A stretch of DNA of 64,000 nt, taken from Cyclobacteriaceae bacterium (lineage in GTDB: Bacteria; Bacteroidota; Bacteroidia; Cytophagales; Cyclobacteriaceae). Location of the stretch: positions 23,646-87,645 of the forward strand of contig JAHBTY010000007.1 of the NCBI GenBank assembly GCA_019638355.1. The letters run 5' to 3'. Position numbers and translations under genes: made by a program. The notes beneath the pieces are model-generated. The model saw nothing but the letters and a program-made list of their open reading frames with translations. It did no database searches and was not told the DNA's origin. This document shows, one piece after another, positions 1-64,000 of the stretch. The number at the start of each line of letters is the position of its first letter. Position 1 is the stretch's first letter.

Positions 1-63
1 AGTAATTACGAGTTACCGGTTTCCAGTAACCGGTAACAGGAAACCGGAAACCGGAAATTACTT
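1..63. repeat. Degenerate 7-bp-periodic repeat at glnS 3' end
   Basis: The first 63 bases split into nine heptamers (agtaatt, acgagtt, accggtt, tccagta, accggta, acaggaa, accggaa, accggaa, attactt), several nearly identical. GTTACCGGT (12-20) and ACCGGTAAC (29-37) are perfect inverted arms around an 8-nt loop, so a hairpin is possible just downstream of glnS. The last unit contains the glnS stop codon. The repeat begins at the window edge and may extend left. Similar 7-bp periodicity occurs at 7006, 8258 and 8311. Confidence 0.7.
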
Positions 64-1716
64 CTTCACTTCCTTCGCCCACATATCACGCAAAGTGGTA
101 GCACGATTAAAGATTAGTTTACCGGCAGTTGAATCTGTATCCAAAGTAAAATAGCCCATTCGTAAAAACTGAAAATGTTCACCCAACTTTGCCTTTGCAA
201 GTTCAGGTTCGGCATAAACGGTTGGCAATACTTTCAATGAGTCTGGATTGAGATGATTCCTGAAATCATCTTCCAGTGAGCTCATATCTTCAACATGAAA
301 CAACCTGTCGTATAACCGAACTTCAACCGGTACTGCGGTTTGCGCATTTACCCAATGAATTACACCTTTCACATTTATACCCGATGTATCATTGCCACTT
401 CTGCTTTCGGGTATGTAAGAGCAATGAAGCTCAGTAACAGTACCGTTGGCATCTTTTACAAAATCATCGCATTTAATAATGAACGCACTTTTCAGGCGCA
501 CCATCTGGCCGGGCGATAACCGGAAGTATTTTTTAACCGGTACTTCCATAAAATCTTCCCGCTCAATGTAGAGCTCTCTGCCAAATGGCATCTCGCGCAC
601 GTTGGCATGATCATCTGGATAATTTTCACTGGTCATTATTTCGGTTTTACCTTCCGGGTAATTGGTAATTACTACTTTTAAAGGATCGAATACCACCATT
701 CTGCGGGCTGCTATTTTGTTAAGGTGCTCGCGCACACAAAACTCCAGCAAACTTATATCAATCAGATTATCACGTTTGGCAACACCAATTCTGTCGCAAA
801 AGTCACGAATAGCTTCTGGTGTATAGCCGCGTCTGCGAACGCCACTTAGTGTTGGCATGCGCGGATCGTCCCATCCGGTAACATATTTCTCATTTACCAG
901 TTGTAGCAACTTGCGCTTGCTCATCATGGTGTAGGTCATGTTCAGCCGCGCGAATTCGTATTGCCGCGATGGATAGATTTCCAAATTATCAATGCACCAG
1001 TTATATAGCTCACGATGCGGAACAAATTCCAGCGTACAAATGCTGTGCGTAATTTTTTCGATGGAGTCACTTTGCCCGTGGGCGAAATCATACATGGGGT
1101 AAATGCACCAGGTATTGCCTGTGCGATGGTGGTGCGCATGTTTAATGCGGTAAAGAACTGGGTCGCGCATTAACATATTGGTATGCGCCATATCAATTTT
1201 TGCACGCAACACTTTTGAGCCATCCGGATATTTGCCGGCTTTCATATCAGCGAATAGCACGAGGTTTTCTTCCACCGTGCGATTGCGATAGGGGCTATTG
1301 GTTCCAGGTTGGGTAGGAGTTCCCTTTTGGGCAGCCATCTCTTCGCTGGTGCTATCATCCACATAAGCCAATCCTTTTTTGATAAGCGTAACAGCAAACT
1401 CATACAATTGCGGAAAATAATCGGAAGCATACAATTCTTCAGCCCACTGAAAGCCCAGCCATTTTACATCGCCTTTTATACTTTCTACATATTCGGTTTC
1501 TTCGGTTACCGGATTGGTATCGTCAAAACGTAAGTTGGTTTTGCCCCCGTACTTCAGGGCTAACCCAAAGTTGAGGCAAATACTCTTGGCATGCCCCAAG
1601 TGCAGGTAGCCATTGGGTTCGGGTGGAAAGCGGGTAGCTATGCTGGTGTGTTTTCCCGACTTTAAATCGTGTTCGATTATCTCCTCAATAAAATTCAGAC
1701 TCTTTTCTTCGGCCAT
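58..1716 (-). CDS. glnS: Glutamine--tRNA ligase (GlnRS)
   Basis: This 552-residue class I aminoacyl-tRNA synthetase charges tRNA-Gln with glutamine in the cytoplasm. The N-terminus carries the nucleotide-binding stretch RFPPEPNGYLHLGHAKS (HIGH motif at residues 39-42), and the KMSKS-type loop appears as MMSKRK near residue 267. The C-terminal half is the anticodon-binding beta-barrel region expected of GlnRS, and the length matches the family. The ATG at 1714-1716 leaves no usable upstream start. The gene is divergent from the AraC-type regulator at 1833 and appears monocistronic. The distinction from GluRS rests on the long eukaryote-like GlnRS architecture and the PPEPNGYLHLGHA signature. 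A heptamer repeat touches the stop codon. Confidence 0.96.
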   Translation of the reverse strand: MAEEKSLNFIEEIIEHDLKSGKHTSIATRFPPEPNGYLHLGHAKSICLNFGLALKYGGKTNLRFDDTNPVTEETEYVESIKGDVKWLGFQWAEELYASDYFPQLYEFAVTLIKKGLAYVDDSTSEEMAAQKGTPTQPGTNSPYRNRTVEENLVLFADMKAGKYPDGSKVLRAKIDMAHTNMLMRDPVLYRIKHAHHHRTGNTWCIYPMYDFAHGQSDSIEKITHSICTLEFVPHRELYNWCIDNLEIYPSRQYEFARLNMTYTMMSKRKLLQLVNEKYVTGWDDPRMPTLSGVRRRGYTPEAIRDFCDRIGVAKRDNLIDISLLEFCVREHLNKIAARRMVVFDPLKVVITNYPEGKTEIMTSENYPDDHANVREMPFGRELYIEREDFMEVPVKKYFRLSPGQMVRLKSAFIIKCDDFVKDANGTVTELHCSYIPESRSGNDTSGINVKGVIHWVNAQTAVPVEVRLYDRLFHVEDMSSLEDDFRNHLNPDSLKVLPTVYAEPELAKAKLGEHFQFLRMGYFTLDTDSTAGKLIFNRATTLRDMWAKEVKK

Positions 1717-1832
1717 GGTTCGCTTAAAAAGTGTAAAGGTAAACCTCTGGCTGTATTTTGAGAAACGCTATTTTAGGATTTATCTTGCTATCGCGAATAA
1801 AACTTTTAACCTAAGATTCTGGTTCTTTCTTC

Positions 1833-2408
1833 ATGAAGAATTTGTACATCAAAAATATGGTTTGCAACCGATGCATTTTGGTGGTAGGGCAGGAGTTGGA
1901 AAAACTCGGTCTGGACGCAGAGCGGATTACACTAGGCGAAGTTTTATTAAAATCAGAACCATCTGCAAACCAATTAACCTCATTGGATCTGGCGCTGGTA
2001 AAGCTTGGCTTTGAGCGGATAGACGATCGCAAAGCAAGGCTGATTGAGGCAATCAAAAAGTTGGTAATTGAAGAAATCCATCATCAGGAAAAGCGAGCCC
2101 GAAAACTGAATTGGTCGGCCTGGTTGGCTGATCAATTGCATTATGATTACAGTTACCTCAGCAGTTTATTTTCGGCTGTGGAAGGCATTACCCTTGAACA
2201 GTATATTATTCATCAAAAGATTGAGCGTGTGAAAGAATTACTTTTCTACAATGAGCTTACGCTAAGCCAGATTGCCGATCGGATGGATTATAGCAGTGTT
2301 GCTCACTTATCGGCTCAGTTTAAAAAGGTAACAGGTATGACGCCTTCCGAACTGAAGAAATTGCGACCTGCCGATGCCTCCCGAAAGCCACTCGATTCCG
2401 TGGCTTGA
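1833..2408 (+). CDS. AraC-family regulator with HMA-like metal-binding N-terminus
   Basis: This 191-residue protein joins an N-terminal domain of about 70 residues to a C-terminal AraC/XylS DNA-binding domain (about 100-180, with LTLSQIADRMDYSSVAHLS and FKKVTGMTPSEL typical of the two helix-turn-helix units). The N-terminus reads NMVCNRC (Cys11 and Cys14), the MxCxxC pattern of heavy-metal-associated domains, in a ferredoxin-like length and layout. I infer that it senses Cu(I) or a similar soft metal and controls the efflux genes that follow on the same strand. A 21-bp-phased direct repeat between this gene and the next (2409-2440) is its best candidate operator. The ATG lies inside a 14-bp perfect palindrome (1827-1840). 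The regulatory target is inference. Confidence 0.88.
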   Translation: MKNLYIKNMVCNRCILVVGQELEKLGLDAERITLGEVLLKSEPSANQLTSLDLALVKLGFERIDDRKARLIEAIKKLVIEEIHHQEKRARKLNWSAWLADQLHYDYSYLSSLFSAVEGITLEQYIIHQKIERVKELLFYNELTLSQIADRMDYSSVAHLSAQFKKVTGMTPSELKKLRPADASRKPLDSVA

Positions 2409-2440
2409 AATTCTGTAATACGTTTCGGGAATTGTGTAAT
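2409..2440 (+). promoter_or_regulatory. Candidate AraC-type operator: direct repeat with 21-bp spacing
   Basis: AATTCTGTAAT (2409-2419) and AATTGTGTAAT (2430-2440) match at 10 of 11 positions and start exactly 21 bp apart, two helical turns. That is the usual half-site spacing for AraC-family activators. The pair lies about 20 bases upstream of a possible -7 region (TTACTTTG, about 2460-2467) for the HMA-DUF4396 gene and directly follows the regulator's own stop codon. Confidence 0.5.
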
Positions 2441-2529
2441 CACCTTTCTTAGTAGAACGCGTTACTTTGTACGGTTGATTGTTGGCAGTTGCCATCGCAA
2501 TTAAAAAATCTCAAACTTAAAATTCGGTT

Positions 2530-3192
2530 ATGAATAAAACCTTGAAAATAGAGGGCATGACGTGTGCCGGTTGTGCGGCCAAAGTGGAGTATGTATTGGG
2601 TACGGTAAATGGTGTTCAAAAAGTACAAGTGAACCTGGAAAAAGCAGAAGCACAAATAGAAAGTGAAACCAGCGTTTCAGAAAATGCATTTGCAGAAGCG
2701 CTTGCGCCCTACAAGTACCGGATAGCAGGATCAGCACACGTTCAACCGCCCGCTTTTTGGAGTGATGCAGGTGTATGGAAACGCGCTTCGTTCAATACCT
2801 TAAACTGCCTGATAGGTTGTTCCATTGGCGACTTCGGGATGATTTTATACTTGCAGGCCTATCACCCGCATGTATCCATGACAACCCAAATGATACTGGC
2901 TATTATTGCAGGCCTGGCAACCTCGGTTTTATTTGAAACTACTTTATTGCGCTTTCGCGAAAAGTTTAGCTGGATGGCGGCATTGCGCACCGCATTTTCC
3001 ATGTCCTTCATTTCGATGGTAGCTATGGAGTTGGCTATGAACACAACCGATTTTATGATTACCGGGGGTAAGGCAGCATTTGAAAATCCCATGTACTGGA
3101 CTGCCCTGATGATTGCTTTGGTGGCTGGATTTCTGGCACCGTTGCCTTATAATTACTACAAGCTTAAGAAGTACAACAAGGCTTGCCATTAA
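2530..3192 (+). CDS. HMA domain plus DUF4396 membrane protein
   Basis: This 220-residue protein starts with a heavy-metal-associated domain (residues 1 to about 65, GMTCAGC with Cys12 and Cys15). A membrane region of about four helices follows, containing the DUF4396 signature NCLIGCSIGD near residue 97. HMA domains bind Cu(I) or similar soft metals through the two cysteines. The DUF4396 membrane part, with its own Cys pair, plausibly moves or receives the metal, but its activity is not established. The tail is basic (KLKKYNKACH). It sits between the HMA-like AraC regulator and the Cus-type efflux genes. No P-type ATPase domains are present, so it is not a CopA pump. Confidence 0.88.
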   Translation: MNKTLKIEGMTCAGCAAKVEYVLGTVNGVQKVQVNLEKAEAQIESETSVSENAFAEALAPYKYRIAGSAHVQPPAFWSDAGVWKRASFNTLNCLIGCSIGDFGMILYLQAYHPHVSMTTQMILAIIAGLATSVLFETTLLRFREKFSWMAALRTAFSMSFISMVAMELAMNTTDFMITGGKAAFENPMYWTALMIALVAGFLAPLPYNYYKLKKYNKACH

Positions 3193-3266
3193 TATGGTTA
3201 AAACCTTGCAGGTCCTGTACTTTCGGCCCCGAGACATGAAAGGTTTTAAACTATATATAAAAAAGC

Positions 3267-3274
3267 TACATTTG
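3267..3274 (+). promoter_or_regulatory. Bacteroidota -7 element (TACATTTG)
   Basis: TACATTTG matches TAnnTTTG exactly. A TTTT stretch at 3244-3247 could serve as the -33 element about 19 bases upstream. The next gene's ATG is at 3283, only 8 bases past the element, so the transcript would have a very short leader. Confidence 0.45.
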
Positions 3275-3282
3275 TCAATCGC

Positions 3283-3690
3283 ATGAAAGCTATTCGCTCC
3301 ATAGTTTCGCTCGCACTTGCCGCATTGGTACTGGTAGCATCCAGTAGCTTTACGGTAAACATACATTTGTGCGGTGGCAGTGTGCAAAGTGTGTCGCTTA
3401 TTGAAAAAGCAACACCTTGCCCGATGGAGATAAACACTCCGCCATGCCACAAGGCTTTTGCAAAGCGAGCTTCCTGCTGCGATGATGAGCAATTCACTTA
3501 TTCAGGTCAGGATTTCAAAAATCACGAAGCGGCAACTGTTCAGCTTGCTCAGCAAGCTTGGGTTAGTGAGCTTCCCGTGCTTGCCCAAATAGTACCCGTA
3601 GCAGCAGCAAAGTTTTCTCATCATACATTTTACAAACCCCCCTCGCTTCAACACGACATTCCGGTGTTGATTCAATCCTTCCTTATTTAG
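3283..3690 (+). CDS. HYC_CC_PP-type small exported protein
   Basis: This 135-residue protein has an N-terminal hydrophobic signal segment (residues 5-25). Conserved-looking landmarks follow: IHLCGG near residue 28, a Cys/His-rich stretch (TPCPMEINTPPCH), the pair SCCDDE near residue 65, and YKPP near the C-terminus. These match the small Bacteroidota family named for its HYC, CC and PP motifs (here HLC instead of HYC), which is found beside RND efflux genes. I infer a periplasmic or membrane-associated metal-binding accessory. No enzymatic domain is visible. It lies directly upstream of cusA on the same strand. Confidence 0.75.
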   Translation: MKAIRSIVSLALAALVLVASSSFTVNIHLCGGSVQSVSLIEKATPCPMEINTPPCHKAFAKRASCCDDEQFTYSGQDFKNHEAATVQLAQQAWVSELPVLAQIVPVAAAKFSHHTFYKPPSLQHDIPVLIQSFLI

Positions 3691-3712
3691 ACTTAAGTAA
3701 TAAGATCTTAGT

Positions 3713-3733
3713 CAAGATTTCCCATCAATCTTG
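3713..3733 (+). terminator. Possible weak hairpin terminator
   Basis: CAAGATT (3713-3719) and AATCTTG (3727-3733) form a perfect 7-bp stem with a 7-nt loop, followed by TTTTGATTTTT. It lies 23 bases after the HYC-type gene and before cusA. The stem is AT-rich, so it may only attenuate transcription. Confidence 0.3.
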
Positions 3734-3789
3734 TTTTGATTTTTAAAGTACACGTTACGGCTCGTGTGTTATTACTTACTTCTAATCCA

Positions 3790-6700
3790 ATGATTGAAAC
3801 TATAATTTCCTTTTCGCTTCGAAACCGCTTTCTGGTATTGCTGGTTGCTGCCGGATTAACATTTTGGGGTTACCATGCTGTACAAACCAGTAAGATCGAT
3901 GCCATTCCTGATCTTTCCGAAAACCAGGTAATTGTTTTTACCGAGTGGATGGGGCGCAGCCCGCAAATAATGGAAGATCAGGTAACGTATCCGTTGGTTA
4001 CCAATCTGCAAGGTTTACCACAAGTAAAGTATGTGCGCGGCAGTTCCATGTTTGGGATGAGTTTCGTGTATGTAATTTTTAATAACGAAACCGATGTGTA
4101 TTGGGCGCGAGAGCGGGTACTGGAGCGTTTAAATTATGCAACGCGTTTGCTGCCTGAAGGTGTTACACCAACGCTTGGCCCCGATGGAACCGGTGTAGGG
4201 CATATTCTTTGGTACACACTGGATGCCCCCGGCATGGACCTGGGTGAGCAACGGGCGGTTCAGGATTGGTATGTAAAATTTGCTTTGCAGAATGTTCCGG
4301 GTGTAAGTGAGATCGCCAGCTTTGGTGGTTTTCAAAAGCAATATCAGGTAGCGGTTAATCCCAACAAACTTCAATATTATAATCTTTCTATACCTGAAGT
4401 TGTTCAGAGCATTCGATCCAACAATAATGAAACCGGTGGGCGTAAGTTTGAGATCAACGATATCGGGTATATTATAAAAACCACCGGCTACCTCAGCTCT
4501 ATTGAAGAGATTGAAAATATTGCCGTTAAAACAATTAACGCTACTGCTGTAAAAGTTAAAGACATCGGCACGGTGCAGATGACGGGTGAACCCCGCCTTG
4601 GTATTTTCGATTTTGATGGGGAAGGCGAAGTAGTGGGTGGTATTGTGGTAATGCGCTATGGCGAAAATGCCGATGAAGTAATTACCCGTGTAAAAGCCAG
4701 GATGACGGATGTGGCCAAAGGGTTTCCGCAGGGCATGTCTTTTAATGTTATTTACGATCGCAGCGAATTAATTCAGGAGTCTATAACTTCTATCAAAACA
4801 ACATTGGTAGAAGAAATGATTGTGGTATCCATTGTGGTGATCCTGTTCCTTTTTCATTGGCGCAGCTCGCTTAGCATCATTATTCAGATTCCTATTACGC
4901 TGGCTATAAGTTTTATTTTACTCAAGCTTTTCGGAATCACCTCTAACATCATGTCCCTTACGGGAATTGTATTGGCAATTGGAGTTATTGTTGATAATGG
5001 AATTATTATGGCCGAGAATTCTTATCGAAGTCTTTCTATGCCTCACACACATGCTGAGCTAAAGTCCCTCTCCTCTGGAGAGGGATTTAGGGTGAGGCTT
5101 AACATCATCGAGAAATCATCGCAACAAGTTTCGGGTGGGGTATTTTATTCTACTATCATCATTATAACTTCATTTCTACCTGTGTTTATGCTCACGGGCC
5201 AGGAAGGGAAACTCTTTCATCCGCTTGCCTATACGAAAACTTTTATCATGCTGGTAGACGCCATTCTTATTATAACATTGGCACCGGTTCTCATTTCTTT
5301 TTTCATGAAAGGGAAATTTAAACCAGAGGGCAGCAATCCGGTTAACCGTTTTCTTGAAAAGATCTATGAACCTATCCTGCGTGGTTGTTTAAACTGGCGC
5401 AAGACTACCTTGGGTATAAACATCATCGCATTGGCAGTAAGTATTCCGTTACTGATTAGTTTGGGAACTGAGTTTATGCCACCGCTTGATGAACAGTCTA
5501 TTCTATTCATGCCGGTTACTTTACCGGATGTTTCCAATGAAGAAGTGAAGCGGATTTTACAAGTACAAGATAAAATAATCAAGTCGGTGCCGGAAGTTGA
5601 TAAGGTATTGGGCAAAGCGGGTCGCGCAAGTACAGCTACTGATAATGCACCCATTTCCATGATTGAAACAATCATCACCTTAAAACCCAAAACAGAATGG
5701 CGCGCAGGAATCACTAAAAAGGATATCATCAACGAACTGGATGCTAAACTGCAGATACCCGGTGTGGTGAATGGCTGGACGCAGCCAATCATTAACCGGA
5801 TTAATATGCTGGCAACCGGAATTCGTACCGATGTGGGCATTAAAGTATTTGGTCAGAACCTCGATAGCATCTATGCAATTTCCGAACGGGTTAAATCTAT
5901 TCTGCAATCAGTGCCGGGTGTAAAGGATTTATATGTTGATCCGATTACGGGTGGAAAATATTTAACCATCGATATTAACCGCGAGGCGTTAGGACGTTAT
6001 GCACTTACCGTGGATGAGGTAAACATGGTGGTTGAGTCTGGATTGGGTGGCGCAACCATCGGACAAACCATTGAAGGCCGCCAACGATTTTCCATCAGCG
6101 TGCGATTAGCCCAAAACTTTCGAAGTACCATTTCACAAATGGAACGCATGCAGATTAAAAGCCCCACCATGGGTATGATTCCACTGAGTGCTGTGGCAAC
6201 CTTAAAATACCAGGATGGGCCACCGATGATTGTTTCAGACAATGCGTTGTTGCGCGGGGCCGTGTTGTTTAATGTACGCGATCGCGATCTGGGCTCAACG
6301 GTTGAAGAAGCTATGACAAAAGTAAATCAGGAGTTGGGCACACTGCCCAATGGCTATTTTCTGGAATGGAGTGGCCAGTATGAAAACCTGATTCGTGGAA
6401 AGCAAACCTTGTTGATTATTCTTCCAATCGTAATACTGATTATTTTCATTTCACTATACCTCGCATTCAAATCTGTTCGCGAAGCATTTTTAAGCTTGAT
6501 TACCGTGCCGTTTGCTTTGATTGGTGGTGCCTACATAGTTTACTTTTACGGTGTAAACTTATCGGTTGCAGTAGCGGTTGGTTTTATTGCCTTATTCGGA
6601 ATTGCAGTTGAAACCGGGGTGGTGATGGTGATTTACCTGAACGATGCCATGAAACAATTGATTCAATTACGTGGCAATAGCCGCAACACCATTTCTTTTC

Positions 6701-6966
6701 AGGAATTGAAAGAGTATGTGGTGCAAGGAGCGGCCAAACGCTTGCGTCCTAAAATCATGACGGTTTGTGTATCGCTTTTTGGTTTGGTACCCGTACTGTG
6801 GTCAACCGGTGTAGGCAGCGATGTCATGCAACCTATTGTTTTACCCATGATTGGTGGCGTACTCACTTCAGCTACCCACATTTTATTAGTAACTCCGCTT
6901 ATTTTCTTAATGACAAAAGAATATGAATTACGAAAGTTTGGAAAACTGGAAGGATATGAGAAATAG
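3790..6966 (+). CDS. cusA: CusA/CzcA-type heavy-metal efflux RND transporter
   Basis: This inner-membrane RND pump exports Cu(I)/Ag(I)-type cations using the proton gradient, as part of a CusCBA-like tripartite system. The ATG at 3790 (MIETIISFSLRNRFL) is preferred because the in-frame extension from 3736 does not look like family sequence; it gives 1058 residues, the normal length. Visible family signatures include DAIPDLSENQVIVFTEW, the TM4 segment LAIGVIVDNGIIMAEN, FLPVFMLTGQEGKLF and a second transmembrane block at about residues 870-1040. The last 11 bases overlap the TolC gene. Odd feature: residues about 425-436, in the cytoplasmic loop after TM4, are encoded by a palindromic repeat element (see 5062-5097). 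Metal specificity is inferred from neighbours. Confidence 0.95.
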   Translation: MIETIISFSLRNRFLVLLVAAGLTFWGYHAVQTSKIDAIPDLSENQVIVFTEWMGRSPQIMEDQVTYPLVTNLQGLPQVKYVRGSSMFGMSFVYVIFNNETDVYWARERVLERLNYATRLLPEGVTPTLGPDGTGVGHILWYTLDAPGMDLGEQRAVQDWYVKFALQNVPGVSEIASFGGFQKQYQVAVNPNKLQYYNLSIPEVVQSIRSNNNETGGRKFEINDIGYIIKTTGYLSSIEEIENIAVKTINATAVKVKDIGTVQMTGEPRLGIFDFDGEGEVVGGIVVMRYGENADEVITRVKARMTDVAKGFPQGMSFNVIYDRSELIQESITSIKTTLVEEMIVVSIVVILFLFHWRSSLSIIIQIPITLAISFILLKLFGITSNIMSLTGIVLAIGVIVDNGIIMAENSYRSLSMPHTHAELKSLSSGEGFRVRLNIIEKSSQQVSGGVFYSTIIIITSFLPVFMLTGQEGKLFHPLAYTKTFIMLVDAILIITLAPVLISFFMKGKFKPEGSNPVNRFLEKIYEPILRGCLNWRKTTLGINIIALAVSIPLLISLGTEFMPPLDEQSILFMPVTLPDVSNEEVKRILQVQDKIIKSVPEVDKVLGKAGRASTATDNAPISMIETIITLKPKTEWRAGITKKDIINELDAKLQIPGVVNGWTQPIINRINMLATGIRTDVGIKVFGQNLDSIYAISERVKSILQSVPGVKDLYVDPITGGKYLTIDINREALGRYALTVDEVNMVVESGLGGATIGQTIEGRQRFSISVRLAQNFRSTISQMERMQIKSPTMGMIPLSAVATLKYQDGPPMIVSDNALLRGAVLFNVRDRDLGSTVEEAMTKVNQELGTLPNGYFLEWSGQYENLIRGKQTLLIILPIVILIIFISLYLAFKSVREAFLSLITVPFALIGGAYIVYFYGVNLSVAVAVGFIALFGIAVETGVVMVIYLNDAMKQLIQLRGNSRNTISFQELKEYVVQGAAKRLRPKIMTVCVSLFGLVPVLWSTGVGSDVMQPIVLPMIGGVLTSATHILLVTPLIFLMTKEYELRKFGKLEGYEK
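5062..5097 (+). repeat. Palindromic repeat element in frame within cusA
   Basis: CCCTCTCC (5066-5073) and GGAGAGGG (5077-5084) form a perfect 8-bp hairpin with a 3-nt loop, followed by atttagGGTGAGG. An outer CCTCAC (5041-5046) can pair with GTGAGG (5092-5097). From memory, this hairpin followed by GGTGAGG resembles a repeat usually seen between genes in Bacteroidota. Here it is read through in frame as codons 425-436 of cusA. I saw no second copy in the window. Confidence 0.65.
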
Positions 6967-8254
6967 GAACACAAATGATGGTCAGAATACGGGGGTCAGA
7001 AAATCGTCAATTGTCAATTGTCAATTGTCAATTTTTCTGTTTCTATCCCTTGCCTCTTCAATAGCAAACAGCCAGGTTCAAAGCTTAAGTCTCGACAGCG
7101 TGCTTTCAGTAATTGAGAAGCAAAATCCGATGTTGAAAACATACCAGCATCGCGCGAAAGCAATGAATGCTTACGTGGCGGGTTCAAAAAGTTTAATGGC
7201 ACCGGAAGTGGGTGGTGGCTTGTGGATGTTTCCATATCGGAAGCAAAACTATGATCATTTGGGTGATACCCGTCAGATCATGGTTTCTGTTTCGCAGACG
7301 TTTACCAATCCGGCTAAACTAAAAGCCAACCAACAATACTTGTCTTCGCGGGCAGGCATTGAAGAAGCCAGCGAACGCGTGGCCTACAATCAACTTCGGG
7401 CGCAAGCCAAAGGAGCTTACTACACGTGGATTGTGTTGGCTCAAAAGAGAAAGTTGTTGATGGAGTCAGAAGAAATTTTAGGACTCATGCTGAAAGTTGC
7501 TCGTGTGCGCTATCCGTATAATCAGGAGAAACTTGCCAATATTTACAAAACAGAAGGTAGGCTGCACGAAGTAAAAAATATGCAGTTGATGAACGATAAT
7601 GGTATTGAACAACAACGTACGCTTTTGTTGCAGTTAATGAACTTATCTACCTCCGCTAATTTTACGATTGATACTGTAACCATAATGTTTGCACCGGCAA
7701 CAATCGATACGGTTTTATTATCGGCTAACAGGAGTGATCTAAAGCAGTTGGATCGTACCATTTCATCGATGCGATTAAATCAAAGTTTTGAAAAGGCCCA
7801 AACCCGCCCGGACTTCAACATCAACTTTAGTCATATGATTTCGGTAGGGCAGGGCATGCCTAATCAATTTATGTTGTTGGGTATGGTTACAATTCCCATC
7901 GCACCCTGGTCGGCAAAAATGTATAAGGCCAATACCAAGGCAATGGATTATGAAGTTGAGTCTATGAAGGCAGAACGCTTGGCCATCATGAACGAAGTAC
8001 AAGGAATGACAACCCGTATGCTTTCAGAAATAAATACATTGAAAAAACAATTGGATAATTATGAACAACGAATTATACCAACACTACTTAAAAATTACGA
8101 AACCCTGATGTTGGCTTATGAAGAAAATAGAGAAGAGTTACCCATGGTTATTGATGGTTGGGAAACATTGAACATGACCCGCCTTCAATACCTGGATACA
8201 AAACAAAAGTATTACGAAATGATTGTGAGCTATGAGAGAGAGATTGAGAAATAA
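6956..8254 (+). CDS. TolC-family outer-membrane efflux protein
   Basis: This protein of about 432 residues forms the outer-membrane channel of the tripartite metal efflux system (CusC role). After a signal peptide ending near ANS-Q come long amphipathic helices (for example AYYTWIVLAQKRKLLMESEEIL and KKQLDNYEQRIIPTLLKNYET), typical of TolC-family alpha-barrel segments. The ATG at 6956 overlaps cusA by 11 bases, indicating translational coupling. Four tandem GTCAATT heptamers (7006-7033) encode part of the signal peptide. Because 7 is not a multiple of 3, any change in copy number would shift the frame. An in-frame TTG inside the repeat (7025) is an alternative start. Confidence 0.9.
   Translation: MRNRNTNDGQNTGVRKSSIVNCQLSIFLFLSLASSIANSQVQSLSLDSVLSVIEKQNPMLKTYQHRAKAMNAYVAGSKSLMAPEVGGGLWMFPYRKQNYDHLGDTRQIMVSVSQTFTNPAKLKANQQYLSSRAGIEEASERVAYNQLRAQAKGAYYTWIVLAQKRKLLMESEEILGLMLKVARVRYPYNQEKLANIYKTEGRLHEVKNMQLMNDNGIEQQRTLLLQLMNLSTSANFTIDTVTIMFAPATIDTVLLSANRSDLKQLDRTISSMRLNQSFEKAQTRPDFNINFSHMISVGQGMPNQFMLLGMVTIPIAPWSAKMYKANTKAMDYEVESMKAERLAIMNEVQGMTTRMLSEINTLKKQLDNYEQRIIPTLLKNYETLMLAYEENREELPMVIDGWETLNMTRLQYLDTKQKYYEMIVSYEREIEK
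7006..7033 (+). repeat. Four perfect tandem GTCAATT heptamers in the TolC signal-peptide codons
   Basis: GTCAATT occurs four times without interruption at 7006-7012, 7013-7019, 7020-7026 and 7027-7033. The tract lies between the TolC start codon and the predicted signal-peptide cleavage site and is translated as part of the hydrophobic leader. Confidence 0.9.
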
Positions 8255-8255
8255 A

Positions 8256-9515
8256 ATGGTTGCCAGTCGCCAGTTGTCGGTTGCCAGTATCGTTAAAACT
8301 ATAAACAGCCTACTGCTTATTGCCTACTGCTTACTTTTAGTTAATTGTTCTACAAAGAATGAAACTGAGGCAGCGGATACCTACATCTGTCCCATGCACC
8401 CTACGGTTGTTTCAGATAAACAAGGTGTTTGCCCAGTTTGCAACATGGATCTTGTGCGTAAGGCCCGCCCGGGCGAAGAGGTTCAGATTACAGAAGATTT
8501 GGCGCGGTTAATAAAGTCACCCAATGCAATTGTAACATCAAAAATAAAAACGATTAAGGGCGAGTACCTAAGTAAAGAACTAACGTGGGAGGCTACCGGT
8601 ATTGTAACGTACGATACCCGGCAGGTCTTCACTGTTCCGGTGCGGGTTGGTGGTCGATTGGAAAAAGTTTATATCAAGAATGTTTTTCAACCGGTTAGAA
8701 AAGGTATGAAGGTAGCTGAAATTTATAGTCAGGAGTTGGTTACTGCACAGCAAGAGATGATTTACCTGCTGAATCAAAAAGATCAAGACGAAGCATTAGT
8801 GGCCGACAGTAAATCTAAGTTGAAATTATTAGGTGTAAGTGAAATACAGTTGCATGAATTGATTTCATCCAGAAAGGTTCAATACCAGTTTCCAGTTTTT
8901 AGCGATCAGAATGGTTATGTTGTAGCTGATTCACAACCTGCACCAATCGCACCGGCAGCAACAAGCATGGGTATGACTTCTCAACCGCAACCGATGCCAG
9001 CTCCTGCTTTTATTCGCGAGGGCAATTATGTAAGAGCAGGGCAAACACTTTTTAAGATTGTTAATACAAATGCATTGCGCATTGAATTAAACGTACTACC
9101 TGCTGAAAGTAAACTAATTAAAGCTGGTGATAGTATAACCATTGCCATGAATGATGGCGAGGAGATTAAAACGCGGATTGATCTTGTGCAGCCGTTTTAT
9201 GAACCCGGTCAGGAGTTTGTAACAATACGCGTGCAAGTACCCCATGCAAATCTTAAAATTGGTGAGTTGGTTAAAGCAAGATTGAAATCAAAAGCCGCGG
9301 CAGCCATGTGGATTCCACGCGAGGCGCTGATAGACCTCGGCCTTGATCAGGTTGTATTTGTAAAAACCCGAAATGCTTTTAAGGCGAAACGGGTGGATGT
9401 TCAACTTCAAACAAAAGATCAGGTAGCCGTGCTGGGGCTTAGTTCATCCGATGAAATCGCGATTCAGGCGCAATACCTGGTGGATAGTGAAGGATTTATA
9501 AAGAATACCAATTAA
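8256..9515 (+). CDS. CusB-type RND periplasmic adaptor with heavy-metal-binding domain
   Basis: This 419-residue lipoprotein links the RND pump to the outer-membrane channel. A signal sequence ends in a lipobox-like LVNC (Cys31). A short heavy-metal-binding module follows, YICPMHP...CPVCNMDLV (about residues 43-67), as in Cu-efflux adaptors, then barrel-sandwich and beta-barrel segments of the membrane fusion protein family. The ATG at 8256 starts one base after the TolC stop. An earlier in-frame ATG at 8232, overlapping TolC, is possible. Two heptamer-periodic repeat blocks (8258-8292 and 8308-8338) encode most of the signal peptide. A Pro/Met-rich stretch near residues 235-255 (MGMTSQPQPMPAP) could bind metal. 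Confidence 0.92.
   Translation: MVASRQLSVASIVKTINSLLLIAYCLLLVNCSTKNETEAADTYICPMHPTVVSDKQGVCPVCNMDLVRKARPGEEVQITEDLARLIKSPNAIVTSKIKTIKGEYLSKELTWEATGIVTYDTRQVFTVPVRVGGRLEKVYIKNVFQPVRKGMKVAEIYSQELVTAQQEMIYLLNQKDQDEALVADSKSKLKLLGVSEIQLHELISSRKVQYQFPVFSDQNGYVVADSQPAPIAPAATSMGMTSQPQPMPAPAFIREGNYVRAGQTLFKIVNTNALRIELNVLPAESKLIKAGDSITIAMNDGEEIKTRIDLVQPFYEPGQEFVTIRVQVPHANLKIGELVKARLKSKAAAAMWIPREALIDLGLDQVVFVKTRNAFKAKRVDVQLQTKDQVAVLGLSSSDEIAIQAQYLVDSEGFIKNTN
8258..8292 (+). repeat. Degenerate heptamer repeat at the adaptor start
   Basis: The units are ggttgcc, agtcgcc, agttgtc, ggttgcc and agtatcg. The first and fourth are identical, 21 bp apart. The repeat begins on the last base of the ATG and encodes the n-region of the signal peptide. 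Confidence 0.7.
8308..8338 (+). repeat. Second heptamer block (14-bp direct repeat) in the adaptor signal peptide
   Basis: gcctactgcttatt (8308-8321) is followed directly by gcctactgcttact (8322-8335), 13 of 14 identical. The 7-bp substructure is tactgct, tattgcc, tactgct, tactttt. It encodes the hydrophobic core LLLIAYCLLL of the lipoprotein leader. Confidence 0.75.
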
Positions 9516-9519
9516 ACGT

Positions 9520-10626
9520 ATGACAACAAGAGTATTTTTGAGCTGGATTCAAATCGCAATATATTTAATGGCAGCATGTTCGCAAGAGAAATCGGTTGAA
9601 CAACATGACCACAGCAAGCATGTTACGGAAACAGAATCCAAATCGCGCGATCTCATGCTCACCGATTCGCAGATAGCGCTTGCAAACATTCAAACCCAAA
9701 AGGCAGGAATACAAGCTGTAAGCGAGCCACGTATTGTAAACGCTCGCGTAGTACAGAATTCAGATTTTACCAATGTGATTAGTAGTCGCGTAGCAGGCAG
9801 GGTGGAACGTCTATTCATAAAAGAAACCGGAAAACAAATTATAGAAGGTCAACCCCTTTATGAAATTTATAGTGAGAACCTGCTTACCCTTCAGCATGAA
9901 TTTTTATTGGCGCATGCACAAGCTAAAGAAATGGATACTGATCGGTACAAATCGTTTGAAACCGCAGCCCGTAAAAAATTAATACTATATGGGTTAACAG
10001 AAGCACAGATTGACAATCTTGCAAGTACCGGCATAAAAGAACCCCGGCTTACTTTTCTGGCGCCTGCATTCGGTATTGTTAAGTCAGTTGCAGTGCAGGA
10101 AGGACAGACAGTTGCGGAAGGCGATCAATTGTATGAAATTGAAAATTTGAAAAAGCTGCGTGTTGAAGCTGAGCTTTTCGCTGATGAAGCAGGTCTTGTT
10201 ACTATTGGTGATAAGCTACGTGTAAAAGTGGATGGTTATGAGTTAATAAATATGGAAGTGAAGTTTATCAACCCTGAGTTTAAGAGTGGAACACAAATCT
10301 GGTTAATGTGGGGTGATATAAATAATCCCGGTGGTTTAACTCCGGGCATGCAGGCACAGATATGGATTGATCAAAAGTCGACTAAGTCCATTGCGGTACC
10401 GGTGCATGCAGTCATCCGAAGTGAAGATGGAACTCACCTTTATGTAGAAACCGATAAGAACACATTTCAACCACGATTGGTGAAAACGGGTTTGGAAAAT
10501 TTTTCTGAAGTAGAAATTCTGGAAGGTTTGCAGGCCGGAGAAACGGTTGTAGTTTCTGGCGCTTACCTGATTTATAGCGAATATATTTTAAAGCACGGAG
10601 TTAATCCGGCTCATGCACATAACTAA
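9520..10626 (+). CDS. Second CusB-type RND periplasmic adaptor
   Basis: This 368-residue lipoprotein has a signal sequence ending in LMAAC (Cys20), then a His-rich segment (EQHDHSKH). The membrane-fusion fold follows: a split biotinyl-lipoyl-like domain with VAGRVERLFIKETGKQIIEGQPLYEIYS and APAFGIVKSVAVQEGQTVAEGDQLYEI, then a beta-barrel and a C-terminal membrane-proximal part. It starts 4 bases after the preceding adaptor. Two consecutive adaptors of different sequence suggest a mixed adaptor ring, or a division of labour in which one protein carries the metal-binding N-terminus and the other the main pump contact. This is inference. Confidence 0.9.
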   Translation: MTTRVFLSWIQIAIYLMAACSQEKSVEQHDHSKHVTETESKSRDLMLTDSQIALANIQTQKAGIQAVSEPRIVNARVVQNSDFTNVISSRVAGRVERLFIKETGKQIIEGQPLYEIYSENLLTLQHEFLLAHAQAKEMDTDRYKSFETAARKKLILYGLTEAQIDNLASTGIKEPRLTFLAPAFGIVKSVAVQEGQTVAEGDQLYEIENLKKLRVEAELFADEAGLVTIGDKLRVKVDGYELINMEVKFINPEFKSGTQIWLMWGDINNPGGLTPGMQAQIWIDQKSTKSIAVPVHAVIRSEDGTHLYVETDKNTFQPRLVKTGLENFSEVEILEGLQAGETVVVSGAYLIYSEYILKHGVNPAHAHN

Positions 10627-10656
10627 CTTTTATCAACTTTAAATCTCAAACCTTTA

Positions 10657-11274
10657 ATGCTCAATTTTATGAAAACAAAACTCAGTTTACTTTCCTTAGT
10701 CTATCTGTTGGCCTTCGTTTTTGCGTGTTCCGATAAAAAGAAGGAAACACACGATGATCATGCAGCGATGGAACATCCTACCACAACTGAGATACCAACA
10801 GAAGCGGCCGCACCTACATTTATGGTAGATCAGAAATTTCAAGGGCAACTTGCTAAATCATTTAATGCGTATGTAGAATTAAAAGACGCTTTTGTAGCTT
10901 CCGATGGAAAGCTGGTAAAAGTAAAGGCTGAAGAAACCCGAAAGGCATTGTCGGGTATAGATGCAAACCTGTTAGCGGGTGAAACACAAAACGATTGGAT
11001 GACCTATTTGGCTGAAATAGATATTTCTTTGAAGGAAATTCAGGCAACTGAAGATTTAGAACAGCAACGCGTGGCGTTTAGTCCGCTCTCCGATAACTTC
11101 TATAAAAGCATCAAAGCCTTTGGGTTGGGCGGTGGAATAGCATATTACGAATATTGCCCTATGGCCTTTAATAACGAAGGTGCGTATTGGCTAAGCGATA
11201 ATAGCGCCATCCGCAATCCTTATTTTGGTGATAAGATGTTGAAGTGCGGCTCTGTTCAAGCAATGCTAAAATGA
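10657..11274 (+). CDS. DUF3347 domain lipoprotein
   Basis: This 205-residue lipoprotein has a signal sequence MKTKLSLLSLVYLLAFVFACSDKKK (Cys at about 24), a His/Glu-rich linker (THDDHAAMEH), then a DUF3347 domain. The domain's helical body contains FNAYVELKDAFVASD and it ends in YYEYCPMAFNNEGAYWLSD...IRNPYFGDKMLKCG. The conserved CPMA and final KCG cysteines resemble metal-handling motifs of this family, which often accompanies CusB-like adaptors. Starts at 10657 or 10669 are both plausible. The gene overlaps the TlpA gene by 4 bases (ATGA), so the two are translationally coupled. A periplasmic copper-binding role is inferred. Confidence 0.85.
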   Translation: MLNFMKTKLSLLSLVYLLAFVFACSDKKKETHDDHAAMEHPTTTEIPTEAAAPTFMVDQKFQGQLAKSFNAYVELKDAFVASDGKLVKVKAEETRKALSGIDANLLAGETQNDWMTYLAEIDISLKEIQATEDLEQQRVAFSPLSDNFYKSIKAFGLGGGIAYYEYCPMAFNNEGAYWLSDNSAIRNPYFGDKMLKCGSVQAMLK

Positions 11275-11747
11275 GGTGTGCTTTCTTTTTTTCTTTGCTG
11301 ATATTTCTTGGCTGTAGTCCGGTTCAGAAAGCTGATGAAAAGATTACGCTTGATGCTATACAACTTACAGACCTGAGTGGAAAAGCGATTGATGTTTCGC
11401 AGTTTAGTGGAAAAGCTGTGCTCGTTAATTTTTGGGCAACCTGGTGTAAGCCCTGTTTGCAGGAAATGCCCTCGTTGGCAATTACGAAGAGCCAACTAAA
11501 AGATGAGCCCATTGTTTTTCTATTTGCTTCTAATGAAACACTGGAACGGATCGCTCGCTTTAAAGACAAGCAAATATTTGAGTTTGACTATTTTCATCTT
11601 GGCAATATGGAGGCATTGAATATTCAGGCATTACCGACCACATTTATTTTTGATCGTAATGGTAAACTTAAATTTTCAGAAACCGGCTTTCGCGATTGGA
11701 CTTCGCCCGAAAGTATTAAAGTAATAACCAATGTGATAAAAGGATAA
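11271..11747 (+). CDS. TlpA-family thioredoxin-like lipoprotein
   Basis: This 158-residue protein has a lipoprotein leader MRCAFFFSLLIFLGCS, then a thioredoxin fold with the active site NFWATWCKPCLQEMP (WCKPC near residue 60) and the cis-proline region ALPTTFIFD. TlpA/ResA-type proteins reduce disulfides in the periplasm, for example in copper-protein or cytochrome maturation. The ATG at 11271 overlaps the DUF3347 stop (ATGA). An in-frame ATG at 11244 would lie inside the upstream gene and lacks a signal peptide. In this context it may keep metal-ligand cysteines reduced, which is inference. Confidence 0.9.
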   Translation: MRCAFFFSLLIFLGCSPVQKADEKITLDAIQLTDLSGKAIDVSQFSGKAVLVNFWATWCKPCLQEMPSLAITKSQLKDEPIVFLFASNETLERIARFKDKQIFEFDYFHLGNMEALNIQALPTTFIFDRNGKLKFSETGFRDWTSPESIKVITNVIKG

Positions 11748-12931
11748 TGAGGTGTGTTTTAATAATGGCACTATTAATTACTGCGTGTTCAGCGAAAGAT
11801 GAATTTGCAGTAATACCTGTTCCGGCTCAAATCGGAAGTGCGGAACCCTTCTTATTTACAGATGAAGACGGCCAGGTTTACCTTTCATGGGTAGCGAAAA
11901 CTGACTCATTAAGTTCGTTAAAATATTCGAAGTTTGCTGAAGGCAAATGGTTAGAACCGGTTCGTATCGCTTCCGGAAAAAACTGGTTTGTAAATTGGGC
12001 CGATTACCCCATGCTGGCGGTGAATAAAAATAACTTCGTAGCACATTTTTTGGAAAAAAGTGGCGATGACACTTTTGCGTATGATGTAAAGCTATCTACA
12101 TCAGCAGATGGAAATAAATGGAGCACACCTTTTGTTATTCACGATGATGGCAAGCAGGCAGAGCATGGATTTGTTTCGTTACTTCCTTACGGGGATAATT
12201 TTATGGTAGCGTGGTTGGATGGTCGCAATACTGTAATGGAAGGCATGGAAAACATCGATCATCACGATGGTCATCATGGTGAGATGACTTTACGGGCCGC
12301 GATTATAAATGCAGCAGGTAATAAAATTTCGGAATGGGAACTTGACCCGCGTACATGCGATTGTTGCCAGACAACTACTGCACTAACTTCGAATGGGCCA
12401 GTGGTTATCTACCGCGATCGGTCAGAAGAAGAGATTCGGGATATATTCATTACAAGATTTGTTGATAATGAATGGACCAAACCACAAGCAGTTTATGCTG
12501 ATAACTGGAAAATAGCCGGCTGTCCGGTTAATGGCCCGCGTGCCGATGCTATTGGGAATGCCGTAGCCATAGCCTGGTTTACGGCAGCCAACAATCAGCC
12601 CACTGTTAAAATTATCTTTTCAACTACCGGTGGCGAAACATTTAGTCAGCCCATTCAGGTTAATACTGATGAAACTATTGGTCGGGTAGATGTGGTGATG
12701 CTCAATTCAAACTCGGCTGTTGTAAGTTGGATGGAAGCGTCCACCATCAAAGCCATGCGGATTAATTCGGATGGAAGTAAAGGTAATCCCATCACAATAG
12801 CTTCCACGTCCGAAGCCCGCTCCAGTGGCTTTCCACAAATAACAAGGGCTGGCGATAAACTTGTTTTTGCATGGACAAATGATCTGCAAAAGACTATTCT
12901 TTCAACTGTGGTTGATGTGCATACATTTTAA
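11747..12931 (+). CDS. Sialidase-like (BNR-type) lipoprotein of unknown function
   Basis: This 394-residue protein has a lipoprotein leader MRCVLIMALLITACSAK and a beta-propeller-like repeat pattern (repeated SxDGxxW/TTGGETF-type turns). It also has family-like motifs RTCDCCQTT near residue 205, YRDRSEEEIRDI, and GCPVNGPR near residue 264, and a His-rich loop HHDGHHGE. Catalytic residues of true sialidases are not evident, so the name reflects the fold only. It overlaps the TlpA stop codon (TAATG) and is the last gene of the metal-efflux operon. The CDCC cysteines and His cluster in this setting suggest metal binding, which is inference. Confidence 0.7.
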   Translation: MRCVLIMALLITACSAKDEFAVIPVPAQIGSAEPFLFTDEDGQVYLSWVAKTDSLSSLKYSKFAEGKWLEPVRIASGKNWFVNWADYPMLAVNKNNFVAHFLEKSGDDTFAYDVKLSTSADGNKWSTPFVIHDDGKQAEHGFVSLLPYGDNFMVAWLDGRNTVMEGMENIDHHDGHHGEMTLRAAIINAAGNKISEWELDPRTCDCCQTTTALTSNGPVVIYRDRSEEEIRDIFITRFVDNEWTKPQAVYADNWKIAGCPVNGPRADAIGNAVAIAWFTAANNQPTVKIIFSTTGGETFSQPIQVNTDETIGRVDVVMLNSNSAVVSWMEASTIKAMRINSDGSKGNPITIASTSEARSSGFPQITRAGDKLVFAWTNDLQKTILSTVVDVHTF

Positions 12932-13000
12932 TATGCAATGCATCCGCACATATTTTAATTGCAAGGAAATTAAAATTATTCTTTGTAATTAACATCCGCT

Positions 13001-14296
13001 TTGAGTTCATCGAAACAAATCGGGCTATGGACAACCACTTCATTGGTGGTGGGTAATATGATTGCCTCCGGACTTTTTATGTTACCAGCTACACTTGGAG
13101 TTTATGGTGGTATCAGTTTAATCGGTTGGGTCATTTCTGGTGCCGGAGCTTTGTGCCTGGCAATGGTTTACAGTTGGTTAAGTAAACTCAAGCCAGTAGC
13201 AACGGGTGGCCCGTATGCTTATACACACGATGGCGTGGGCGACTTCGCAGCATTTTTGGTAGCATGGGGTTACTGGATTTCGATTTGGTGTACCAATGCC
13301 GCTATTGCAGTAGCGTTTGTTAGTTACCTCACTGCTTTTATTCCCGCGTTGGGTACAAATCCAATACTATCTGTTGGTACTGGATTAGGAGCCATCTGGT
13401 TTCTTACATGGATCAACACTCGCGGCATTAAAGAAGCTGGTATTGTACAGGTAATCACAACCATTTTGAAAATCACACCGCTGGTCATTATCACCTTGGG
13501 CGGTTTGCTTTACCTGAACTTCGATCATTTTACACCTTTTAATGTAAGCACCGAATCCAACTTGTCGGCCATTACAAGTTGTACCACTTTAACGTTGTTT
13601 GCATTTCTGGGATTGGAGTGCGCAACCATTCCATCCGGTAAAGTAATTAATCCGGAAATTACGGTTCCGAAAGCAACTGTGCTCGGCACGCTGGTAACCA
13701 CCATTATTTATATTACCAGTACCATCGCGGTTATGGGTTTAATACCACCGGATAGTTTACACCAATCGCAGGCTCCGTTTGCCGATGCCGCGGCCTCGCT
13801 GTGGGGTGATTGGGCACGGTACCTGGTGGCGGGTGGAGCTGTGGTTTCAACCTTTGGGGCATTAAACGGTTGGATTATGGTTCAGGGACAAATGCCCTTT
13901 GCAGCCGCGCGCGATAAATTATTTCCTAAACTATTTGCAAAAGAAAACAAAAATGGCGCACCGGCTGTGGGCATAGTTGTTTCCAGTATTTTGGTTTCGG
14001 TGCTGATGAGTATGAATTTTTCCAGGAGCCTGGCCGATACCTATACGTTTATCATTTTGCTTTCAACACTCACGGTTTTGGTTCCGTATCTGTTTTCAAT
14101 TATAGCTTTCGTAATAATGGGTGCCCGAAAGAAAGGGTTAAACATCACAAAATATAGTGTAGCTGCCCTTGCGTTTGTTTATTCCATGTGGGCCATTATT
14201 GGTTCAGGCCAGGAAATTGTGTTTTGGGGTTTTGTTTTACTAATGGCCGGGCTGCCGTTTTATGCATTCATCAAAATCAAGCAAGATCAGTTGTAA
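13001..14296 (+). CDS. APC-family amino acid permease
   Basis: This 431-residue inner-membrane permease has about 12 hydrophobic helices. The first contains VVGNMIASGLFMLP, matching the G-N-x-I-x-S-G-I-F substrate backbone-binding motif of the APC superfamily. The start is TTG (ttgagttcatcg); no ATG gives the complete first helix. A TATTCTTTG sequence 16-24 bases upstream may be the -7 region. The gene overlaps an arginine-deiminase-family enzyme (TAATG at 14296), so arginine/agmatine-type substrates or products such as citrulline are likely. Exact specificity cannot be read from the sequence. Confidence 0.9.
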   Translation: MSSSKQIGLWTTTSLVVGNMIASGLFMLPATLGVYGGISLIGWVISGAGALCLAMVYSWLSKLKPVATGGPYAYTHDGVGDFAAFLVAWGYWISIWCTNAAIAVAFVSYLTAFIPALGTNPILSVGTGLGAIWFLTWINTRGIKEAGIVQVITTILKITPLVIITLGGLLYLNFDHFTPFNVSTESNLSAITSCTTLTLFAFLGLECATIPSGKVINPEITVPKATVLGTLVTTIIYITSTIAVMGLIPPDSLHQSQAPFADAAASLWGDWARYLVAGGAVVSTFGALNGWIMVQGQMPFAAARDKLFPKLFAKENKNGAPAVGIVVSSILVSVLMSMNFSRSLADTYTFIILLSTLTVLVPYLFSIIAFVIMGARKKGLNITKYSVAALAFVYSMWAIIGSGQEIVFWGFVLLMAGLPFYAFIKIKQDQL

Positions 14297-15177
14297 TGAT
14301 TACCTGTCATTCTGAGTTTGGGAAACTGCAACGTGTGTTTGTTAAATCCGCTGCAGCCGCTTTCGTAAATGAAAAGAATATTCAACAGCAGTGGCAGGCA
14401 TTGAATTTTTTATCTCAACCCAATCTTCCAGAAGCTATAACCGAGTATTACTTCTTTGAAAAATTGCTCAAGTCTGGCGGAGCTAACCTGGTTCATTTAC
14501 CAGAGAATAATTCTGTAACGCTTGACTCCCTGTATTGCCGCGATGCTTCGATTGCTACCGACTATGGAATGATACTGTGTAACATGGGCAAGCATGCGCG
14601 TGTTCATGAGCCAGCCGCAAGTGAACAATTATTTAAAAAAATTGGAATTCCGATTCTGGATTCCATCTCAGCGCCCGGCACATTGGAGGGCGGTGATGTT
14701 GCCTGGGTAGATGTTCATACATTGGCAGTTGGTCATACCTATCGCACCAATGCCGAAGGCATTCGTCAATTAAAACAATTATTAGAACCAAAGGGAATTC
14801 AGGTATGGGTTGCCGAGATGCCACACTACAAAGGCCCTGCTGATGTATTTCATCTAATGTCTGTTTTTAGTCCGGTGGACAAAAATTTAGCGGTAGTTTA
14901 CTCACCGCTCATGCCCATTGCATTTCGCAACGCATTGTTGGAACGAGGTTTCAAACTTGTAGAAGTGCCCGATGCAGAATGGGATTCGATGGGTTGCAAT
15001 GTATTGGCAATTGCACCGCGCGAAGTTATCATGGTAAAAGGGAATCCGGTTACCCAACATCGTTTAATAGAAGCCGGATGCGTGGTTCATGAATACAAGG
15101 GTGCTGAGATTAGTGTAAAGGGTGGGGGCGGACCCACTTGCCTTACCCGGCCGATTGAGCGGGAAGTTGATAAATAA
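14296..15177 (+). CDS. Arginine deiminase / dimethylargininase-family amidinohydrolase
   Basis: This 293-residue enzyme of the guanidino-group-modifying superfamily hydrolyses arginine-like substrates to citrulline-type products. Visible motifs are CRDASI near residue 80, GTLEGGDVAW near residue 133 (substrate Asp/Glu), a central His in the DVFHLMSVFSP segment near 185, and the C-terminal nucleophile motif GGGGPTCLTRP with the catalytic Cys near residue 281. The ATG at 14296 overlaps the permease stop, and the upstream in-frame extension is read-through inside the permease. Dimethylarginine versus arginine specificity is open. Pairing with the permease suggests uptake and catabolism of one guanidino compound. 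Confidence 0.88.
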   Translation: MITCHSEFGKLQRVFVKSAAAAFVNEKNIQQQWQALNFLSQPNLPEAITEYYFFEKLLKSGGANLVHLPENNSVTLDSLYCRDASIATDYGMILCNMGKHARVHEPAASEQLFKKIGIPILDSISAPGTLEGGDVAWVDVHTLAVGHTYRTNAEGIRQLKQLLEPKGIQVWVAEMPHYKGPADVFHLMSVFSPVDKNLAVVYSPLMPIAFRNALLERGFKLVEVPDAEWDSMGCNVLAIAPREVIMVKGNPVTQHRLIEAGCVVHEYKGAEISVKGGGGPTCLTRPIEREVDK

Positions 15178-15264
15178 TTACTGTATATAACATCATAACA
15201 ATTTGACAATTGGTTTTCTCACTATTAAAAATCGTACCTTGAAGATGACAAATCGAAAATCAGT

Positions 15265-16083
15265 ATGGAATCGTTTTTAAGTTTTTTTGAAACCATGCCT
15301 ACCTGGCAACGCGCTGCCTGGATAGTAATTTGCTTAGCTATTTGTTGGATTTTAGAGGGAAGCTTTCCTTTGTTTCAATTCAATTATAAAAAGTGGAAAC
15401 ATGCCGGGGTTAATTTCACATTTTTGCTAACTACTATGATTATCAATGTAGTTTTTGGTATTGCTACGGTAGGTGTTTTTGAATGGATTGGCCGGAATCA
15501 GTTTGGATTAATGTACCTGGTTGGTTGGCCCATCTGGCTGGAACTATTGATTTGTCTTTTGATTTTTGAATTACTGGCGCAATACACCATTCATTATATA
15601 CTCCATCGTGTAAAGTGGATGTGGAAGTTTCACATGATTCACCACAGTGACACACATCTGGATGCAACCAGCGGCACGCGCCATCACCCGGGGGATTTTA
15701 TCATGCGTGAATTATTTGCTTTGCTGGCGGTGGTGGTAACGGGGGCTCCGGTTTCTTTCTATTTCTTTTACCGGATATGTACGGTGTTCTTTACATACTT
15801 CACGCACGCCAACATTCAGTTACCGGTATGGCTCGATAAACCGCTGAGCTATGTATTTATAACACCCAACATGCATAAGTTTCATCACCATTATGTACGG
15901 CCATGGACCGACTCAAATTTCGGGAATATGTTTTCGATTTGGGATCGGTTGTTTGGAACCTTTGTATATGACGATCCAAAGAAGATCCGCTACGGGTTAG
16001 ATGTTCTGGATGATGCCAAAGCCGAAAAAATAGGTTATCAGTTTAAAATTCCATTCGATAAATCAATTAAAACAGATTATTAA
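15265..16083 (+). CDS. Fatty acid hydroxylase / sterol desaturase superfamily protein
   Basis: This 272-residue integral membrane di-iron protein has several transmembrane helices and histidine clusters for metal binding: YILHRVKWMWKFHMIHHSD (about residues 111-130), GTRHHPGD near 140 and NMHKFHHHY near 207. The family hydroxylates or desaturates lipid chains. The substrate cannot be inferred. Upstream, TTGG (15211-15214) and TACCTTGA (15236-15243) are spaced like a Bacteroidota promoter with one mismatch in the -7 box. The gene appears monocistronic. Confidence 0.9.
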   Translation: MESFLSFFETMPTWQRAAWIVICLAICWILEGSFPLFQFNYKKWKHAGVNFTFLLTTMIINVVFGIATVGVFEWIGRNQFGLMYLVGWPIWLELLICLLIFELLAQYTIHYILHRVKWMWKFHMIHHSDTHLDATSGTRHHPGDFIMRELFALLAVVVTGAPVSFYFFYRICTVFFTYFTHANIQLPVWLDKPLSYVFITPNMHKFHHHYVRPWTDSNFGNMFSIWDRLFGTFVYDDPKKIRYGLDVLDDAKAEKIGYQFKIPFDKSIKTDY

Positions 16084-16150
16084 AGGGCAATAAACCCAAC
16101 ATCGTTTTTTTTGATTGGTAATTAGAATTTTTTTTCAGGAACTTTAATGC

Positions 16151-19100
16151 ATGCATAGTTCTGGAAAGAGATTCATTTGCCGGGTCGCAATTCAACTTCT
16201 ATTCAGTGTTGGGTTTTCAGGTTTAGTTTGTGGTCAGGTTTCTGTGGTTGCCGGTTCGGTTGCTACATCAAAAAACAACTATACAGTTGGGTTGGGTAAG
16301 AACAGGCTTATGGTTGTTTCGGTTACAGGTGAATCGCTTGCGGTTGGTAACATAACCGGTATTACCTGGGGTGGCCAGGCTTTAACACTTGCCAGAACGC
16401 AGCTATCTGCAAGCGGTGTGTTGCGTACCAGTGTTTGGTATTTGAACGAAGCCGGCATAGCAGCAGCAAGAGGTAGTTGTAATTATAATTTTATCGTTAC
16501 CTGGTCATCGGTTCCACTTATCGAAGTATTTACTGCCATCACTTTAAAAAATGTTAATCAAACCACTCCCATTTCTGGTGTAAATAGTGCTACGAATGCA
16601 GATGGTACTACCGTTAGTACTGGTAATACAGCGGTTACGGTAAATGGTCTTATGTTTTATGCATCTGCATCCAACAATGACCGCACGCATACACCACCGG
16701 CAACTTATACAGAGCAAAGCGATTTGATAGTAGGTGGTTTAGGTGGTGCATCTATGGCTACTGCTACACGTTCCATTACAGTAGCTGGCAATGAAAACCC
16801 AACGGCCACGTGGGCAGTTTTAAACTCAGCCTTAACAACAGTAGGGGTAGGTATTAATGGCGTGGCTGATAGTGATACCGAAATTTACTATTCCAGAAAT
16901 GCAACTTCAGGCGGACATTGGGATGATCCGGCTTCATGGACATTAAATTCAGACGGCACAGGAGGCCCATTGCCTTCCGGTGTATGGCCAACCCGTACCG
17001 ATCATGTTGTAATAAGACCCGGCCATACCATTGTAATCAATGCAACAGATGATAATAAGCGCTGTGGAATTTCACCGGATGGCTTAGCCCAACCCAACAT
17101 AGGGCCTTTTGTTTCATCAAATGTTCCTATGTTTTATCACGTGGGTGATATCACCATTGGAGGTACACTTACCGTTACCGGAATTGAGATGATGATAGGG
17201 GGGTACACACAGGTACTTTCCGGAGGCGCATTTAGTTTAGGATCTAACCTGGTTCAGGTGGGTTATTTTCAAGCAGATGCTGGCTCCACATTTAGTAGTT
17301 TGGATGATTTGATTTTAACCGGTAGTAGTGTAACATTAATAAACACCAACTCCACCTCAACGGACGATCTCATTATTGATCACACCAACGCAACTTTATG
17401 TGGCGTGGGTACTTCAACCTTGCAAAATGGTTCTGGTAGCCAAATTACCTATGCTAACCTGGGCAACATAAATCAAATCTGTACTTCGTTTACGATTAAT
17501 TGTACCGGTGTTGGCTGCACAGGATTTCCTGTTTTTGGTATTGCGGCCGTAGTATCCGGAAATACAGGCCCTGCCGGCATTGGTAATTCAATTGATAACA
17601 GCTTATGGTTGCGGGCGGGTGCAGGAACTTCTTCTACGGTTAATGGCACAGCTATAAATTTCTGGAATGATCAATCGGGTAACGCCAATCATGCCACTCA
17701 GGCAACGGTGGCACAACGTCCGCTTTATCAGAGTTCGGTTATAAACGGCCAACCAACTGTTTTGTTCGATAATGCCGCAACACCCAACAACGATGAAATG
17801 ATTATAAACGATAATGATAACCTGGACAACACCAATGGTTTAACAATTTATGCTGTTACAAGGCCCCTGAACCTGGGCCCTGATGCTCGCACCATCCTAT
17901 CCAAGCGCACATCAGTCGGAAGTAACCAGGCCTACTCGGTTTTTTATTTTACCGGTAATAATCTTTATATAGATATAGATGGGAATACCAACCGATTTAA
18001 TACACCAACTGCATTTAGTATCAATACAAACTACATTCATTCGGTTTGGTACGATGGCACTTTAACGGCTGCTCAACGCGTGCGCGTTTTTACTAATGGA
18101 ACCCTGGAAATTACAGCTACCGAAAGTAGTTCAGCCATTCCGAATTACGCATCCGGCTTAACATTGGGTTCTATTAACCTTACTGATGGTCGTCCTTTTG
18201 GCGGGCACATTGCAGAAGTGTTTCTTTACAGGAAAGCAATTAACGAGTCGCAACGAATAATTGTAGATAATTATTTATCGGCTAAATACAATATAGCCAT
18301 AGCGAACGATTTCTATACGATGGACAACGTGGCCAATGGTAATTTTGATTTTGAAGTAGCCGGTATTGGCCAGGCAAGCGATGGCAGTAAACACATCGAT
18401 GCCAAAGGCTCAGGCGCGGTACGCATGTGGAATCCTTCCGGGCTGGGCAATGGAGAGTTTTTGATCTGGGGACACAATGGACTTGCCTTAAGTGGCGGCA
18501 ATACCAGTGTGGATGGTACCATAATTCAGGAGCGATTAAACCGTGTGTGGCGGGTAAGCGAAACGGGCGATGTAGGCAATGTATCCGTATCGGTTGACCT
18601 TGCCGGCACGTTGGGCTCGGCCTTGGGTAATAACCTGCGGTTGTTGATCGACCGCGATGGCGATGGTTTTGCCGATAATGATGTTACGCCCATAGCGGGT
18701 TCATTTAGCGGAACAACCATCACATTTTCAGGAGTAAATTTTCAGAATGGCGACCGGTTTACTATTGGCAATACCAACCTGGCTTTACCACTTCCCATCG
18801 AATTAATTTCGTTTGATGCCGAAGTGATAGCCCATGAAGTGAAGTTAAAATGGTCAACGGCTTCGGAGTTAAACAATGATTACTTCACCATACAGCGATC
18901 GCAGGGCGGAGAGGTTTGGGAATCAGTTGTACAGGTAAGCGGAGCGGGTAACAGTACCACGGTTCGGCACTACGAAACCACCGATGGTTTGCCGTATGCG
19001 GGTGTATCGTATTACCGGTTGAAGCAAACCGACTTAGATGGGCGGTATAGTTACTCATCGGTCAAGCGAGTAGAAGTTAATCCGGTTTATCAGTTAAAGG

Positions 19101-19324
19101 CATTTCCGAATCCATCAAAAGAAAAGTTTAGCATTACTACGGGATTTGAGTTGCAACGCGAAGATGTAAGGTTATTGAATTTACTGGGGCAGGAGTTACC
19201 GATAGCGTTTGAGCAAGCGGGGCCGTATTATACCATTAGCCCGCGCACACCCGCCCCCGGGGTTTATATTTTGCAAGTGCGCAAAGGTTTCTGGGGCCAA
19301 TCGCTGCGGATATTAATTGAATAA
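16151..19324 (+). CDS. T9SS-exported multidomain surface protein, paralogue A
   Basis: This 1057-residue protein has a signal peptide ending near CGQ. An N-terminal beta-rich domain covers residues 30-245, and a G8-like segment with ATSGGHWDDPASWTLNSDG and CGISPDGLAQPNIGPF covers about 250-460. A LamG-like domain (WNDQSGNANHATQATVAQRP to AKYNIA) spans about 490-715, then a DUF8202-like block FDFEVAGIGQASDGSKHIDAKG. The Ca-site-like DRDGDGFADND and a C-terminal T9SS type A sorting domain (FPNPSKEKFSI...GVYILQVRKG) complete it. It would be secreted and anchored by the type IX system. Function is unknown; adhesin or glycan-binding is possible. The last 1.0 kb is nearly identical to paralogue B. 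Confidence 0.88.
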   Translation: MHSSGKRFICRVAIQLLFSVGFSGLVCGQVSVVAGSVATSKNNYTVGLGKNRLMVVSVTGESLAVGNITGITWGGQALTLARTQLSASGVLRTSVWYLNEAGIAAARGSCNYNFIVTWSSVPLIEVFTAITLKNVNQTTPISGVNSATNADGTTVSTGNTAVTVNGLMFYASASNNDRTHTPPATYTEQSDLIVGGLGGASMATATRSITVAGNENPTATWAVLNSALTTVGVGINGVADSDTEIYYSRNATSGGHWDDPASWTLNSDGTGGPLPSGVWPTRTDHVVIRPGHTIVINATDDNKRCGISPDGLAQPNIGPFVSSNVPMFYHVGDITIGGTLTVTGIEMMIGGYTQVLSGGAFSLGSNLVQVGYFQADAGSTFSSLDDLILTGSSVTLINTNSTSTDDLIIDHTNATLCGVGTSTLQNGSGSQITYANLGNINQICTSFTINCTGVGCTGFPVFGIAAVVSGNTGPAGIGNSIDNSLWLRAGAGTSSTVNGTAINFWNDQSGNANHATQATVAQRPLYQSSVINGQPTVLFDNAATPNNDEMIINDNDNLDNTNGLTIYAVTRPLNLGPDARTILSKRTSVGSNQAYSVFYFTGNNLYIDIDGNTNRFNTPTAFSINTNYIHSVWYDGTLTAAQRVRVFTNGTLEITATESSSAIPNYASGLTLGSINLTDGRPFGGHIAEVFLYRKAINESQRIIVDNYLSAKYNIAIANDFYTMDNVANGNFDFEVAGIGQASDGSKHIDAKGSGAVRMWNPSGLGNGEFLIWGHNGLALSGGNTSVDGTIIQERLNRVWRVSETGDVGNVSVSVDLAGTLGSALGNNLRLLIDRDGDGFADNDVTPIAGSFSGTTITFSGVNFQNGDRFTIGNTNLALPLPIELISFDAEVIAHEVKLKWSTASELNNDYFTIQRSQGGEVWESVVQVSGAGNSTTVRHYETTDGLPYAGVSYYRLKQTDLDGRYSYSSVKRVEVNPVYQLKAFPNPSKEKFSITTGFELQREDVRLLNLLGQELPIAFEQAGPYYTISPRTPAPGVYILQVRKGFWGQSLRILIE
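18313..19324 (+). repeat. 1.0-kb near-identical repeat, copy 1 (3' end of paralogue A)
   Basis: This segment aligns without gaps to 21536-22547 (offset 3223). By eye I count fewer than about 20 substitutions, mostly synonymous and clustered near the end. The upstream LamG-like regions are unrelated, so the boundary is sharp. Confidence 0.92.
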
Positions 19325-19341
19325 TCCATTTGGGTTAGCTT

Positions 19342-19370
19342 TTTGAATCAAAATCAGTTAATTAGATTTG
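19342..19370 (+). promoter_or_regulatory. Bacteroidota-type promoter for paralogue B
   Basis: TTTG (19342-19345) is followed after 17 bases by TAGATTTG (19363-19370), a perfect TAnnTTTG -7 element. The start codon is 18 bases downstream at 19389. Confidence 0.55.
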
Positions 19371-19388
19371 TAGGATTAACCTTATCCT

Positions 19389-22300
19389 ATGAAGACTGGT
19401 TTAGTTGTTTTGATTGCTTTGGCAATCTTTTTAAAGATAGAATTAGGATTCGGACAAGCAAGTTTAGTGGGTGGCTCTGTTACCACCTCTAAAAACAACT
19501 ACGCGGTTGGGCTTGGAAAAAACAGACTTATAGTAGTTGCTGTAACAGGCGAAGCCGCTACAATTGGTACTATCACCGCTATTACCTGGGGCGGGCAAAA
19601 TCTTACTCAAGCAAGAACACAGGCCAGCGGAGGCGTTCAAAGAACTGACATATGGTATTTGAATGAAGCTGGAATTGCAGCCGCAAGAGGTAGTTGCACG
19701 TACAATTTCGTAGTTACCTGGTCAGCCGCTCCCGCAACCGAAGTATTTGCAGCTCTTACATTAAAGGATGTAAATCAAACTACCCCTGTAGCAGCCTCAA
19801 ACAGTGCTGCCTCAATGGCTGCACAAACACGCAATACAGGTAATATAGCTGTTAGTGTTGGAGATTTTCTGGTTTATGCATCCTCTTCCAGTAGCGACCG
19901 CACCCATACGGCAGCAGCTACTTATACTGAGCAAACAGATCAAACTATTGGCGGAGTTGGCGGAACAAGCATGGCCGTGGCCACAAAAGCCATTACTGCG
20001 GCCGGCAATGAAAACCCGACAGCCACCTGGACAGCGCCAGACTCGCGGTTAATAAATGCAGGGGTGGCCTTTGCAGGTGTTACGGCTACCAATGTGCAAA
20101 CCTTCTACTCGCGCAATGCAACATCAGGTGGGCAGTGGGATAGCAATACTGCATGGACGTTAAATTCTGATGGATCAGGTGGGCCACTTGCCGCAGGTGT
20201 TTGGCCAACCCGTACCGATAATGTTGTTATTCGCAGCGGCCATACCATTGTTGTAAATGCAACCGATGATAATAAACGTTGTGGAGTTTCTCCGGATGGA
20301 CTCGGTCAGCCAAACATTGGTCCATTTGTGTCGTCAAACCTTCCTATGTTTTATCATACTGGCGATATCACAATAGGTGGTACCTTGAATGTAACGGGTA
20401 TTGAGATGATGACGGGTGGTTATACCCATGTGCTGACAGGCGGTACCTTTAGCTTAGGGTCTAACCTGGTGCAAGTGGGCTACCTGGAAGTGGATGCAGG
20501 ATCTACCTTCAGCAGTTTGGATGATTTGATTTTAACCGGTAACAGCGTAACCATCATCAACACCAATTCTACATCTACCGATGATTTAATCATCGATCAT
20601 ACCAATGCTACACTTTGTGGCATCGGCACAGCTACGTTGCAAAACGGATCGGGCAGCCAGGTTACCTATAGCAACGGTGGTACTGTAAACCAGATTTGTA
20701 CTTCGTTTACGATTAACTGTACGGGTGTGGGCTGCACAGGATTTCCGGTGGTGGGTACAACCGTGGTTTTAACGGGCATAACAGGGCCGGCTGGTGTTGG
20801 CAGCGCACCCAACAATAAACTTTGGCTAAGGGCTGGCAATGGTGCTTTTTCCGATTTAGGTACAACTGCAGCTGTTAATTTAGGCAGCGTGCGACAATGG
20901 AATGATCAATCGGGTAACAATAACCATGCATTACAAAATACAGTTGCAAACCGACCTATTTTCAGAACCGGTCAGGATAATGGGCAGGCAGCTCTTGAAT
21001 TTACAGGCGATTTATTTATTGATGGCCCCAACCTGGGTATTGCAGCAAATAGTAGTGCTACCTATTTAATCGTTTTTAGAGATACTCAAACCGGTTTGGG
21101 TGCTATTAATGATGGTAATGGACATTTTATTTTAGACAGAACTACTGCCACCAACGGATTATATTCACTCAAACCCATAACCGGTAATGTATATGCGTTT
21201 CAAAAACGCGATGATGGCGGTGGTGGCTTGGGCGGGCCTAACTCCACTACCACTATTAACACCAACAGCAAATGGATTGAGATGGTACGCAACCGGGGTG
21301 TAAACTATCGGTTCTATTACAATGGAGCACAAGAAGCTTCAATAGCTGATGGCGATGGCAACACAACACCACCACCGCCTCGGATAGGAAGACATGCAAC
21401 AACAGCCAATGGCGGCTTGCGCGGGTTCATCTACGAATTTATAATCTACAATTCCACTATCAACGAGGCACAGCGTGTGTTACTAAACAATTACATCGCA
21501 GCCAAGTATGGTTACACGCTTGGAGTAAATGATGTTTATACGATGGACAACGTGGCCAATGGTAATTTTGATTTTGAAGTAGCCGGTATTGGCCAGGCAA
21601 GCGATGGCAGTAAACACATCGATGCCAAAGGCTCAGGCGCGGTACGCATGTGGAATCCTTCCGGGCTGGGCAACGGAGAGTTTTTAATCTGGGGACACAA
21701 TGGGCTTGCCTTAAGTGGCGGCAATACGAGTGTGGATGGTACCATAATTCAGGAGCGATTAAACCGTGTGTGGCGGGTAAGCGAAACGGGCGATGTTGGC
21801 AATGTATCCGTATCGGTTGACCTTGCCGGCACGTTGGGCTCGGCCTTGGGTAATAACCTGCGGTTGTTGATCGACCGCGATGGCGATGGTTTTGCCGATA
21901 ACGATGTTACGCCCATAGCGGGTTCATTTAGCGGAACAACCATCACATTTTCAGGAGTAAATTTTCAGAATGGCGATCGGTTTACAATAGGCAATACCAA
22001 CCTGGCTTTACCACTTCCCATCGAATTAATTTCGTTTGATGCCGAAGTGATAGCCCATGAAGTGAAGTTAAAATGGTCAACGGCTTCGGAGTTAAACAAT
22101 GATTACTTCACCATACAGCGATCGCAGGGCGGAGAGGTTTGGGAATCAGTTGTACAGGTAAGCGGAGCGGGTAACAGTACCACGGTTCGGCACTACGAAA
22201 CCACCGATGGTTTGCCGTATGCGGGTGTATCGTATTACCGGTTAAAGCAAACCGACTTAGATGGGCGGTATAGTTACTCATCGGTCAAGCGAGTAGAAGT

Positions 22301-22547
22301 TAATCCGGTTTATCAGTTAAAGGCATTTCCGAATCCATCAAAAGAAAAGTTTAGCATTACTACGGGATTTGAGTTGCAACGCGAAGATGTAAGGTTATTG
22401 AATTTACTGGGGCAGGAGTTACCGATAGCGTTTGAGCAAGCGGGGCCGTATTATACCATTAGCCCGCGCACACCCACCCCCGGGGTTTATATTTTGCAGG
22501 TGCGCAAAGGTTTCTGGGGGCAATCGCTGCGGGTGGTAATCGAATAG
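19389..22547 (+). CDS. T9SS-exported multidomain surface protein, paralogue B
   Basis: This 1052-residue protein has the same plan as paralogue A: a signal peptide (to about FGQ), an N-terminal beta domain related to A, then a G8-like segment nearly identical to paralogue C. Its LamG-like domain (WNDQSGNNNHALQNTVANRP, about residues 500-715) is different from those of A and C. The C-terminal 336 residues, including the T9SS sorting domain, are almost identical to A. It has its own promoter-like sequence 18 bases upstream. The combination reads as a mosaic of its two neighbours. Function is unknown. A repeated scaffold with a variable central lectin-like domain suggests diversification of surface binding. 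Confidence 0.88.
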   Translation: MKTGLVVLIALAIFLKIELGFGQASLVGGSVTTSKNNYAVGLGKNRLIVVAVTGEAATIGTITAITWGGQNLTQARTQASGGVQRTDIWYLNEAGIAAARGSCTYNFVVTWSAAPATEVFAALTLKDVNQTTPVAASNSAASMAAQTRNTGNIAVSVGDFLVYASSSSSDRTHTAAATYTEQTDQTIGGVGGTSMAVATKAITAAGNENPTATWTAPDSRLINAGVAFAGVTATNVQTFYSRNATSGGQWDSNTAWTLNSDGSGGPLAAGVWPTRTDNVVIRSGHTIVVNATDDNKRCGVSPDGLGQPNIGPFVSSNLPMFYHTGDITIGGTLNVTGIEMMTGGYTHVLTGGTFSLGSNLVQVGYLEVDAGSTFSSLDDLILTGNSVTIINTNSTSTDDLIIDHTNATLCGIGTATLQNGSGSQVTYSNGGTVNQICTSFTINCTGVGCTGFPVVGTTVVLTGITGPAGVGSAPNNKLWLRAGNGAFSDLGTTAAVNLGSVRQWNDQSGNNNHALQNTVANRPIFRTGQDNGQAALEFTGDLFIDGPNLGIAANSSATYLIVFRDTQTGLGAINDGNGHFILDRTTATNGLYSLKPITGNVYAFQKRDDGGGGLGGPNSTTTINTNSKWIEMVRNRGVNYRFYYNGAQEASIADGDGNTTPPPPRIGRHATTANGGLRGFIYEFIIYNSTINEAQRVLLNNYIAAKYGYTLGVNDVYTMDNVANGNFDFEVAGIGQASDGSKHIDAKGSGAVRMWNPSGLGNGEFLIWGHNGLALSGGNTSVDGTIIQERLNRVWRVSETGDVGNVSVSVDLAGTLGSALGNNLRLLIDRDGDGFADNDVTPIAGSFSGTTITFSGVNFQNGDRFTIGNTNLALPLPIELISFDAEVIAHEVKLKWSTASELNNDYFTIQRSQGGEVWESVVQVSGAGNSTTVRHYETTDGLPYAGVSYYRLKQTDLDGRYSYSSVKRVEVNPVYQLKAFPNPSKEKFSITTGFELQREDVRLLNLLGQELPIAFEQAGPYYTISPRTPTPGVYILQVRKGFWGQSLRVVIE
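20290..20762 (+). repeat. G8-like region, copy in paralogue B
   Basis: This segment is collinear and near-identical with 23534-24006 in paralogue C (offset 3244). The matching region of paralogue A (about 17068-17540) is clearly more diverged at third codon positions. Confidence 0.8.
21536..22547 (+). repeat. 1.0-kb near-identical repeat, copy 2 (3' end of paralogue B)
   Basis: This is the second copy of the segment at 18313-19324, collinear to the stop codon. Differences include A-to-T in the final PAPG/PTPG motif and RILIE versus RVVIE at the C-terminus. Confidence 0.92.
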
Positions 22548-22635
22548 GCCTTCCGCAGCCCCACAACTTCAGGATTAAGGTAGATTTTGCTTTCTTTGCA
22601 GTTGGGAAAGAATTTGCTTACCTAAACAAAGCATT

Positions 22636-25600
22636 ATGGCTGCATTTTACTTGAGGCGATTACTGGTATGTTTGCTTTTCGTCCTTCCAGCAATAGGTTT
22701 TTCTCAAGCACCCGGTAATGGCATGTTTGTAGCCTATAATTCGGATGGTAATCATGGGTTTGCGTTTGTAACGTTTGTGGATGTTCCCAACGGTACAGTG
22801 GTGCGATTCAACGATAATGAATGGAATGGACTGGCAATTGGCAGTGGTGGAGCGTTTAATGGTGGCGAATCTGCCATCAACTGGACCAATAGTACTGGCA
22901 ACACCATTTTTGCAGGTACCGTCATCACCATAACCAATCTGAATACCACTCCAGCGGCATCAATCGGAACGATGTCGGGTGGAGCAATGACGCTCGAAAA
23001 CGATAATGAAGTTATCTACATGTTTATCGGAACGAATGCCTCTACACCCACCACATTTATAACAGCAATAGCCAACAATGGATTTAGTGTAGCGAATGGT
23101 CAACTAACCAATACAGGATTAACGGCAGGCACAACGGCCACTGCAATAACAGGTGGGCAGGATATTACAGTTTACAATGGTAGTATAAATTGTACGGGTA
23201 CTTTAACTACGTGTGCTGCCGCCATTGCTGCACCAGCAAACTGGGTTTCGCAAAATACAGGAGGCGATGACTCTATCGGTACACCACCCAATTTTCCAGG
23301 TAGTGTACCTTGTAATTTTTATGGAGTTGCATTTGGTACCGTTACTTATTATTCACGTAATGCCACATCAGGAGGGCAGTGGGATAGTAACACAGCCTGG
23401 ACTCTAAACTCTGATGGATCGGGCGGGCCTTTAGCTGCGGGTGTTTGGCCCAGGCGGCATGATAATGTAGTGATCCGCAGTGGCCACACCATTGTAGTAA
23501 ATGCCACGAACGATAACCGCAGTTGTGGAGTTTCTCCGGATGGACTGGGTCAGCCCAACATTGGCCCGTTTGTGTCGTCAAACCTTCTTATGTTTTATCA
23601 TACTGGCGATATTACCATAGGTGGTACCTTGAATGTTACCGGTATTGAGATGATGACGGGTGGTTATACCCGCGTACTGGCAGGCGGTACCTTTAGCTTA
23701 GGGTCTAACCTGGTGCAAGTAGGCTATCTGGAAGTGGATGCAGGATCTACCTTCAGCAGTTTGGATGATTTGATTTTAACTGGCAACAGTGTAACCATTA
23801 TCAACACCAATTCTACTTCTACTGATGATTTGATTATCGATCATACCAATGCTACACTTTGTGGCACCGGCACAGCTACGTTACAAAACGGATCGGGCAG
23901 CCAGGTTACCTATAGCAACGGTGGTACTGTAAACCAGATTTGTACTTCGTTTACGATTAACTGTACGGGTGTGGGCTGCACAGGATTTCCGGTGGTAGGT
24001 ACAACGCCCGTTGTTACAGGCATAACCGGACCGGCAGGTGTTGGTAGTAATGCAGGAGATTCCTTCCTTAAAATATGGTTTAAGGTAGATAATGGTTTAA
24101 ATACAACGGGAACCACAATTAATAGTTGGGCAAACTCAGCCGGAGTGTCGGCATTGAATATAAGTGAAACAGGAGGACAGCGACCTACCTTAGTTGCCGG
24201 AGTCGTTAATGGTTATCCGGAAGTAAGTTTTAATGGTTCAAATCGTTTAAGATCAGGATTAACATTAACAACATCAAACTTTGTTACTAATCAGGCTTCC
24301 TCTTTCGTGGTTAATAAAGCAGACAATACCACACAAACAAGTTGTGTATATCTAACAGACCCGCTAGAAGCAAACAGATTTGCAAATCACATTCCATGGG
24401 GTGGAACTGTTTATTATGATTTTGGCACCTGTTGCGGAACAGATGCGCGTATAGAGGTTGGTGGTTTAGCCGGGTTAACAAACTATTCCATTTGGTCGTA
24501 TGATGCTAATTCTGCTTCGGGGAAACAACTTTACCGCAATGGAACTGAATTACAAAACAGAGCCGGCATATCAACCTATTCAAGCCACGCCACGCATCGA
24601 TTTAATATCGGTGGCAATACTACGGGATCAGGCGGGTTTGAAGGGGATGTTACAGAGGTAATAATTTTTAATGCCAGGATTAATCAAGCGCAGCGGGTTC
24701 TTATTCAGAATTATTTATCGGCCAAGTATGCCATTGCATTAACTGCGCAGGATTTATATACGATGGATGATCCTGGTAATGGCAATTTTGATTTTGAAGT
24801 AGCCGGAATTGGTCAGGCTTCAGATGGTAGCAGGCACATAGATGCAAAAGGTTCTGGTGCCGTGCGCATGTGGAATCCGAATGGACTATCAAATAATGAA
24901 TTCATGATTTGGGGCCATAATGGTTTACCATTTACAGGTGGAAACACAGCAGTTGATGGGGTTATTATCCGCGAACGCCTAAACCGGGTATGGCGGGTGA
25001 GTGAAAATTCGGATGTGGGTTCAGTTTCTATATCGGTGGATTTAGCCGGTACCTTAGGTTCGGCCTTAGGAAGTAACTTAAGGTTGTTAATTGATCGAGA
25101 TGGTGATGGTTTTGCTGATAACGATGTAACTCCAATTGCCGGATCGTTTAGCGGTACTGTGGTTACATTTTCCGGAGTAAATTTTCAAAATGGCGATCGC
25201 TTTACCATTGGAAATACCAATCTGGCATTACCACTTCCAATCGAATTGCTTGCATTTGAAGCATCGGTTATCCAAAATGAAATATTGCTGCAGTGGTCAA
25301 CCGCTACGGAGCTCAACAACGACTACTTTACCATACAACGCTCGTACAATGGCGAAAGCTGGGATGCGATTGCAACTATAAAGGGTGCCGGCAATAGTTT
25401 GGTGCGGACGGACTACGAAACTACCGATACAAATCCGCTAATGGGTGTGTCCTATTACCGATTAAAACAAACGGATTTTGATGGTACTTCAACGTATTCG
25501 TCTGTTAAACGCGTACAGGTTGACGAACGCTACCAATTAAAAGCATATCCCAATCCTACTACGGGTAAATTAACGGTTACCACCGGTTTTAATCTCGAAC

Positions 25601-25767
25601 CTCAGGACATCCGGTTGTTGAATACGATCGGGCAGCAAGTACCCATTCAGGTTCATCAACAGGGTGGTGAAGCAGAGATTGAAGCAATTAATCCGCCACC
25701 CGGAATTTATATACTGCAGGTTCGGAAAGGTTTTTGGCAACAATCGCTTCGAATCAGAATCGATTAA
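22636..25767 (+). CDS. T9SS-exported multidomain surface protein, paralogue C
   Basis: This 1043-residue protein has a signal peptide (to about GFSQA) and an N-terminal domain unlike A and B (GNGMFVAYNSDGNHGFAFVTF, resembling lamin-tail-like or exported nuclease-associated modules). The shared G8-like segment, nearly identical to B, covers about 238-455. A third version of the LamG-like domain (WANSAGVSALNISETGGQRP) precedes the DUF8202-like block, a DRDGDGFADND motif and a T9SS sorting domain ending GIYILQVRKGFWQQSLRIRID. Its C-terminal third is related to A and B but clearly diverged. The stop codon overlaps the convergent acyl-CoA dehydrogenase gene by 4 bases. Confidence 0.87.
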   Translation: MAAFYLRRLLVCLLFVLPAIGFSQAPGNGMFVAYNSDGNHGFAFVTFVDVPNGTVVRFNDNEWNGLAIGSGGAFNGGESAINWTNSTGNTIFAGTVITITNLNTTPAASIGTMSGGAMTLENDNEVIYMFIGTNASTPTTFITAIANNGFSVANGQLTNTGLTAGTTATAITGGQDITVYNGSINCTGTLTTCAAAIAAPANWVSQNTGGDDSIGTPPNFPGSVPCNFYGVAFGTVTYYSRNATSGGQWDSNTAWTLNSDGSGGPLAAGVWPRRHDNVVIRSGHTIVVNATNDNRSCGVSPDGLGQPNIGPFVSSNLLMFYHTGDITIGGTLNVTGIEMMTGGYTRVLAGGTFSLGSNLVQVGYLEVDAGSTFSSLDDLILTGNSVTIINTNSTSTDDLIIDHTNATLCGTGTATLQNGSGSQVTYSNGGTVNQICTSFTINCTGVGCTGFPVVGTTPVVTGITGPAGVGSNAGDSFLKIWFKVDNGLNTTGTTINSWANSAGVSALNISETGGQRPTLVAGVVNGYPEVSFNGSNRLRSGLTLTTSNFVTNQASSFVVNKADNTTQTSCVYLTDPLEANRFANHIPWGGTVYYDFGTCCGTDARIEVGGLAGLTNYSIWSYDANSASGKQLYRNGTELQNRAGISTYSSHATHRFNIGGNTTGSGGFEGDVTEVIIFNARINQAQRVLIQNYLSAKYAIALTAQDLYTMDDPGNGNFDFEVAGIGQASDGSRHIDAKGSGAVRMWNPNGLSNNEFMIWGHNGLPFTGGNTAVDGVIIRERLNRVWRVSENSDVGSVSISVDLAGTLGSALGSNLRLLIDRDGDGFADNDVTPIAGSFSGTVVTFSGVNFQNGDRFTIGNTNLALPLPIELLAFEASVIQNEILLQWSTATELNNDYFTIQRSYNGESWDAIATIKGAGNSLVRTDYETTDTNPLMGVSYYRLKQTDFDGTSTYSSVKRVQVDERYQLKAYPNPTTGKLTVTTGFNLEPQDIRLLNTIGQQVPIQVHQQGGEAEIEAINPPPGIYILQVRKGFWQQSLRIRID
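23534..24006 (+). repeat. G8-like region, copy in paralogue C
   Basis: This is the partner of 20290-20762. It is ungapped, with only scattered substitutions. Confidence 0.8.
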
Positions 25768-28067
25768 TCGCGCGCAGCGATTGGTGCAGCCAGGCAACTT
25801 TCCGGAATATTAAATGCATCCGTCAGGGGTACTGCGTCTTGCCGAATTTCCCAACACAATTGGTTCACCATTTTACGAATGGCTTTGGTTTTAACGCCTT
25901 CCATATAGCCTTGTTCCAGGTACCAGCCCTTATTTTTATTGATCTGCGAAAGCGCAAAAAGATCGCAGAGTTTTTTTAGTACAATCTTACAGCCTTCGTT
26001 TTGGGTTTCGGCTACCTGTTCTATAAACTTCTCCAGAATAATCCGTTCGATGTAAGCAAATCCAACTTCTACAAGATGGTGTTGGCATACGTTGAATGCA
26101 TCAAAACTATCCATGCCACTATCAATGTGTCGTTTCAATCGTTTTGCGGCCGAGGTAAGAATATCGCGTTCACGATATTTAAATGCGTTGAGTTGAAACT
26201 CCGGATCTAACAAGTGTGCTTCATCTGTATTGCGAACGGTAATCGGATTCATTTCCGTTATACTGGTTTTAGCTTTTTCGGCTACATAGTTTAATATGGT
26301 AAACACGTTCATATTGGCGAATTCCTGCCTGAACTCGGTAAGTCTGCTCTTGGCCACCAATTGCATCAATACAGTATTATCGCCTTCAAACGTAGTGTAG
26401 ATGTCGGTATCGTTTTTTAATACTTCAATCCGGTTCTCCGACAAATAGCCTTTGCCACCACATGCTTCGCGACATTCCTGTAGCGTGGCAGTAGTATTCC
26501 AGGTTGCAAACGATTTAAGGCCGGCCGCTAATGCTTCAATCTCCTGCATTTCTTCTTCTTTGCGATTGATGAAGCGGTCGGTTAAATATTGCAATGCGAA
26601 ATGCAGTGCATACGTGTTGGCGAGCAAAGGCATTAACCTGCGTTGGTGTGTGCGGTAATTCAGAATCGGAACTTCACTTCCGCCCTCAGGGCCGAATTGC
26701 CTGCGCTGATCGCCATAACGAATGGCAATAGTTAATCCGGATTTAGAAGCAGCATTACCCGAACGTGGAATACCAATGCGACCGCCCACCAATGTACCAA
26801 GCATGGTAAAAAATCTTCGGTTGTCGCTGGAGATCGGGCTCTCAAATTTGCCGGCATCGTTTACAGAGGCAAAGCGGTCGAGCATATTCTCTTTCGGAAT
26901 AATTACGTGATCGAAATAAATAACCCCATTATCCACTCCATTCAATCCCATTTTGCGGCCGCAATCTTTAATTCGCACACCGGGTAAAACTTTGCCTTTC
27001 TTATCGCGTAAGGGAACAATGAATGCACTTACACCATAGTCAGTACCATCAATAATCAGTTTCGCAAATACTGTAGCCATCTGGCCATGACAGGCTGCGT
27101 TGCCGATGTATTCTTTGCGCGCATATTCATTGGGTGTATGTATATTAAATGTTTTGGTGGCAGGATCGTACGTAGCAGTAGTTTCAATACCCTTTACATT
27201 CGAGCCGTGGTTAGTCTCCGTCATGGCAAAGCATCCCGGTAACTCCAGGCTTCCTATGTCGTTCAAATACTTTTTGTGGTGTTTTTCTGTTCCAAGAAAG
27301 TAAATACTCATACCCCACAAACCAAACTGCACTCCAAACTTTACCACTAAACTCAGATCATGATAGCTCAATGTCTCCATGATGGTAAAGTAGGCTCGCA
27401 TATCGCCACCGCCACCATATTCTTTCGGATAGGCCATAGCGCCATATCCTTGTTCGGCCAAAAACTTACACCATTGCAGTACTTGTTTTCGATACAAGTC
27501 CAGATCGCCCGGACCAACGTATGCAAATTCCGGATCGGACAATAACGTTTTTACCTTGCGGATTATATCAGCCTGCTCACCATCCAGAATTTTTGTAAGT
27601 TCGTTTACATCAAAATTATGTTGTGTTGTTTGTTCAGATGTGATGGTATGATGACCACCTTGAAAATTGTAGATAGCCTCGTGGCTGATAAAGCCAAGAG
27701 TTGTTTCAATTTTGGCAAGCGAAGGACGAATTTTTTCGAGTGCAGCACTGATTGTTTCATCGCCCTGCAGGCTCGCTAATTTGATACCGAGCGAGGTGAG
27801 TGTTTCGCGCGATTGCGATCCATTGGTAACTTGTGCAATGGCAGCTTTCCATGAACTTAATTCTTCAAACGAGGGTGGTTGCCTGGGATCAATTTTACCA
27901 AGCAGAAATGCCCGCTCTGTTTCGCTTATCCAATCTTGTGAGTTCAGTAAACCTTCCAGTGTTGAAACTTCGCTGGGTGTAAGAATTGAATCAGACCAAA
28001 CGGTATAAAGCACGGGTACAAAAACCAATAGTTTCGGGTTGTTTTTTACTACGGTTGAATCAATCAT
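25764..28067 (-). CDS. Acyl-CoA dehydrogenase family protein, long form
   Basis: This protein of about 767 residues is much longer than classical acyl-CoA dehydrogenases (about 380). It has an N-terminal extension of about 170 residues, then the dehydrogenase core with FAMTETNHGSNVKGIETTATYD (flavin/acyl-CoA site, about residue 290), KMGLNGVDNGVIYFDHVIIPKENML, and the late EACGGKGYLSENRIEVLKNDTDIYTTFEGDN segment typical of acyl-CoA oxidase/dehydrogenase hybrids. It oxidises acyl-CoA to enoyl-CoA with FAD. The start MIDSTVVKN (ATG at 28065-28067) is preferred over one 39 bases upstream. ETF, the usual electron acceptor of acyl-CoA dehydrogenases, is encoded at 45753-47461. Confidence 0.92.
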   Translation of the reverse strand: MIDSTVVKNNPKLLVFVPVLYTVWSDSILTPSEVSTLEGLLNSQDWISETERAFLLGKIDPRQPPSFEELSSWKAAIAQVTNGSQSRETLTSLGIKLASLQGDETISAALEKIRPSLAKIETTLGFISHEAIYNFQGGHHTITSEQTTQHNFDVNELTKILDGEQADIIRKVKTLLSDPEFAYVGPGDLDLYRKQVLQWCKFLAEQGYGAMAYPKEYGGGGDMRAYFTIMETLSYHDLSLVVKFGVQFGLWGMSIYFLGTEKHHKKYLNDIGSLELPGCFAMTETNHGSNVKGIETTATYDPATKTFNIHTPNEYARKEYIGNAACHGQMATVFAKLIIDGTDYGVSAFIVPLRDKKGKVLPGVRIKDCGRKMGLNGVDNGVIYFDHVIIPKENMLDRFASVNDAGKFESPISSDNRRFFTMLGTLVGGRIGIPRSGNAASKSGLTIAIRYGDQRRQFGPEGGSEVPILNYRTHQRRLMPLLANTYALHFALQYLTDRFINRKEEEMQEIEALAAGLKSFATWNTTATLQECREACGGKGYLSENRIEVLKNDTDIYTTFEGDNTVLMQLVAKSRLTEFRQEFANMNVFTILNYVAEKAKTSITEMNPITVRNTDEAHLLDPEFQLNAFKYRERDILTSAAKRLKRHIDSGMDSFDAFNVCQHHLVEVGFAYIERIILEKFIEQVAETQNEGCKIVLKKLCDLFALSQINKNKGWYLEQGYMEGVKTKAIRKMVNQLCWEIRQDAVPLTDAFNIPESCLAAPIAARD

Positions 28068-28230
28068 GGCAGGTAGTTTTTTATTGAAGTTTTTAAAAAT
28101 AATCAATTTTTAATGAGCCCAGAAACGATTCTTTTCGGTTACTGAACGGGCTTTTTATCAATTGGCAACGGCCATGTTTTCAATTTAAAATAGAAATGCT
28201 TACTTTTCTTTAACCTAAAATCTACCAACC

Positions 28231-28704
28231 ATGAATTTCAAACCCGAAATCAAGTCAAAAGAAGAACTTAATGGCGGCTTGCCCAAGTACGAGTCAATCG
28301 TAAAGTACATGGTGCAACAACACAACCTGGTAACAGTGCGGCCCGATCAATCGATAAATGAAGTAATCAATATAATGATTGAGAAACGCATATCCGGTGC
28401 TCCGGTGTTGGATGAAAACCGAAAACTGGTGGGCATTATTTCTGAGCGCGATTGCCTGCGGATAATTGTTGATCAGGCTTACCACAATCAACCACACAGC
28501 GAACCAAAAGTGGCTGATTATATGACACGACAAGTAAAGACTATGTCGCCCGATAATAATGTAGTAGAAGCAGCTACTGAATTTCTCAACACACCTATTA
28601 GAAGGCTTCCGGTAGTTGAAAACGGTGTATTAATTGGTCAGATCAGCAGGATTGATATTTTAAGAGCCGCCAAATCTATCAGTCCCACTACGTGGGGCGG
28701 ATAA
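28231..28704 (+). CDS. CBS-domain pair protein
   Basis: This 157-residue cytoplasmic protein consists of a short N-terminal extension and two tandem CBS domains. The first is VRPDQSINEVINIMIEKRISGAPVLDENRKLVGIISERDCLRI (about 35-80). The second is MTRQVKTMSPDNNVVEAATEF...RRLPVVENGVLIGQISRIDILRA (about 98-150). Together they form a Bateman module that typically binds adenine nucleotides and regulates a partner. No effector domain is attached, so the target is unknown. It is convergent with the SPFH gene, with a shared terminator hairpin between them. Confidence 0.92.
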   Translation: MNFKPEIKSKEELNGGLPKYESIVKYMVQQHNLVTVRPDQSINEVINIMIEKRISGAPVLDENRKLVGIISERDCLRIIVDQAYHNQPHSEPKVADYMTRQVKTMSPDNNVVEAATEFLNTPIRRLPVVENGVLIGQISRIDILRAAKSISPTTWGG

Positions 28705-28706
28705 GC

Positions 28707-28729
28707 AAAAGCCGGTTAAGCCGGCTTTT
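28707..28729. terminator. Bidirectional hairpin terminator between CBS and SPFH genes
   Basis: AAAAGCCGG (28707-28715) and CCGGCTTTT (28721-28729) form a perfect 9-bp stem with loop TTAAG, followed by GTTTTTC on the plus strand and with A-tracts on the other side. The loop contains the SPFH stop codon (28716-28718), so the SPFH coding sequence ends inside the terminator. Confidence 0.85.
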
Positions 28730-29672
28730 GTTTTTCTTCTGCAATTGGTAAAGTTCCTTTGCTAACTGAAAGCAATTCCTGCATGGTGCGTTTCATGCTA
28801 TCGGTTGATCCATCCAGAAAGATGGTATTACCTTTTCCATGTTCAGCAAAATGACGGATGGCTTCTGTCCACATCGAAAATAAAATGAAAGATGAATCGA
28901 GGTTGGCATGTTGCATTTCCTTGGCAGCGTGGGCCATACCTTTTGATACTTCTTCTCGGAAAAGTGCCACGCCTTGTCCACGAAGTTGAGCGGCAATCTT
29001 TTCAGCTTCGGCCGCAATCTTAATAGCATTACCATCGGCTTCGGCCGCTTTGGTTTTAGTAATCAACAACGCATGGCCTTCATTTTCGGCAGCAGCCCGC
29101 AAGTTATGCGAGGCAACCACTTTAGCCATTGATTTCATAATGGTTTCGTCAAAAGCAATGTCGTTCAGTTGCAAGTCGTGCAAATGATAACCCCAGTCTT
29201 CAAGTGTATGGTCTAGTTGCTTTTTAACTTCCAGTACTATTTCGGTGCGCAACGATAAAATCTCGCTCTGCTTTTTGGTTGCCACAAAGCTTCGAATAGA
29301 ACCTTCGATGGTGCGAACGAGGGCCGTCATAAAACTTTGTTCATCCACGAATTTAAATGCAACATTCTTAATGGTTTCCTCCTGTTGATTTAAAACAGAA
29401 AACAGCAACATAGCCTTAAAGTTAACATTCGCCTGGTCGATGGTGGTGGCCTGAAAGGCAAGTTCTACCGATTGATTTTGTACTGAAATGCGCGTGAGAA
29501 TTTTTTCGATTACCGGAATGCGCATGTTAAGGCCGGGTCGCATGATACGCCTGTACTTACCGAAAATTGTAACCACAGCAATAGAACCTTGCTTAACGGT
29601 AACAAACATGGTGAATAACAGTAGAAAGCCCAGCCCAAAGGCCAGGAAAATAATTGCTTCGAATGATTCCAT
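28716..29672 (-). CDS. SPFH/Band 7 domain membrane protein
   Basis: This 318-residue protein has an N-terminal transmembrane helix (about 6-27). The SPFH/prohibitin domain starts at VKQGSIAVVTIFGKYRRIMRPGLNMRIPVIEKI and runs to about residue 190. A coiled-coil-prone alanine/glutamate-rich helix follows (AAENEGHALLITKTKAAEADGNAIKIAAEAEKIAAQLRGQG). Such stomatin/flotillin-like proteins form oligomeric membrane microdomains and often modulate proteases or channels. No NfeD-type partner gene is adjacent. The stop codon lies in the loop of the shared terminator. Confidence 0.92.
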   Translation of the reverse strand: MESFEAIIFLAFGLGFLLLFTMFVTVKQGSIAVVTIFGKYRRIMRPGLNMRIPVIEKILTRISVQNQSVELAFQATTIDQANVNFKAMLLFSVLNQQEETIKNVAFKFVDEQSFMTALVRTIEGSIRSFVATKKQSEILSLRTEIVLEVKKQLDHTLEDWGYHLHDLQLNDIAFDETIMKSMAKVVASHNLRAAAENEGHALLITKTKAAEADGNAIKIAAEAEKIAAQLRGQGVALFREEVSKGMAHAAKEMQHANLDSSFILFSMWTEAIRHFAEHGKGNTIFLDGSTDSMKRTMQELLSVSKGTLPIAEEKQKPA

Positions 29673-29761
29673 AATGGGATTGTCGGATTAAAGTCGAGCG
29701 TAAATACAAATAACCATTGAAAGGTAGTTGGTCTAAAATACTTTAATTTATCGACAACAAG

Positions 29762-29769
29762 TATTTTTG
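29762..29769 (+). promoter_or_regulatory. Possible -7 element (TATTTTTG) for the cyclophilin operon
   Basis: TATTTTTG matches TAnnTTTG, 28 bases upstream of the start codon at 29798. No convincing TTG -33 box is visible at the expected distance. Confidence 0.35.
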
Positions 29770-29797
29770 AGTAATTTTAATTACCGATTAACTTTTT

Positions 29798-30535
29798 ATG
29801 CGTGTTATCCATGTACTTTTTTTGGGTTTGTTGATTAGTTCTTGTGGAAAGCAAACTTATTTCCGATCGCTATCGGATGCTGAAAAATCAGACCTTATTA
29901 AATATAAAAAGCAATACAAGGTTGATGATACCTACCGCGTGTTGATTATTACCAATTATGGTAACATGATTGTGAAATTGTTTAACGAAACCCCACTGCA
30001 CCGCGATAATTTTGTAACGAAAGTAAAGGCTGGCTTTTACGACAGTTTACTCTTTCACCGGGTAATTAATAATTTTATGATTCAGGGTGGTGATCCTACC
30101 AGTAAAAAAGCTGCTGATGGGGATCGCTTAGGTAGTGGTTCGGCACCAGGCGATCGGATTGCCGCTGAGTTCAGAACGAACCAAGGTATCTATCACAAAC
30201 GCGGGGCGCTGGCTGCTGCGCGCGATAATAATCCCGAAAAGGCAAGCAGCAATTGTCAGTTCTATATTGTGCAACGGCCAGCGTGGCGTACCACACAATT
30301 AGATAGCACTATTGTGCAACGCAATCTTACCCTGAACGAAACACAAAAGAAGCTTTATACAACACAAGGCGGCACACCGCACCTGGATGGCGGCTATACA
30401 GTGTTTGGAGAGTTGTTAACAGGATTTGATGTACTGGATAAGATAGCAACCACAAAAACCAATTCGGCTGACAGACCCATCGAAAATGTGCGCATGAAAA
30501 TGTTTGTGCTAACTGAACCCAAAAAATCGAAATGA
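29798..30535 (+). CDS. Cyclophilin-type peptidyl-prolyl cis-trans isomerase lipoprotein
   Basis: This 245-residue protein has a lipoprotein signal MRVIHVLFLGLLISSCGK (Cys16). Its cyclophilin domain contains NFVTKVKAGFYDSLLFHRVINNFMIQGGDP (active-site Arg/Phe), GALAAARDNNPEKASSNCQFYIV and LDGGYTVFGELLTGFDVLDKIA. It catalyses proline isomerisation during folding of envelope proteins. A small insertion around residues 165-190 between the last core strands is common in Bacteroidota homologues. The gene overlaps the DoxX gene by 4 bases. Confidence 0.95.
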   Translation: MRVIHVLFLGLLISSCGKQTYFRSLSDAEKSDLIKYKKQYKVDDTYRVLIITNYGNMIVKLFNETPLHRDNFVTKVKAGFYDSLLFHRVINNFMIQGGDPTSKKAADGDRLGSGSAPGDRIAAEFRTNQGIYHKRGALAAARDNNPEKASSNCQFYIVQRPAWRTTQLDSTIVQRNLTLNETQKKLYTTQGGTPHLDGGYTVFGELLTGFDVLDKIATTKTNSADRPIENVRMKMFVLTEPKKSK

Positions 30536-30945
30536 AAAAACTCTTTTCGTCCGTGCCTGTCTATCCTGATAAGGGTTTAGCTATTATCAGGATTGCTGTG
30601 GGCTTATTGTTGGCATATCATGGCTTTGAAGTTTTTGATCGGGAAACCATGCAGAGCTATTTAACATGGGATAATTTTAAAAGTGGGACAAGCGAGTTTT
30701 TGGTTTACTTAGGAAAATCTTCCGAGTTTATTTCAGGAGTGTTGTTAGCGCTGGGCATTTTTACGCGTCTTGGGGGATTGCTTGCAGCTGGCACGTTGAG
30801 CTACATAACTTTTTTTGTGGGCAATGGAAGGTTCTGGTATGAAGATCAACATCCGTTTATGTTTGTTTTGTTTGGGGTGCTTTTCTTTTTTACTGGGCCG
30901 GGCGCATGGAGCTTGGATAAATGGTTAAACCGAACGGGGAAATAA
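30532..30945 (+). CDS. DoxX family membrane protein
   Basis: This 137-residue protein has four predicted transmembrane helices. The first, GLAIIRIAVGLLLAYHGFEVF, and the second, SSEFISGVLLALGIFTRLGGLLAAGTLSYITFFV, carry the usual DoxX pattern, and the last helix region is FFFTGPGAWSLDKWL. DoxX proteins are poorly defined small membrane proteins, some linked to quinone or redox complexes. The start overlaps the cyclophilin stop by 4 bases (ATGA), and the AsmA-like gene follows after 7 bases, indicating one operon. Confidence 0.88.
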   Translation: MKKLFSSVPVYPDKGLAIIRIAVGLLLAYHGFEVFDRETMQSYLTWDNFKSGTSEFLVYLGKSSEFISGVLLALGIFTRLGGLLAAGTLSYITFFVGNGRFWYEDQHPFMFVLFGVLFFFTGPGAWSLDKWLNRTGK

Positions 30946-30952
30946 CCAACCA

Positions 30953-33900
30953 ATGAAAAAGCGATTTAACTGGAAGCGACTGGTAATTCTTGTTTTACTG
31001 ATACCTGTTTTATTATTTGGTATTTTGGTAGGGGTGTTATACTGGAAGCAAGACAGTATTGTGCAAGAGTTGATCAGTACCGCCAATCGCGATTTTGCCG
31101 GTGAGATTGAAGTTGAAGATAGCCACATTTCACCTTTCGCTAATTTTCCCTATATCTCTATTGATCTTGATCACATAAAGATTTACGAAAACAAAAACAA
31201 AGCTGGAGCCACATTGCTTGAAGTAGCCGATGTTTATTTAGGGTTCGATTTACTTACTGTGTTACAAGGCAAAATGGACATTAAAGTTATCCGATTGCAA
31301 GAGGGTAGTATTAAGCTCATTCAACATACGGATGGCACCTTAAATCTGATGAATGCACTATCGGGTAAAGAAGAAGTTGATGGTACAGATTCCTCCACTG
31401 AACTTCACCTTGACATTCAGGCTATTGAAATCAATAATGTTCATCTGATCAAGATAAACGAAAGCAATAACCTTTTGGTAGATGCTTTTATACAAAATGC
31501 GAAATCGCGGTTTAAGGCCAGCCCCAAACACGTATTGATTAAGCTGGATACCCGGTTTGAAATGAATGTGTTAATAAATGGAGATACTACGTTTGCCAAG
31601 CACAAACATTTTGATTTGCATACCCAACTTGATTTCGACCAACAAACACAACTTCTCACGATTCAACCATCCGAATTACAATTGGAACAGGCCCTATTTA
31701 AAATGGATGGCACTATTGATTTAGATGACGACTTAAACATGGACATCCGGTTTCATGGCAACAAACCTAACTTTGATCTTTTTCTTGCCTTTGCGCCCGA
31801 AGAACTTACACCCGTATTGCAGCGATACGATAATGCAGGTAAAATCTATTTTGAAGCAGCAATAAAGGGTAAAGCGGCAAACGGACACAACCCAATAGTG
31901 TTGGCCGAGTTTGGTTGTGAAGATGCCTTCTTCAACAACAAAGTATCTCAAAAAAAATTAGATCAGCTTTACTTTAAAGGCAAATTTACAACCGGTGCGT
32001 TGGGTAATGCTGCCACCGCTGAGTTTTCATTGTACGATTTTTCCGCCCGCCCCGAAGCTGGTACGTTTAGTGGCAACCTTACCGTGCGAAACTTTACATC
32101 TCCTGAAATTGAAATGAAAGTTCGTTCTGAGTTTGATCTCGACTTTCTGGCCAAGTTTCTGAATCTGGAAGAACTTCAGGATATAACAGGGTATTTGTCG
32201 CTTACCATGAATTTCCACGACATCATAGATATTGACAATCCTGAAAAAAGTATTGAGAAGTTAAATGAATCCTATTTCACCGAATTAGATGTAAAAAATC
32301 TTTCGTTTAAAGCTCCCGGATTCCACTTACCAGTTAAGAATGTAAATATTAGGGCCACAATGGATGGGCATGAAGCCCGCATCGATCGCTTTGATCTGCG
32401 TGTTGGAAATTCTGATTTATCTATTTCTGCCAACATCAGCGATTTGCCGGCAGTCCTGCATCACACCAAAAATCCTGTAGCAGCTTATCTTAATATAAAG
32501 TCAACATTACTGGACATTAAAGAATTAACCAGTGGTGATACCCTGCGGGCAAAGCCAGTAGATGAACAGATACGCAATCTGAGCATGAAATTAAAGTTTA
32601 ATAGCTCTGCTCGTGCATTTACAGAATCGCCCAACCTGCCAGTAGGCGAATTTTTTATTGAAGACCTATACGCCAAACTATCACACTATCCACACACGTT
32701 GCATGATTTTCATGCCGATGTATTTGTGGACGATCAGGATTTCAGGGTAGTTGATTTTACCGGGATGATTGACAAGAGTGATTTTCATTTTAATGGCAAG
32801 CTTCGCAATTATGATGTATGGTTCTTGACCGAACCCGAAGGTGACACTCGGATTGAGTTCAACTTAACTTCGGCTTTGTTGCAGTTGGAAGATGTATTTT
32901 CTTACGGAGGCGAGAATTATGTTCCGGAAGATTACCGGCATGAAGAATTTAAAAATCTTAAGCTTCATGGTTTTGCAGACTTACATTTTAACAAGGGTTT
33001 AAAATCGGCAGATGTTAACCTGGATAGGATAGAAGCAAGTATGAAAATACACCCGCTTCGGTTTGAGAATTTTAAAGGAAGCTTGCATTATGAAGATCAA
33101 CACATTTTGGTGCAAAATCTGGGTGGTAAAGTTGGTAAATCTGAGTTCAGTGCCGATCTGAATTATTACCTCGGTACCGATTCTATTGTACGCAAACGGG
33201 ATAATCATTTTGCTCTTCGGTCACCGCATTTGGATTTTGATGAGTTATTTAATTACAATCCACCTCCGGCCGGTAAAACTGTAGCACCACAGGATCATGA
33301 AGCGGGATTTAATATTTACGATGTGCCTTTTACCAATATGACGTTTGACCTTGACATAAAGCACCTTAACTATCATCGCTACCTGATCGATGATTTCTTT
33401 ATGAAGGCTCGTACCACTACTAACCATTACATCTATATAGATACTTTGTCATTAGCTGCTGCCGGAGGTAAGATAAATATGCATGGCTACTTCAATGGAT
33501 CGGATCGCAATAAGATTTACATGAGCCCCGTGATGAAAGTTGAAGGTATTGATTTAGATAAACTCCTTTTTAAGTTTGAAAATTTTGGACAGGATCATCT
33601 TGTTTCAGAAAACCTGCATGGAAAGTTAAGTGGTAAAATTTCAGGCAAAGTACACTTGCATGCCGATTTAGTCCCCATCCTGGACGATTCTGAATTGCAT
33701 TTGGATGTTCGGATAGTAAACGGAAGGCTTGATAACTACAGTGCCTTAACCGCTATGGCCGATTTTTTCAAAGATAAAAATCTAAACCGGGTTCGGTTTG
33801 ATACGTTACAGAACAGATTTGATTTAGTGAATGGCAAACTTACCATACCAGCTATGACAATTAACTCTACGCTTGGCTTTATCGAAATTTCTGGCAATCA

Positions 33901-34120
33901 AGATATGAGTATGAACATGGAGTATTTTGTGCGTGTACCCTGGAAGTTGGTTACGCAGGCAGCCGCACAAAAATTATTTGGCAAGCAGCAGGCAGTGGAT
34001 TCATTGCAAGAAGACGCTATTCAATACCGCGACCCAACCAAACGGCAACGTTTTATTAACATCAGATTATCCGGTACACCGGAGGATTATAAAATTTCGT
34101 TGGGGAAGGATAAGAATTAA
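30953..34120 (+). CDS. AsmA-like inner-membrane protein
   Basis: This 1055-residue protein has an N-terminal membrane anchor (about residues 9-30), then a long beta-rich periplasmic region. AsmA-type segments include ANFPYISIDLDHIKIYENKN and VADVYLGFDLLTVLQGKMDIKVIRLQEGSIKLIQ near the N-terminus, and near the C-terminus TAMADFFKDKNLNRVRFDTLQNRFDLVNGKLTIP...STLGFIEISGNQDMSMNMEYFVRVP. AsmA-like proteins (TamB/YhdP relatives) are lipid-transfer bridges or outer-membrane assembly modulators. It follows DoxX by 7 bases. Confidence 0.9.
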   Translation: MKKRFNWKRLVILVLLIPVLLFGILVGVLYWKQDSIVQELISTANRDFAGEIEVEDSHISPFANFPYISIDLDHIKIYENKNKAGATLLEVADVYLGFDLLTVLQGKMDIKVIRLQEGSIKLIQHTDGTLNLMNALSGKEEVDGTDSSTELHLDIQAIEINNVHLIKINESNNLLVDAFIQNAKSRFKASPKHVLIKLDTRFEMNVLINGDTTFAKHKHFDLHTQLDFDQQTQLLTIQPSELQLEQALFKMDGTIDLDDDLNMDIRFHGNKPNFDLFLAFAPEELTPVLQRYDNAGKIYFEAAIKGKAANGHNPIVLAEFGCEDAFFNNKVSQKKLDQLYFKGKFTTGALGNAATAEFSLYDFSARPEAGTFSGNLTVRNFTSPEIEMKVRSEFDLDFLAKFLNLEELQDITGYLSLTMNFHDIIDIDNPEKSIEKLNESYFTELDVKNLSFKAPGFHLPVKNVNIRATMDGHEARIDRFDLRVGNSDLSISANISDLPAVLHHTKNPVAAYLNIKSTLLDIKELTSGDTLRAKPVDEQIRNLSMKLKFNSSARAFTESPNLPVGEFFIEDLYAKLSHYPHTLHDFHADVFVDDQDFRVVDFTGMIDKSDFHFNGKLRNYDVWFLTEPEGDTRIEFNLTSALLQLEDVFSYGGENYVPEDYRHEEFKNLKLHGFADLHFNKGLKSADVNLDRIEASMKIHPLRFENFKGSLHYEDQHILVQNLGGKVGKSEFSADLNYYLGTDSIVRKRDNHFALRSPHLDFDELFNYNPPPAGKTVAPQDHEAGFNIYDVPFTNMTFDLDIKHLNYHRYLIDDFFMKARTTTNHYIYIDTLSLAAAGGKINMHGYFNGSDRNKIYMSPVMKVEGIDLDKLLFKFENFGQDHLVSENLHGKLSGKISGKVHLHADLVPILDDSELHLDVRIVNGRLDNYSALTAMADFFKDKNLNRVRFDTLQNRFDLVNGKLTIPAMTINSTLGFIEISGNQDMSMNMEYFVRVPWKLVTQAAAQKLFGKQQAVDSLQEDAIQYRDPTKRQRFINIRLSGTPEDYKISLGKDKN

Positions 34121-34194
34121 TTTGGTTTAAGAATTTTCAGAAAGTTTTGTGGAATCTTGTTGAAGTAAGCATCTGGTAATAAAAACAAAACCTA

Positions 34195-34662
34195 ATGCTT
34201 ATGAAAACAAAATCTATTTTCCAAGGTACAATGGCTGTAAATGCATTTCCCCGCCCAGGGTTAAGCCTGGTTGTAACGGTTTGCCTGCTTATTTTTTCGA
34301 TTGCAACGGTTACTCAAACAAATGCCCAATCGGGTACAACTGATTTGTATAAGTTGAAGGGAGTTGTACTTGCATCCAAGGACAATGCTCCTTTGGCTGG
34401 CGTTAACATCTACCTCAAAGGTACTTCCATCGGCACATTCTCTGATGCCGAAGGTAAGTTTACTTTTCCACGTAACCTGGCGACAGGCGAAGTATTGGTA
34501 TTCAGTTTCGTTGGTTTATTAAAGCAAGAACTGATAGTCTCTACCAACTTACCAGAGTCGGTAGAGGTCAGGCTGGAAGAAGACCCCATCAACATTTTGG
34601 GAGAAGTGTGCGTTGAAAGGGCTGAAACACGCAAGCAAAAACGAAAAAGTTTAGAAAACTAA
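34195..34662 (+). CDS. CarboxypepD_reg-like domain exported protein
   Basis: This 155-residue protein has a long signal region (hydrophobic at about 24-42, cleavage near TNAQS). A single carboxypeptidase-regulatory-like beta-sandwich follows (LKGVVLASKDNAPLAGVNIYLKGTSIGTFSDAEGKFTFP...VLVFSFVGL). This is the domain found at the N-terminus of SusC/TonB receptors, but here it stands alone and ends in a basic tail RKQKRKSLEN. No TonB plug follows. A start at 34201 is equally possible. It precedes the transglutaminase gene by 3 bases, so the two are probably cotranscribed. Confidence 0.82.
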   Translation: MLMKTKSIFQGTMAVNAFPRPGLSLVVTVCLLIFSIATVTQTNAQSGTTDLYKLKGVVLASKDNAPLAGVNIYLKGTSIGTFSDAEGKFTFPRNLATGEVLVFSFVGLLKQELIVSTNLPESVEVRLEEDPINILGEVCVERAETRKQKRKSLEN

Positions 34663-34665
34663 GCG

Positions 34666-35340
34666 ATGCGATTCGCTGCAATTCTTTGGTTGCTGGCATT
34701 ATGCGCAAGTGCTCAGGTAAGCGATTTTAAGGAGGCGGACTTTGGTAGAGCTGATAGTGTGGCGCGATTGTATCCCAATCACTCTTTGAATAGTTTACCT
34801 GACCTTGCAATTAAGTTAACGCACTCGCTTGAAAGTGATGAGGAAAAGTTCAGGGCCATATTTACATGGGTATGTTTAAATATCAGCAGCGACTATGAAC
34901 TTTACATTAAAAATAAAAAGGGACGTGAAAACTGCAGAACCAAAGCGGAGCTAACAGCATGGTACTCAAGTTTCGGTAGTGAGATGTTCCAAAAACTTTT
35001 AAAAGATCATACAACCATTTGTACGGGTTATGCTTACCTGGTGCGCGAGTTAGCATTGGCTGTGGGTATTGAATGCGTAATTGTAGATGGCTATGGCCGC
35101 ACACCTGGCTCGAAGTTGAAAAAATATTTCCCTAATCATAATTGGAATGCTGTAAAACTAAATGGAAAATGGTATTTGTGTGATCCTACCTGGGCCAGTG
35201 GTAAAATATCATCTGATACGAAGCAATTCATTGGGATATATAACGATTTATATTTTTTGATGGATCCCATACTATTCAATAGAAACCATTCTCCGTTAGA
35301 ATCAAAGTGGTTGCTGGAAAGCCAAACACAAAAATTCTAA
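34666..35340 (+). CDS. Transglutaminase-like domain protein
   Basis: This 224-residue exported protein has a signal peptide MRFAAILWLLALCASAQV and a transglutaminase-like core. The Cys-His-Asp triad is visible in DHTTICTGYAYLVRELA (Cys near 121), NHNWNAVKLNG (His near 159) and WYLCDPTWASG (Asp near 173). Bacterial members act as cysteine proteases or cross-linking enzymes in the envelope. An earlier DEEKFRAIFTWVCLNISSDYE segment is typical of the family. Substrates are unknown. Confidence 0.9.
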   Translation: MRFAAILWLLALCASAQVSDFKEADFGRADSVARLYPNHSLNSLPDLAIKLTHSLESDEEKFRAIFTWVCLNISSDYELYIKNKKGRENCRTKAELTAWYSSFGSEMFQKLLKDHTTICTGYAYLVRELALAVGIECVIVDGYGRTPGSKLKKYFPNHNWNAVKLNGKWYLCDPTWASGKISSDTKQFIGIYNDLYFLMDPILFNRNHSPLESKWLLESQTQKF

Positions 35341-35376
35341 ACTATTTGCATTAGATTGCATTTAAGTTTAAAGTCT

Positions 35377-36384
35377 ATGCACACCGGAAGGCGTTATTCA
35401 CCACTGGAATTTTTTAAATGGACCCGAAGAGATACGTATGTCATGCTTTTGATGGCTACTATTCCTACCACTTTATATGCCTTTGGATTTACATTTATTG
35501 CATTGCCCTGGCAGCCTATTGCCATTATGGGTACGGTGGTAGCTTTCATTGTTGGGTTTAAGAATAACGCCAGCTATAATCGTATTTGGGAGGCACGCCA
35601 GATTTATGGAGCCATCATAAATAATAGCCGCAGTTTTGCTTATACTGTGCGCGATGCATTACCGCTATCGTATGCTGAAACAACCAAGCGAATCTTTTAC
35701 CGCCATTTTGCGTGGCTTACTGCTTTGCGCTTTCAACTTAGAGAACCACGAGTTTGGGAAAATATGCAAGAGTGGCGCAATAAAGAATTTCAAGAATCGC
35801 ATTACCGTATTCCGGAAAGAGTGGCTAAAGTGGAAGATGAGCTTAAAAACTTTTTAGATGCTGATGAGCTAATTTATATCCTTACCAAAAAGAATAGGGC
35901 TACACAACTTACGGCAAAACAATCCGAAGAGTTGGCCAAACTAAGACAGTCAGGAGTTATCAATGATTTTCAATGGACGCAATTACAACAAGCACTTATG
36001 CGTCTCACCGATGAACAAGGTAAAGCGGAGCGTATTAAAAATTTTCCCTATCCACGAAACTTTGCGTCTATCGCAACTTATCTGTTATTAATTTTTGTGA
36101 TATTCTTCCCTTTCGGATTATTGCATGAATTTGATAAACTCGGTAATGGAACTTTAGTAGAAGGTTATACTATCTGGTTTAACATTCCATTCTCAGCGGT
36201 GGTAACCTGGGCTTTGCATACGCTGGATACGGTTGGCGAAAGTTCGGTAAATCCATTTGAAGGTAGCGCCAATGATGTTCCAATAACACAAATTAGTCGA
36301 ACCATCGAAATTGATATGCGCGATATGCTGGATGAAGTATCTTTACCTGATCCGATTTTACCGCAAAACAATATTGTTTTGTAG
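35377..36384 (+). CDS. Bestrophin-family anion channel protein
   Basis: This protein of about 335 residues belongs to the bestrophin/RFP-TM chloride channel family. The N-terminus MHTGRRYSPLEFFKWTRRDTYVMLL and the segment AFIVGFKNNASYNRIWEARQIYGAIINNSRSFAYTVRDAL are characteristic. Four hydrophobic segments are visible, two before residue 75 and two near 220-285, followed by NPFEGSANDVPITQISRTIEIDMRDML. The ATG at 35377 is preferred to an upstream in-frame TTG at 35356. It probably conducts chloride or other anions across the inner membrane. Confidence 0.9.
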   Translation: MHTGRRYSPLEFFKWTRRDTYVMLLMATIPTTLYAFGFTFIALPWQPIAIMGTVVAFIVGFKNNASYNRIWEARQIYGAIINNSRSFAYTVRDALPLSYAETTKRIFYRHFAWLTALRFQLREPRVWENMQEWRNKEFQESHYRIPERVAKVEDELKNFLDADELIYILTKKNRATQLTAKQSEELAKLRQSGVINDFQWTQLQQALMRLTDEQGKAERIKNFPYPRNFASIATYLLLIFVIFFPFGLLHEFDKLGNGTLVEGYTIWFNIPFSAVVTWALHTLDTVGESSVNPFEGSANDVPITQISRTIEIDMRDMLDEVSLPDPILPQNNIVL

Positions 36385-36400
36385 GTTCATTTGAAATGTG

Positions 36401-37528
36401 ATGTTGAATTTACGCGCTGTTTGTACGTTGTTTATGTTGCTGCTGGCAATCACGTTATTGGCACAGAAACAAAAAAAGTTTTTAGGCTTTGCCCCGTTAG
36501 ATGACACACTAAGCATTGAAAAGAAAGGCTTCTTTGTTTTGCCTTTGTTATACTATACTCCTGATACTCGCTGGGCATATGGTGGTGCAGGGGTTTATTA
36601 TTTTAAAGTTCCGCCTAAAACCGAAGGCGAAGTGCTTACGCGGATTTCGTATATCCAGTTTCTGGCCGACTATACACAGAATCGGCAACTGGATATGTGG
36701 GGTGTCTGGAATGTATTTACACGCAACGAGAATCATCTTTTAAAAGGGGAGGTGCGCTACCGCAACTTTCCTGATCGTTTTTTTGGTATTGGTAATAATA
36801 CGACACAGAACCAGGAAGAGCGCTATGAATATAGCTTAGTTAGTATAAAGAATCTGATGCTCAAAAAAGTTAGACGTTCTTTGTTTGTAGGTTTCGACTA
36901 TCATTTTGAATACGAATTTGATTTTGGTTATACCCCTGGTGGTATTTTGGAGCAAGGTATTATAACCGGCTATAAAGGTGGTGTTGGTTCGGCCTTAGGT
37001 GCGGTTGCTGTTTTTGATAGCCGTGATAACGCAATTAATTCACAAACCGGCAAACTGGCTGAACTCTCCACTTATGTGTATACACCAGCCATCGGAAGTA
37101 CTTTTACGTTTATTGCCATAAATGGTTTATACCAACAGCATTGGCTCATTAAGAAAAATCAATCACTCAATCTGCAAACGAAACTGCGCTTAAGTTATGG
37201 CGAAGTTCCCTTTCTGGATTTATCCGTTGCCGGTGGCGATGATATGCTGCGAGGTTATCCCCGGTACCGCTATCGTGAAAATCATTTTATGGGTACACAA
37301 GTGGAGTACCGGGCACATCTATTCTGGCGTTTGGGCATGGTAGGTTTTGCAGGTGTGGGTGATGTGTTTGGCTCGCCAAACGATATTCGCTTCTCAACGC
37401 TGAAGTATTCGGTTGGTTCAGGTTTACGGTTGCTGGTAAATCCGGCCGAGCGGTTGAACATTCGCTTTGATTATGCATTGGGCAAAGAAGGAGGTTACTT
37501 CTATTTTTCAGTAGGCGAGGCCTTTTGA
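36401..37528 (+). CDS. BamA/TamA-type outer-membrane beta-barrel protein
   Basis: This 375-residue protein has a signal peptide (to about LLAQK) followed by alternating aromatic beta-strands. The Omp85 surface-antigen hallmarks DSRDNAINSQTGKLAEL near residue 207, VAGGDDMLRGYPRYRYRENHF near 284 and a C-terminal strand ending in Phe (FYFSVGEAF) are present. No POTRA domains are visible before the barrel, unlike BamA itself, so this is a short stand-alone Omp85-like barrel of uncertain function. A GTG three bases upstream is an alternative start. It converges with the ABC-2 permease gene. Confidence 0.88.
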   Translation: MLNLRAVCTLFMLLLAITLLAQKQKKFLGFAPLDDTLSIEKKGFFVLPLLYYTPDTRWAYGGAGVYYFKVPPKTEGEVLTRISYIQFLADYTQNRQLDMWGVWNVFTRNENHLLKGEVRYRNFPDRFFGIGNNTTQNQEERYEYSLVSIKNLMLKKVRRSLFVGFDYHFEYEFDFGYTPGGILEQGIITGYKGGVGSALGAVAVFDSRDNAINSQTGKLAELSTYVYTPAIGSTFTFIAINGLYQQHWLIKKNQSLNLQTKLRLSYGEVPFLDLSVAGGDDMLRGYPRYRYRENHFMGTQVEYRAHLFWRLGMVGFAGVGDVFGSPNDIRFSTLKYSVGSGLRLLVNPAERLNIRFDYALGKEGGYFYFSVGEAF

Positions 37529-37542
37529 AGTATTTAGTTACT

Positions 37543-38331
37543 TCAGTTTGAAACTTTCTCTTTCTTCCAACAAACTTGTAACGACCTTCGTTGCCACACA
37601 AACTCCAAATAGGCAATAGTAAAGAAGAAAACTCCGTAGCCAACAGACAGGAATTGATAAAAAGCTCGTTGATACTCAAACTTCTTTGCCATGATAGTAA
37701 ACGGTAGCACAAACACATATTTATCAAAATGTGGTATTTTCAACTCCAAAGCCGCGGTTGGGCCAATTAGCCAAAGTAGAATGCCAATACCAATTGGAAC
37801 AATAAAATTCTTAAACCGTAGGGCAAGCCAAAAACTTAGCGCACTGATGCCAACGTTTGTTACCAAAGCCATTATATTAAGTTGTATGAGTTCGGGCCAT
37901 CGCTCAAGATAAGTTAAGTAATTAAGATTATGGAGAGAATCAATTATAGCGCAACCAACAATCATATAAATGTTAAATACTAAAACGAAAACGATCGCCA
38001 AGATTTGTATTACTATAAACTTAGCAAGCAATATGTGAATGTATAATTGTGGCGATGCCAAAACCTGCTTCCAGGTATTGCAGCGCACCTCTATCTGTAA
38101 TATCAAGGTACTTGTTAATACGTAAAAAAATGGAAGAAACAGAAATGCAAATACCTGAAAACCCTCTCTGTAAAAATTGTCCCATCCATTTGCAATCAGT
38201 TCTGAATTGGGTGATCCATGGTCGAACACTAAAACAAAGGGTATCATAAAAGCAGCAACCAGAGTCAGATAGACAACGGATGAACGTTTTGTTTTCAGGA
38301 ATTCAGATCGGAGTGAGGCTGTAAAGATCAT
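37543..38331 (-). CDS. ABC-2-type transporter permease
   Basis: This 262-residue protein has six hydrophobic helices and an N-terminal FTASLRSEFLKTKRSSVVYLTL segment typical of BcrB/lantibiotic-immunity-like permeases. The loop VRCNTWKQVLASP after helix 2 matches the E-x-x-x-x-T-W-K-Q pattern of that subfamily. It pairs with the ATPase gene that ends 1 base upstream of its start. Such transporters commonly confer resistance to peptide antibiotics; the substrate here is inferred at class level only. The pair is divergent from a LytS/LytTR system. Confidence 0.86.
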   Translation of the reverse strand: MIFTASLRSEFLKTKRSSVVYLTLVAAFMIPFVLVFDHGSPNSELIANGWDNFYREGFQVFAFLFLPFFYVLTSTLILQIEVRCNTWKQVLASPQLYIHILLAKFIVIQILAIVFVLVFNIYMIVGCAIIDSLHNLNYLTYLERWPELIQLNIMALVTNVGISALSFWLALRFKNFIVPIGIGILLWLIGPTAALELKIPHFDKYVFVLPFTIMAKKFEYQRAFYQFLSVGYGVFFFTIAYLEFVWQRRSLQVCWKKEKVSN

Positions 38332-38332
38332 A

Positions 38333-39238
38333 TTAATTGGAAGTTAGATTCATAAAAATAGTTTCGAGGGTTTGCTTGCGCGGATGGAGGTCATACACTT
38401 TTACATCATGTTCAACCAGCAATTTGTTGAGAGCTGCTACTTGTTGCAGGTTGGACCATGGAACCACCAATTCACTTTCGTTCAACTTTGCATTAAAAGA
38501 TTTTAAAATGGCCCATGCACGCAGGTTATCGGATGTTTCTACTTGCACCAAAGATTGATGTTGTTGCAACCGATGAAGTTCGACTAATGAACCCTGAAAT
38601 CGCATCTGCCCTTTATAGATGATGCCCACCCTGTTCACAATTTTTTCTACTTCTGAAAGAATGTGACTGGAGATCAGGAAGGTGATGCCTTCGAATTCTC
38701 TTAACCTGCCTATAAGACAACGCAATTCTAAAATCCCTGCAGGATCCAACCCGTTTGTGGGTTCATCCAATATTAGCAATTCAGGTTTAGGTAATAGCGC
38801 TATGGCGAGTGATAAACGTTGGCGCATACCGAGCGAGAAACCTTTTACTAACTTTTTACCGGTATCTTTTAATCCAACAATGTCGAGCACTTCGTGCATT
38901 CTTGTGCGCGAGGCTTTATAAATCTGACGGTACACTTCCAGGTTTTCATTGGCAGTAAGGTGAACATAGAGCGATGGATTCTCAATCAGTGATCCCACTT
39001 TTGCTAATATTTCTGTCCGATGATGTTGTAGGTTCTTACCAAAAAGTTCAATTGTTCCTCTTTGGTTTTTTAATAATCCCAGTATCAGGCTTAGTGTAGT
39101 GGTTTTGCCCGATCCATTCGGACCAAGAAAACCATACACATCGCCTTGGTTTACCTCAAGGTTGATATTGCTGAGTGTTGTAGCGCCTTTAGCATAATCG
39201 TAAAAGAGTTGATGTGTTTGGATAATGGGTGAGCTCAT
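38333..39238 (-). CDS. ABC transporter ATP-binding protein
   Basis: This 301-residue ABC ATPase has Walker A GPNGSGKTT near residue 38, signature FSLGMRQRLSLA near 134, Walker B LLILDEPTNGLDPAG near 156 and the switch His in LISSH near 193. The C-terminal 80 residues resemble the regulatory tail of BcrA/NodI-type exporters. It forms a complex with the ABC-2 permease encoded directly downstream. Three 21-bp-phased repeats lie 53-104 bases upstream of the start codon and are likely bound by the neighbouring LytTR regulator. Confidence 0.95.
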   Translation of the reverse strand: MSSPIIQTHQLFYDYAKGATTLSNINLEVNQGDVYGFLGPNGSGKTTTLSLILGLLKNQRGTIELFGKNLQHHRTEILAKVGSLIENPSLYVHLTANENLEVYRQIYKASRTRMHEVLDIVGLKDTGKKLVKGFSLGMRQRLSLAIALLPKPELLILDEPTNGLDPAGILELRCLIGRLREFEGITFLISSHILSEVEKIVNRVGIIYKGQMRFQGSLVELHRLQQHQSLVQVETSDNLRAWAILKSFNAKLNESELVVPWSNLQQVAALNKLLVEHDVKVYDLHPRKQTLETIFMNLTSN

Positions 39239-39290
39239 GTGTATTTTTTTTGTGCAACAATAGAGCCTAGTTCAGAACCTCACTAATTTC

Positions 39291-39342
39291 TGTGATCGAA
39301 GGATAAAAAAATGTGATGAAGAAGGAAAAATGTGTGATGTAG
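39291..39342 (-). promoter_or_regulatory. Candidate LytTR operator array upstream of the ABC transporter (three repeats)
   Basis: TGTGATCGAA (39291-39300), TGTGATGAAG (39312-39321) and TGTGATGTAG (39333-39342) start exactly 21 bp apart. Read along the ABC genes' transcription direction they are TTCGATCACA, CTTCATCACA and CTACATCACA. Regulators of the LytTR type usually bind direct repeats about two helical turns apart. Confidence 0.6.
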
Positions 39343-39409
39343 TTACTAAACCAGGTTTTGGTAGTTCAATTGCATGATATAGAATTTAAAGCATACAAAC
39401 ACTCAATAG

Positions 39410-39440
39410 ATTCGTCACACAACAAGGTCAATTCGTCACA
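39410..39440 (+). promoter_or_regulatory. Candidate LytTR operator upstream of lytS (two repeats)
   Basis: ATTCGTCACA occurs at 39410-39419 and identically at 39431-39440, a 21-bp period. It is the same word, in the same orientation relative to its gene, as the sites in front of the divergent ABC genes. It ends 17 bases before the histidine kinase start codon. Confidence 0.62.
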
Positions 39441-39457
39441 AATAATTTAAACCGATT

Positions 39458-40519
39458 ATGCATTTCTCCTATTATTGTACCGTGAATACAACGCAACAAC
39501 TTCCCATCGCTAAACTGCTTACCACCCGCGAAACACTAATCATTTTCTCGGTTTGGGCATTGATTACTTTTTTTGTCGTTATGGTTTATCCCTGGTCTGC
39601 GTTTTTGTCTTCATGGACTATCACTATTCCTGCCGGGTGGATAATGTATCATATCTCGTTCCGTTGGCTTTACCCCAAGGCACTTATATTTCGGTTTCCG
39701 CTTTTATTTTATGCCTTTAATACACTACTGTATTGTGGTGTTGTCTTTTTCATTACAGTCATCTCATTCGCTATGAATGTGGATGACGAAGAATTTTTCA
39801 TTGCCCTTGCCGGAATATCTTTTTTTACATTGCTTCTTGTACTTGCACCTATTCAATGGTTTATGTTTAAAAAGATGGCAAAAACCAATGAAGAATTATT
39901 TGTACTTAAAAAGGCTTTGGGACAAAAAGAAGCCAACATGGATTTATTACGCTCCCAGATCAATCCCCATTTTTTATTTAATGCATTAAACACATTATAT
40001 GGTATGGCTATTCATGAAAAAGCTGAACGAACCAGCGATGCTATTGAAAAATTGGGTAGTATGATGCGGTTTATGCTACAGGAAAATATTCAAGAAAAAA
40101 TTTCGCTTGTACGTGATTTGGAATATTTAAACAACTATATAGCGTTGCAACGCTTGCGCACCGATATTAATCCCAACATTAAAATCCAGATTTCCGTCCC
40201 ACAAGAAATAAGTCCAAATATCTGGATTGCACCCATGTTGCTAATTCCATTTATTGAAAACGCCTACAAACATGGTATTAGCTTGCGAGAGGAATCACTT
40301 ATTCGCGTCTCACTAGAAGTTCAGCAAACAACCTTGTATTTTGATGTTTTTAATACCAAACACATTCGTTCGGAGCATGATCCTGAAAAACACAACAACG
40401 GTATTGGGCTAACGAATGTTAAACAACGTTTGCAACTGGTTTACCCTGGCAAACATGAACTTATAATTCGTGAAACAACTCACGATTACTATGTTCATCT
40501 TGTTATTAATTTTGCGTAA
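39458..40519 (+). CDS. LytS/YehU-type sensor histidine kinase
   Basis: This 353-residue protein has four N-terminal transmembrane helices (about residues 25-150). A short coiled linker leads to a His_kinase domain with the phospho-acceptor in RSQINPHFLFNALNTLYGM (His near 169) and a HATPase with IPFIENAYKHG (N box) and NNGIGLTNVKQRL (G box). There is no large extracellular sensor domain, so the stimulus may be sensed within the membrane or through the ABC transporter. The gene overlaps its LytTR response regulator by 1 base. A GTG at 39482 is a less likely start. Confidence 0.94.
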   Translation: MHFSYYCTVNTTQQLPIAKLLTTRETLIIFSVWALITFFVVMVYPWSAFLSSWTITIPAGWIMYHISFRWLYPKALIFRFPLLFYAFNTLLYCGVVFFITVISFAMNVDDEEFFIALAGISFFTLLLVLAPIQWFMFKKMAKTNEELFVLKKALGQKEANMDLLRSQINPHFLFNALNTLYGMAIHEKAERTSDAIEKLGSMMRFMLQENIQEKISLVRDLEYLNNYIALQRLRTDINPNIKIQISVPQEISPNIWIAPMLLIPFIENAYKHGISLREESLIRVSLEVQQTTLYFDVFNTKHIRSEHDPEKHNNGIGLTNVKQRLQLVYPGKHELIIRETTHDYYVHLVINFA

Positions 40520-41226
40520 TGAAGGCAATTGCTGTTGATGATGAACCTTTGGCTCTTGAAGTAGTGCGGTCACATGCATCCAAAGTTCCGTTTCTACAAT
40601 TACGTGGCGAATTTACAGATGCCTTTCAGGCATTGGAGTATTTGCAAAAAGAAAACATAGATCTTATTTTTTTGGACATCAAGATGCCTGATATATCAGG
40701 TATTGAATTTTTCAATAGTTTACGAAAGAAGCCCCTGCTCATCTTTACAACAGCTTACACCGAACATGCAATTACCAGTTTTGAGATGGATGCTATTGAC
40801 TATTTATTAAAGCCTTTCTCACTGGTGCGGTTTATTCAAGCATGCAATAAAGCGTATGAATTATTCAACTATCGGAATACAACTGAGACGAATGATCACT
40901 TGTTTATAAAAATTGGAAGCGAACAGGTAAAAGTAATGTATGAAGAAATCTTGTATCTGGAGGCTACAGGGAACTATGTAACCTTTGTACTGGCCGATAA
41001 AAAGCTATTAGCCCGCAGTACGTTTGCGGAAGCTATTCATTGGCTGCCGCAACAAAAGTTTGTTCGGGTGCACAGGTCATATTTGGTGTCCACTAAAAAT
41101 ATTCGGAAAGTGGAAAGTCATCAGGTTACTGTGGGCAATAAAGTGATTCCAGTAAGTGAAACTTATCAGCAAACGCTGAACAGCATTTTAATAAATGAAG
41201 TATTTGGTAAAAAAGGTAATCTGTAG
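40519..41226 (+). CDS. LytTR-family response regulator
   Basis: This 235-residue cytoplasmic response regulator has a receiver domain with acidic pair VDDEP (6-10), phospho-acceptor Asp in DLIFLDIKMPDISG (near 54) and conserved Thr/Lys in IFTTAYTEHA and YLLKPFS. The LytTR DNA-binding domain (about 130-232) contains EEILYLEATGNYVTFVLADKK and KFVRVHRSYLVSTKNI. It is the partner of the upstream kinase. Five matching 21-bp-phased repeats in the divergent intergenic region are its probable targets, which would mean autoregulation and control of the ABC transporter. Confidence 0.95.
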   Translation: MKAIAVDDEPLALEVVRSHASKVPFLQLRGEFTDAFQALEYLQKENIDLIFLDIKMPDISGIEFFNSLRKKPLLIFTTAYTEHAITSFEMDAIDYLLKPFSLVRFIQACNKAYELFNYRNTTETNDHLFIKIGSEQVKVMYEEILYLEATGNYVTFVLADKKLLARSTFAEAIHWLPQQKFVRVHRSYLVSTKNIRKVESHQVTVGNKVIPVSETYQQTLNSILINEVFGKKGNL

Positions 41227-41237
41227 TATTCTTTTAA

Positions 41238-42053
41238 TCAATACAAAACCGGGTTTAACGGTGTATTTATTTCTTCACCAACTTGTGCACCGGGGCACCA
41301 TGTCTCCCAGTCTTTTATCTGATTTTGGTTATCGGGTTGCTTCAACTTCATGTGCCGGTCCATGTAAATAATAGTCATGACTTTTCGCATCTGGCTCGTA
41401 CTGTTAGCTCCTGCGCGATGAAAAATCCAGCCTGAGTGAAAGCTGGTTTCACCCAGATCGAAAGGCTCGATTACATGCTTAAAATCAGTAACGCGTAAAC
41501 GCTGTTGAATTACAGCTTCACTCTCATCACCAATAGCAAGTTCGCGACCCTCCACAATAACATGGCTGCCCGCACTAAACTCCAAAGGCCCCATGGATAA
41601 AGGAACAGGTTGAAGCGGTATCCACGCGGTAATGGTTTTGTCAGTTTCCAAAGGCCAGTAATACTGGTCGGCATGCCAGGGAGTAATGCCACCACCAGCT
41701 TCTTTAAACAAGGCCTGATCGTGGTACAAGCGTACACCATCGGTTTGCATCAGATCAACTGCGAGTTTTGCCAATCGTTTACTAAACACAAGTGCTTTAA
41801 TGTGATCATCCTCGCGCCAGAGGTTAAACAACTGCAGAAAGGCTTTGCCGTATGTACCGCGTGCTTCTAATTTAGTTGTAACTGTATTCAGCTCCGCTAC
41901 TTTTTTACCGATTACTTCATTAAAATAAGCAACGGTATTGGCATCCAGAACCTGTTTGAGTTTGATGTATCGATATTGGTCATAAAATTCAATTTGCTCC
42001 TGCGTAAGCGAGTAGGGTAGGTTCAATAGATTTTGAATGGATGTTGGTAACAT
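41238..42053 (-). CDS. Phytanoyl-CoA dioxygenase (PhyH) family protein
   Basis: This 271-residue Fe(II)/2-oxoglutarate-dependent oxygenase has the facial triad in TPWHADQYYWPLET (HxD near residue 128) and the distal His in ETSFHSGWIFHRAGANST (near 213). The 2-oxoglutarate-binding Arg is probably in the nearby MRKVMTIIYMD segment. PhyH-family enzymes hydroxylate varied small molecules and lipids; the substrate is unknown. A TTTG-N20-TACATTTA promoter-like sequence lies upstream on the minus strand. It is convergent with the LytTR gene. Confidence 0.88.
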   Translation of the reverse strand: MLPTSIQNLLNLPYSLTQEQIEFYDQYRYIKLKQVLDANTVAYFNEVIGKKVAELNTVTTKLEARGTYGKAFLQLFNLWREDDHIKALVFSKRLAKLAVDLMQTDGVRLYHDQALFKEAGGGITPWHADQYYWPLETDKTITAWIPLQPVPLSMGPLEFSAGSHVIVEGRELAIGDESEAVIQQRLRVTDFKHVIEPFDLGETSFHSGWIFHRAGANSTSQMRKVMTIIYMDRHMKLKQPDNQNQIKDWETWCPGAQVGEEINTPLNPVLY

Positions 42054-42071
42054 ATTAAAACGAGCTTATGA

Positions 42072-42104
42072 TAAATGTAATACTTCTATCCGCGAAGGTC
42101 AAAA
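42072..42104 (-). promoter_or_regulatory. Bacteroidota-type promoter for the PhyH gene
   Basis: On the minus strand TTTG (complement of 42100-42103) is followed after 20 bases by TACATTTA (complement of 42072-42079), one mismatch from TAnnTTTG. The start codon is about 19 bases downstream. Confidence 0.45.
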
Positions 42105-42227
42105 CAGTTGTGTTTCAAAGTGTTGAGGTAACACCATAATTTTTTAAAAAAATATTTTAGTCATGCAATTTTGAAATAAACCCATCGAAACCTGAGGTAT
42201 TATTTTTGGTTTTATGATTCCAGAAAA

Positions 42228-42253
42228 AAAATAGTCCGGAGTGCAACTATTTT
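42228..42253. promoter_or_regulatory. Candidate PadR operator (inverted repeat)
   Basis: AAAATAGT (42228-42235) and ACTATTTT (42246-42253) are perfect 8-bp inverted arms separated by 10 bases. They lie 40 bases upstream of the PadR start and just downstream of TATTTTTG (42201-42208), a TAnnTTTG match. Placement at the presumed transcription start fits autorepression. Confidence 0.5.
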
Positions 42254-42293
42254 AGGCCACACACGTCTCTCTTGTTAGGCAAAGGTGAAACAA

Positions 42294-42632
42294 ATGAAAG
42301 GAACTTATATTGGTGAGTTTGAAGAACTGGTACTTTTATCCGTTGGGATTCTGTTTGATGATGCCTATGGCCTGGCCATTGTAGATGAACTCGAAAAGCA
42401 AACGGGGCGTACCATCATGATCAGTTCGGTACACAAAGCATTGGTTCGGCTCGAAGATAAGGGGTATCTGAAATCAAGAATGGGTGGGTCAACAGAAACC
42501 CGTGGTGGTCGCGATAAACGGCTGTATCAACTGACTCAATCCGGAAAAAAAGTACTTGCCGAATCGCGTGAGCTGCGCAATGAAATGTGGAAGCAAGTTC
42601 CAAAAATTGTATGGGAGGGAGGCAAAGCATGA
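42294..42632 (+). CDS. PadR-family transcriptional regulator
   Basis: This protein of about 112 residues has a PadR winged helix: GEFEELVLLSVGILFDDAYGLAIVDELEKQTGRTIMISSVHKALVRLEDKGYLKSRMGG, followed by the wing GRDKRLYQLTQSGKKVL. PadR proteins are usually repressors released by a ligand. The ATG at 42294 is preferred to the GTG at 42285. It overlaps the FtsX-type permease gene by 4 bases (ATGA), a pairing frequent in Cytophagales. The inverted repeat at 42228-42253 is the likely operator. Confidence 0.92.
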   Translation: MKGTYIGEFEELVLLSVGILFDDAYGLAIVDELEKQTGRTIMISSVHKALVRLEDKGYLKSRMGGSTETRGGRDKRLYQLTQSGKKVLAESRELRNEMWKQVPKIVWEGGKA

Positions 42633-45280
42633 AACGCAAATCCACAACACCACCGGGCTGGGCCATTCGGTTTTTCAAATGGTTATGCAACGATCATCTT
42701 GTTGAAGCAGTGCTTGGCGATATGATTGAATTGTATCAACGCAGGCGTACGTATATGCAGCGCTGGAGAGCTGACATTCTTTTTATTCTAAATGTGGTTC
42801 AGTTTATACAACCTTTTGCAGTTCGTAAAAAATCCGCATCGTTAAATTCAATCAGTATGTACAAAAATTACATCACCATTGCCTGGCGAACCTTTCGCAA
42901 AAGCACAGGCTATTCGTTTATTAATATTGCAGGTCTTGCTGTCGGGTTATCGGCCTGCTTGCTGATTGGACTTTATGTACAGCATGAACTTAGCTTCGAT
43001 AATTTCCATGAAAAGGGGGCGCGGGTGTTTCGTGTAAATATGGAACTTAAGTTTGGCGATAATCACCTTGATTTGGCTGTTGCCAATCCGTTGTTTGGCG
43101 AAACTGCAAAAACCGAAATTCAGGAAGTTGAAACATTTACACGCCTGCAATGGTACGGAAGTCTTCTGGTAAAAAAAGGTAACGAAAATATTAAAGAAGA
43201 GAATGTGGCTTGGGCCGACTCAACGTTATTTGATGTGTTTACCTTGCCCATGATTTCGGGTAATCCTAAAACCGCATTAACCGAACCCCATTCAATAGTT
43301 GTAACGGAGTCGGTGGCGCGCAAGTATTTTGACAATACCGATGTGGTGGGCGAAACGCTTACAATCAACAACACCGAGTCGCGAAAGATAACCGGTGTTA
43401 TTAAAGACCTGCCTTCCAATATGCACATCCGGTTTACGAGTTTTGTTCCTATTGTTGAGCGCAACGATGCACTGGATGGCACGTGGGCGGGCAGCCAAAA
43501 CTGGAATACCTACTTGCTGCTGAAGCAAAATGCAAATGCGAATGAGGTGGTACCATTGCTGAATAAAATGTTGGATCGGCATCTTGGGCCGCAACTTCAA
43601 CAGGTAATCGGAAAGTCGCTTGATGAATTTAATAGTGAAGGAAATTTTTTTAAAACTTCGCTTACTCCATTGCACGATATTTACCTGTATTCGAATCGAA
43701 TTGGCGAACTTTACGGAGTTGGAAACATCCAATATGTGTATATCTTTTCGGCTATTGCGGCTTGTATCCTCATCATCGCTATTATCAACTTTATGAATCT
43801 GGCTACAGCACGCTCCGCTAACCGGGCGCGCGAGGTAGGCATGCGTAAAGTTATGGGCTCTATGAAAGGCGCGTTGATAGCGCAGTTTATAACCGAATCG
43901 GTACTAACCTGCACGGCTGCCATGGTGATTGCCGTTGCTATTACAGTTGGGGTGTTCCCTGTTTTTAACGAGCTTACCGGTAAGGCACTGGATGTTTCGT
44001 TGCTGATGACACCCACAGTTATCACTGGATTGATTGTACTTGCCTTGCTGGTAGGAATTATTTCAGGCAGTTATCCGGCTTTCTATTTGTCAGCCTTTCA
44101 GCCTGTATCCGTTTTGAAGGGTGCGGGCTTAAGTGGCAAACGATCGTCATTCCGAAACGTATTGGTTGTATTTCAATTTGCTGCTTCCATATTGTTGATT
44201 GCTTCAACTCTGATTGTATTTCGGCAGTTGCAATATATTCAACATAAAGATATTGGCTATGAACGCAATCAGGTTGTTACTATTTATAACATCGATAAGC
44301 TGGGAAATCGTGCCGAAGCTTTGAAAACAAGCTTAAGACAAGTGCCGGGTATTGAAAATGCTACCGTTACCGGGTACTTACCGGTAAACTATTACAGAAG
44401 CACCGATTCGTTCTTTACCTCACCCTTGCTCGACACAAAAGATATGATCAGCATGCAGGAGTGGAAAGTAGATGAGGACTACCTGGCAACCATGGGGATG
44501 CAATTGGTTGAAGGTCGAAATTTTTCGAAGGATATTGCGACCGATTCCTCCTCGCTGATAATTAATGAAGCTGCAGCAAAATTTTTAGGTGGTGAAAATG
44601 TTTTAGAAAAAAAACTGTACAATATAATTAATGAAGAAACACGTGAACTGAAAGAGTTTCGTATAATCGGTATTGTGAAAGATTTTAATTTTAGTTCATT
44701 ACGCGAAACTGTTAAGCCATTAGCATTTGTATATGGTTTAAATGATGGTGGCTTGTCTGTCAGGCTGGCGCCAAATGAAATAACAAAAACATTATCAACC
44801 ATCGAAAACACATGGAAAACTATTGCTACCGATATTCCATTTGAATATAGTTTTATGGATGCCGATTTCGATAGATTATATCGGGGCGAGCGTCAAACGG
44901 GTAAGCTAATAACTTATTTTGCTACGCTTTCCATCTTAATTTCATGCCTGGGTTTATTCGGGCTTGCCACTTTTATGACTGAGCAACGCAACAAAGAAAT
45001 TGGTATCCGAAAAGTGATGGGGGCTACGGTACCGGGTATCACGGCTCTACTCTCTAAGGATTTTTTAAAACTGGTTTTGTTCGCCATTGTAATTGCCATA
45101 CCAATAGCGTGGTATTTTACAGGTTTGTGGTTGCAAGACTTTGCATATCACATCGAATTGGAGTGGTGGCTATTTGCATTAGCGGGTGTAGTGGCATTGC
45201 TTATTGCACTGTTAACCGTAAGTGTTCAAGCTATTAAGGCAGCCGTGCAAAATCCTGTTACGAGTTTAAGGCAGGAGTAA
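42629..45280 (+). CDS. FtsX/MacB-type ABC transporter permease with permease prefix domain
   Basis: This protein of about 883 residues begins with a short prefix domain (PPGWAIRFFKWLCNDHLVEAVLGDMIELYQRRR, the prefix typical of PadR-linked permeases). Two FtsX-type repeats follow: a first periplasmic MacB-like domain (about residues 110-300), a three-helix block with NFMNLATARSANRAREVGMRKVMGSMKG, a second periplasmic domain and a final helix block with FMTEQRNKEIGIRKVMGATVPGI. No ATPase gene is adjacent, so the ATPase partner must be encoded elsewhere or the protein acts alone. The ATG at 42629 overlaps the PadR stop. Substrate unknown. Confidence 0.9.
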   Translation: MKRKSTTPPGWAIRFFKWLCNDHLVEAVLGDMIELYQRRRTYMQRWRADILFILNVVQFIQPFAVRKKSASLNSISMYKNYITIAWRTFRKSTGYSFINIAGLAVGLSACLLIGLYVQHELSFDNFHEKGARVFRVNMELKFGDNHLDLAVANPLFGETAKTEIQEVETFTRLQWYGSLLVKKGNENIKEENVAWADSTLFDVFTLPMISGNPKTALTEPHSIVVTESVARKYFDNTDVVGETLTINNTESRKITGVIKDLPSNMHIRFTSFVPIVERNDALDGTWAGSQNWNTYLLLKQNANANEVVPLLNKMLDRHLGPQLQQVIGKSLDEFNSEGNFFKTSLTPLHDIYLYSNRIGELYGVGNIQYVYIFSAIAACILIIAIINFMNLATARSANRAREVGMRKVMGSMKGALIAQFITESVLTCTAAMVIAVAITVGVFPVFNELTGKALDVSLLMTPTVITGLIVLALLVGIISGSYPAFYLSAFQPVSVLKGAGLSGKRSSFRNVLVVFQFAASILLIASTLIVFRQLQYIQHKDIGYERNQVVTIYNIDKLGNRAEALKTSLRQVPGIENATVTGYLPVNYYRSTDSFFTSPLLDTKDMISMQEWKVDEDYLATMGMQLVEGRNFSKDIATDSSSLIINEAAAKFLGGENVLEKKLYNIINEETRELKEFRIIGIVKDFNFSSLRETVKPLAFVYGLNDGGLSVRLAPNEITKTLSTIENTWKTIATDIPFEYSFMDADFDRLYRGERQTGKLITYFATLSILISCLGLFGLATFMTEQRNKEIGIRKVMGATVPGITALLSKDFLKLVLFAIVIAIPIAWYFTGLWLQDFAYHIELEWWLFALAGVVALLIALLTVSVQAIKAAVQNPVTSLRQE

Positions 45281-45329
45281 GGTTTATGGAATAGCGAGCC
45301 GCAGTAGTTAAAAATATAGACATCAGCCG

Positions 45330-45641
45330 TTATTCCAGGCTATCCAATACTCCCTTTATTTCGCGCCATGTAGCCTGATTATTTTGAGCCTTGGCTAGGT
45401 TAAGTCCGCGCTCAAGAATACGCGTGCCAAATGCTATTTCATTTTGATCAACAAAAAAGACACCGGCCATGTAGTAAACTGGCAGGTAGTCCGGATGGTT
45501 GGTTAATAGTTGTTCAAATAGCAACCTGGCTTTTTGCGGATCAGTTGCCTGATATTCAAGCGCCAGCGCATAAACCGGGAAAGGATCTTGCGGATCTTCC
45601 TGCATGAACTTTTTCAACATCTCTATCCGCTTTGTATTCAT
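45330..45641 (-). CDS. Small tetratricopeptide-repeat protein
   Basis: This 103-residue protein has no signal peptide. Two TPR-like helical hairpins are visible: DPFPVYALALEYQATDPQKARLLFEQLLTNHPDYLPVYYMAGVFFVDQNEIAFGTRILERGLNLAKAQ. TPRs mediate protein contacts; the partner is unknown. It lies alone on the minus strand, convergent with the permease gene and divergent from the ETF operon. Confidence 0.82.
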   Translation of the reverse strand: MNTKRIEMLKKFMQEDPQDPFPVYALALEYQATDPQKARLLFEQLLTNHPDYLPVYYMAGVFFVDQNEIAFGTRILERGLNLAKAQNNQATWREIKGVLDSLE

Positions 45642-45752
45642 TCGTTTTTTGAGAATTTTTTCAGCTTTTTTTAAGATTTAATCCTTTATCTTGAGCCCAA
45701 AATTAGGTGTAAATGCCTAAAGTTCTGATTCTCATTTTATAACCTTTTAGAT

Positions 45753-46487
45753 ATGAAGATATTGGTTTGCATTTCGCACGTTCCGGATACTACTTCCAAA
45801 ATCAACTTTATTGATAATAATACCAGGTTCGATGCCAACGGAGTTCAATTCATCATCGGCCCATACGATGACTACGCATTGGCACGCGCCATTGAACTGA
45901 AAGAAGCAAATCCGGGCACTACGGTTACTGTATTGAATGTTGGCCCGGCCGATACCGAACCTACTATCCGCAAAGCGTTAGCCATTGGAGCCGATGACGC
46001 AATTCGGGTAAACACAGAACCAACCGATTCATTTTTTGTGGCAAGTCAGATAGCAGAACATGCTAAAGGTTACGATTTGATTTTAATGGGTCGCGAATCT
46101 ATTGATTACAACAGTGGGGTAGTACATGCTATGGTTGGCGATTTGTTAGGATTACCGTCCGTTTCGCCTGTGATGAAGTTGGATGTGGACGGCACCAAAG
46201 TAAAAATGACCCGCGAGATTGAAGGGGGCAAAGAACAAGTGGAAGCGAACCTGCCTTTGGTAGCCGGATGTCAGGAGCCAATTGCCGAATGGAAAATTCC
46301 AAATATGCGCGGCATTATGTCGGCTAAAACTAAACCCTTGAAAGTGGTAGAACCTGTTGCTGTGGCGGCATCAGTTGTGCTAAGCAAGTTTGAATTACCT
46401 GCACCCAAAGGAGCTGTTAAAATGATTGCTGCCGATGCCGTAGCCGACCTGGTTGCCAAACTGAAAAACGAAGCAAAAGTTATTTAA
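45753..46487 (+). CDS. etfB: Electron transfer flavoprotein subunit beta
   Basis: This 244-residue ETF beta subunit binds AMP and, with EtfA, carries electrons from acyl-CoA dehydrogenases to ETF:quinone oxidoreductase. Signatures are MKILVCISHVPDTTSKI at the N-terminus, FIIGPYDDYALARAIELKE, TIRKALAIGADDAIRV and the recognition-loop region DLLGLPSVSPVMKLDVDGTKVKMTREIEGGKE. It precedes etfA by 20 bases. TATCTTGA (45691-45698) may be a near-consensus -7 element. The clear physiological partner in this window is the dehydrogenase at 25764. Confidence 0.96.
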   Translation: MKILVCISHVPDTTSKINFIDNNTRFDANGVQFIIGPYDDYALARAIELKEANPGTTVTVLNVGPADTEPTIRKALAIGADDAIRVNTEPTDSFFVASQIAEHAKGYDLILMGRESIDYNSGVVHAMVGDLLGLPSVSPVMKLDVDGTKVKMTREIEGGKEQVEANLPLVAGCQEPIAEWKIPNMRGIMSAKTKPLKVVEPVAVAASVVLSKFELPAPKGAVKMIAADAVADLVAKLKNEAKVI

Positions 46488-46507
46488 TAATTTAACCTGT
46501 CAAGATC

Positions 46508-47461
46508 ATGTCAGTACTTGTATTTATAGAAACATCAGAGGGTAAAGCAAAGAAGTCATCACTGGAAGCATTGTGCTATGCAAAAGCATTGGGTGGTAGT
46601 GTTACTGCCATTGTGCTTGGCCCGGCCGATGCCAACTCGCTGCAAGACCTTGGCAAATATGGGGCATCAAAAGTTTTGCATGCAGCCGATGCTAAACTCG
46701 AGCAAGGAATTATACAAGCCTATGCCACAGTAATTACCAAAGCAATGGTTGATGAGAATACCGATGTGTTGGTACTGGCCAACTCCTCGCTGGCAACTCC
46801 GGTAGCAGCCAAAGTAGCAATTAAAACAGGGGCAAGTTTTGCCTCAAATGTTACAGAATTGCCGGACATAACTTCGGGCTTTAAAGTAAAACGCAGCATC
46901 TACACAGGTAAAGCATTTTGTTGGCAAGAATTGAAGAACGCAAAGAAGGTTATCGCGATAAAGAAGAATGCAGCCGAAGTAATTGAAAACAGTGGTAGTG
47001 CGATGGTAACGCCTTATGTGGTTCAGTTATCAGATGCTGACTTTAATACAACCATTCTTTCATCTGAAAAAGCTACTGGCGATGTGTTATTACCTGAAGC
47101 CGAAATTGTGGTGTCGGGTGGAAGAGGCATGAAAGGCCCAGAACACTGGGGCATGTTGGAAGAATTAGCCAAAACCTTAGGCGCAGCCACCGGTTGCAGC
47201 AAACCCGTGTCGGATATGCATTGGCGGCCACACCATGAACACGTGGGCCAAACCGGTGTTAAGGTAGCACCTCAGCTTTATATTGCCGTAGGTATTTCCG
47301 GAGCCATTCAACACCTGGCCGGTGTAAACTCCTCCAAGTGCATAGTGGTAATCAATAAAGATCCGGAAGCTCCGTTTTTCAAAGCAGCAGATTATGGAAT
47401 TGTGGGTGATGCATTCGATGTAGTTCCTAAACTTACAGCTGCTTTAAAGGCAGCATTATGA
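46508..47461 (+). CDS. etfA: Electron transfer flavoprotein subunit alpha
   Basis: This 317-residue ETF alpha subunit has the FAD-binding C-terminal half. Hallmarks are VSGGRGMKGPEHW, GATGCSKPVSDMHWRPHHEHVGQTGVKVAPQLYIAVGISGAIQHLAGV and CIVVINKDPEAPFFKAADYGIVGDAFDVVPKL. The N-terminal alpha/beta domain pairs with EtfB. It is slightly short but complete. The gene follows etfB and is followed after 66 bases by the bifunctional nuclease gene. Confidence 0.96.
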   Translation: MSVLVFIETSEGKAKKSSLEALCYAKALGGSVTAIVLGPADANSLQDLGKYGASKVLHAADAKLEQGIIQAYATVITKAMVDENTDVLVLANSSLATPVAAKVAIKTGASFASNVTELPDITSGFKVKRSIYTGKAFCWQELKNAKKVIAIKKNAAEVIENSGSAMVTPYVVQLSDADFNTTILSSEKATGDVLLPEAEIVVSGGRGMKGPEHWGMLEELAKTLGAATGCSKPVSDMHWRPHHEHVGQTGVKVAPQLYIAVGISGAIQHLAGVNSSKCIVVINKDPEAPFFKAADYGIVGDAFDVVPKLTAALKAAL

Positions 47462-47527
47462 TCGTGCTGGCAAAATCGGGTTTCGGTTTAAATATTTTTT
47501 TATAATTTCAATTTTTTAGTAGCTCCG

Positions 47528-48139
47528 TTGAAGAAGATAAAACTCGAAATATTAGGACTCTCATCCAGTCAAACACAAACGGGATCGTTTGCATTGGTGC
47601 TGGGCGAAGCAGAGGGTAACAGAAGGCTGCCCATAATTATTGGTATGTTTGAAGCTCAGGCCATTGCAATTGAGATTGAGAAGATTGTACCCAACCGGCC
47701 CATGACTCACGATTTATTCAAATCGTTCGCCAATAACTTTCACTTCCACATCGAAGAAATTATAATTTCTGATTTAAAAGAAGGCGTTTTTTTTGCCAAG
47801 ATTTTGTGTACCGATGGGTTGAAGAAAATGGAAATCGATGCCCGGCCATCGGATGCGATTGCCATCGGGCTTCGGTTCGACTCGCCTATTTATACCTATG
47901 AAAGTATTCTGGCCGAAGCCGGTATAGTGCTTACTGATCAGGAAGACGAAGAAGAGCATACCGAAGTCAAACCTGAACCAAAAGCCAAAGTAAAAAAAGA
48001 AACTCGTAAGACTGCCGGTGGCGAGGACTACAAACATTATTCAATCGAAAAACTGAACGATCTGTTAAAAGACGCAATCGAAAAAGAAGATTACGAACGC
48101 GCGGCAAAAATCAGGGACGAACTAGGAAAACGAAATTAA
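47528..48139 (+). CDS. Bifunctional nuclease (DUF151) family protein with UVR motif
   Basis: This 203-residue protein has an N-terminal BFN/DUF151 domain (residues 1 to about 135, with LGEAEGNRRLPIIIGMFEAQAIAIEIE and IDARPSDAIAIGLRFDSPIYT). An acidic and lysine-rich linker follows, then a C-terminal UvrB/UvrC motif (IEKLNDLLKDAIEKEDYERAAKIRDELGKR). Plant BFN1-type relatives have DNase/RNase activity; the bacterial role is less clear. The start is TTG (ttgaagaagata) and the family N-terminus KKIKLEILGLSSSQ fits it. Confidence 0.9.
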   Translation: MKKIKLEILGLSSSQTQTGSFALVLGEAEGNRRLPIIIGMFEAQAIAIEIEKIVPNRPMTHDLFKSFANNFHFHIEEIIISDLKEGVFFAKILCTDGLKKMEIDARPSDAIAIGLRFDSPIYTYESILAEAGIVLTDQEDEEEHTEVKPEPKAKVKKETRKTAGGEDYKHYSIEKLNDLLKDAIEKEDYERAAKIRDELGKRN

Positions 48140-48160
48140 TCTTAACTTCATTTTTTTTTG

Positions 48161-49471
48161 ATGGACTATTTGCGCGCCCTCATTGGCCTGGCTGTTATTG
48201 TAGCATTTGCATGGTTACTATCCGGAAATCGCAAAGCAGTGGATTGGCGATTGGTACTAGTGGGCATTTCCATTCAATTGGTATTTGGGCTCATAATCGG
48301 TAAAGTAGAATTTGCACAAAAAGCATTTGTATTTGTTAGCGAAAAATTCGTTACATTCTTAAGCTTTGCAGCCAAAGGTGCGGAGTTCCTGTATGGCGAT
48401 CTTTCAAAAAACAGCAATGGTGATCCTTCCATAAAACACAACCTGGGTTTTTTATTTGCCTTTCAGGCATTGCCTACCGTAATTTTCTTTTCAGCCATTA
48501 CGGCTGGCTTGTATTACCTCGGTGTGCTTCAAAAAATTGTTTATGGTTTTGCCTGGATCATGGCGCGTACCATGCGCTTATCGGGTGCCGAAAGTTTATC
48601 GGCAGCAGCCAACATTTTTATGGGCCAAACCGAAGCTCCGCTTCTGGTTAAGCCATTCATTAAAAACATGACCCGGTCTGAACTTAATTGTTTAATGGTG
48701 GGTGGTATGGCAACCATTGCGGGAAGTGTGTTAGGTGCGTATGTTTCATTTTTAGGTGGTGGCGATCCGGCACAACAAGCCAAGTTTGCAACGTATTTAT
48801 TAAGTGCTTCCATTATGAATGCCCCGGCTGCCATTGTTTTGGCAAAATTGTTTATGCCCGAGTCGGAACCAGAAAAAATTGACCGCAGCCTGAAAGTAAA
48901 CAAAGACCAGATTGGTGTAAACCTGGTTGATGCCATGGCTTCTGGCGCGGCCGATGGTTTAAAACTCGCCTTAAACATCGGGGCCATGCTACTCGCATTT
49001 ATCGCCATCATCTATGCAGTTAACTGGGTGTTGGTTGATTTTATTGGTGCCCTTACGGGGTTGAATGATTTTGTTGTAACCAGCACCAACGGTGTGTACA
49101 ATGGCTTCTCACTACAATACATTCTGGGTCAGGTGTTCAGGGTGTTTGCATTTTGTATGGGTGTAGATTGGAACGAATCGCTTTACATCGGCAGTTTATT
49201 GGGGCAGAAGTTGGTGATAAACGAGTTTGTTGCCTACCTCGATCTGGCGAATCTGAAAGCCAGTGGTGTATTAAGTGAAAAGTCTATCCGTATTGCTACC
49301 TATGCCTTGTGCGGTTTTGCTAATTTCAGTTCCATCGCGATACAGATTGGCGGTATTGGCGGTATGGCCCCGCAGCGGCAGGGCGATTTATCTAAACTCG
49401 GCTTAAAGGCGATGCTTGCTGCTTCTTTAGCAACCATGATGACGGCTACTATTGCCGGAGCAATTTTCTAA
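48161..49471 (+). CDS. NupC/CNT-type nucleoside transporter
   Basis: This protein of about 436 residues belongs to the concentrative nucleoside transporter family. The core domain shows ESLSAAANIFMGQTEAPLLVKPFI, GGMATIAGSVLGAYVSFL, LLSASIMNAPAAIVLAKLFMPES and the late ALCGFANFSSIAIQIGGIGGMAP. Ten or so helices are predicted, with cation-coupled uptake of nucleosides. The ATG at 48161 is preferred to TTG at 48158. It follows the bifunctional nuclease gene by 21 bases, and the TMEM220-like gene comes next. Confidence 0.93.
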   Translation: MDYLRALIGLAVIVAFAWLLSGNRKAVDWRLVLVGISIQLVFGLIIGKVEFAQKAFVFVSEKFVTFLSFAAKGAEFLYGDLSKNSNGDPSIKHNLGFLFAFQALPTVIFFSAITAGLYYLGVLQKIVYGFAWIMARTMRLSGAESLSAAANIFMGQTEAPLLVKPFIKNMTRSELNCLMVGGMATIAGSVLGAYVSFLGGGDPAQQAKFATYLLSASIMNAPAAIVLAKLFMPESEPEKIDRSLKVNKDQIGVNLVDAMASGAADGLKLALNIGAMLLAFIAIIYAVNWVLVDFIGALTGLNDFVVTSTNGVYNGFSLQYILGQVFRVFAFCMGVDWNESLYIGSLLGQKLVINEFVAYLDLANLKASGVLSEKSIRIATYALCGFANFSSIAIQIGGIGGMAPQRQGDLSKLGLKAMLAASLATMMTATIAGAIF

Positions 49472-49480
49472 ATTCGAACT

Positions 49481-49852
49481 ATGATCTCCAAAATAATAAG
49501 CTTTGTACTTGCATCTATGTTTCTATTGTTTGCAGTCGTGCAAATTAATGATCTGGATCCGTTATTATGGATCGCTATTTACATCAACATGGCAGTGTTA
49601 TGCGCCTGGTCTGCTTTTCGTACCCCCAACCCATATTGGCTGTTGCTATCCGGAATAGGATACTTGCTTTATGCTAGCTTTCTTTTTCCCGGTGCCATCG
49701 AGTGGTTCAAATCGCCCGATCGTTCTTTGTTGTTCGATGACCTGGCCAAAATGCAATACCCCTACATTGAGGAAACGCGGGAGTTTCTGGGGTTAGTTAT
49801 CAGTATCCTTGTTTTGAGTTGGATCGGATTCCGGTTCAAACGTAAAAATTGA
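49481..49852 (+). CDS. TMEM220-family small membrane protein
   Basis: This 123-residue protein has four hydrophobic helices. The motif MFLLFAVVQINDLDPLLWIAIY in the first third is characteristic of the transmembrane 220 family, and the segment EETREFLGLVISILVLSWIGFRF forms the last helix. Function is not known. It starts 9 bases after the nucleoside transporter stop and is probably cotranscribed. Confidence 0.88.
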   Translation: MISKIISFVLASMFLLFAVVQINDLDPLLWIAIYINMAVLCAWSAFRTPNPYWLLLSGIGYLLYASFLFPGAIEWFKSPDRSLLFDDLAKMQYPYIEETREFLGLVISILVLSWIGFRFKRKN

Positions 49853-49953
49853 GCTCAATGGTTGGATCTTCGTCTTTTTCGGGCTGATTTTTATTCATTT
49901 TTCCCCCTTTAAAATTCGCTCTCAATTCTCCTTTTGGCTTACCTTTAAGCAGT

Positions 49954-51750
49954 ATGGAAAGAGTGTGCATTGCAATCCTGTTGCTGGGTGTATTGGCTTG
50001 CCAACCGCCCAAGGAAAAAATCCCAGAACCCATGTTAGAAAAACAAATTATCAAACCGGTTATCTACCAAATGATGACCCGCCTCTTCGGCAATCAATCT
50101 ACTACTAATAAACCGTACGGAACATTACAGGAAAATGGCGTTGGTAAATTAAACGATATCAACGAAACCGCATTGCAAGCAATTAAACAATTAGGCGTAA
50201 CCCATGTATGGTACACCGGTGTAATTGAACATGCCTTGCTTACGGATTACACACAATATGGAATTGCACTGGATGATGCTGATATTGTAAAAGGCCGGGC
50301 CGGATCGCCTTACGCAATAAAAGACTATTATGACATCAATCCCGACCTGGCTGTAGATGTTAAAAACCGAATGGCCGAGTTTGAAGCATTGATTGCACGT
50401 ACACACATAGCCGGTATGAAAGTAATCATCGACTTTGTGCCCAACCATGTGGCACGAGCTTACAAGAGCGATGCTAAACCTGCCGGTGTAAAAGATCTGG
50501 GCGAAGAAGATGATACGTCCGTTTCATTCAAGCCTACTAACAACTTCTATTATTTGCCAGGCCAAACGTTTCAACCACCGGCACGCTACAATCCATTGGC
50601 ACAGGAAAAAGCAAACACCGAAGACAAGAGGTTTTTAGAAATACCGGCCAAAGTTACCGGCAACGATCAGTTTACAGCTACACCGGGTATAAACGAATGG
50701 TTCGAAACCGTTAAACTCAATTATGGAGTTGATATTCAAAACAATCGCAGCAAACATTTCGATCCGATACCCAACACCTGGGTAAAGATGAAAGACATTC
50801 TGGTGTTTTGGGCGCAAAAAGGTGTTGATGGTTTTCGGTGCGACATGGCCGAAATGGTTCCGGTTGAATTCTGGCAATGGGCAGTACCACAAGTTAAGGC
50901 TGTTGCACCACATATTATTTTTATTGCCGAGATTTATAACCCACAGGAATATCGCAATTATATCCACACCGGTAAGTTCGATTTGTTGTATGATAAAGTA
51001 CAGTTATACGATACCCTGCGTAATCTTACCAATGGACAAGGCAATACCAACTACATTACCGGCATACAACAATGGTTAGCCGATATTAATGCCCATATGT
51101 TACACTTCCTCGAAAATCACGATGAGCAGCGCATTGCTTCACGCGATTTTGCTGGCGATCCCTGGAAGGCAGTTCCGGCAATGGTAATCAGTGCTACAAT
51201 CGACAAGGCTCCGGTTATGATTTACTTCGGGCAAGAAGTTGGCGAGCCGGGCTCCGGTGCTGAAGGTTTTGGTGGTGAAGATGGTCGCACCACTATATTC
51301 GATTATTGGGGTGTGCCCGAACATCAAAAGTGGATGAATGGCGGAAAGTTTGATGGAGGCCAGTTAAGCGAAAATCAAAAAGCCTTACGTCAATTCTATG
51401 CCGACATTTTGAAGTTTGCTTCCACGAATCCGGCCATTGTGCAAGGTGCTTATTATGATTTAACAGTTTTTAATCAACAACAGGGAAATATTCCACACCA
51501 AGTACATGCATTTGCACGCGTGCAGGGCGATGAACGATTAGTGATTGTTTCGGGATTTAACGATAAACCACTGCGGGTAAAAATTAAACTCAGCGATGAG
51601 GTGAAACAAGCATTCAACCTACAAGCCGATCAAGTGTATGTAGGGCGCGATTTATTGCGCAGCGGTGCCGATATTGGCTTGAATGCCGAAGCTACATTTG
51701 AGGTAGATGTGCCGCCTTATGTTTCCTACATTTTTAAAATTAAAAACTGA
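49954..51750 (+). CDS. GH13 alpha-amylase-family lipoprotein (1)
   Basis: This 598-residue protein has a lipoprotein signal MERVCIAILLLGVLACQPP (Cys16), a GH13 TIM barrel and a C-terminal beta domain. Conserved regions are VIIDFVPNHVARAY, DGFRCDMAEMVP with nucleophile Asp297, IFIAEIYNP with acid/base Glu326 and LENHDEQR with the transition-state Asp. An inserted domain of about 70 residues between regions I and II (TNNFYYLPGQTFQPPARYNP...) is unusual. It probably hydrolyses alpha-glucans in the periplasm or at the surface. It heads the glucan operon and overlaps the next gene by 1 base. Confidence 0.9.
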   Translation: MERVCIAILLLGVLACQPPKEKIPEPMLEKQIIKPVIYQMMTRLFGNQSTTNKPYGTLQENGVGKLNDINETALQAIKQLGVTHVWYTGVIEHALLTDYTQYGIALDDADIVKGRAGSPYAIKDYYDINPDLAVDVKNRMAEFEALIARTHIAGMKVIIDFVPNHVARAYKSDAKPAGVKDLGEEDDTSVSFKPTNNFYYLPGQTFQPPARYNPLAQEKANTEDKRFLEIPAKVTGNDQFTATPGINEWFETVKLNYGVDIQNNRSKHFDPIPNTWVKMKDILVFWAQKGVDGFRCDMAEMVPVEFWQWAVPQVKAVAPHIIFIAEIYNPQEYRNYIHTGKFDLLYDKVQLYDTLRNLTNGQGNTNYITGIQQWLADINAHMLHFLENHDEQRIASRDFAGDPWKAVPAMVISATIDKAPVMIYFGQEVGEPGSGAEGFGGEDGRTTIFDYWGVPEHQKWMNGGKFDGGQLSENQKALRQFYADILKFASTNPAIVQGAYYDLTVFNQQQGNIPHQVHAFARVQGDERLVIVSGFNDKPLRVKIKLSDEVKQAFNLQADQVYVGRDLLRSGADIGLNAEATFEVDVPPYVSYIFKIKN

Positions 51751-53300
51751 TGCGAAAACTAATTGCACTTTTATTAATTGTTTTTGTCTGGAGTTGTGAG
51801 CCCACGCCAAAGTCGGTAGTAAAGTGGCCGCATGGTGTTAACTACGAAGTTTTTGTGCGCTCGTATGCGGATAGCAATGGCGATGGGATTGGCGACTTCA
51901 ACGGACTAACGGCTAAACTCGATTATCTGAAAGACCTTGGCGTGGGTGGTATCTGGTTAATGCCAATCATGCCTTCGCCAACCTACCACAAGTACGATGT
52001 AATGGATTACAAAACGGTAGATGGCGAATATGGAACCGTTGAAGATTTTAAGAAGCTGGTAGCGGAAGCACACAAGCGCGATATCCGCATCCTGGTTGAT
52101 CTGATTTTGAATCATTCAGGCGCTGATCATCCCTGGTTTCAGGAAGCCATTAAAGGCAAGGACAATCCATACCGCAATTATTACGTGTGGGCTAAAAAAG
52201 ATTCTATCCGCAATCAATTGTCAAAGAAAACCACCTCGCTCGATTCGGATAATATTACACAATGGCACGCGGTAAATGGCGATACGCTGAGCGAACATTA
52301 TTACGGATTTTTCTGGGGTGGTATGCCCGACTTGAATTTTGATAATCCAAAAGTAAGGCAGGAGTTTGTAGATATTGGAAAATTCTGGCTGGAAGAAATG
52401 CAGGTAGATGGTTTCCGGTTAGATGCTGCTAAGCATATTTATCCAACCGATCGTGCTGCGGATAACCATGCATTCTGGGTTTGGTTCCGGGAAGAAATGC
52501 AAAAGATAAAACCCGATGTGTACCTGGTAGGCGAGGTGTGGAGCAGTGCCCCCGAAGTAGCGCCTTACCTGAAGGGTTTACCAGCCTTGTTTAATTTCGA
52601 TATGGGGTATGCCATTACCGCTGCGGTTCGGGCCGGGCAAGACACGATTCAGTTAATCAACAAATACAAAAGTATTAATGACTTTTATCTGCAAACAACC
52701 AACGATTACATTGATGCAACTTTTTTAAAGAATCACGATCAGAATCGAATCTTAAGCGAATTGGGTGGCGATCAGAATAAAGCACGCGTTGCAGCAGCGA
52801 TCTTGTTTACGTTGCCCGGTACACCCTATGTGTATTATGGCGAAGAGATTGGAATGTTGGGTATGAAACCCGATGAATTTATTCGCGAACCATTTTTGTG
52901 GAGCAATGAATCACGAGACCCAACTATCACAACCTGGGAAGAACCGAGGTACAGCAATCTGAATACAGTAAAACCTCTATCCGCTCAACAGGCCGAACCT
53001 AACTCACTATTTAACTTCTATAAAAAGTTTATTGCCTACCGCAATGGCAGCAAAGCATTAACATATGGTTCGTTACTGGAAGCAGAAATTGAGGTGAAAG
53101 AAATTGTGGCCCTGATCCGAAAATACGAGAATGAAGAAAGTTATTTGATCCTGCACAACATTTCGGATGTAGCAGTAACGCTAAAACCCGAAGGTCAGTT
53201 AGCAGCTTTTACACAAGTTGATTTTGTGTCGCAAGGTGAAGTAGTGAAGAATGAAGAGGGTTGGGTAATTCCAGCCTACACCTCGGTAATTTTAAAATAG
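51750..53300 (+). CDS. GH13 alpha-amylase-family lipoprotein (2)
   Basis: This 516-residue protein has a lipoprotein signal MRKLIALLLIVFVWSCEPT (Cys16) and a GH13 barrel. It contains NGDGIGDFNGLTAKLDYLKDLGVGGIWLMPI (with a possible Ca site DSNGDGIGD), VDLILNHSGADHPWF, DGFRLDAAKHIYP (nucleophile), VYLVGEVWSS (acid/base), FLKNHDQNR and TPYVYYGEEIGMLG. It resembles oligo-1,6-glucosidase or maltogenic types. Together with the preceding enzyme it would degrade external alpha-glucans to maltose or glucose before import, which is inference. GlgE follows after 11 bases. Confidence 0.92.
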   Translation: MRKLIALLLIVFVWSCEPTPKSVVKWPHGVNYEVFVRSYADSNGDGIGDFNGLTAKLDYLKDLGVGGIWLMPIMPSPTYHKYDVMDYKTVDGEYGTVEDFKKLVAEAHKRDIRILVDLILNHSGADHPWFQEAIKGKDNPYRNYYVWAKKDSIRNQLSKKTTSLDSDNITQWHAVNGDTLSEHYYGFFWGGMPDLNFDNPKVRQEFVDIGKFWLEEMQVDGFRLDAAKHIYPTDRAADNHAFWVWFREEMQKIKPDVYLVGEVWSSAPEVAPYLKGLPALFNFDMGYAITAAVRAGQDTIQLINKYKSINDFYLQTTNDYIDATFLKNHDQNRILSELGGDQNKARVAAAILFTLPGTPYVYYGEEIGMLGMKPDEFIREPFLWSNESRDPTITTWEEPRYSNLNTVKPLSAQQAEPNSLFNFYKKFIAYRNGSKALTYGSLLEAEIEVKEIVALIRKYENEESYLILHNISDVAVTLKPEGQLAAFTQVDFVSQGEVVKNEEGWVIPAYTSVILK

Positions 53301-53311
53301 TATAAACAGGT

Positions 53312-55255
53312 ATGGCAAGCGGAAAGAAACGGGTAATTATTGAAAATGTACAACCACAGGTAGATGGTGGGTTGTATCCTGCCAAGCGATCAGTTGGCGA
53401 ACGGGTGGATGTAACGGCTGCTATCTTTGGCGATGGTCACGATCATATTCGTGGAGAAGTGCTGTATAAAAAACAAGGTGCAAAGGAGTGGGCCAGGGTT
53501 GAACTGATACCAACTTACAACGATGAATGGCAGGCTTCATTTTATGTGTCTGAAAAAGGAAATTATATTTTTACCATTCAAGCCTGGATCGATCACTTTG
53601 AAACCTGGTACGATGGCTTTAAAAAGAAAGCACTTGCCAAGGTAAATGTAACTGTTGAGTTGGCTGAAGGGGTTTTACTCTTGCAACGATTAGGAAAAAC
53701 CAATTCGTCTCTTCTAAGTATTGCCCGTAAACTGGAAGATAAAAATCAGGATGCAGCCATCGCTTATGTGTTGAGCGATGAGTTTGCGCATATAGTTCAT
53801 CAGAATCCTTTACGGGATAATGAAACCAAGTATGATCAGGAGTTTCTTGTTCAGGTTGAACACCGGAAGGCAAACTTCAGTGCGTGGTACGAATTTTTTC
53901 CGCGCTCATCTTCACTCGATTCAGGCAAGCATGGAAACTTTAATGATTGCATCCGGCTGCTGCCGCGCATTGCCGCTATGGGTTTTGATGTGCTCTATTT
54001 TCCACCCATTCATCCTATTGGAAAAGTTAATCGCAAAGGCAAGAACAACAACGTAAAATCACAACCGGGTGAGCCTGGTTCGCCCTGGGCCATTGGTAGC
54101 GATGAAGGTGGGCACAAATCAATTTTACCGGCTTTGGGAACACTGGAAGATTTTAAGCGACTGGTAGCAGAGGCCCGCAAGCTGGGTATAGATATCGCCA
54201 TGGACATTGCATTTCAATGTGCACCCGATCATCCTTACGTAACAGAACATCCGGATTGGTTTAAACAAAGGCCCGATGGCTCCATTCAATACGCGGAAAA
54301 TCCACCCAAAAAATACCAGGATATTTATCCATTCAATTTTGAATCAGATGATTGGCAAAATCTGTGGGAAGAGCTGAAGTCGGTTTTCTTCTATTGGATT
54401 GAACAAGGAGTAACTATTTTCAGAATAGATAATCCACATACAAAACCAATTCCTTTCTGGCAATGGGTAATTGCCGAAGTGCAAAAAGTACATCCGGATA
54501 TCATATTCTTATCAGAAGCTTTTACGCGACCGAAGATTATGGCTTCGTTGGCTAAAGTAGGTTTCACACAATCCTACACCTATTTTACATGGCGCGTTTC
54601 CAAACAGGAATTAATGGAGTATATGAACGACCTTGTATTTGGGCAATCGCGCAATTATTTCAGACCTAACTTTTGGCCCAATACACCCGATATCTTGCCG
54701 TATCATTTACAACACCAGGGTGAGAATATTTTTATTCTCAGGTATGCATTGGCGGCTACTCTTTCTTCCAACTATGGTGTATATGGCCCGCCTTACGAGT
54801 TTGGTGAAAATAATCCGATTGAAGGTAAAGAGGAATATTACAATTCAGAGAAGTACGAAATACGGCATTATGATTGGAAGCGCACCAACCGGCTTACCGA
54901 TATTATGAGCCTGTTGAACAAAGTGCGGAAAGAAAATGCTGCACTTCAATCAACCTGGAACTTACAATTTTGTCCCATCGAAAACGGCCAGATTATCGCA
55001 TACCTGAAGGCAACCGATGATCTTTCCAATATTATTCTGGTTGTGGTTAACCTTGATCCAAACAATACACAGCACGGCTATGTACAATTACCCAAGGCAA
55101 AGTTGCGATTGAGTGAGAAGATCAATGTGAAGCTGCACGACCTGGTTACAGACGAGCATTATACGTGGACACAAGAGTGGAATTATGTTCACCTGAATCC
55201 GCACAAGATGCCGTTTCATTTATTTAAAGTTGAAATTCACGAGTCAAACATGTAA
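53312..55255 (+). CDS. glgE: Alpha-1,4-glucan:maltose-1-phosphate maltosyltransferase (GlgE)
   Basis: This 647-residue cytoplasmic GH13_3 enzyme extends alpha-1,4-glucan with maltosyl units from maltose 1-phosphate. It has an N-terminal beta domain (DUF3416 type, about residues 1-110), a helical region and the catalytic barrel with YFPPIHPIGKVNRKGKNN, IAFQCAPDHPYV, TIFRIDNPHTKP (nucleophile Asp373) and IIFLSEAFTRPK (acid/base Glu). The segments are close to the GlgE consensus and all key residues are present. It lies 3 bases upstream of the TreS-maltokinase gene, which supplies its substrate. Confidence 0.96.
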   Translation: MASGKKRVIIENVQPQVDGGLYPAKRSVGERVDVTAAIFGDGHDHIRGEVLYKKQGAKEWARVELIPTYNDEWQASFYVSEKGNYIFTIQAWIDHFETWYDGFKKKALAKVNVTVELAEGVLLLQRLGKTNSSLLSIARKLEDKNQDAAIAYVLSDEFAHIVHQNPLRDNETKYDQEFLVQVEHRKANFSAWYEFFPRSSSLDSGKHGNFNDCIRLLPRIAAMGFDVLYFPPIHPIGKVNRKGKNNNVKSQPGEPGSPWAIGSDEGGHKSILPALGTLEDFKRLVAEARKLGIDIAMDIAFQCAPDHPYVTEHPDWFKQRPDGSIQYAENPPKKYQDIYPFNFESDDWQNLWEELKSVFFYWIEQGVTIFRIDNPHTKPIPFWQWVIAEVQKVHPDIIFLSEAFTRPKIMASLAKVGFTQSYTYFTWRVSKQELMEYMNDLVFGQSRNYFRPNFWPNTPDILPYHLQHQGENIFILRYALAATLSSNYGVYGPPYEFGENNPIEGKEEYYNSEKYEIRHYDWKRTNRLTDIMSLLNKVRKENAALQSTWNLQFCPIENGQIIAYLKATDDLSNIILVVVNLDPNNTQHGYVQLPKAKLRLSEKINVKLHDLVTDEHYTWTQEWNYVHLNPHKMPFHLFKVEIHESNM

Positions 55256-55258
55256 CGC

Positions 55259-58200
55259 ATGGCAAGTAAGAACTCCGATGCATTATGGTTTAAAGATGCC
55301 GTTATCTATGAATTAAGCGTTCGCGCCTTTAATGATAGCAATGCTGATGGTATTGGCGATTTTCCCGGGTTGATTCAACGATTGGATTACCTCGAAGATT
55401 TGGGTATTAACACCATTTGGTTGTTACCATTCTTCCCATCACCATTGAAAGACGATGGCTACGATGTTACCGAATACTGCGACATCCATCCGGATTATGG
55501 AACGCTGGCCGACTTTAAGCTTTTTTTAAAAGAAGCGCATCGCAGAAACATTCGGGTAATAACCGAGTTGGTACTAAACCATACCTCCGATCAACACCCG
55601 TGGTTTCAGAAATCGCGCAAAGCCCGTTCAGGTTCGCGGTACAAAGATTATTACGTGTGGAGCGACAGTGCCGATAAGTATCGGGATGCCCGCATCATGT
55701 TTACCGAAGAAGAGTCTTCCAATTGGTCGTGGGACAACGAAGCCAAAATGTATTACTGGCATCGGTATTACCGGCATCAACCTGAATTGAATTATGAAAA
55801 CCCCGAAGTACAACTGGAGATAATTAAAGTAGTTGACTTCTGGATGAAGATGGGTGTAGATGGATTTCGGTTAGCGAATGTTCCTTTTTTGTTTGAAGAA
55901 GAAGGAACCAGTTGCGAAAACTTACCCCAAACGCATGCTTTCTTAAAGCGGTTAAGAGCACACATTGATAAGCATTACGATAACCGTGTGTTGCTGGCTG
56001 AAGCGAACATGTGGCCCGAAGATGCAGCCCAATATTTTGGCCAGGGCGATGAGTGCCACATGAATTTTCATTATCCGTTAATGCCGCGATTGTACCTCGG
56101 CTTGCGAACGGAAGATACGTATCCAATAATTGATATTCTGGAGCAAACTCCATCTACGCCACCCAATGCACAATGGGCACTTTTCCTGCGCAACCATGAT
56201 GAGATTGGATTGGAGATGGTTACTGAAGAAGAAAAGGATTACTTATTCAAAGCTTACGCCACTGATCCGAACACTAAGCATAACATAGGTATTCGCAGAC
56301 GGTTGGCGCCATTGCTTAATAATGACCGCAGAAAGATTGAGTTGCTCTATGCAATCCTGTTTTCGTTGCCGGGAACACCTGTACTTTATTATGGTGATGA
56401 GATTGGGATGGGGGATAACATTTACCTGGGCGATCGCTTTGGGGTACGCACGCCCATGCAGTGGAACATGAATATCAATGCCGGGTTTTCATCGGCTAAT
56501 CCGCAAAAGCTTTTTCTGCCGATTATAACCGACCCGATGTACCGCCATGAATCAATTAATGTAGCTACACAGGAAGAGAATCCATCTTCCTTATTGTGGT
56601 GGATCCGCAACCTGCTCAGCATGCGAAGGCGATTGGGCGTATTCGGTAAGGGCAGTTTGAAATTTATTGAGAGCAGTAACTCGAAGGTACTCTGTTTTGC
56701 GCGGGTACATGAAAAGGAGAGTATAATTGTAGTGGCAAACCTATCGCAATTCAGCCAGGCTACTACACTCGACCTGAAGTTGTTTAAAGATTGCGACATA
56801 ACCGAAGTGTTCAGCCAGAACCGGTTTATGAGTGTGGGCCAGGGCGATTATAATATTACCATTGGGCCTTATGGCTATTTCTGGTTCCAGGCCGATGCAT
56901 CGGAGAAGAAAGAGCAAGGCTCCAACTCCAACGAGTTGTTCTTGTTCAAGTCAGAACTCTCGTGGGAGCGCATGTTTAGCAATTACAACGATGTGCGTGT
57001 GCTCGAACGCAAAGTGCTGCAACCGTTTATGAAGAAATGTCGCTGGTTTGGCGGCAAAGCCCGCGCCATTTCCAAAATCAGTGTTAATAAAATGATTCCG
57101 CTTAAGGTAGATGGCGAATCGCATTACCTGGTTATAGTAGAAGTTCATTACGTGCAACGTTTGCCCGAACTCTATTTCCTGCCCATGTGCTTCATGCCTT
57201 CCGATGGTATGTTCGATAAAGCAGAGTACACAACACAAAGTGTAATTTGTCGTGCCGATATACAAGGCAAAGTAGGCTTTGTTGTGGATAGCAGTTATCA
57301 CAAAGGCTTCCGCGATTTTCTGTTTGCAAGCATGGATCGCAAAGCCCGTGTTAAAGAAGATGAAGGCACGTTGGAGTTTAATAGCAGCGTATATACAAAA
57401 CTTAATTCTGAAAAAATAGAGTCGAAAATTTTAAAGGCCGACTCCAGCAATACCGCTATTATTTATAACGATAAATACTTCTTTAAATTCTACCGGAAGA
57501 TTGAGACCGAGATTAATCCGGACCTGGAGATTGTTCGGTTTTTATCCGAGAACACTTCGTTTCGCAATGCACCCAAGTATGCGGGTAGCGTAGAGTTTCG
57601 CGATAATGAAGGAAAGATAATGGTGTTTGGCTTGTTACAGGAAAAAGTTGAGAATCAAGGCGACTCCTGGATTATGACCATCGACTCGGTAGGTCGTTTT
57701 TACGAACGTGTGATGGCAAAAGCCAAAAAAGAGAAGTTGCCGCAATTAATCAACAAGGCAGCCATTCGGTTTGAAGATGCACCTGAACTGATTCAGGAAT
57801 TTATTGGTCGTGGGTTTTATGAACGAGTTGTAAGACTTGGACAACGCACAGCCGAAATGCATTTGGCATTGGCATCCGATAAATCAAACCCGGCTTTTGC
57901 ACCCGAAACCTTCACAACCAATTACCAGCGTTCGCTGTATTCAGCTTTGCGTAAGTTAACGCGCGATCGATTCAAATTATTGGAACAATCGATGGACAAA
58001 CTGAATGATGATACACAAGAACTTGCAAAAAAAGTATTGGCCTTGGAAGATAAAGTGCTGGAGTGTTTCAGTGAGGTTTATCAAACCAAAATTAACGGAA
58101 TAAAAACCCGCATTCATGGCGATTATCATTTAGGGCAAGTATTATTTACCGGTAAAGATTTCATTATTATCGATTTTGAAGGCGAACCTGGATTTAGTTT

Positions 58201-58585
58201 CAGCGAGCGCAGGCTTAAGAAAAATCCGATGAAAGATGTGGCCGGCATGATGCGCTCGTTCCATTATGCAGCCTTTGGTAAGATCCTGCTCAATGAAAAC
58301 TATCGCGAAAAGGATATTGAGTTTCTGGAACAATGGGCTGAGCAATGGCAACATTACGTGAGCCGGTTTTACTTAGGCGCCTACCTGGAACGTATCGGTT
58401 CAAAAGCTGAATTAGGTCTGGAAGATGAAATTCTGATCAGAACCTACTTGCTCGAAAAAGCAATCTATGAATTAGGCTATGAATTGAATGGCAGGCCGGA
58501 TTGGGTGAACATTCCACTGCGCGGAATTTATTATCTTATGAACCGGTATTTTCAGGCAAAAGAAGAACGGAAAAAGAAAAGCTGA
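55259..58585 (+). CDS. treS: TreS-maltokinase fusion with degenerate TreS active site
   Basis: This 1108-residue fusion joins a trehalose synthase/maltose alpha-glucosyltransferase (GH13_16, residues 1 to about 560) to a maltokinase (about 570-1108). The TreS part is highly conserved (SPLKDDGYDVTEY, LNHTSDQHPWFQ, LLAEANMWPED, LFLRNHDE, YYGDEIGMGDNIYLGDR). However, region II reads DGFRLANVP (Asp201 to Pro209), with Ala206 where the nucleophile Asp (DGFRLDAVP) is expected. MQWNMNINAGFS also departs from the usual MQW-PDRNAGFS. The maltokinase part keeps RIHGDYHLGQVL, IIDFEGEPG and RDVAGMMRSF-like motifs. I infer that the fusion phosphorylates maltose for GlgE, whereas maltose-trehalose interconversion is probably lost. 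Confidence 0.93.
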   Translation: MASKNSDALWFKDAVIYELSVRAFNDSNADGIGDFPGLIQRLDYLEDLGINTIWLLPFFPSPLKDDGYDVTEYCDIHPDYGTLADFKLFLKEAHRRNIRVITELVLNHTSDQHPWFQKSRKARSGSRYKDYYVWSDSADKYRDARIMFTEEESSNWSWDNEAKMYYWHRYYRHQPELNYENPEVQLEIIKVVDFWMKMGVDGFRLANVPFLFEEEGTSCENLPQTHAFLKRLRAHIDKHYDNRVLLAEANMWPEDAAQYFGQGDECHMNFHYPLMPRLYLGLRTEDTYPIIDILEQTPSTPPNAQWALFLRNHDEIGLEMVTEEEKDYLFKAYATDPNTKHNIGIRRRLAPLLNNDRRKIELLYAILFSLPGTPVLYYGDEIGMGDNIYLGDRFGVRTPMQWNMNINAGFSSANPQKLFLPIITDPMYRHESINVATQEENPSSLLWWIRNLLSMRRRLGVFGKGSLKFIESSNSKVLCFARVHEKESIIVVANLSQFSQATTLDLKLFKDCDITEVFSQNRFMSVGQGDYNITIGPYGYFWFQADASEKKEQGSNSNELFLFKSELSWERMFSNYNDVRVLERKVLQPFMKKCRWFGGKARAISKISVNKMIPLKVDGESHYLVIVEVHYVQRLPELYFLPMCFMPSDGMFDKAEYTTQSVICRADIQGKVGFVVDSSYHKGFRDFLFASMDRKARVKEDEGTLEFNSSVYTKLNSEKIESKILKADSSNTAIIYNDKYFFKFYRKIETEINPDLEIVRFLSENTSFRNAPKYAGSVEFRDNEGKIMVFGLLQEKVENQGDSWIMTIDSVGRFYERVMAKAKKEKLPQLINKAAIRFEDAPELIQEFIGRGFYERVVRLGQRTAEMHLALASDKSNPAFAPETFTTNYQRSLYSALRKLTRDRFKLLEQSMDKLNDDTQELAKKVLALEDKVLECFSEVYQTKINGIKTRIHGDYHLGQVLFTGKDFIIIDFEGEPGFSFSERRLKKNPMKDVAGMMRSFHYAAFGKILLNENYREKDIEFLEQWAEQWQHYVSRFYLGAYLERIGSKAELGLEDEILIRTYLLEKAIYELGYELNGRPDWVNIPLRGIYYLMNRYFQAKEERKKKS

Positions 58586-60546
58586 TGGCAAAGAAAGCAA
58601 CCAAAACAAAAGCTGAAGAACTGGATTCATTCAGCTTGCTAACCGACTTTGATATTCACCTGTTTAAAAGTGGTAAACATTTTAAACTGTATGAAAAGTT
58701 AGGAGCACACTTGGCAACCTTCAAGAAACAAGCTGGCACTTACTTTGCCGTGTGGGCACCCAATGCGCGTAGCGTTTCGGTTATTGGTAACTTCAATCAT
58801 TGGAACAGTAACGATCACAAACTTTCTCCTCGTTGGGACGAATCCGGCATCTGGGAAGGTTTCTTTCCTGGTATTGGCAAGGGCGAGGCTTACAAGTATG
58901 CGATTCATTCAAACACAGGCGAGTATCTCGAAAAAGCCGACCCATTTGCTTTTTATGCTGAAGTAGCGCCCCGCACTGCATCCATTGTGTGGGATCATGA
59001 TTACAACTGGAAAGACCAGATGTGGTTAACCGATCGCAAGAAAAATGCTTCGAAGCCAAAACCCTATTCTGTTTACGAAGTACATGCTGGTAGCTGGAAA
59101 AGAAAACCGGAAGACGGAAACCGTTCACTTTCGTATAAAGAATTGGCAACTGAATTGGTCAGCTATGTTAAAGAGAATGGCTTTACGCATGTAGAGTTTC
59201 TGCCGATTATGGAGCACCCGTTTTTTGGATCGTGGGGCTATCAGTTAACCGGCTACTTTGCACCTACCAGTCGATTTGGTGAGCCGCAGGATTTTATGAT
59301 TCTGGTTGATGCCTTACATGAAGCTGAGATTGGTGTAATTCTCGATTGGGTACCTTCACACTTTCCGGGCGATGCACACGGACTCTATAAATTTGATGGC
59401 ACACATTTGTTTGAACATGCCGATCCCCGCAAAGGGTTTCATCCCGATTGGAGCAGCTACATCTATAATTATGGTCGGGCCGAAGTACGATCATTTCTCA
59501 TTAGCAATGCATTGTTCTGGCTTGATGTGTTTCATGCCGATGGTTTGCGTGTAGATGCAGTTGCTTCTATGTTATACCTGGATTATTCCCGTAAGCAAGG
59601 TGAGTGGATACCCAATGAATATGGTGGTAATGAAAATATTGAAGCCATTAATTTCTTAAAAGAATTTAATGAGGTAGTGTATGGTACCTTTCCGGATGTA
59701 GTAACAATTGCCGAAGAAAGCACTGCCTGGCCCGGAGTTTCAAAACCTACTTACCTGGGTGGATTAGGTTTTGGGCAAAAATGGATGATGGGCTGGATGC
59801 ACGATACCTTGCATTACTTTAAATCCGATCCTATTCATCGCAAATACCATCAGGACGAAATTACATTCAGTATTGTATATGCCTTTACTGAAAACTTCAT
59901 GCTCCCGCTTTCGCACGATGAAGTGGTGCATGGTAAGGGTTCGCTGATCGGGCGTATGCCGGGCGATGAGTGGCGCAGGTTTGCAAACCTTCGTTTAATG
60001 TTTACCTACATGTTTACACACCCCGGAAGTAAACTTTTATTTATGGGTGGCGAGTTTGGCCAGACAGCCGAATGGAATCACGATCGCAGCCTCGACTGGC
60101 ATTTGCTGGATTATGCACCCCATCAGGGAATGCTAACGCTCATCCGCGAATTAAATCAGTTATACAAAACCGAACCAGCCTGCTTTCAGTTTCCTTTTGA
60201 TAACCGCGGGTTTGAGTGGGTGGATTATTCCGATCGCGAAAATAGCGTGATCGTATTTATGCGCAAAACCGAAAACAAACACGAGTCTGTTTTGATTGTG
60301 TGCAATTTTACGCCCGAAGTGCGCGAACATTATCGTATAGGTGTACCCTTGCGGGGAACGTATAAAGAAATTTTTAACTCGGATAATATGAAGTATGGTG
60401 GCAGCGGCTTGCTAAATCAAACCTTGCTTTATACTTCACCGGTCAAGTATCATAATCGCGATTATTCAGTGTCCATTACGCTACCTCCGTTGGGCGCTAC
60501 TGTTTTAAAACTTGTTGAAGAAAAAGCTGAGTTTGAATTAGAGTAA
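58585..60546 (+). CDS. glgB: 1,4-alpha-glucan branching enzyme (GlgB)
   Basis: This 653-residue enzyme introduces alpha-1,6 branches into glucan. It has a CBM48 domain (about 40-135, GTYFAVWAPNARSVSVIGNFNHWN), then the GH13_9 barrel with HAGSWKRKPEDGNRSLSY, FLPIMEHPFFGSWGYQ, VILDWVPSHFP, DGLRVDAVASMLYLDYSR (nucleophile), TIAEESTAWPGV (acid/base) and LPLSHDEVVHGKGSL. The ATG at 58585 overlaps the TreS-Mak stop (TGATG), so it is translationally coupled. A longer in-frame start at 58501 inside treS is not supported by the family N-terminus. Confidence 0.96.
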   Translation: MAKKATKTKAEELDSFSLLTDFDIHLFKSGKHFKLYEKLGAHLATFKKQAGTYFAVWAPNARSVSVIGNFNHWNSNDHKLSPRWDESGIWEGFFPGIGKGEAYKYAIHSNTGEYLEKADPFAFYAEVAPRTASIVWDHDYNWKDQMWLTDRKKNASKPKPYSVYEVHAGSWKRKPEDGNRSLSYKELATELVSYVKENGFTHVEFLPIMEHPFFGSWGYQLTGYFAPTSRFGEPQDFMILVDALHEAEIGVILDWVPSHFPGDAHGLYKFDGTHLFEHADPRKGFHPDWSSYIYNYGRAEVRSFLISNALFWLDVFHADGLRVDAVASMLYLDYSRKQGEWIPNEYGGNENIEAINFLKEFNEVVYGTFPDVVTIAEESTAWPGVSKPTYLGGLGFGQKWMMGWMHDTLHYFKSDPIHRKYHQDEITFSIVYAFTENFMLPLSHDEVVHGKGSLIGRMPGDEWRRFANLRLMFTYMFTHPGSKLLFMGGEFGQTAEWNHDRSLDWHLLDYAPHQGMLTLIRELNQLYKTEPACFQFPFDNRGFEWVDYSDRENSVIVFMRKTENKHESVLIVCNFTPEVREHYRIGVPLRGTYKEIFNSDNMKYGGSGLLNQTLLYTSPVKYHNRDYSVSITLPPLGATVLKLVEEKAEFELE

Positions 60547-60573
60547 TTTTTTAGTCTGTAAAATTAGTTAGTC

Positions 60574-62985
60574 ATGTCGGGTGTAGCGCCACGCAAGTAC
60601 GTTTGTATTCACGGTCATTTTTATCAGCCACCACGCGAAAATGCGTGGTTAGAAGTAATCGAGTTGCAGGACTCCGCGCATCCCTATCACGATTGGAATG
60701 AACGAATCACAGCCGAATGTTATGAGCCCAATGCTACTTCGCGGATTTTAAACGAAGGGGGTGTAATCAAAAACATTGTTAACAACTACGCACGCATCAG
60801 TTTCAATTTCGGGCCAACCTTACTCTCGTGGATGGAACAATATACACCCGAAACATACGAGGCCGTGCTGGAAGCGGACAAACTAAGTGCGAAAAATTTT
60901 GGTGGTCATGGTTCTGCCGTAGCGCAGGTGTATAACCACATCATCATGCCACTTGCTAATCGTGCGGATAAGGAAACGCAAATCATTTGGGGCATACGCG
61001 ATTTTGAATACCGCTTTAAGCGCAAACCCGAAGGCATGTGGTTGGCTGAAACTGCGGTAGATACTGAAACGCTTGAAGTACTGGCAGAGAACAACATCCG
61101 CTTTACCATTCTGGCACCGCGGCAAGCCAAAGCGGTTCGTAAAATAGGTACCAACGAATGGACGGAAGTAAATGACCGTACCGTAAATACAACCAAGGCT
61201 TACACATGCAACCTGCCAAGTGGCAAAAGTATTATTCTCTACTTTTATGAAGGTGATATTTCGCAAGGTATTGCCTTTAACGGTTTGCTGAACGATGGTA
61301 AACGATTTGCTGAACGACTGTTAAGTGTTGTAGAAGAAACGGATGAGCCACAATTGATTCATGTGGCTACTGATGGAGAAACCTATGGCCATCACCACAA
61401 GCATGGTGAAATGGCTTTAGCTTATTGTTTGGAATACATTGAGAAGGGCAACCAGGCACGTCTTACCAACTACGCACAGTTTCTGGAACTTTGCCCACCA
61501 GAACACGAAGTAGAGATAATTGAAAATAGTTCGTGGAGTTGTGTACACGGTGTTGAGCGCTGGCGCAATAACTGCGGTTGTAATTCTGGTAAGCCCGGTT
61601 GGCACCAACTCTGGCGGCAACCCTTACGCGAATCGTTGGATTGGTTGCGTAATCAAGCCATTGAAATTTTCGAACGAGAAGGAGCGAAGGTATTGCGTAA
61701 TCCGTGGGCTGCCCGTAACGATTACATCAATGTTGTGTTAAAACGCACCGATGAAAATGTGAAACGATTTCTGAAAGATCACGCATTAAGCGATGCAAGT
61801 GCAAACCAGATTCTACGCATTCTTGAAATTCAACGCCACGCCATGCTTATGTACACCAGTTGTGGTTGGTTCTTTGATGAAATTTCAGGTATTGAAACCA
61901 CCCAGGTTTTGCAATATGCCTGTCGCGTAATTCAATTAGCCAACCAGATTGGTGATGTAGACCTGGAACCTGAGTTTATTCAACGCCTCGAAGCAGCACC
62001 CAGCAATGTGGCGCAGTATGAAAATGGGGGTGGTGTTTACAAAAAGGCCGTGTTACCCTCGCGCACCAACCTGCAACGCGTGGGCATGCATTATGCCGTG
62101 TCATCAATCTTTGAAGAAGAACCCGAAGCACTAACAATTTTTAATTATACCACAGCCAACGAATCATTTACCAAGAAAGAAGCCGGTGAACAAAAGTTGG
62201 TGCTCGGTATAACAAAAGTAAAATCGTTGGTTACCCGGTCCGAAAAGAAGTTTGCCTTTGCTGTTATCTACCTCGGTAAGCACAACATTATCGGTAATAT
62301 TTCACTGGACATGGAACCCGATAAGTTTGCCGGTATGCAATTCAGAATGGTGAAAGCATTTGAAGAGGGCAGGTTAGGCGATGTAATCGGATTGATGCAG
62401 ATGTATTTTGGTCCGGAAAAATATACGATCTGGCATTTGTTTCAGGATGAGAAACGCAAAGTACTAGATAAAATTTCGCAAGAAAGTATGGCCGAGCTGG
62501 AGAGCTCATTGCGCAAGAGTTATAACCGCGATTACCCGCTTATAAATGCACTGGCCAATAATGACATTCCAATTCCCAGTACTTATAAAACTATATTTGA
62601 ATACGTGTTGAACGCTGATTTGATCCGTACGTTCCAGTCGGATAAAATTAATATTAAAGAGATGGAACGCATCGTAGCCGAGTTGGCACGTTGGAATTTA
62701 AAAATTGAAGACCCGCGCAAGCTCTCGCGCCTGGCAGGTGAGAGCGTATTTAAAGAACTAAAGCGCATTAGTAGCGAGCGTGAAAATGTAAAACGCATCC
62801 AACGCCTTAACAGAATGTTTCCATTGCTGGAAAAATTTCAGCTCGATCCTAATTTTCATAAAAGCCAGAATCTCTATTTCGAAATCTCGATGGAGAATAG
62901 ACAAAAAGGCCAATATCAACCGGAAGAAGCCTGGGTAGAACAATTTAATTTGCTGGGTAAAAACCTGGGCGTAAGGGTGGAATAA
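60574..62985 (+). CDS. GH57-family protein with DUF3536
   Basis: This 803-residue protein starts with the GH57 motif CIHGHFYQPPRENAW (HxxQP-like, residues 11-25), contains GMWLAETAVDTETLEVLAE (putative catalytic Glu near 155) and HVATDGETYGHHHKHGEMA (putative catalytic Asp near 268). After about residue 350 comes a long helical DUF3536-type region (WAARNDYINVVLKR to the end). GH57 enzymes act on alpha-glucans as amylases, 4-alpha-glucanotransferases or branching enzymes. The exact activity of the DUF3536 subtype is not established. As last gene of the operon it may remodel or degrade stored glucan. It starts 27 bases after glgB. Confidence 0.9.
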   Translation: MSGVAPRKYVCIHGHFYQPPRENAWLEVIELQDSAHPYHDWNERITAECYEPNATSRILNEGGVIKNIVNNYARISFNFGPTLLSWMEQYTPETYEAVLEADKLSAKNFGGHGSAVAQVYNHIIMPLANRADKETQIIWGIRDFEYRFKRKPEGMWLAETAVDTETLEVLAENNIRFTILAPRQAKAVRKIGTNEWTEVNDRTVNTTKAYTCNLPSGKSIILYFYEGDISQGIAFNGLLNDGKRFAERLLSVVEETDEPQLIHVATDGETYGHHHKHGEMALAYCLEYIEKGNQARLTNYAQFLELCPPEHEVEIIENSSWSCVHGVERWRNNCGCNSGKPGWHQLWRQPLRESLDWLRNQAIEIFEREGAKVLRNPWAARNDYINVVLKRTDENVKRFLKDHALSDASANQILRILEIQRHAMLMYTSCGWFFDEISGIETTQVLQYACRVIQLANQIGDVDLEPEFIQRLEAAPSNVAQYENGGGVYKKAVLPSRTNLQRVGMHYAVSSIFEEEPEALTIFNYTTANESFTKKEAGEQKLVLGITKVKSLVTRSEKKFAFAVIYLGKHNIIGNISLDMEPDKFAGMQFRMVKAFEEGRLGDVIGLMQMYFGPEKYTIWHLFQDEKRKVLDKISQESMAELESSLRKSYNRDYPLINALANNDIPIPSTYKTIFEYVLNADLIRTFQSDKINIKEMERIVAELARWNLKIEDPRKLSRLAGESVFKELKRISSERENVKRIQRLNRMFPLLEKFQLDPNFHKSQNLYFEISMENRQKGQYQPEEAWVEQFNLLGKNLGVRVE

Positions 62986-63047
62986 GCCGTTTTGATTAAA
63001 GGAGAAAACTCCTGGTTCGTTCAAACGATTGGTAAGCTTATAATACG

Positions 63048-63735
63048 TTAGTTAGTGTGCGGAGGGATATGGTGTAGCAATTGTTTATTAAAGATGTAAC
63101 TACTGCCCTGATACCAGGCGATAGCTTCATTCACGAATCTGTTTTCGGGTATTGTTTGAGTCGATTCGTGGGTGCGCAAGTTCACTTCAAAGGCTTCAAT
63201 CTTTTGCCTTGGCGATAAAACAATCAGTTTGTTGTTTGATATAAATCCAAGGTTTTGATACGTGCTTATAAAAGCACGCTCTTTCCCAACTTCCAGAGAG
63301 AAGAGGTCATAACCTAAAAACTTACTTTGATAAGTGAAATTCAGCAGACCACATAGGGTTGGCCCTACATCTATCTGGCTGATCATCCGCTCAATCTTCA
63401 TGGCAGGAAGATTTGCCGGTGAATACACGAGCAAAGGAATATGGTATTTATTAAGAGGCAGCTCTGTTTTACCGGCATTGGAAGCACAGTGGTCTGCAAT
63501 AATTACAAAAATTGTTTGATTAAACCATGGCTCATTCCTTACATCCCGAATAAACTTACCTATAGCATAGTCTGTATATTTCACCGCACCATCCCTACCG
63601 GAGTGAGAAGGTATATCTATTCGACCTTCCGGATAAGTAAGGGCGATGATTCGATGTAGTCATAATATGAACAAACACTGGCTTACCTTTTGCGAGCGTC
63701 TTTTTTATTTCCTTTTGTGCCAGTGTAAATGCGGC
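63048..63735 (-). pseudogene. LTA-synthase/MdoB-like phosphoglycerol transferase, truncated and frameshifted
   Basis: The minus strand encodes the C-terminal part of an alkaline-phosphatase-superfamily membrane transferase. YTDYAIGKFIRDVRNEPWF, IIADHCASNAGKTELPLNKYHIPLLVYSP and IDVGPTLCGLLNF are clear sulfatase/LTA-synthase signatures. Upstream, the codons for VFVHIMTTSNHRPY are in a different frame from the following YPEGRIDIPSHSGRDGAVKY; the shift falls at about 63636 (one extra or two missing bases). Homology appears to end near 63735, with an in-frame stop at 63748-63750, and the membrane N-terminus is missing. It is therefore a remnant. It may have modified envelope glycans or lipids before decay. 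Confidence 0.85.
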
Positions 63736-63805
63736 TGGCGGTGCGGGCTAAATACCGAACTACATTTCGAAGCCTGAAACCCCCAGACGGTGCCTGCAAG
63801 AGATG

Positions 63806-63902
63806 GTTAACATAATATGATTATATAACTGCGGGTCAGGTCCCGATAGCTATCGGGATTAGCCCGGCAAGAGTTATATAATGTTTAAGGCGTTATGCTA
63901 AC
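63806..63902. repeat. 97-bp nested imperfect palindrome (attC-like or MITE-like)
   Basis: The core TCCCGATAGCTATCGGGA (63841-63858) is a perfect 18-bp palindrome. Around it ATTATATAACT (63820-63830) and AGTTATATAAT (63872-63882) are perfect inverted arms, and GTTAACATAAT (63806-63816) pairs with GTTATGCTAAC (63892-63902) at 9 of 11 positions. The outer ends GGTTAAC (63805-63811) and GTTATGC (63892-63898) each match the integron attC core patterns RYYYAAC and GTTRRRY at 6 of 7 positions. It sits next to a broken gene. Confidence 0.6.
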
Positions 63903-63921
63903 ATAGCTTTGGCTCCGGGCC

Positions 63922-64000
63922 TTACCTAATCTTTTTAGAAAGTTTTTTAAGTGAGGGCATTTCTGCACATAATTTTTCTCTTTCACACCGGTCTGGGCAG
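63922..64000 (-). CDS. 3' end of an unidentified gene (partial)
   Basis: On the minus strand an open frame enters from the right window edge and ends at a TAA (63922-63924). The visible 25 residues include CPDRCEREKLC and end in SLKKLSKKIR. The CxxxC...C spacing could be part of a metal-binding motif. The fragment is too short to name and could be chance. It abuts the imperfect palindrome. Confidence 0.3.
   Translation of the reverse strand, partial: CPDRCEREKLCAEMPSLKKLSKKIR

Follow-up and report, generated by a model that had tools for sequence, protein, structure and literature searches.

A trehalose synthase-maltokinase fusion without the trehalose synthase nucleophile, conserved in GlgE operons of a clade of Bacteroidota

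Introduction

Accounts of the GlgE pathway usually present it as a route leading from trehalose to glycogen, and the locus studied here offers a version of it in which the entry enzyme appears to be dead yet conserved in dozens of species. In GH13 trehalose synthases, the Asp of region II is the catalytic nucleophile. This residue is replaced in the TreS half of a TreS-maltokinase fusion encoded in the window, as we call the whole stretch of 64,000 nucleotides from a Cyclobacteriaceae bacterium that was analysed. What a TreS domain may be doing in such a state, attached to a maltokinase (Mak), is the question that we address through its relatives, its neighbouring genes and the metabolic gene content of its hosts.

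A fusion gene with an altered region II

The following features were delineated in the fusion gene:

55259..58585, + strand: TreS-maltokinase fusion gene, 1108 aa (TIGR02456 and TIGR02457 both above cut-off)
55286..56890, + strand: TreS (GH13) half, residues 10-544, without nucleophile (TIGR02456 match 10-544; Pfam PF00128, PF16657)
55874..55879, + strand: codons 206-207, gcg aat, giving Ala-Asn in place of the nucleophile Asp and an Ala (sequence; relatives)
56000..56002, + strand: Glu248, general acid/base, kept (Glu in 73/75 and Asp in 2/75 listed clade sequences)
56198..56200, + strand: Asp314, transition-state stabiliser, kept (75/75 listed clade sequences; no change on the clade tree)
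56456..56491, + strand: loop MQWNMNINAGFS, where Arg406 of the canonical DRNAGFS motif is gone (alignment of clade and canonical rows)
56987..58534, + strand: maltokinase half, residues 577-1092, with catalytic HGDYHLGQ and DFEGEP intact (TIGR02457; motifs; PDB maltokinases 4o7o, 5jy7, 4u94)

Profile scans recognised both halves, with 833 bits for TIGR02456 (TreS; maltose alpha-D-glucosyltransferase) against a cut-off of 678, and 446 bits for TIGR02457 (Mak) against 375. In the genome to which the window belongs (4.49 Mb, 99.95% complete), the fusion is the only gene above the TreS cut-off. Its region II, within the stretch of the open reading frame that carries residues 206 and 207 (GVDGFRLANVPFLFEEEGT), reads DGFRLANVP, with Ala at position 206 (gcg, 55874-55876) and Asn at position 207 (aat, 55877-55879). 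The initial annotation had already pointed to an Ala where the GH13 nucleophile is expected, and the codon bears it out. The protein thus has the profile score of a TreS together with the acid/base Glu and the stabiliser Asp, and lacks the nucleophile Asp; judged by the nucleophile, it does not qualify as a trehalose synthase.

A clade of relatives lacking the nucleophile

The TreS half served as a query against 196 genomes belonging to the GTDB family of the window, with no selection on residue 206. The TreS-Mak fusions fell into two clearly distinct sets: 29 genes, counting that of the window, with 72-100% identity, and 40 with 59-62%, which is the identity between the TreS halves of the clade and the canonical ones in this family. 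All 29 genes of the closer set lack the nucleophile Asp, which is replaced by Pro (11), Ser (9), Ala (5) or Gly (4), and none has an internal stop. Whether the Ala is clade-wide was a check proposed at the outset: it is the loss of the Asp that extends to the whole clade, Ala itself being found in only five of the 29. As these members were not selected by the residue, the loss is due neither to chance nor to error. The initial argument that no single sequencing error explains the change is in this way reinforced by genes from 29 genomes of different species carrying four different residues, by which a sequencing or assembly artefact is refuted and left with a negligible probability.

Many more examples came from a pattern scan of genome contigs, which returned at least 80 loci. 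The pattern excludes Asp, Glu, Asn, Lys, Gln, His and Tyr at the nucleophile position, so these loci are no evidence for the absence of Asp, a claim that is carried by the 29 unselected genes. Among the matches listed, 77 are of the same type as the window's fusion and three, from actinobacteria, are of another kind. The 77 listed loci are labelled Cyclobacteriaceae, Flammeovirgaceae, Cytophagales, Fulvivirgaceae, named species of that group or plain Bacteroidetes, and include two metagenome-assembled genomes labelled Bacteroides and Chitinophaga. Once six sequences with less than 90% coverage, 23 duplicates and the three actinobacterial fusions were dropped, at least 75 distinct clade sequences were left, all of them from Bacteroidota, from isolates and metagenome-assembled genomes alike, with named strains such as Chryseolinea serpens, Ohtaekwangia koreensis and Chryseotalea sanaruensis. 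In the 75 listed distinct sequences, position 206 is occupied by Pro (32), Ala (21), Ser (15) or Gly (7), and position 207 by Ser (65), Asn (9) or Ala (1).

The clade was compared with 46 distinct canonical rows, a set defined by having the nucleophile Asp (46/46 by construction). This split by residue 206 coincides with the gap in identity described above and with a tree built without the nucleophile and loop columns. Eleven residues, namely Asp66, Asp69, His108, Arg145, Arg204, Asn250, His313, Asp314, Glu315, Arg393 and Arg397, are kept in all 75 listed clade rows, and the acid/base Glu248 in 73. The two remaining sequences (L062 and L093) have Asp at position 248 besides the missing nucleophile, as if decay were further advanced there. 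The loop MQWNMNINAGFS, noticed from the start as atypical, proved to be so throughout the clade: all 46 canonical rows have Arg or Lys at position 406, where the 75 listed clade rows show Leu, Ile, Val, Ser, Gln or Tyr. Next to the loss of Arg406, the same clade rows have Phe in place of Tyr210 (71 rows), Gly or Ala in place of Thr317 (75), Ser in place of His20 (70), His in place of Asn77 (73) and Gln in place of Arg497 (75). Five columns turned acidic in the clade (75, 161, 440, 471 and 513), none of them within region II, III or IV.

A different arrangement, in which a caspase-type peptidase domain (PF00656) is fused to a TreS-like GH13 domain, was seen in Microbispora corallina, Actinosynnema sp. 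ALI-1.44 and Actinophytocola oryzae (L106, 5433-8000; L107, 369-2861; L117, 3380-6211), with Val, Cys or Leu at the nucleophile position. L107 and L117 have no Mak after the GH13 domain in their frames, and the frame of L106 runs off its locus. These are apparently independent losses of the nucleophile, perhaps in sugar-sensing input domains of conflict systems.

Phylogeny and selection on the presumably silent domain

Quick trees with SH-aLRT support were built from 20 clade and 33 canonical rows, and the clade was monophyletic with a support of 100 both in the TreS tree, from which the nucleophile and loop columns had been removed, and in the Mak tree. A previous tree that included a short TreS homologue (L194) had been discarded, since the very long branch of this sequence upset the root and the support (76 for the clade), and was rebuilt without it. 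On the clade tree, position 206 changed 18 times and is among the faster changing sites of the TreS domain, 50 of 548 columns having changed at least that often; Arg204, His108 and Asp314 did not change at all, and Glu248 did so twice.

A more direct comparison was offered by 12 genomes that carry both versions of the fusion. Over their 66 pairs, the mean difference of the silent TreS (0.152) is practically that of the active one (0.154), whereas for Mak it is 0.19 when attached to the silent TreS and 0.358 otherwise. With Glu248 in 73 and Asp314 in all 75 listed clade sequences, this equal conservation agrees with the initial remark that the rest of the TreS domain is well conserved. Moreover, the eight closest of the 66 pairs included four with measurable dS, and in these the silent TreS has a dN/dS of 0.004-0.028. 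The silent TreS domain is under strong purifying selection, and its low divergence and low dN/dS are a behaviour unexpected for a useless domain. A catalytic residue is missing, then, and its loss is fixed in a clade under purifying selection, as is characteristic of a pseudoenzyme.

The GlgE operon

The fusion of the window lies in an operon of nearly touching genes, up to the point that the ATG of glgB shares the last base of the fusion stop codon:

49954..51750, + strand: GH13 alpha-amylase-like lipoprotein A (PF00128; 21/21 clade loci read; lipobox by eye)
51750..53300, + strand: GH13 alpha-amylase-like lipoprotein B (PF00128; best PDB match alpha-amylase 1wza; 8/21 clade loci read; lipobox by eye)
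53312..55255, + strand: GlgE maltosyltransferase (PF11896, PF21702; adjoins the fusion in 21/21 clade loci read)
58585..60546, + strand: GlgB branching enzyme (NF003811, 977 bits, above cut-off; scanned from 58573)
60574..62985, + strand: GH57/DUF3536 protein (PF03065, PF12055; 21/21 clade loci read)

The gene neighbourhood was examined in 21 clade genomes, out of the 28 that the family search gave besides the window's own. All 21 have GH13 lipoprotein A first, followed by lipoprotein B in the eight that possess it, then GlgE, the fusion, GlgB and GH57, so that glgE and glgB flank the fusion in every one of these loci as in the window, and the catalytic HGD and metal-binding DFE motifs of Mak are intact in the window protein and in each of the 21. 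Where both versions coexist (12 genomes), the single GlgE resides in the clade operon, and none was found near the canonical copy within the stretches read (one of only 7 kb).

As for the origin of maltose, the two lipoprotein amylases had been suggested as its source. This holds in part: lipoprotein A occurs in all 21 operons and lipoprotein B in only eight, and the proposal is also incomplete, as the window's genome has further loci of the Sus-type amylase and maltose-phosphorylase-like kinds. The product of the GH57/DUF3536 gene could be another source of maltose, given that 4-alpha-glucanotransferase activity has been described for a Pontibacter GH57 from a GlgE-type locus (PMC11206854).

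Trehalose, maltose and glycogen genes of the hosts

Gene content was determined in 45 genomes, that is, the 29 clade genomes and 16 of the 27 canonical-only genomes of the family search, and covered OtsA and TreY as trehalose-making enzymes; GlgE alone was sought in 15 further genomes (the other 11 canonical-only ones and four from a phylum search). The numbers of genomes with each gene were as follows, GT3 being glycogen synthase:

Silent version only (n=17): TreY 0, OtsA 2, MalQ 0, GlgE 17, GT3 13, GH65 17
Both versions (n=12): TreY 12, OtsA 12, MalQ 11, GlgE 12, GT3 9, GH65 12
Canonical with GlgE (n=11): TreY 11, OtsA 11, MalQ 11, GT3 1, GH65 7
Canonical without GlgE (n=5): TreY 1, OtsA 5, MalQ 5, GT3 5, GH65 3

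The idea of a GlgE fed by maltose rather than by trehalose, also put forward initially, is supported in its direction by the silent-only hosts, where TreY and MalQ are missing, OtsA is rare and GH65 universal. The clade being a single lineage, this link with gene content amounts to one evolutionary comparison and not to many. GlgE as the only route to glycogen was considered and rejected, as 13 of the 17 silent-only genomes have a GT3 synthase. No GlgA above cut-off was detected by profile search in any of the 45 genomes. A GlgA-like match does occur in 44 of them (e.g., G000, C2:527392-528066), nearly all best matches being confined to the N-terminal half, in frames about 270-340 aa long; according to a review, a GlgA-GT5 fragment is kept by Bacteroidetes (PMC11046441). 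In eight genomes (G030, G074, G079, G136, G156, G163, G177 and G182), adjacent TreY and GH77 matches have open frames of identical length, about 1400-1460 aa, and are likely TreY-MalQ fusions.

For the GH65 protein of the window's genome, the best match is maltose phosphorylase 1h54 (782 bits against 435 for a kojibiose phosphorylase), and its gene lies near those for a beta-phosphoglucomutase, a ROK-type sugar kinase and a GH13 protein. The latter scores 558 against the cut-off of 535 of NF008183, a subfamily model for alpha,alpha-phosphotrehalase, and stays below that of the equivalog TIGR02403 (626 against 799), so that some use of trehalose is possible in this genome. Another locus combines a TonB receptor, SusD, SusE and GH13 genes, as in Sus-type amylase loci. 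From the GH65 and Sus-type loci, maltose is likely an intracellular metabolite in this bacterium, whereas trehalose has no OtsA or TreY source there.

The mirror image: apparently dead kinases with a kept TreS

The reverse situation was found among relatives that have no GlgE. In seven of ten GlgE-less genomes (G079, G004 and G568, and G131, G159, G083 and G179, these last four of one genus), Mak has lost either its catalytic or its metal Asp, and the TreS nucleophile and the full length of the protein are kept. The other three (G066, G003 and G133) keep both kinase Asp residues and have lost the CRWFGGKAR-type motif. On the other hand, canonical TreS-Mak copies beside GlgE have intact kinase Asp residues in all 20 readable copies checked; a 21st is cut by a contig end, in a genome (G086) where a further copy, standing alone, carries a dead Mak. 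Pseudokinase counterparts, with the TreS nucleophile kept and the Mak Asp lost, are the loci L142, L159, L188 and L209-L213, which come from relatives without GlgE except for L213, a second and solitary copy in a genome with GlgE. A simple rule by which Mak dies where GlgE is absent is only partly true: it is broken by the three GlgE-less genomes with both kinase Asp residues, as well as by two genomes with GlgE elsewhere, one with the Mak metal Asp lost (G707) and one with a diverged Mak (G649). For a physical need of each half for the other, our best argument is that either of them can die and still stay.

Discussion

A close experimental counterpart of the window's TreS half is an engineered one. 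D238 is the nucleophile of M. tuberculosis TreS, and its D238A mutant is reported to lack activity, to be folded and to bind an analogue of trehalose (PMC11019547). This mutant (PDB 8UQV) has Ala at the residue aligned with position 206, and keeps fold and ligand binding. It differs in that it was engineered and is separate from Pep2, whereas the change in the window is natural, old and accompanied by others. By analogy, we infer that the TreS half of the window is catalytically inactive. Together with the clade-wide loss of the nucleophile and the strong purifying selection, the mutant supports the initial proposal of a pseudoenzyme half on an intact maltokinase.

From its sequence and gene context, we consider it probable that the fusion is a dedicated maltokinase on a catalytically silent TreS shell needed by Mak, in a maltose-fed GlgE pathway. 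The TreS half would be unable to interconvert trehalose and maltose, and maltose would be supplied by alpha-glucan breakdown; Mak would convert it to maltose 1-phosphate, to be polymerised by GlgE and branched by GlgB. According to a review, the TreS equilibrium favours trehalose, and it is the kinase that drives the flux towards maltose (PMC11046441). The nucleophile may have been lost because most host cells have no trehalose flux and an active TreS would drain maltose into trehalose, a leak that would be stopped by turning the fusion into a pure maltokinase. The TreS shell, in turn, would be retained because Mak needs it physically for its fold, oligomer or activity, and binding of maltose in the old TreS pocket as a regulatory signal is possible. 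Against the silent-shell reading, two silent-only genomes carry OtsA, and the 12 genomes with both versions have trehalose genes, so the absence of trehalose cannot be the sole reason for the loss. A bolder proposal, tentative and rather doubtful, is that the isomerase half came to bind maltose and to regulate the kinase allosterically, in a GlgE pathway that maltose would feed with no trehalose involved, that sister lineages silenced the kinase instead, and that dead halves are kept for mutual regulation or stabilisation.

Other explanations can be weighed against this background. The TreS half had also been proposed as a maltose/trehalose sensor. In such a reading, the emptied pocket would bind maltose or trehalose without turnover and its open-closed motion would switch the attached maltokinase. 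The invariance of the eleven residues named above (Asp66 to Arg397), together with Glu248 in 73 of 75 listed sequences, would suit such a role, as would the confinement of position 206 to Pro, Ala, Ser and Gly in those 75, though the scan pattern allowed larger residues; moreover, the M. tuberculosis D238A protein binds 6-TreAz and moves its loops (PMC11019547). A comparison of column retention nevertheless gave the sensor claim no support: 18 pocket columns (0.861) are retained no better than 217 other canonical-invariant columns (0.849; permutation p 0.46). The +1 subsite columns by the nucleophile are also altered (Ala207 to Ser or Asn, Tyr210 to Phe in 71 of 75 listed sequences), and work on D. 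radiodurans TreS reports undetectable activity upon changing Tyr213, matched to Tyr210 by motif spacing, to Ala (PMC4257617). A sensor is in our opinion unlikely.

Far less probable still is an altered chemistry, in which the kept acid/base Glu would assist phosphate, another small nucleophile or a front-face reaction on maltose or trehalose. The stabiliser is kept as well, and only small residues took the place of the nucleophile in the 75 listed sequences, as in engineered glycosynthases. Pro is however the commonest of them (32 of 75), position 206 changes often, the newly acidic columns fall in none of regions II, III and IV, Arg406 is lost, and the window's genome already possesses a maltose-phosphorylase-like GH65. 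Hardly more credible is a useless TreS in slow decay, conserved only through recency or linkage: OtsA and TreY are indeed both missing in 15 of the 17 silent-only hosts, but a relic would not be expected to persist in at least 75 distinct sequences, to be free of internal stops in the 29 genes of the family search, nor to be as conserved as the active TreS of the same genomes with the low dN/dS of the four pairs.

The silent shell has several known relatives. With canonical TreS-Mak/Pep2 fusions such as PA2152 of P. aeruginosa, it shares the two-domain build, the GlgE and GlgB partners, both models above cut-off and the Mak motifs; it differs in the clade-wide absence of the nucleophile Asp and the loop Arg, and in silent-only genomes that mostly lack OtsA and TreY. 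The initial comparison with the mycobacterial TreS:Pep2 complex (PDB 5JY7) is apt as regards TreS serving as a physical platform for the kinase, and loose otherwise: the mycobacterial TreS is active and a separate protein, and it boosts the kinase only modestly in M. tuberculosis and practically not at all in M. smegmatis (PMC6509496). For P. aeruginosa, measurements showed a route through TreS/Pep2 to maltose 1-phosphate that does not depend on trehalose: maltose is made by MalQ with no TreS step and phosphorylated by the fusion (PMC8084333). This bypass resembles the one proposed here; unlike the window protein, the TreS of P. aeruginosa is active though slow, and MalQ occurs in none of the 17 silent-only clade genomes. 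GH13_45 amylases with an aberrant triad were considered as a precedent and rejected, as the nucleophile is kept there (PMC11448133). No earlier report of a nucleophile-less TreS was found in the portions available of the open-licence PMC literature, subscription journals and preprints being outside the scope of the search. The parts are known, and their combination, a variant of the entry enzyme of the GlgE pathway, was not named within the portions covered.

Regarding annotation, profile models call such genes trehalose synthase although, from their region II, the proteins are most likely unable to make trehalose. The clade with a silent TreS and the mirror set with a seemingly dead kinase make the reason for the TreS-Mak fusion or complex directly testable, the more so as no channel seems to join the halves. 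For the soil and water bacteria that host this clade, the enzyme is most likely only a maltose kinase, standing on a silent but still needed partner.
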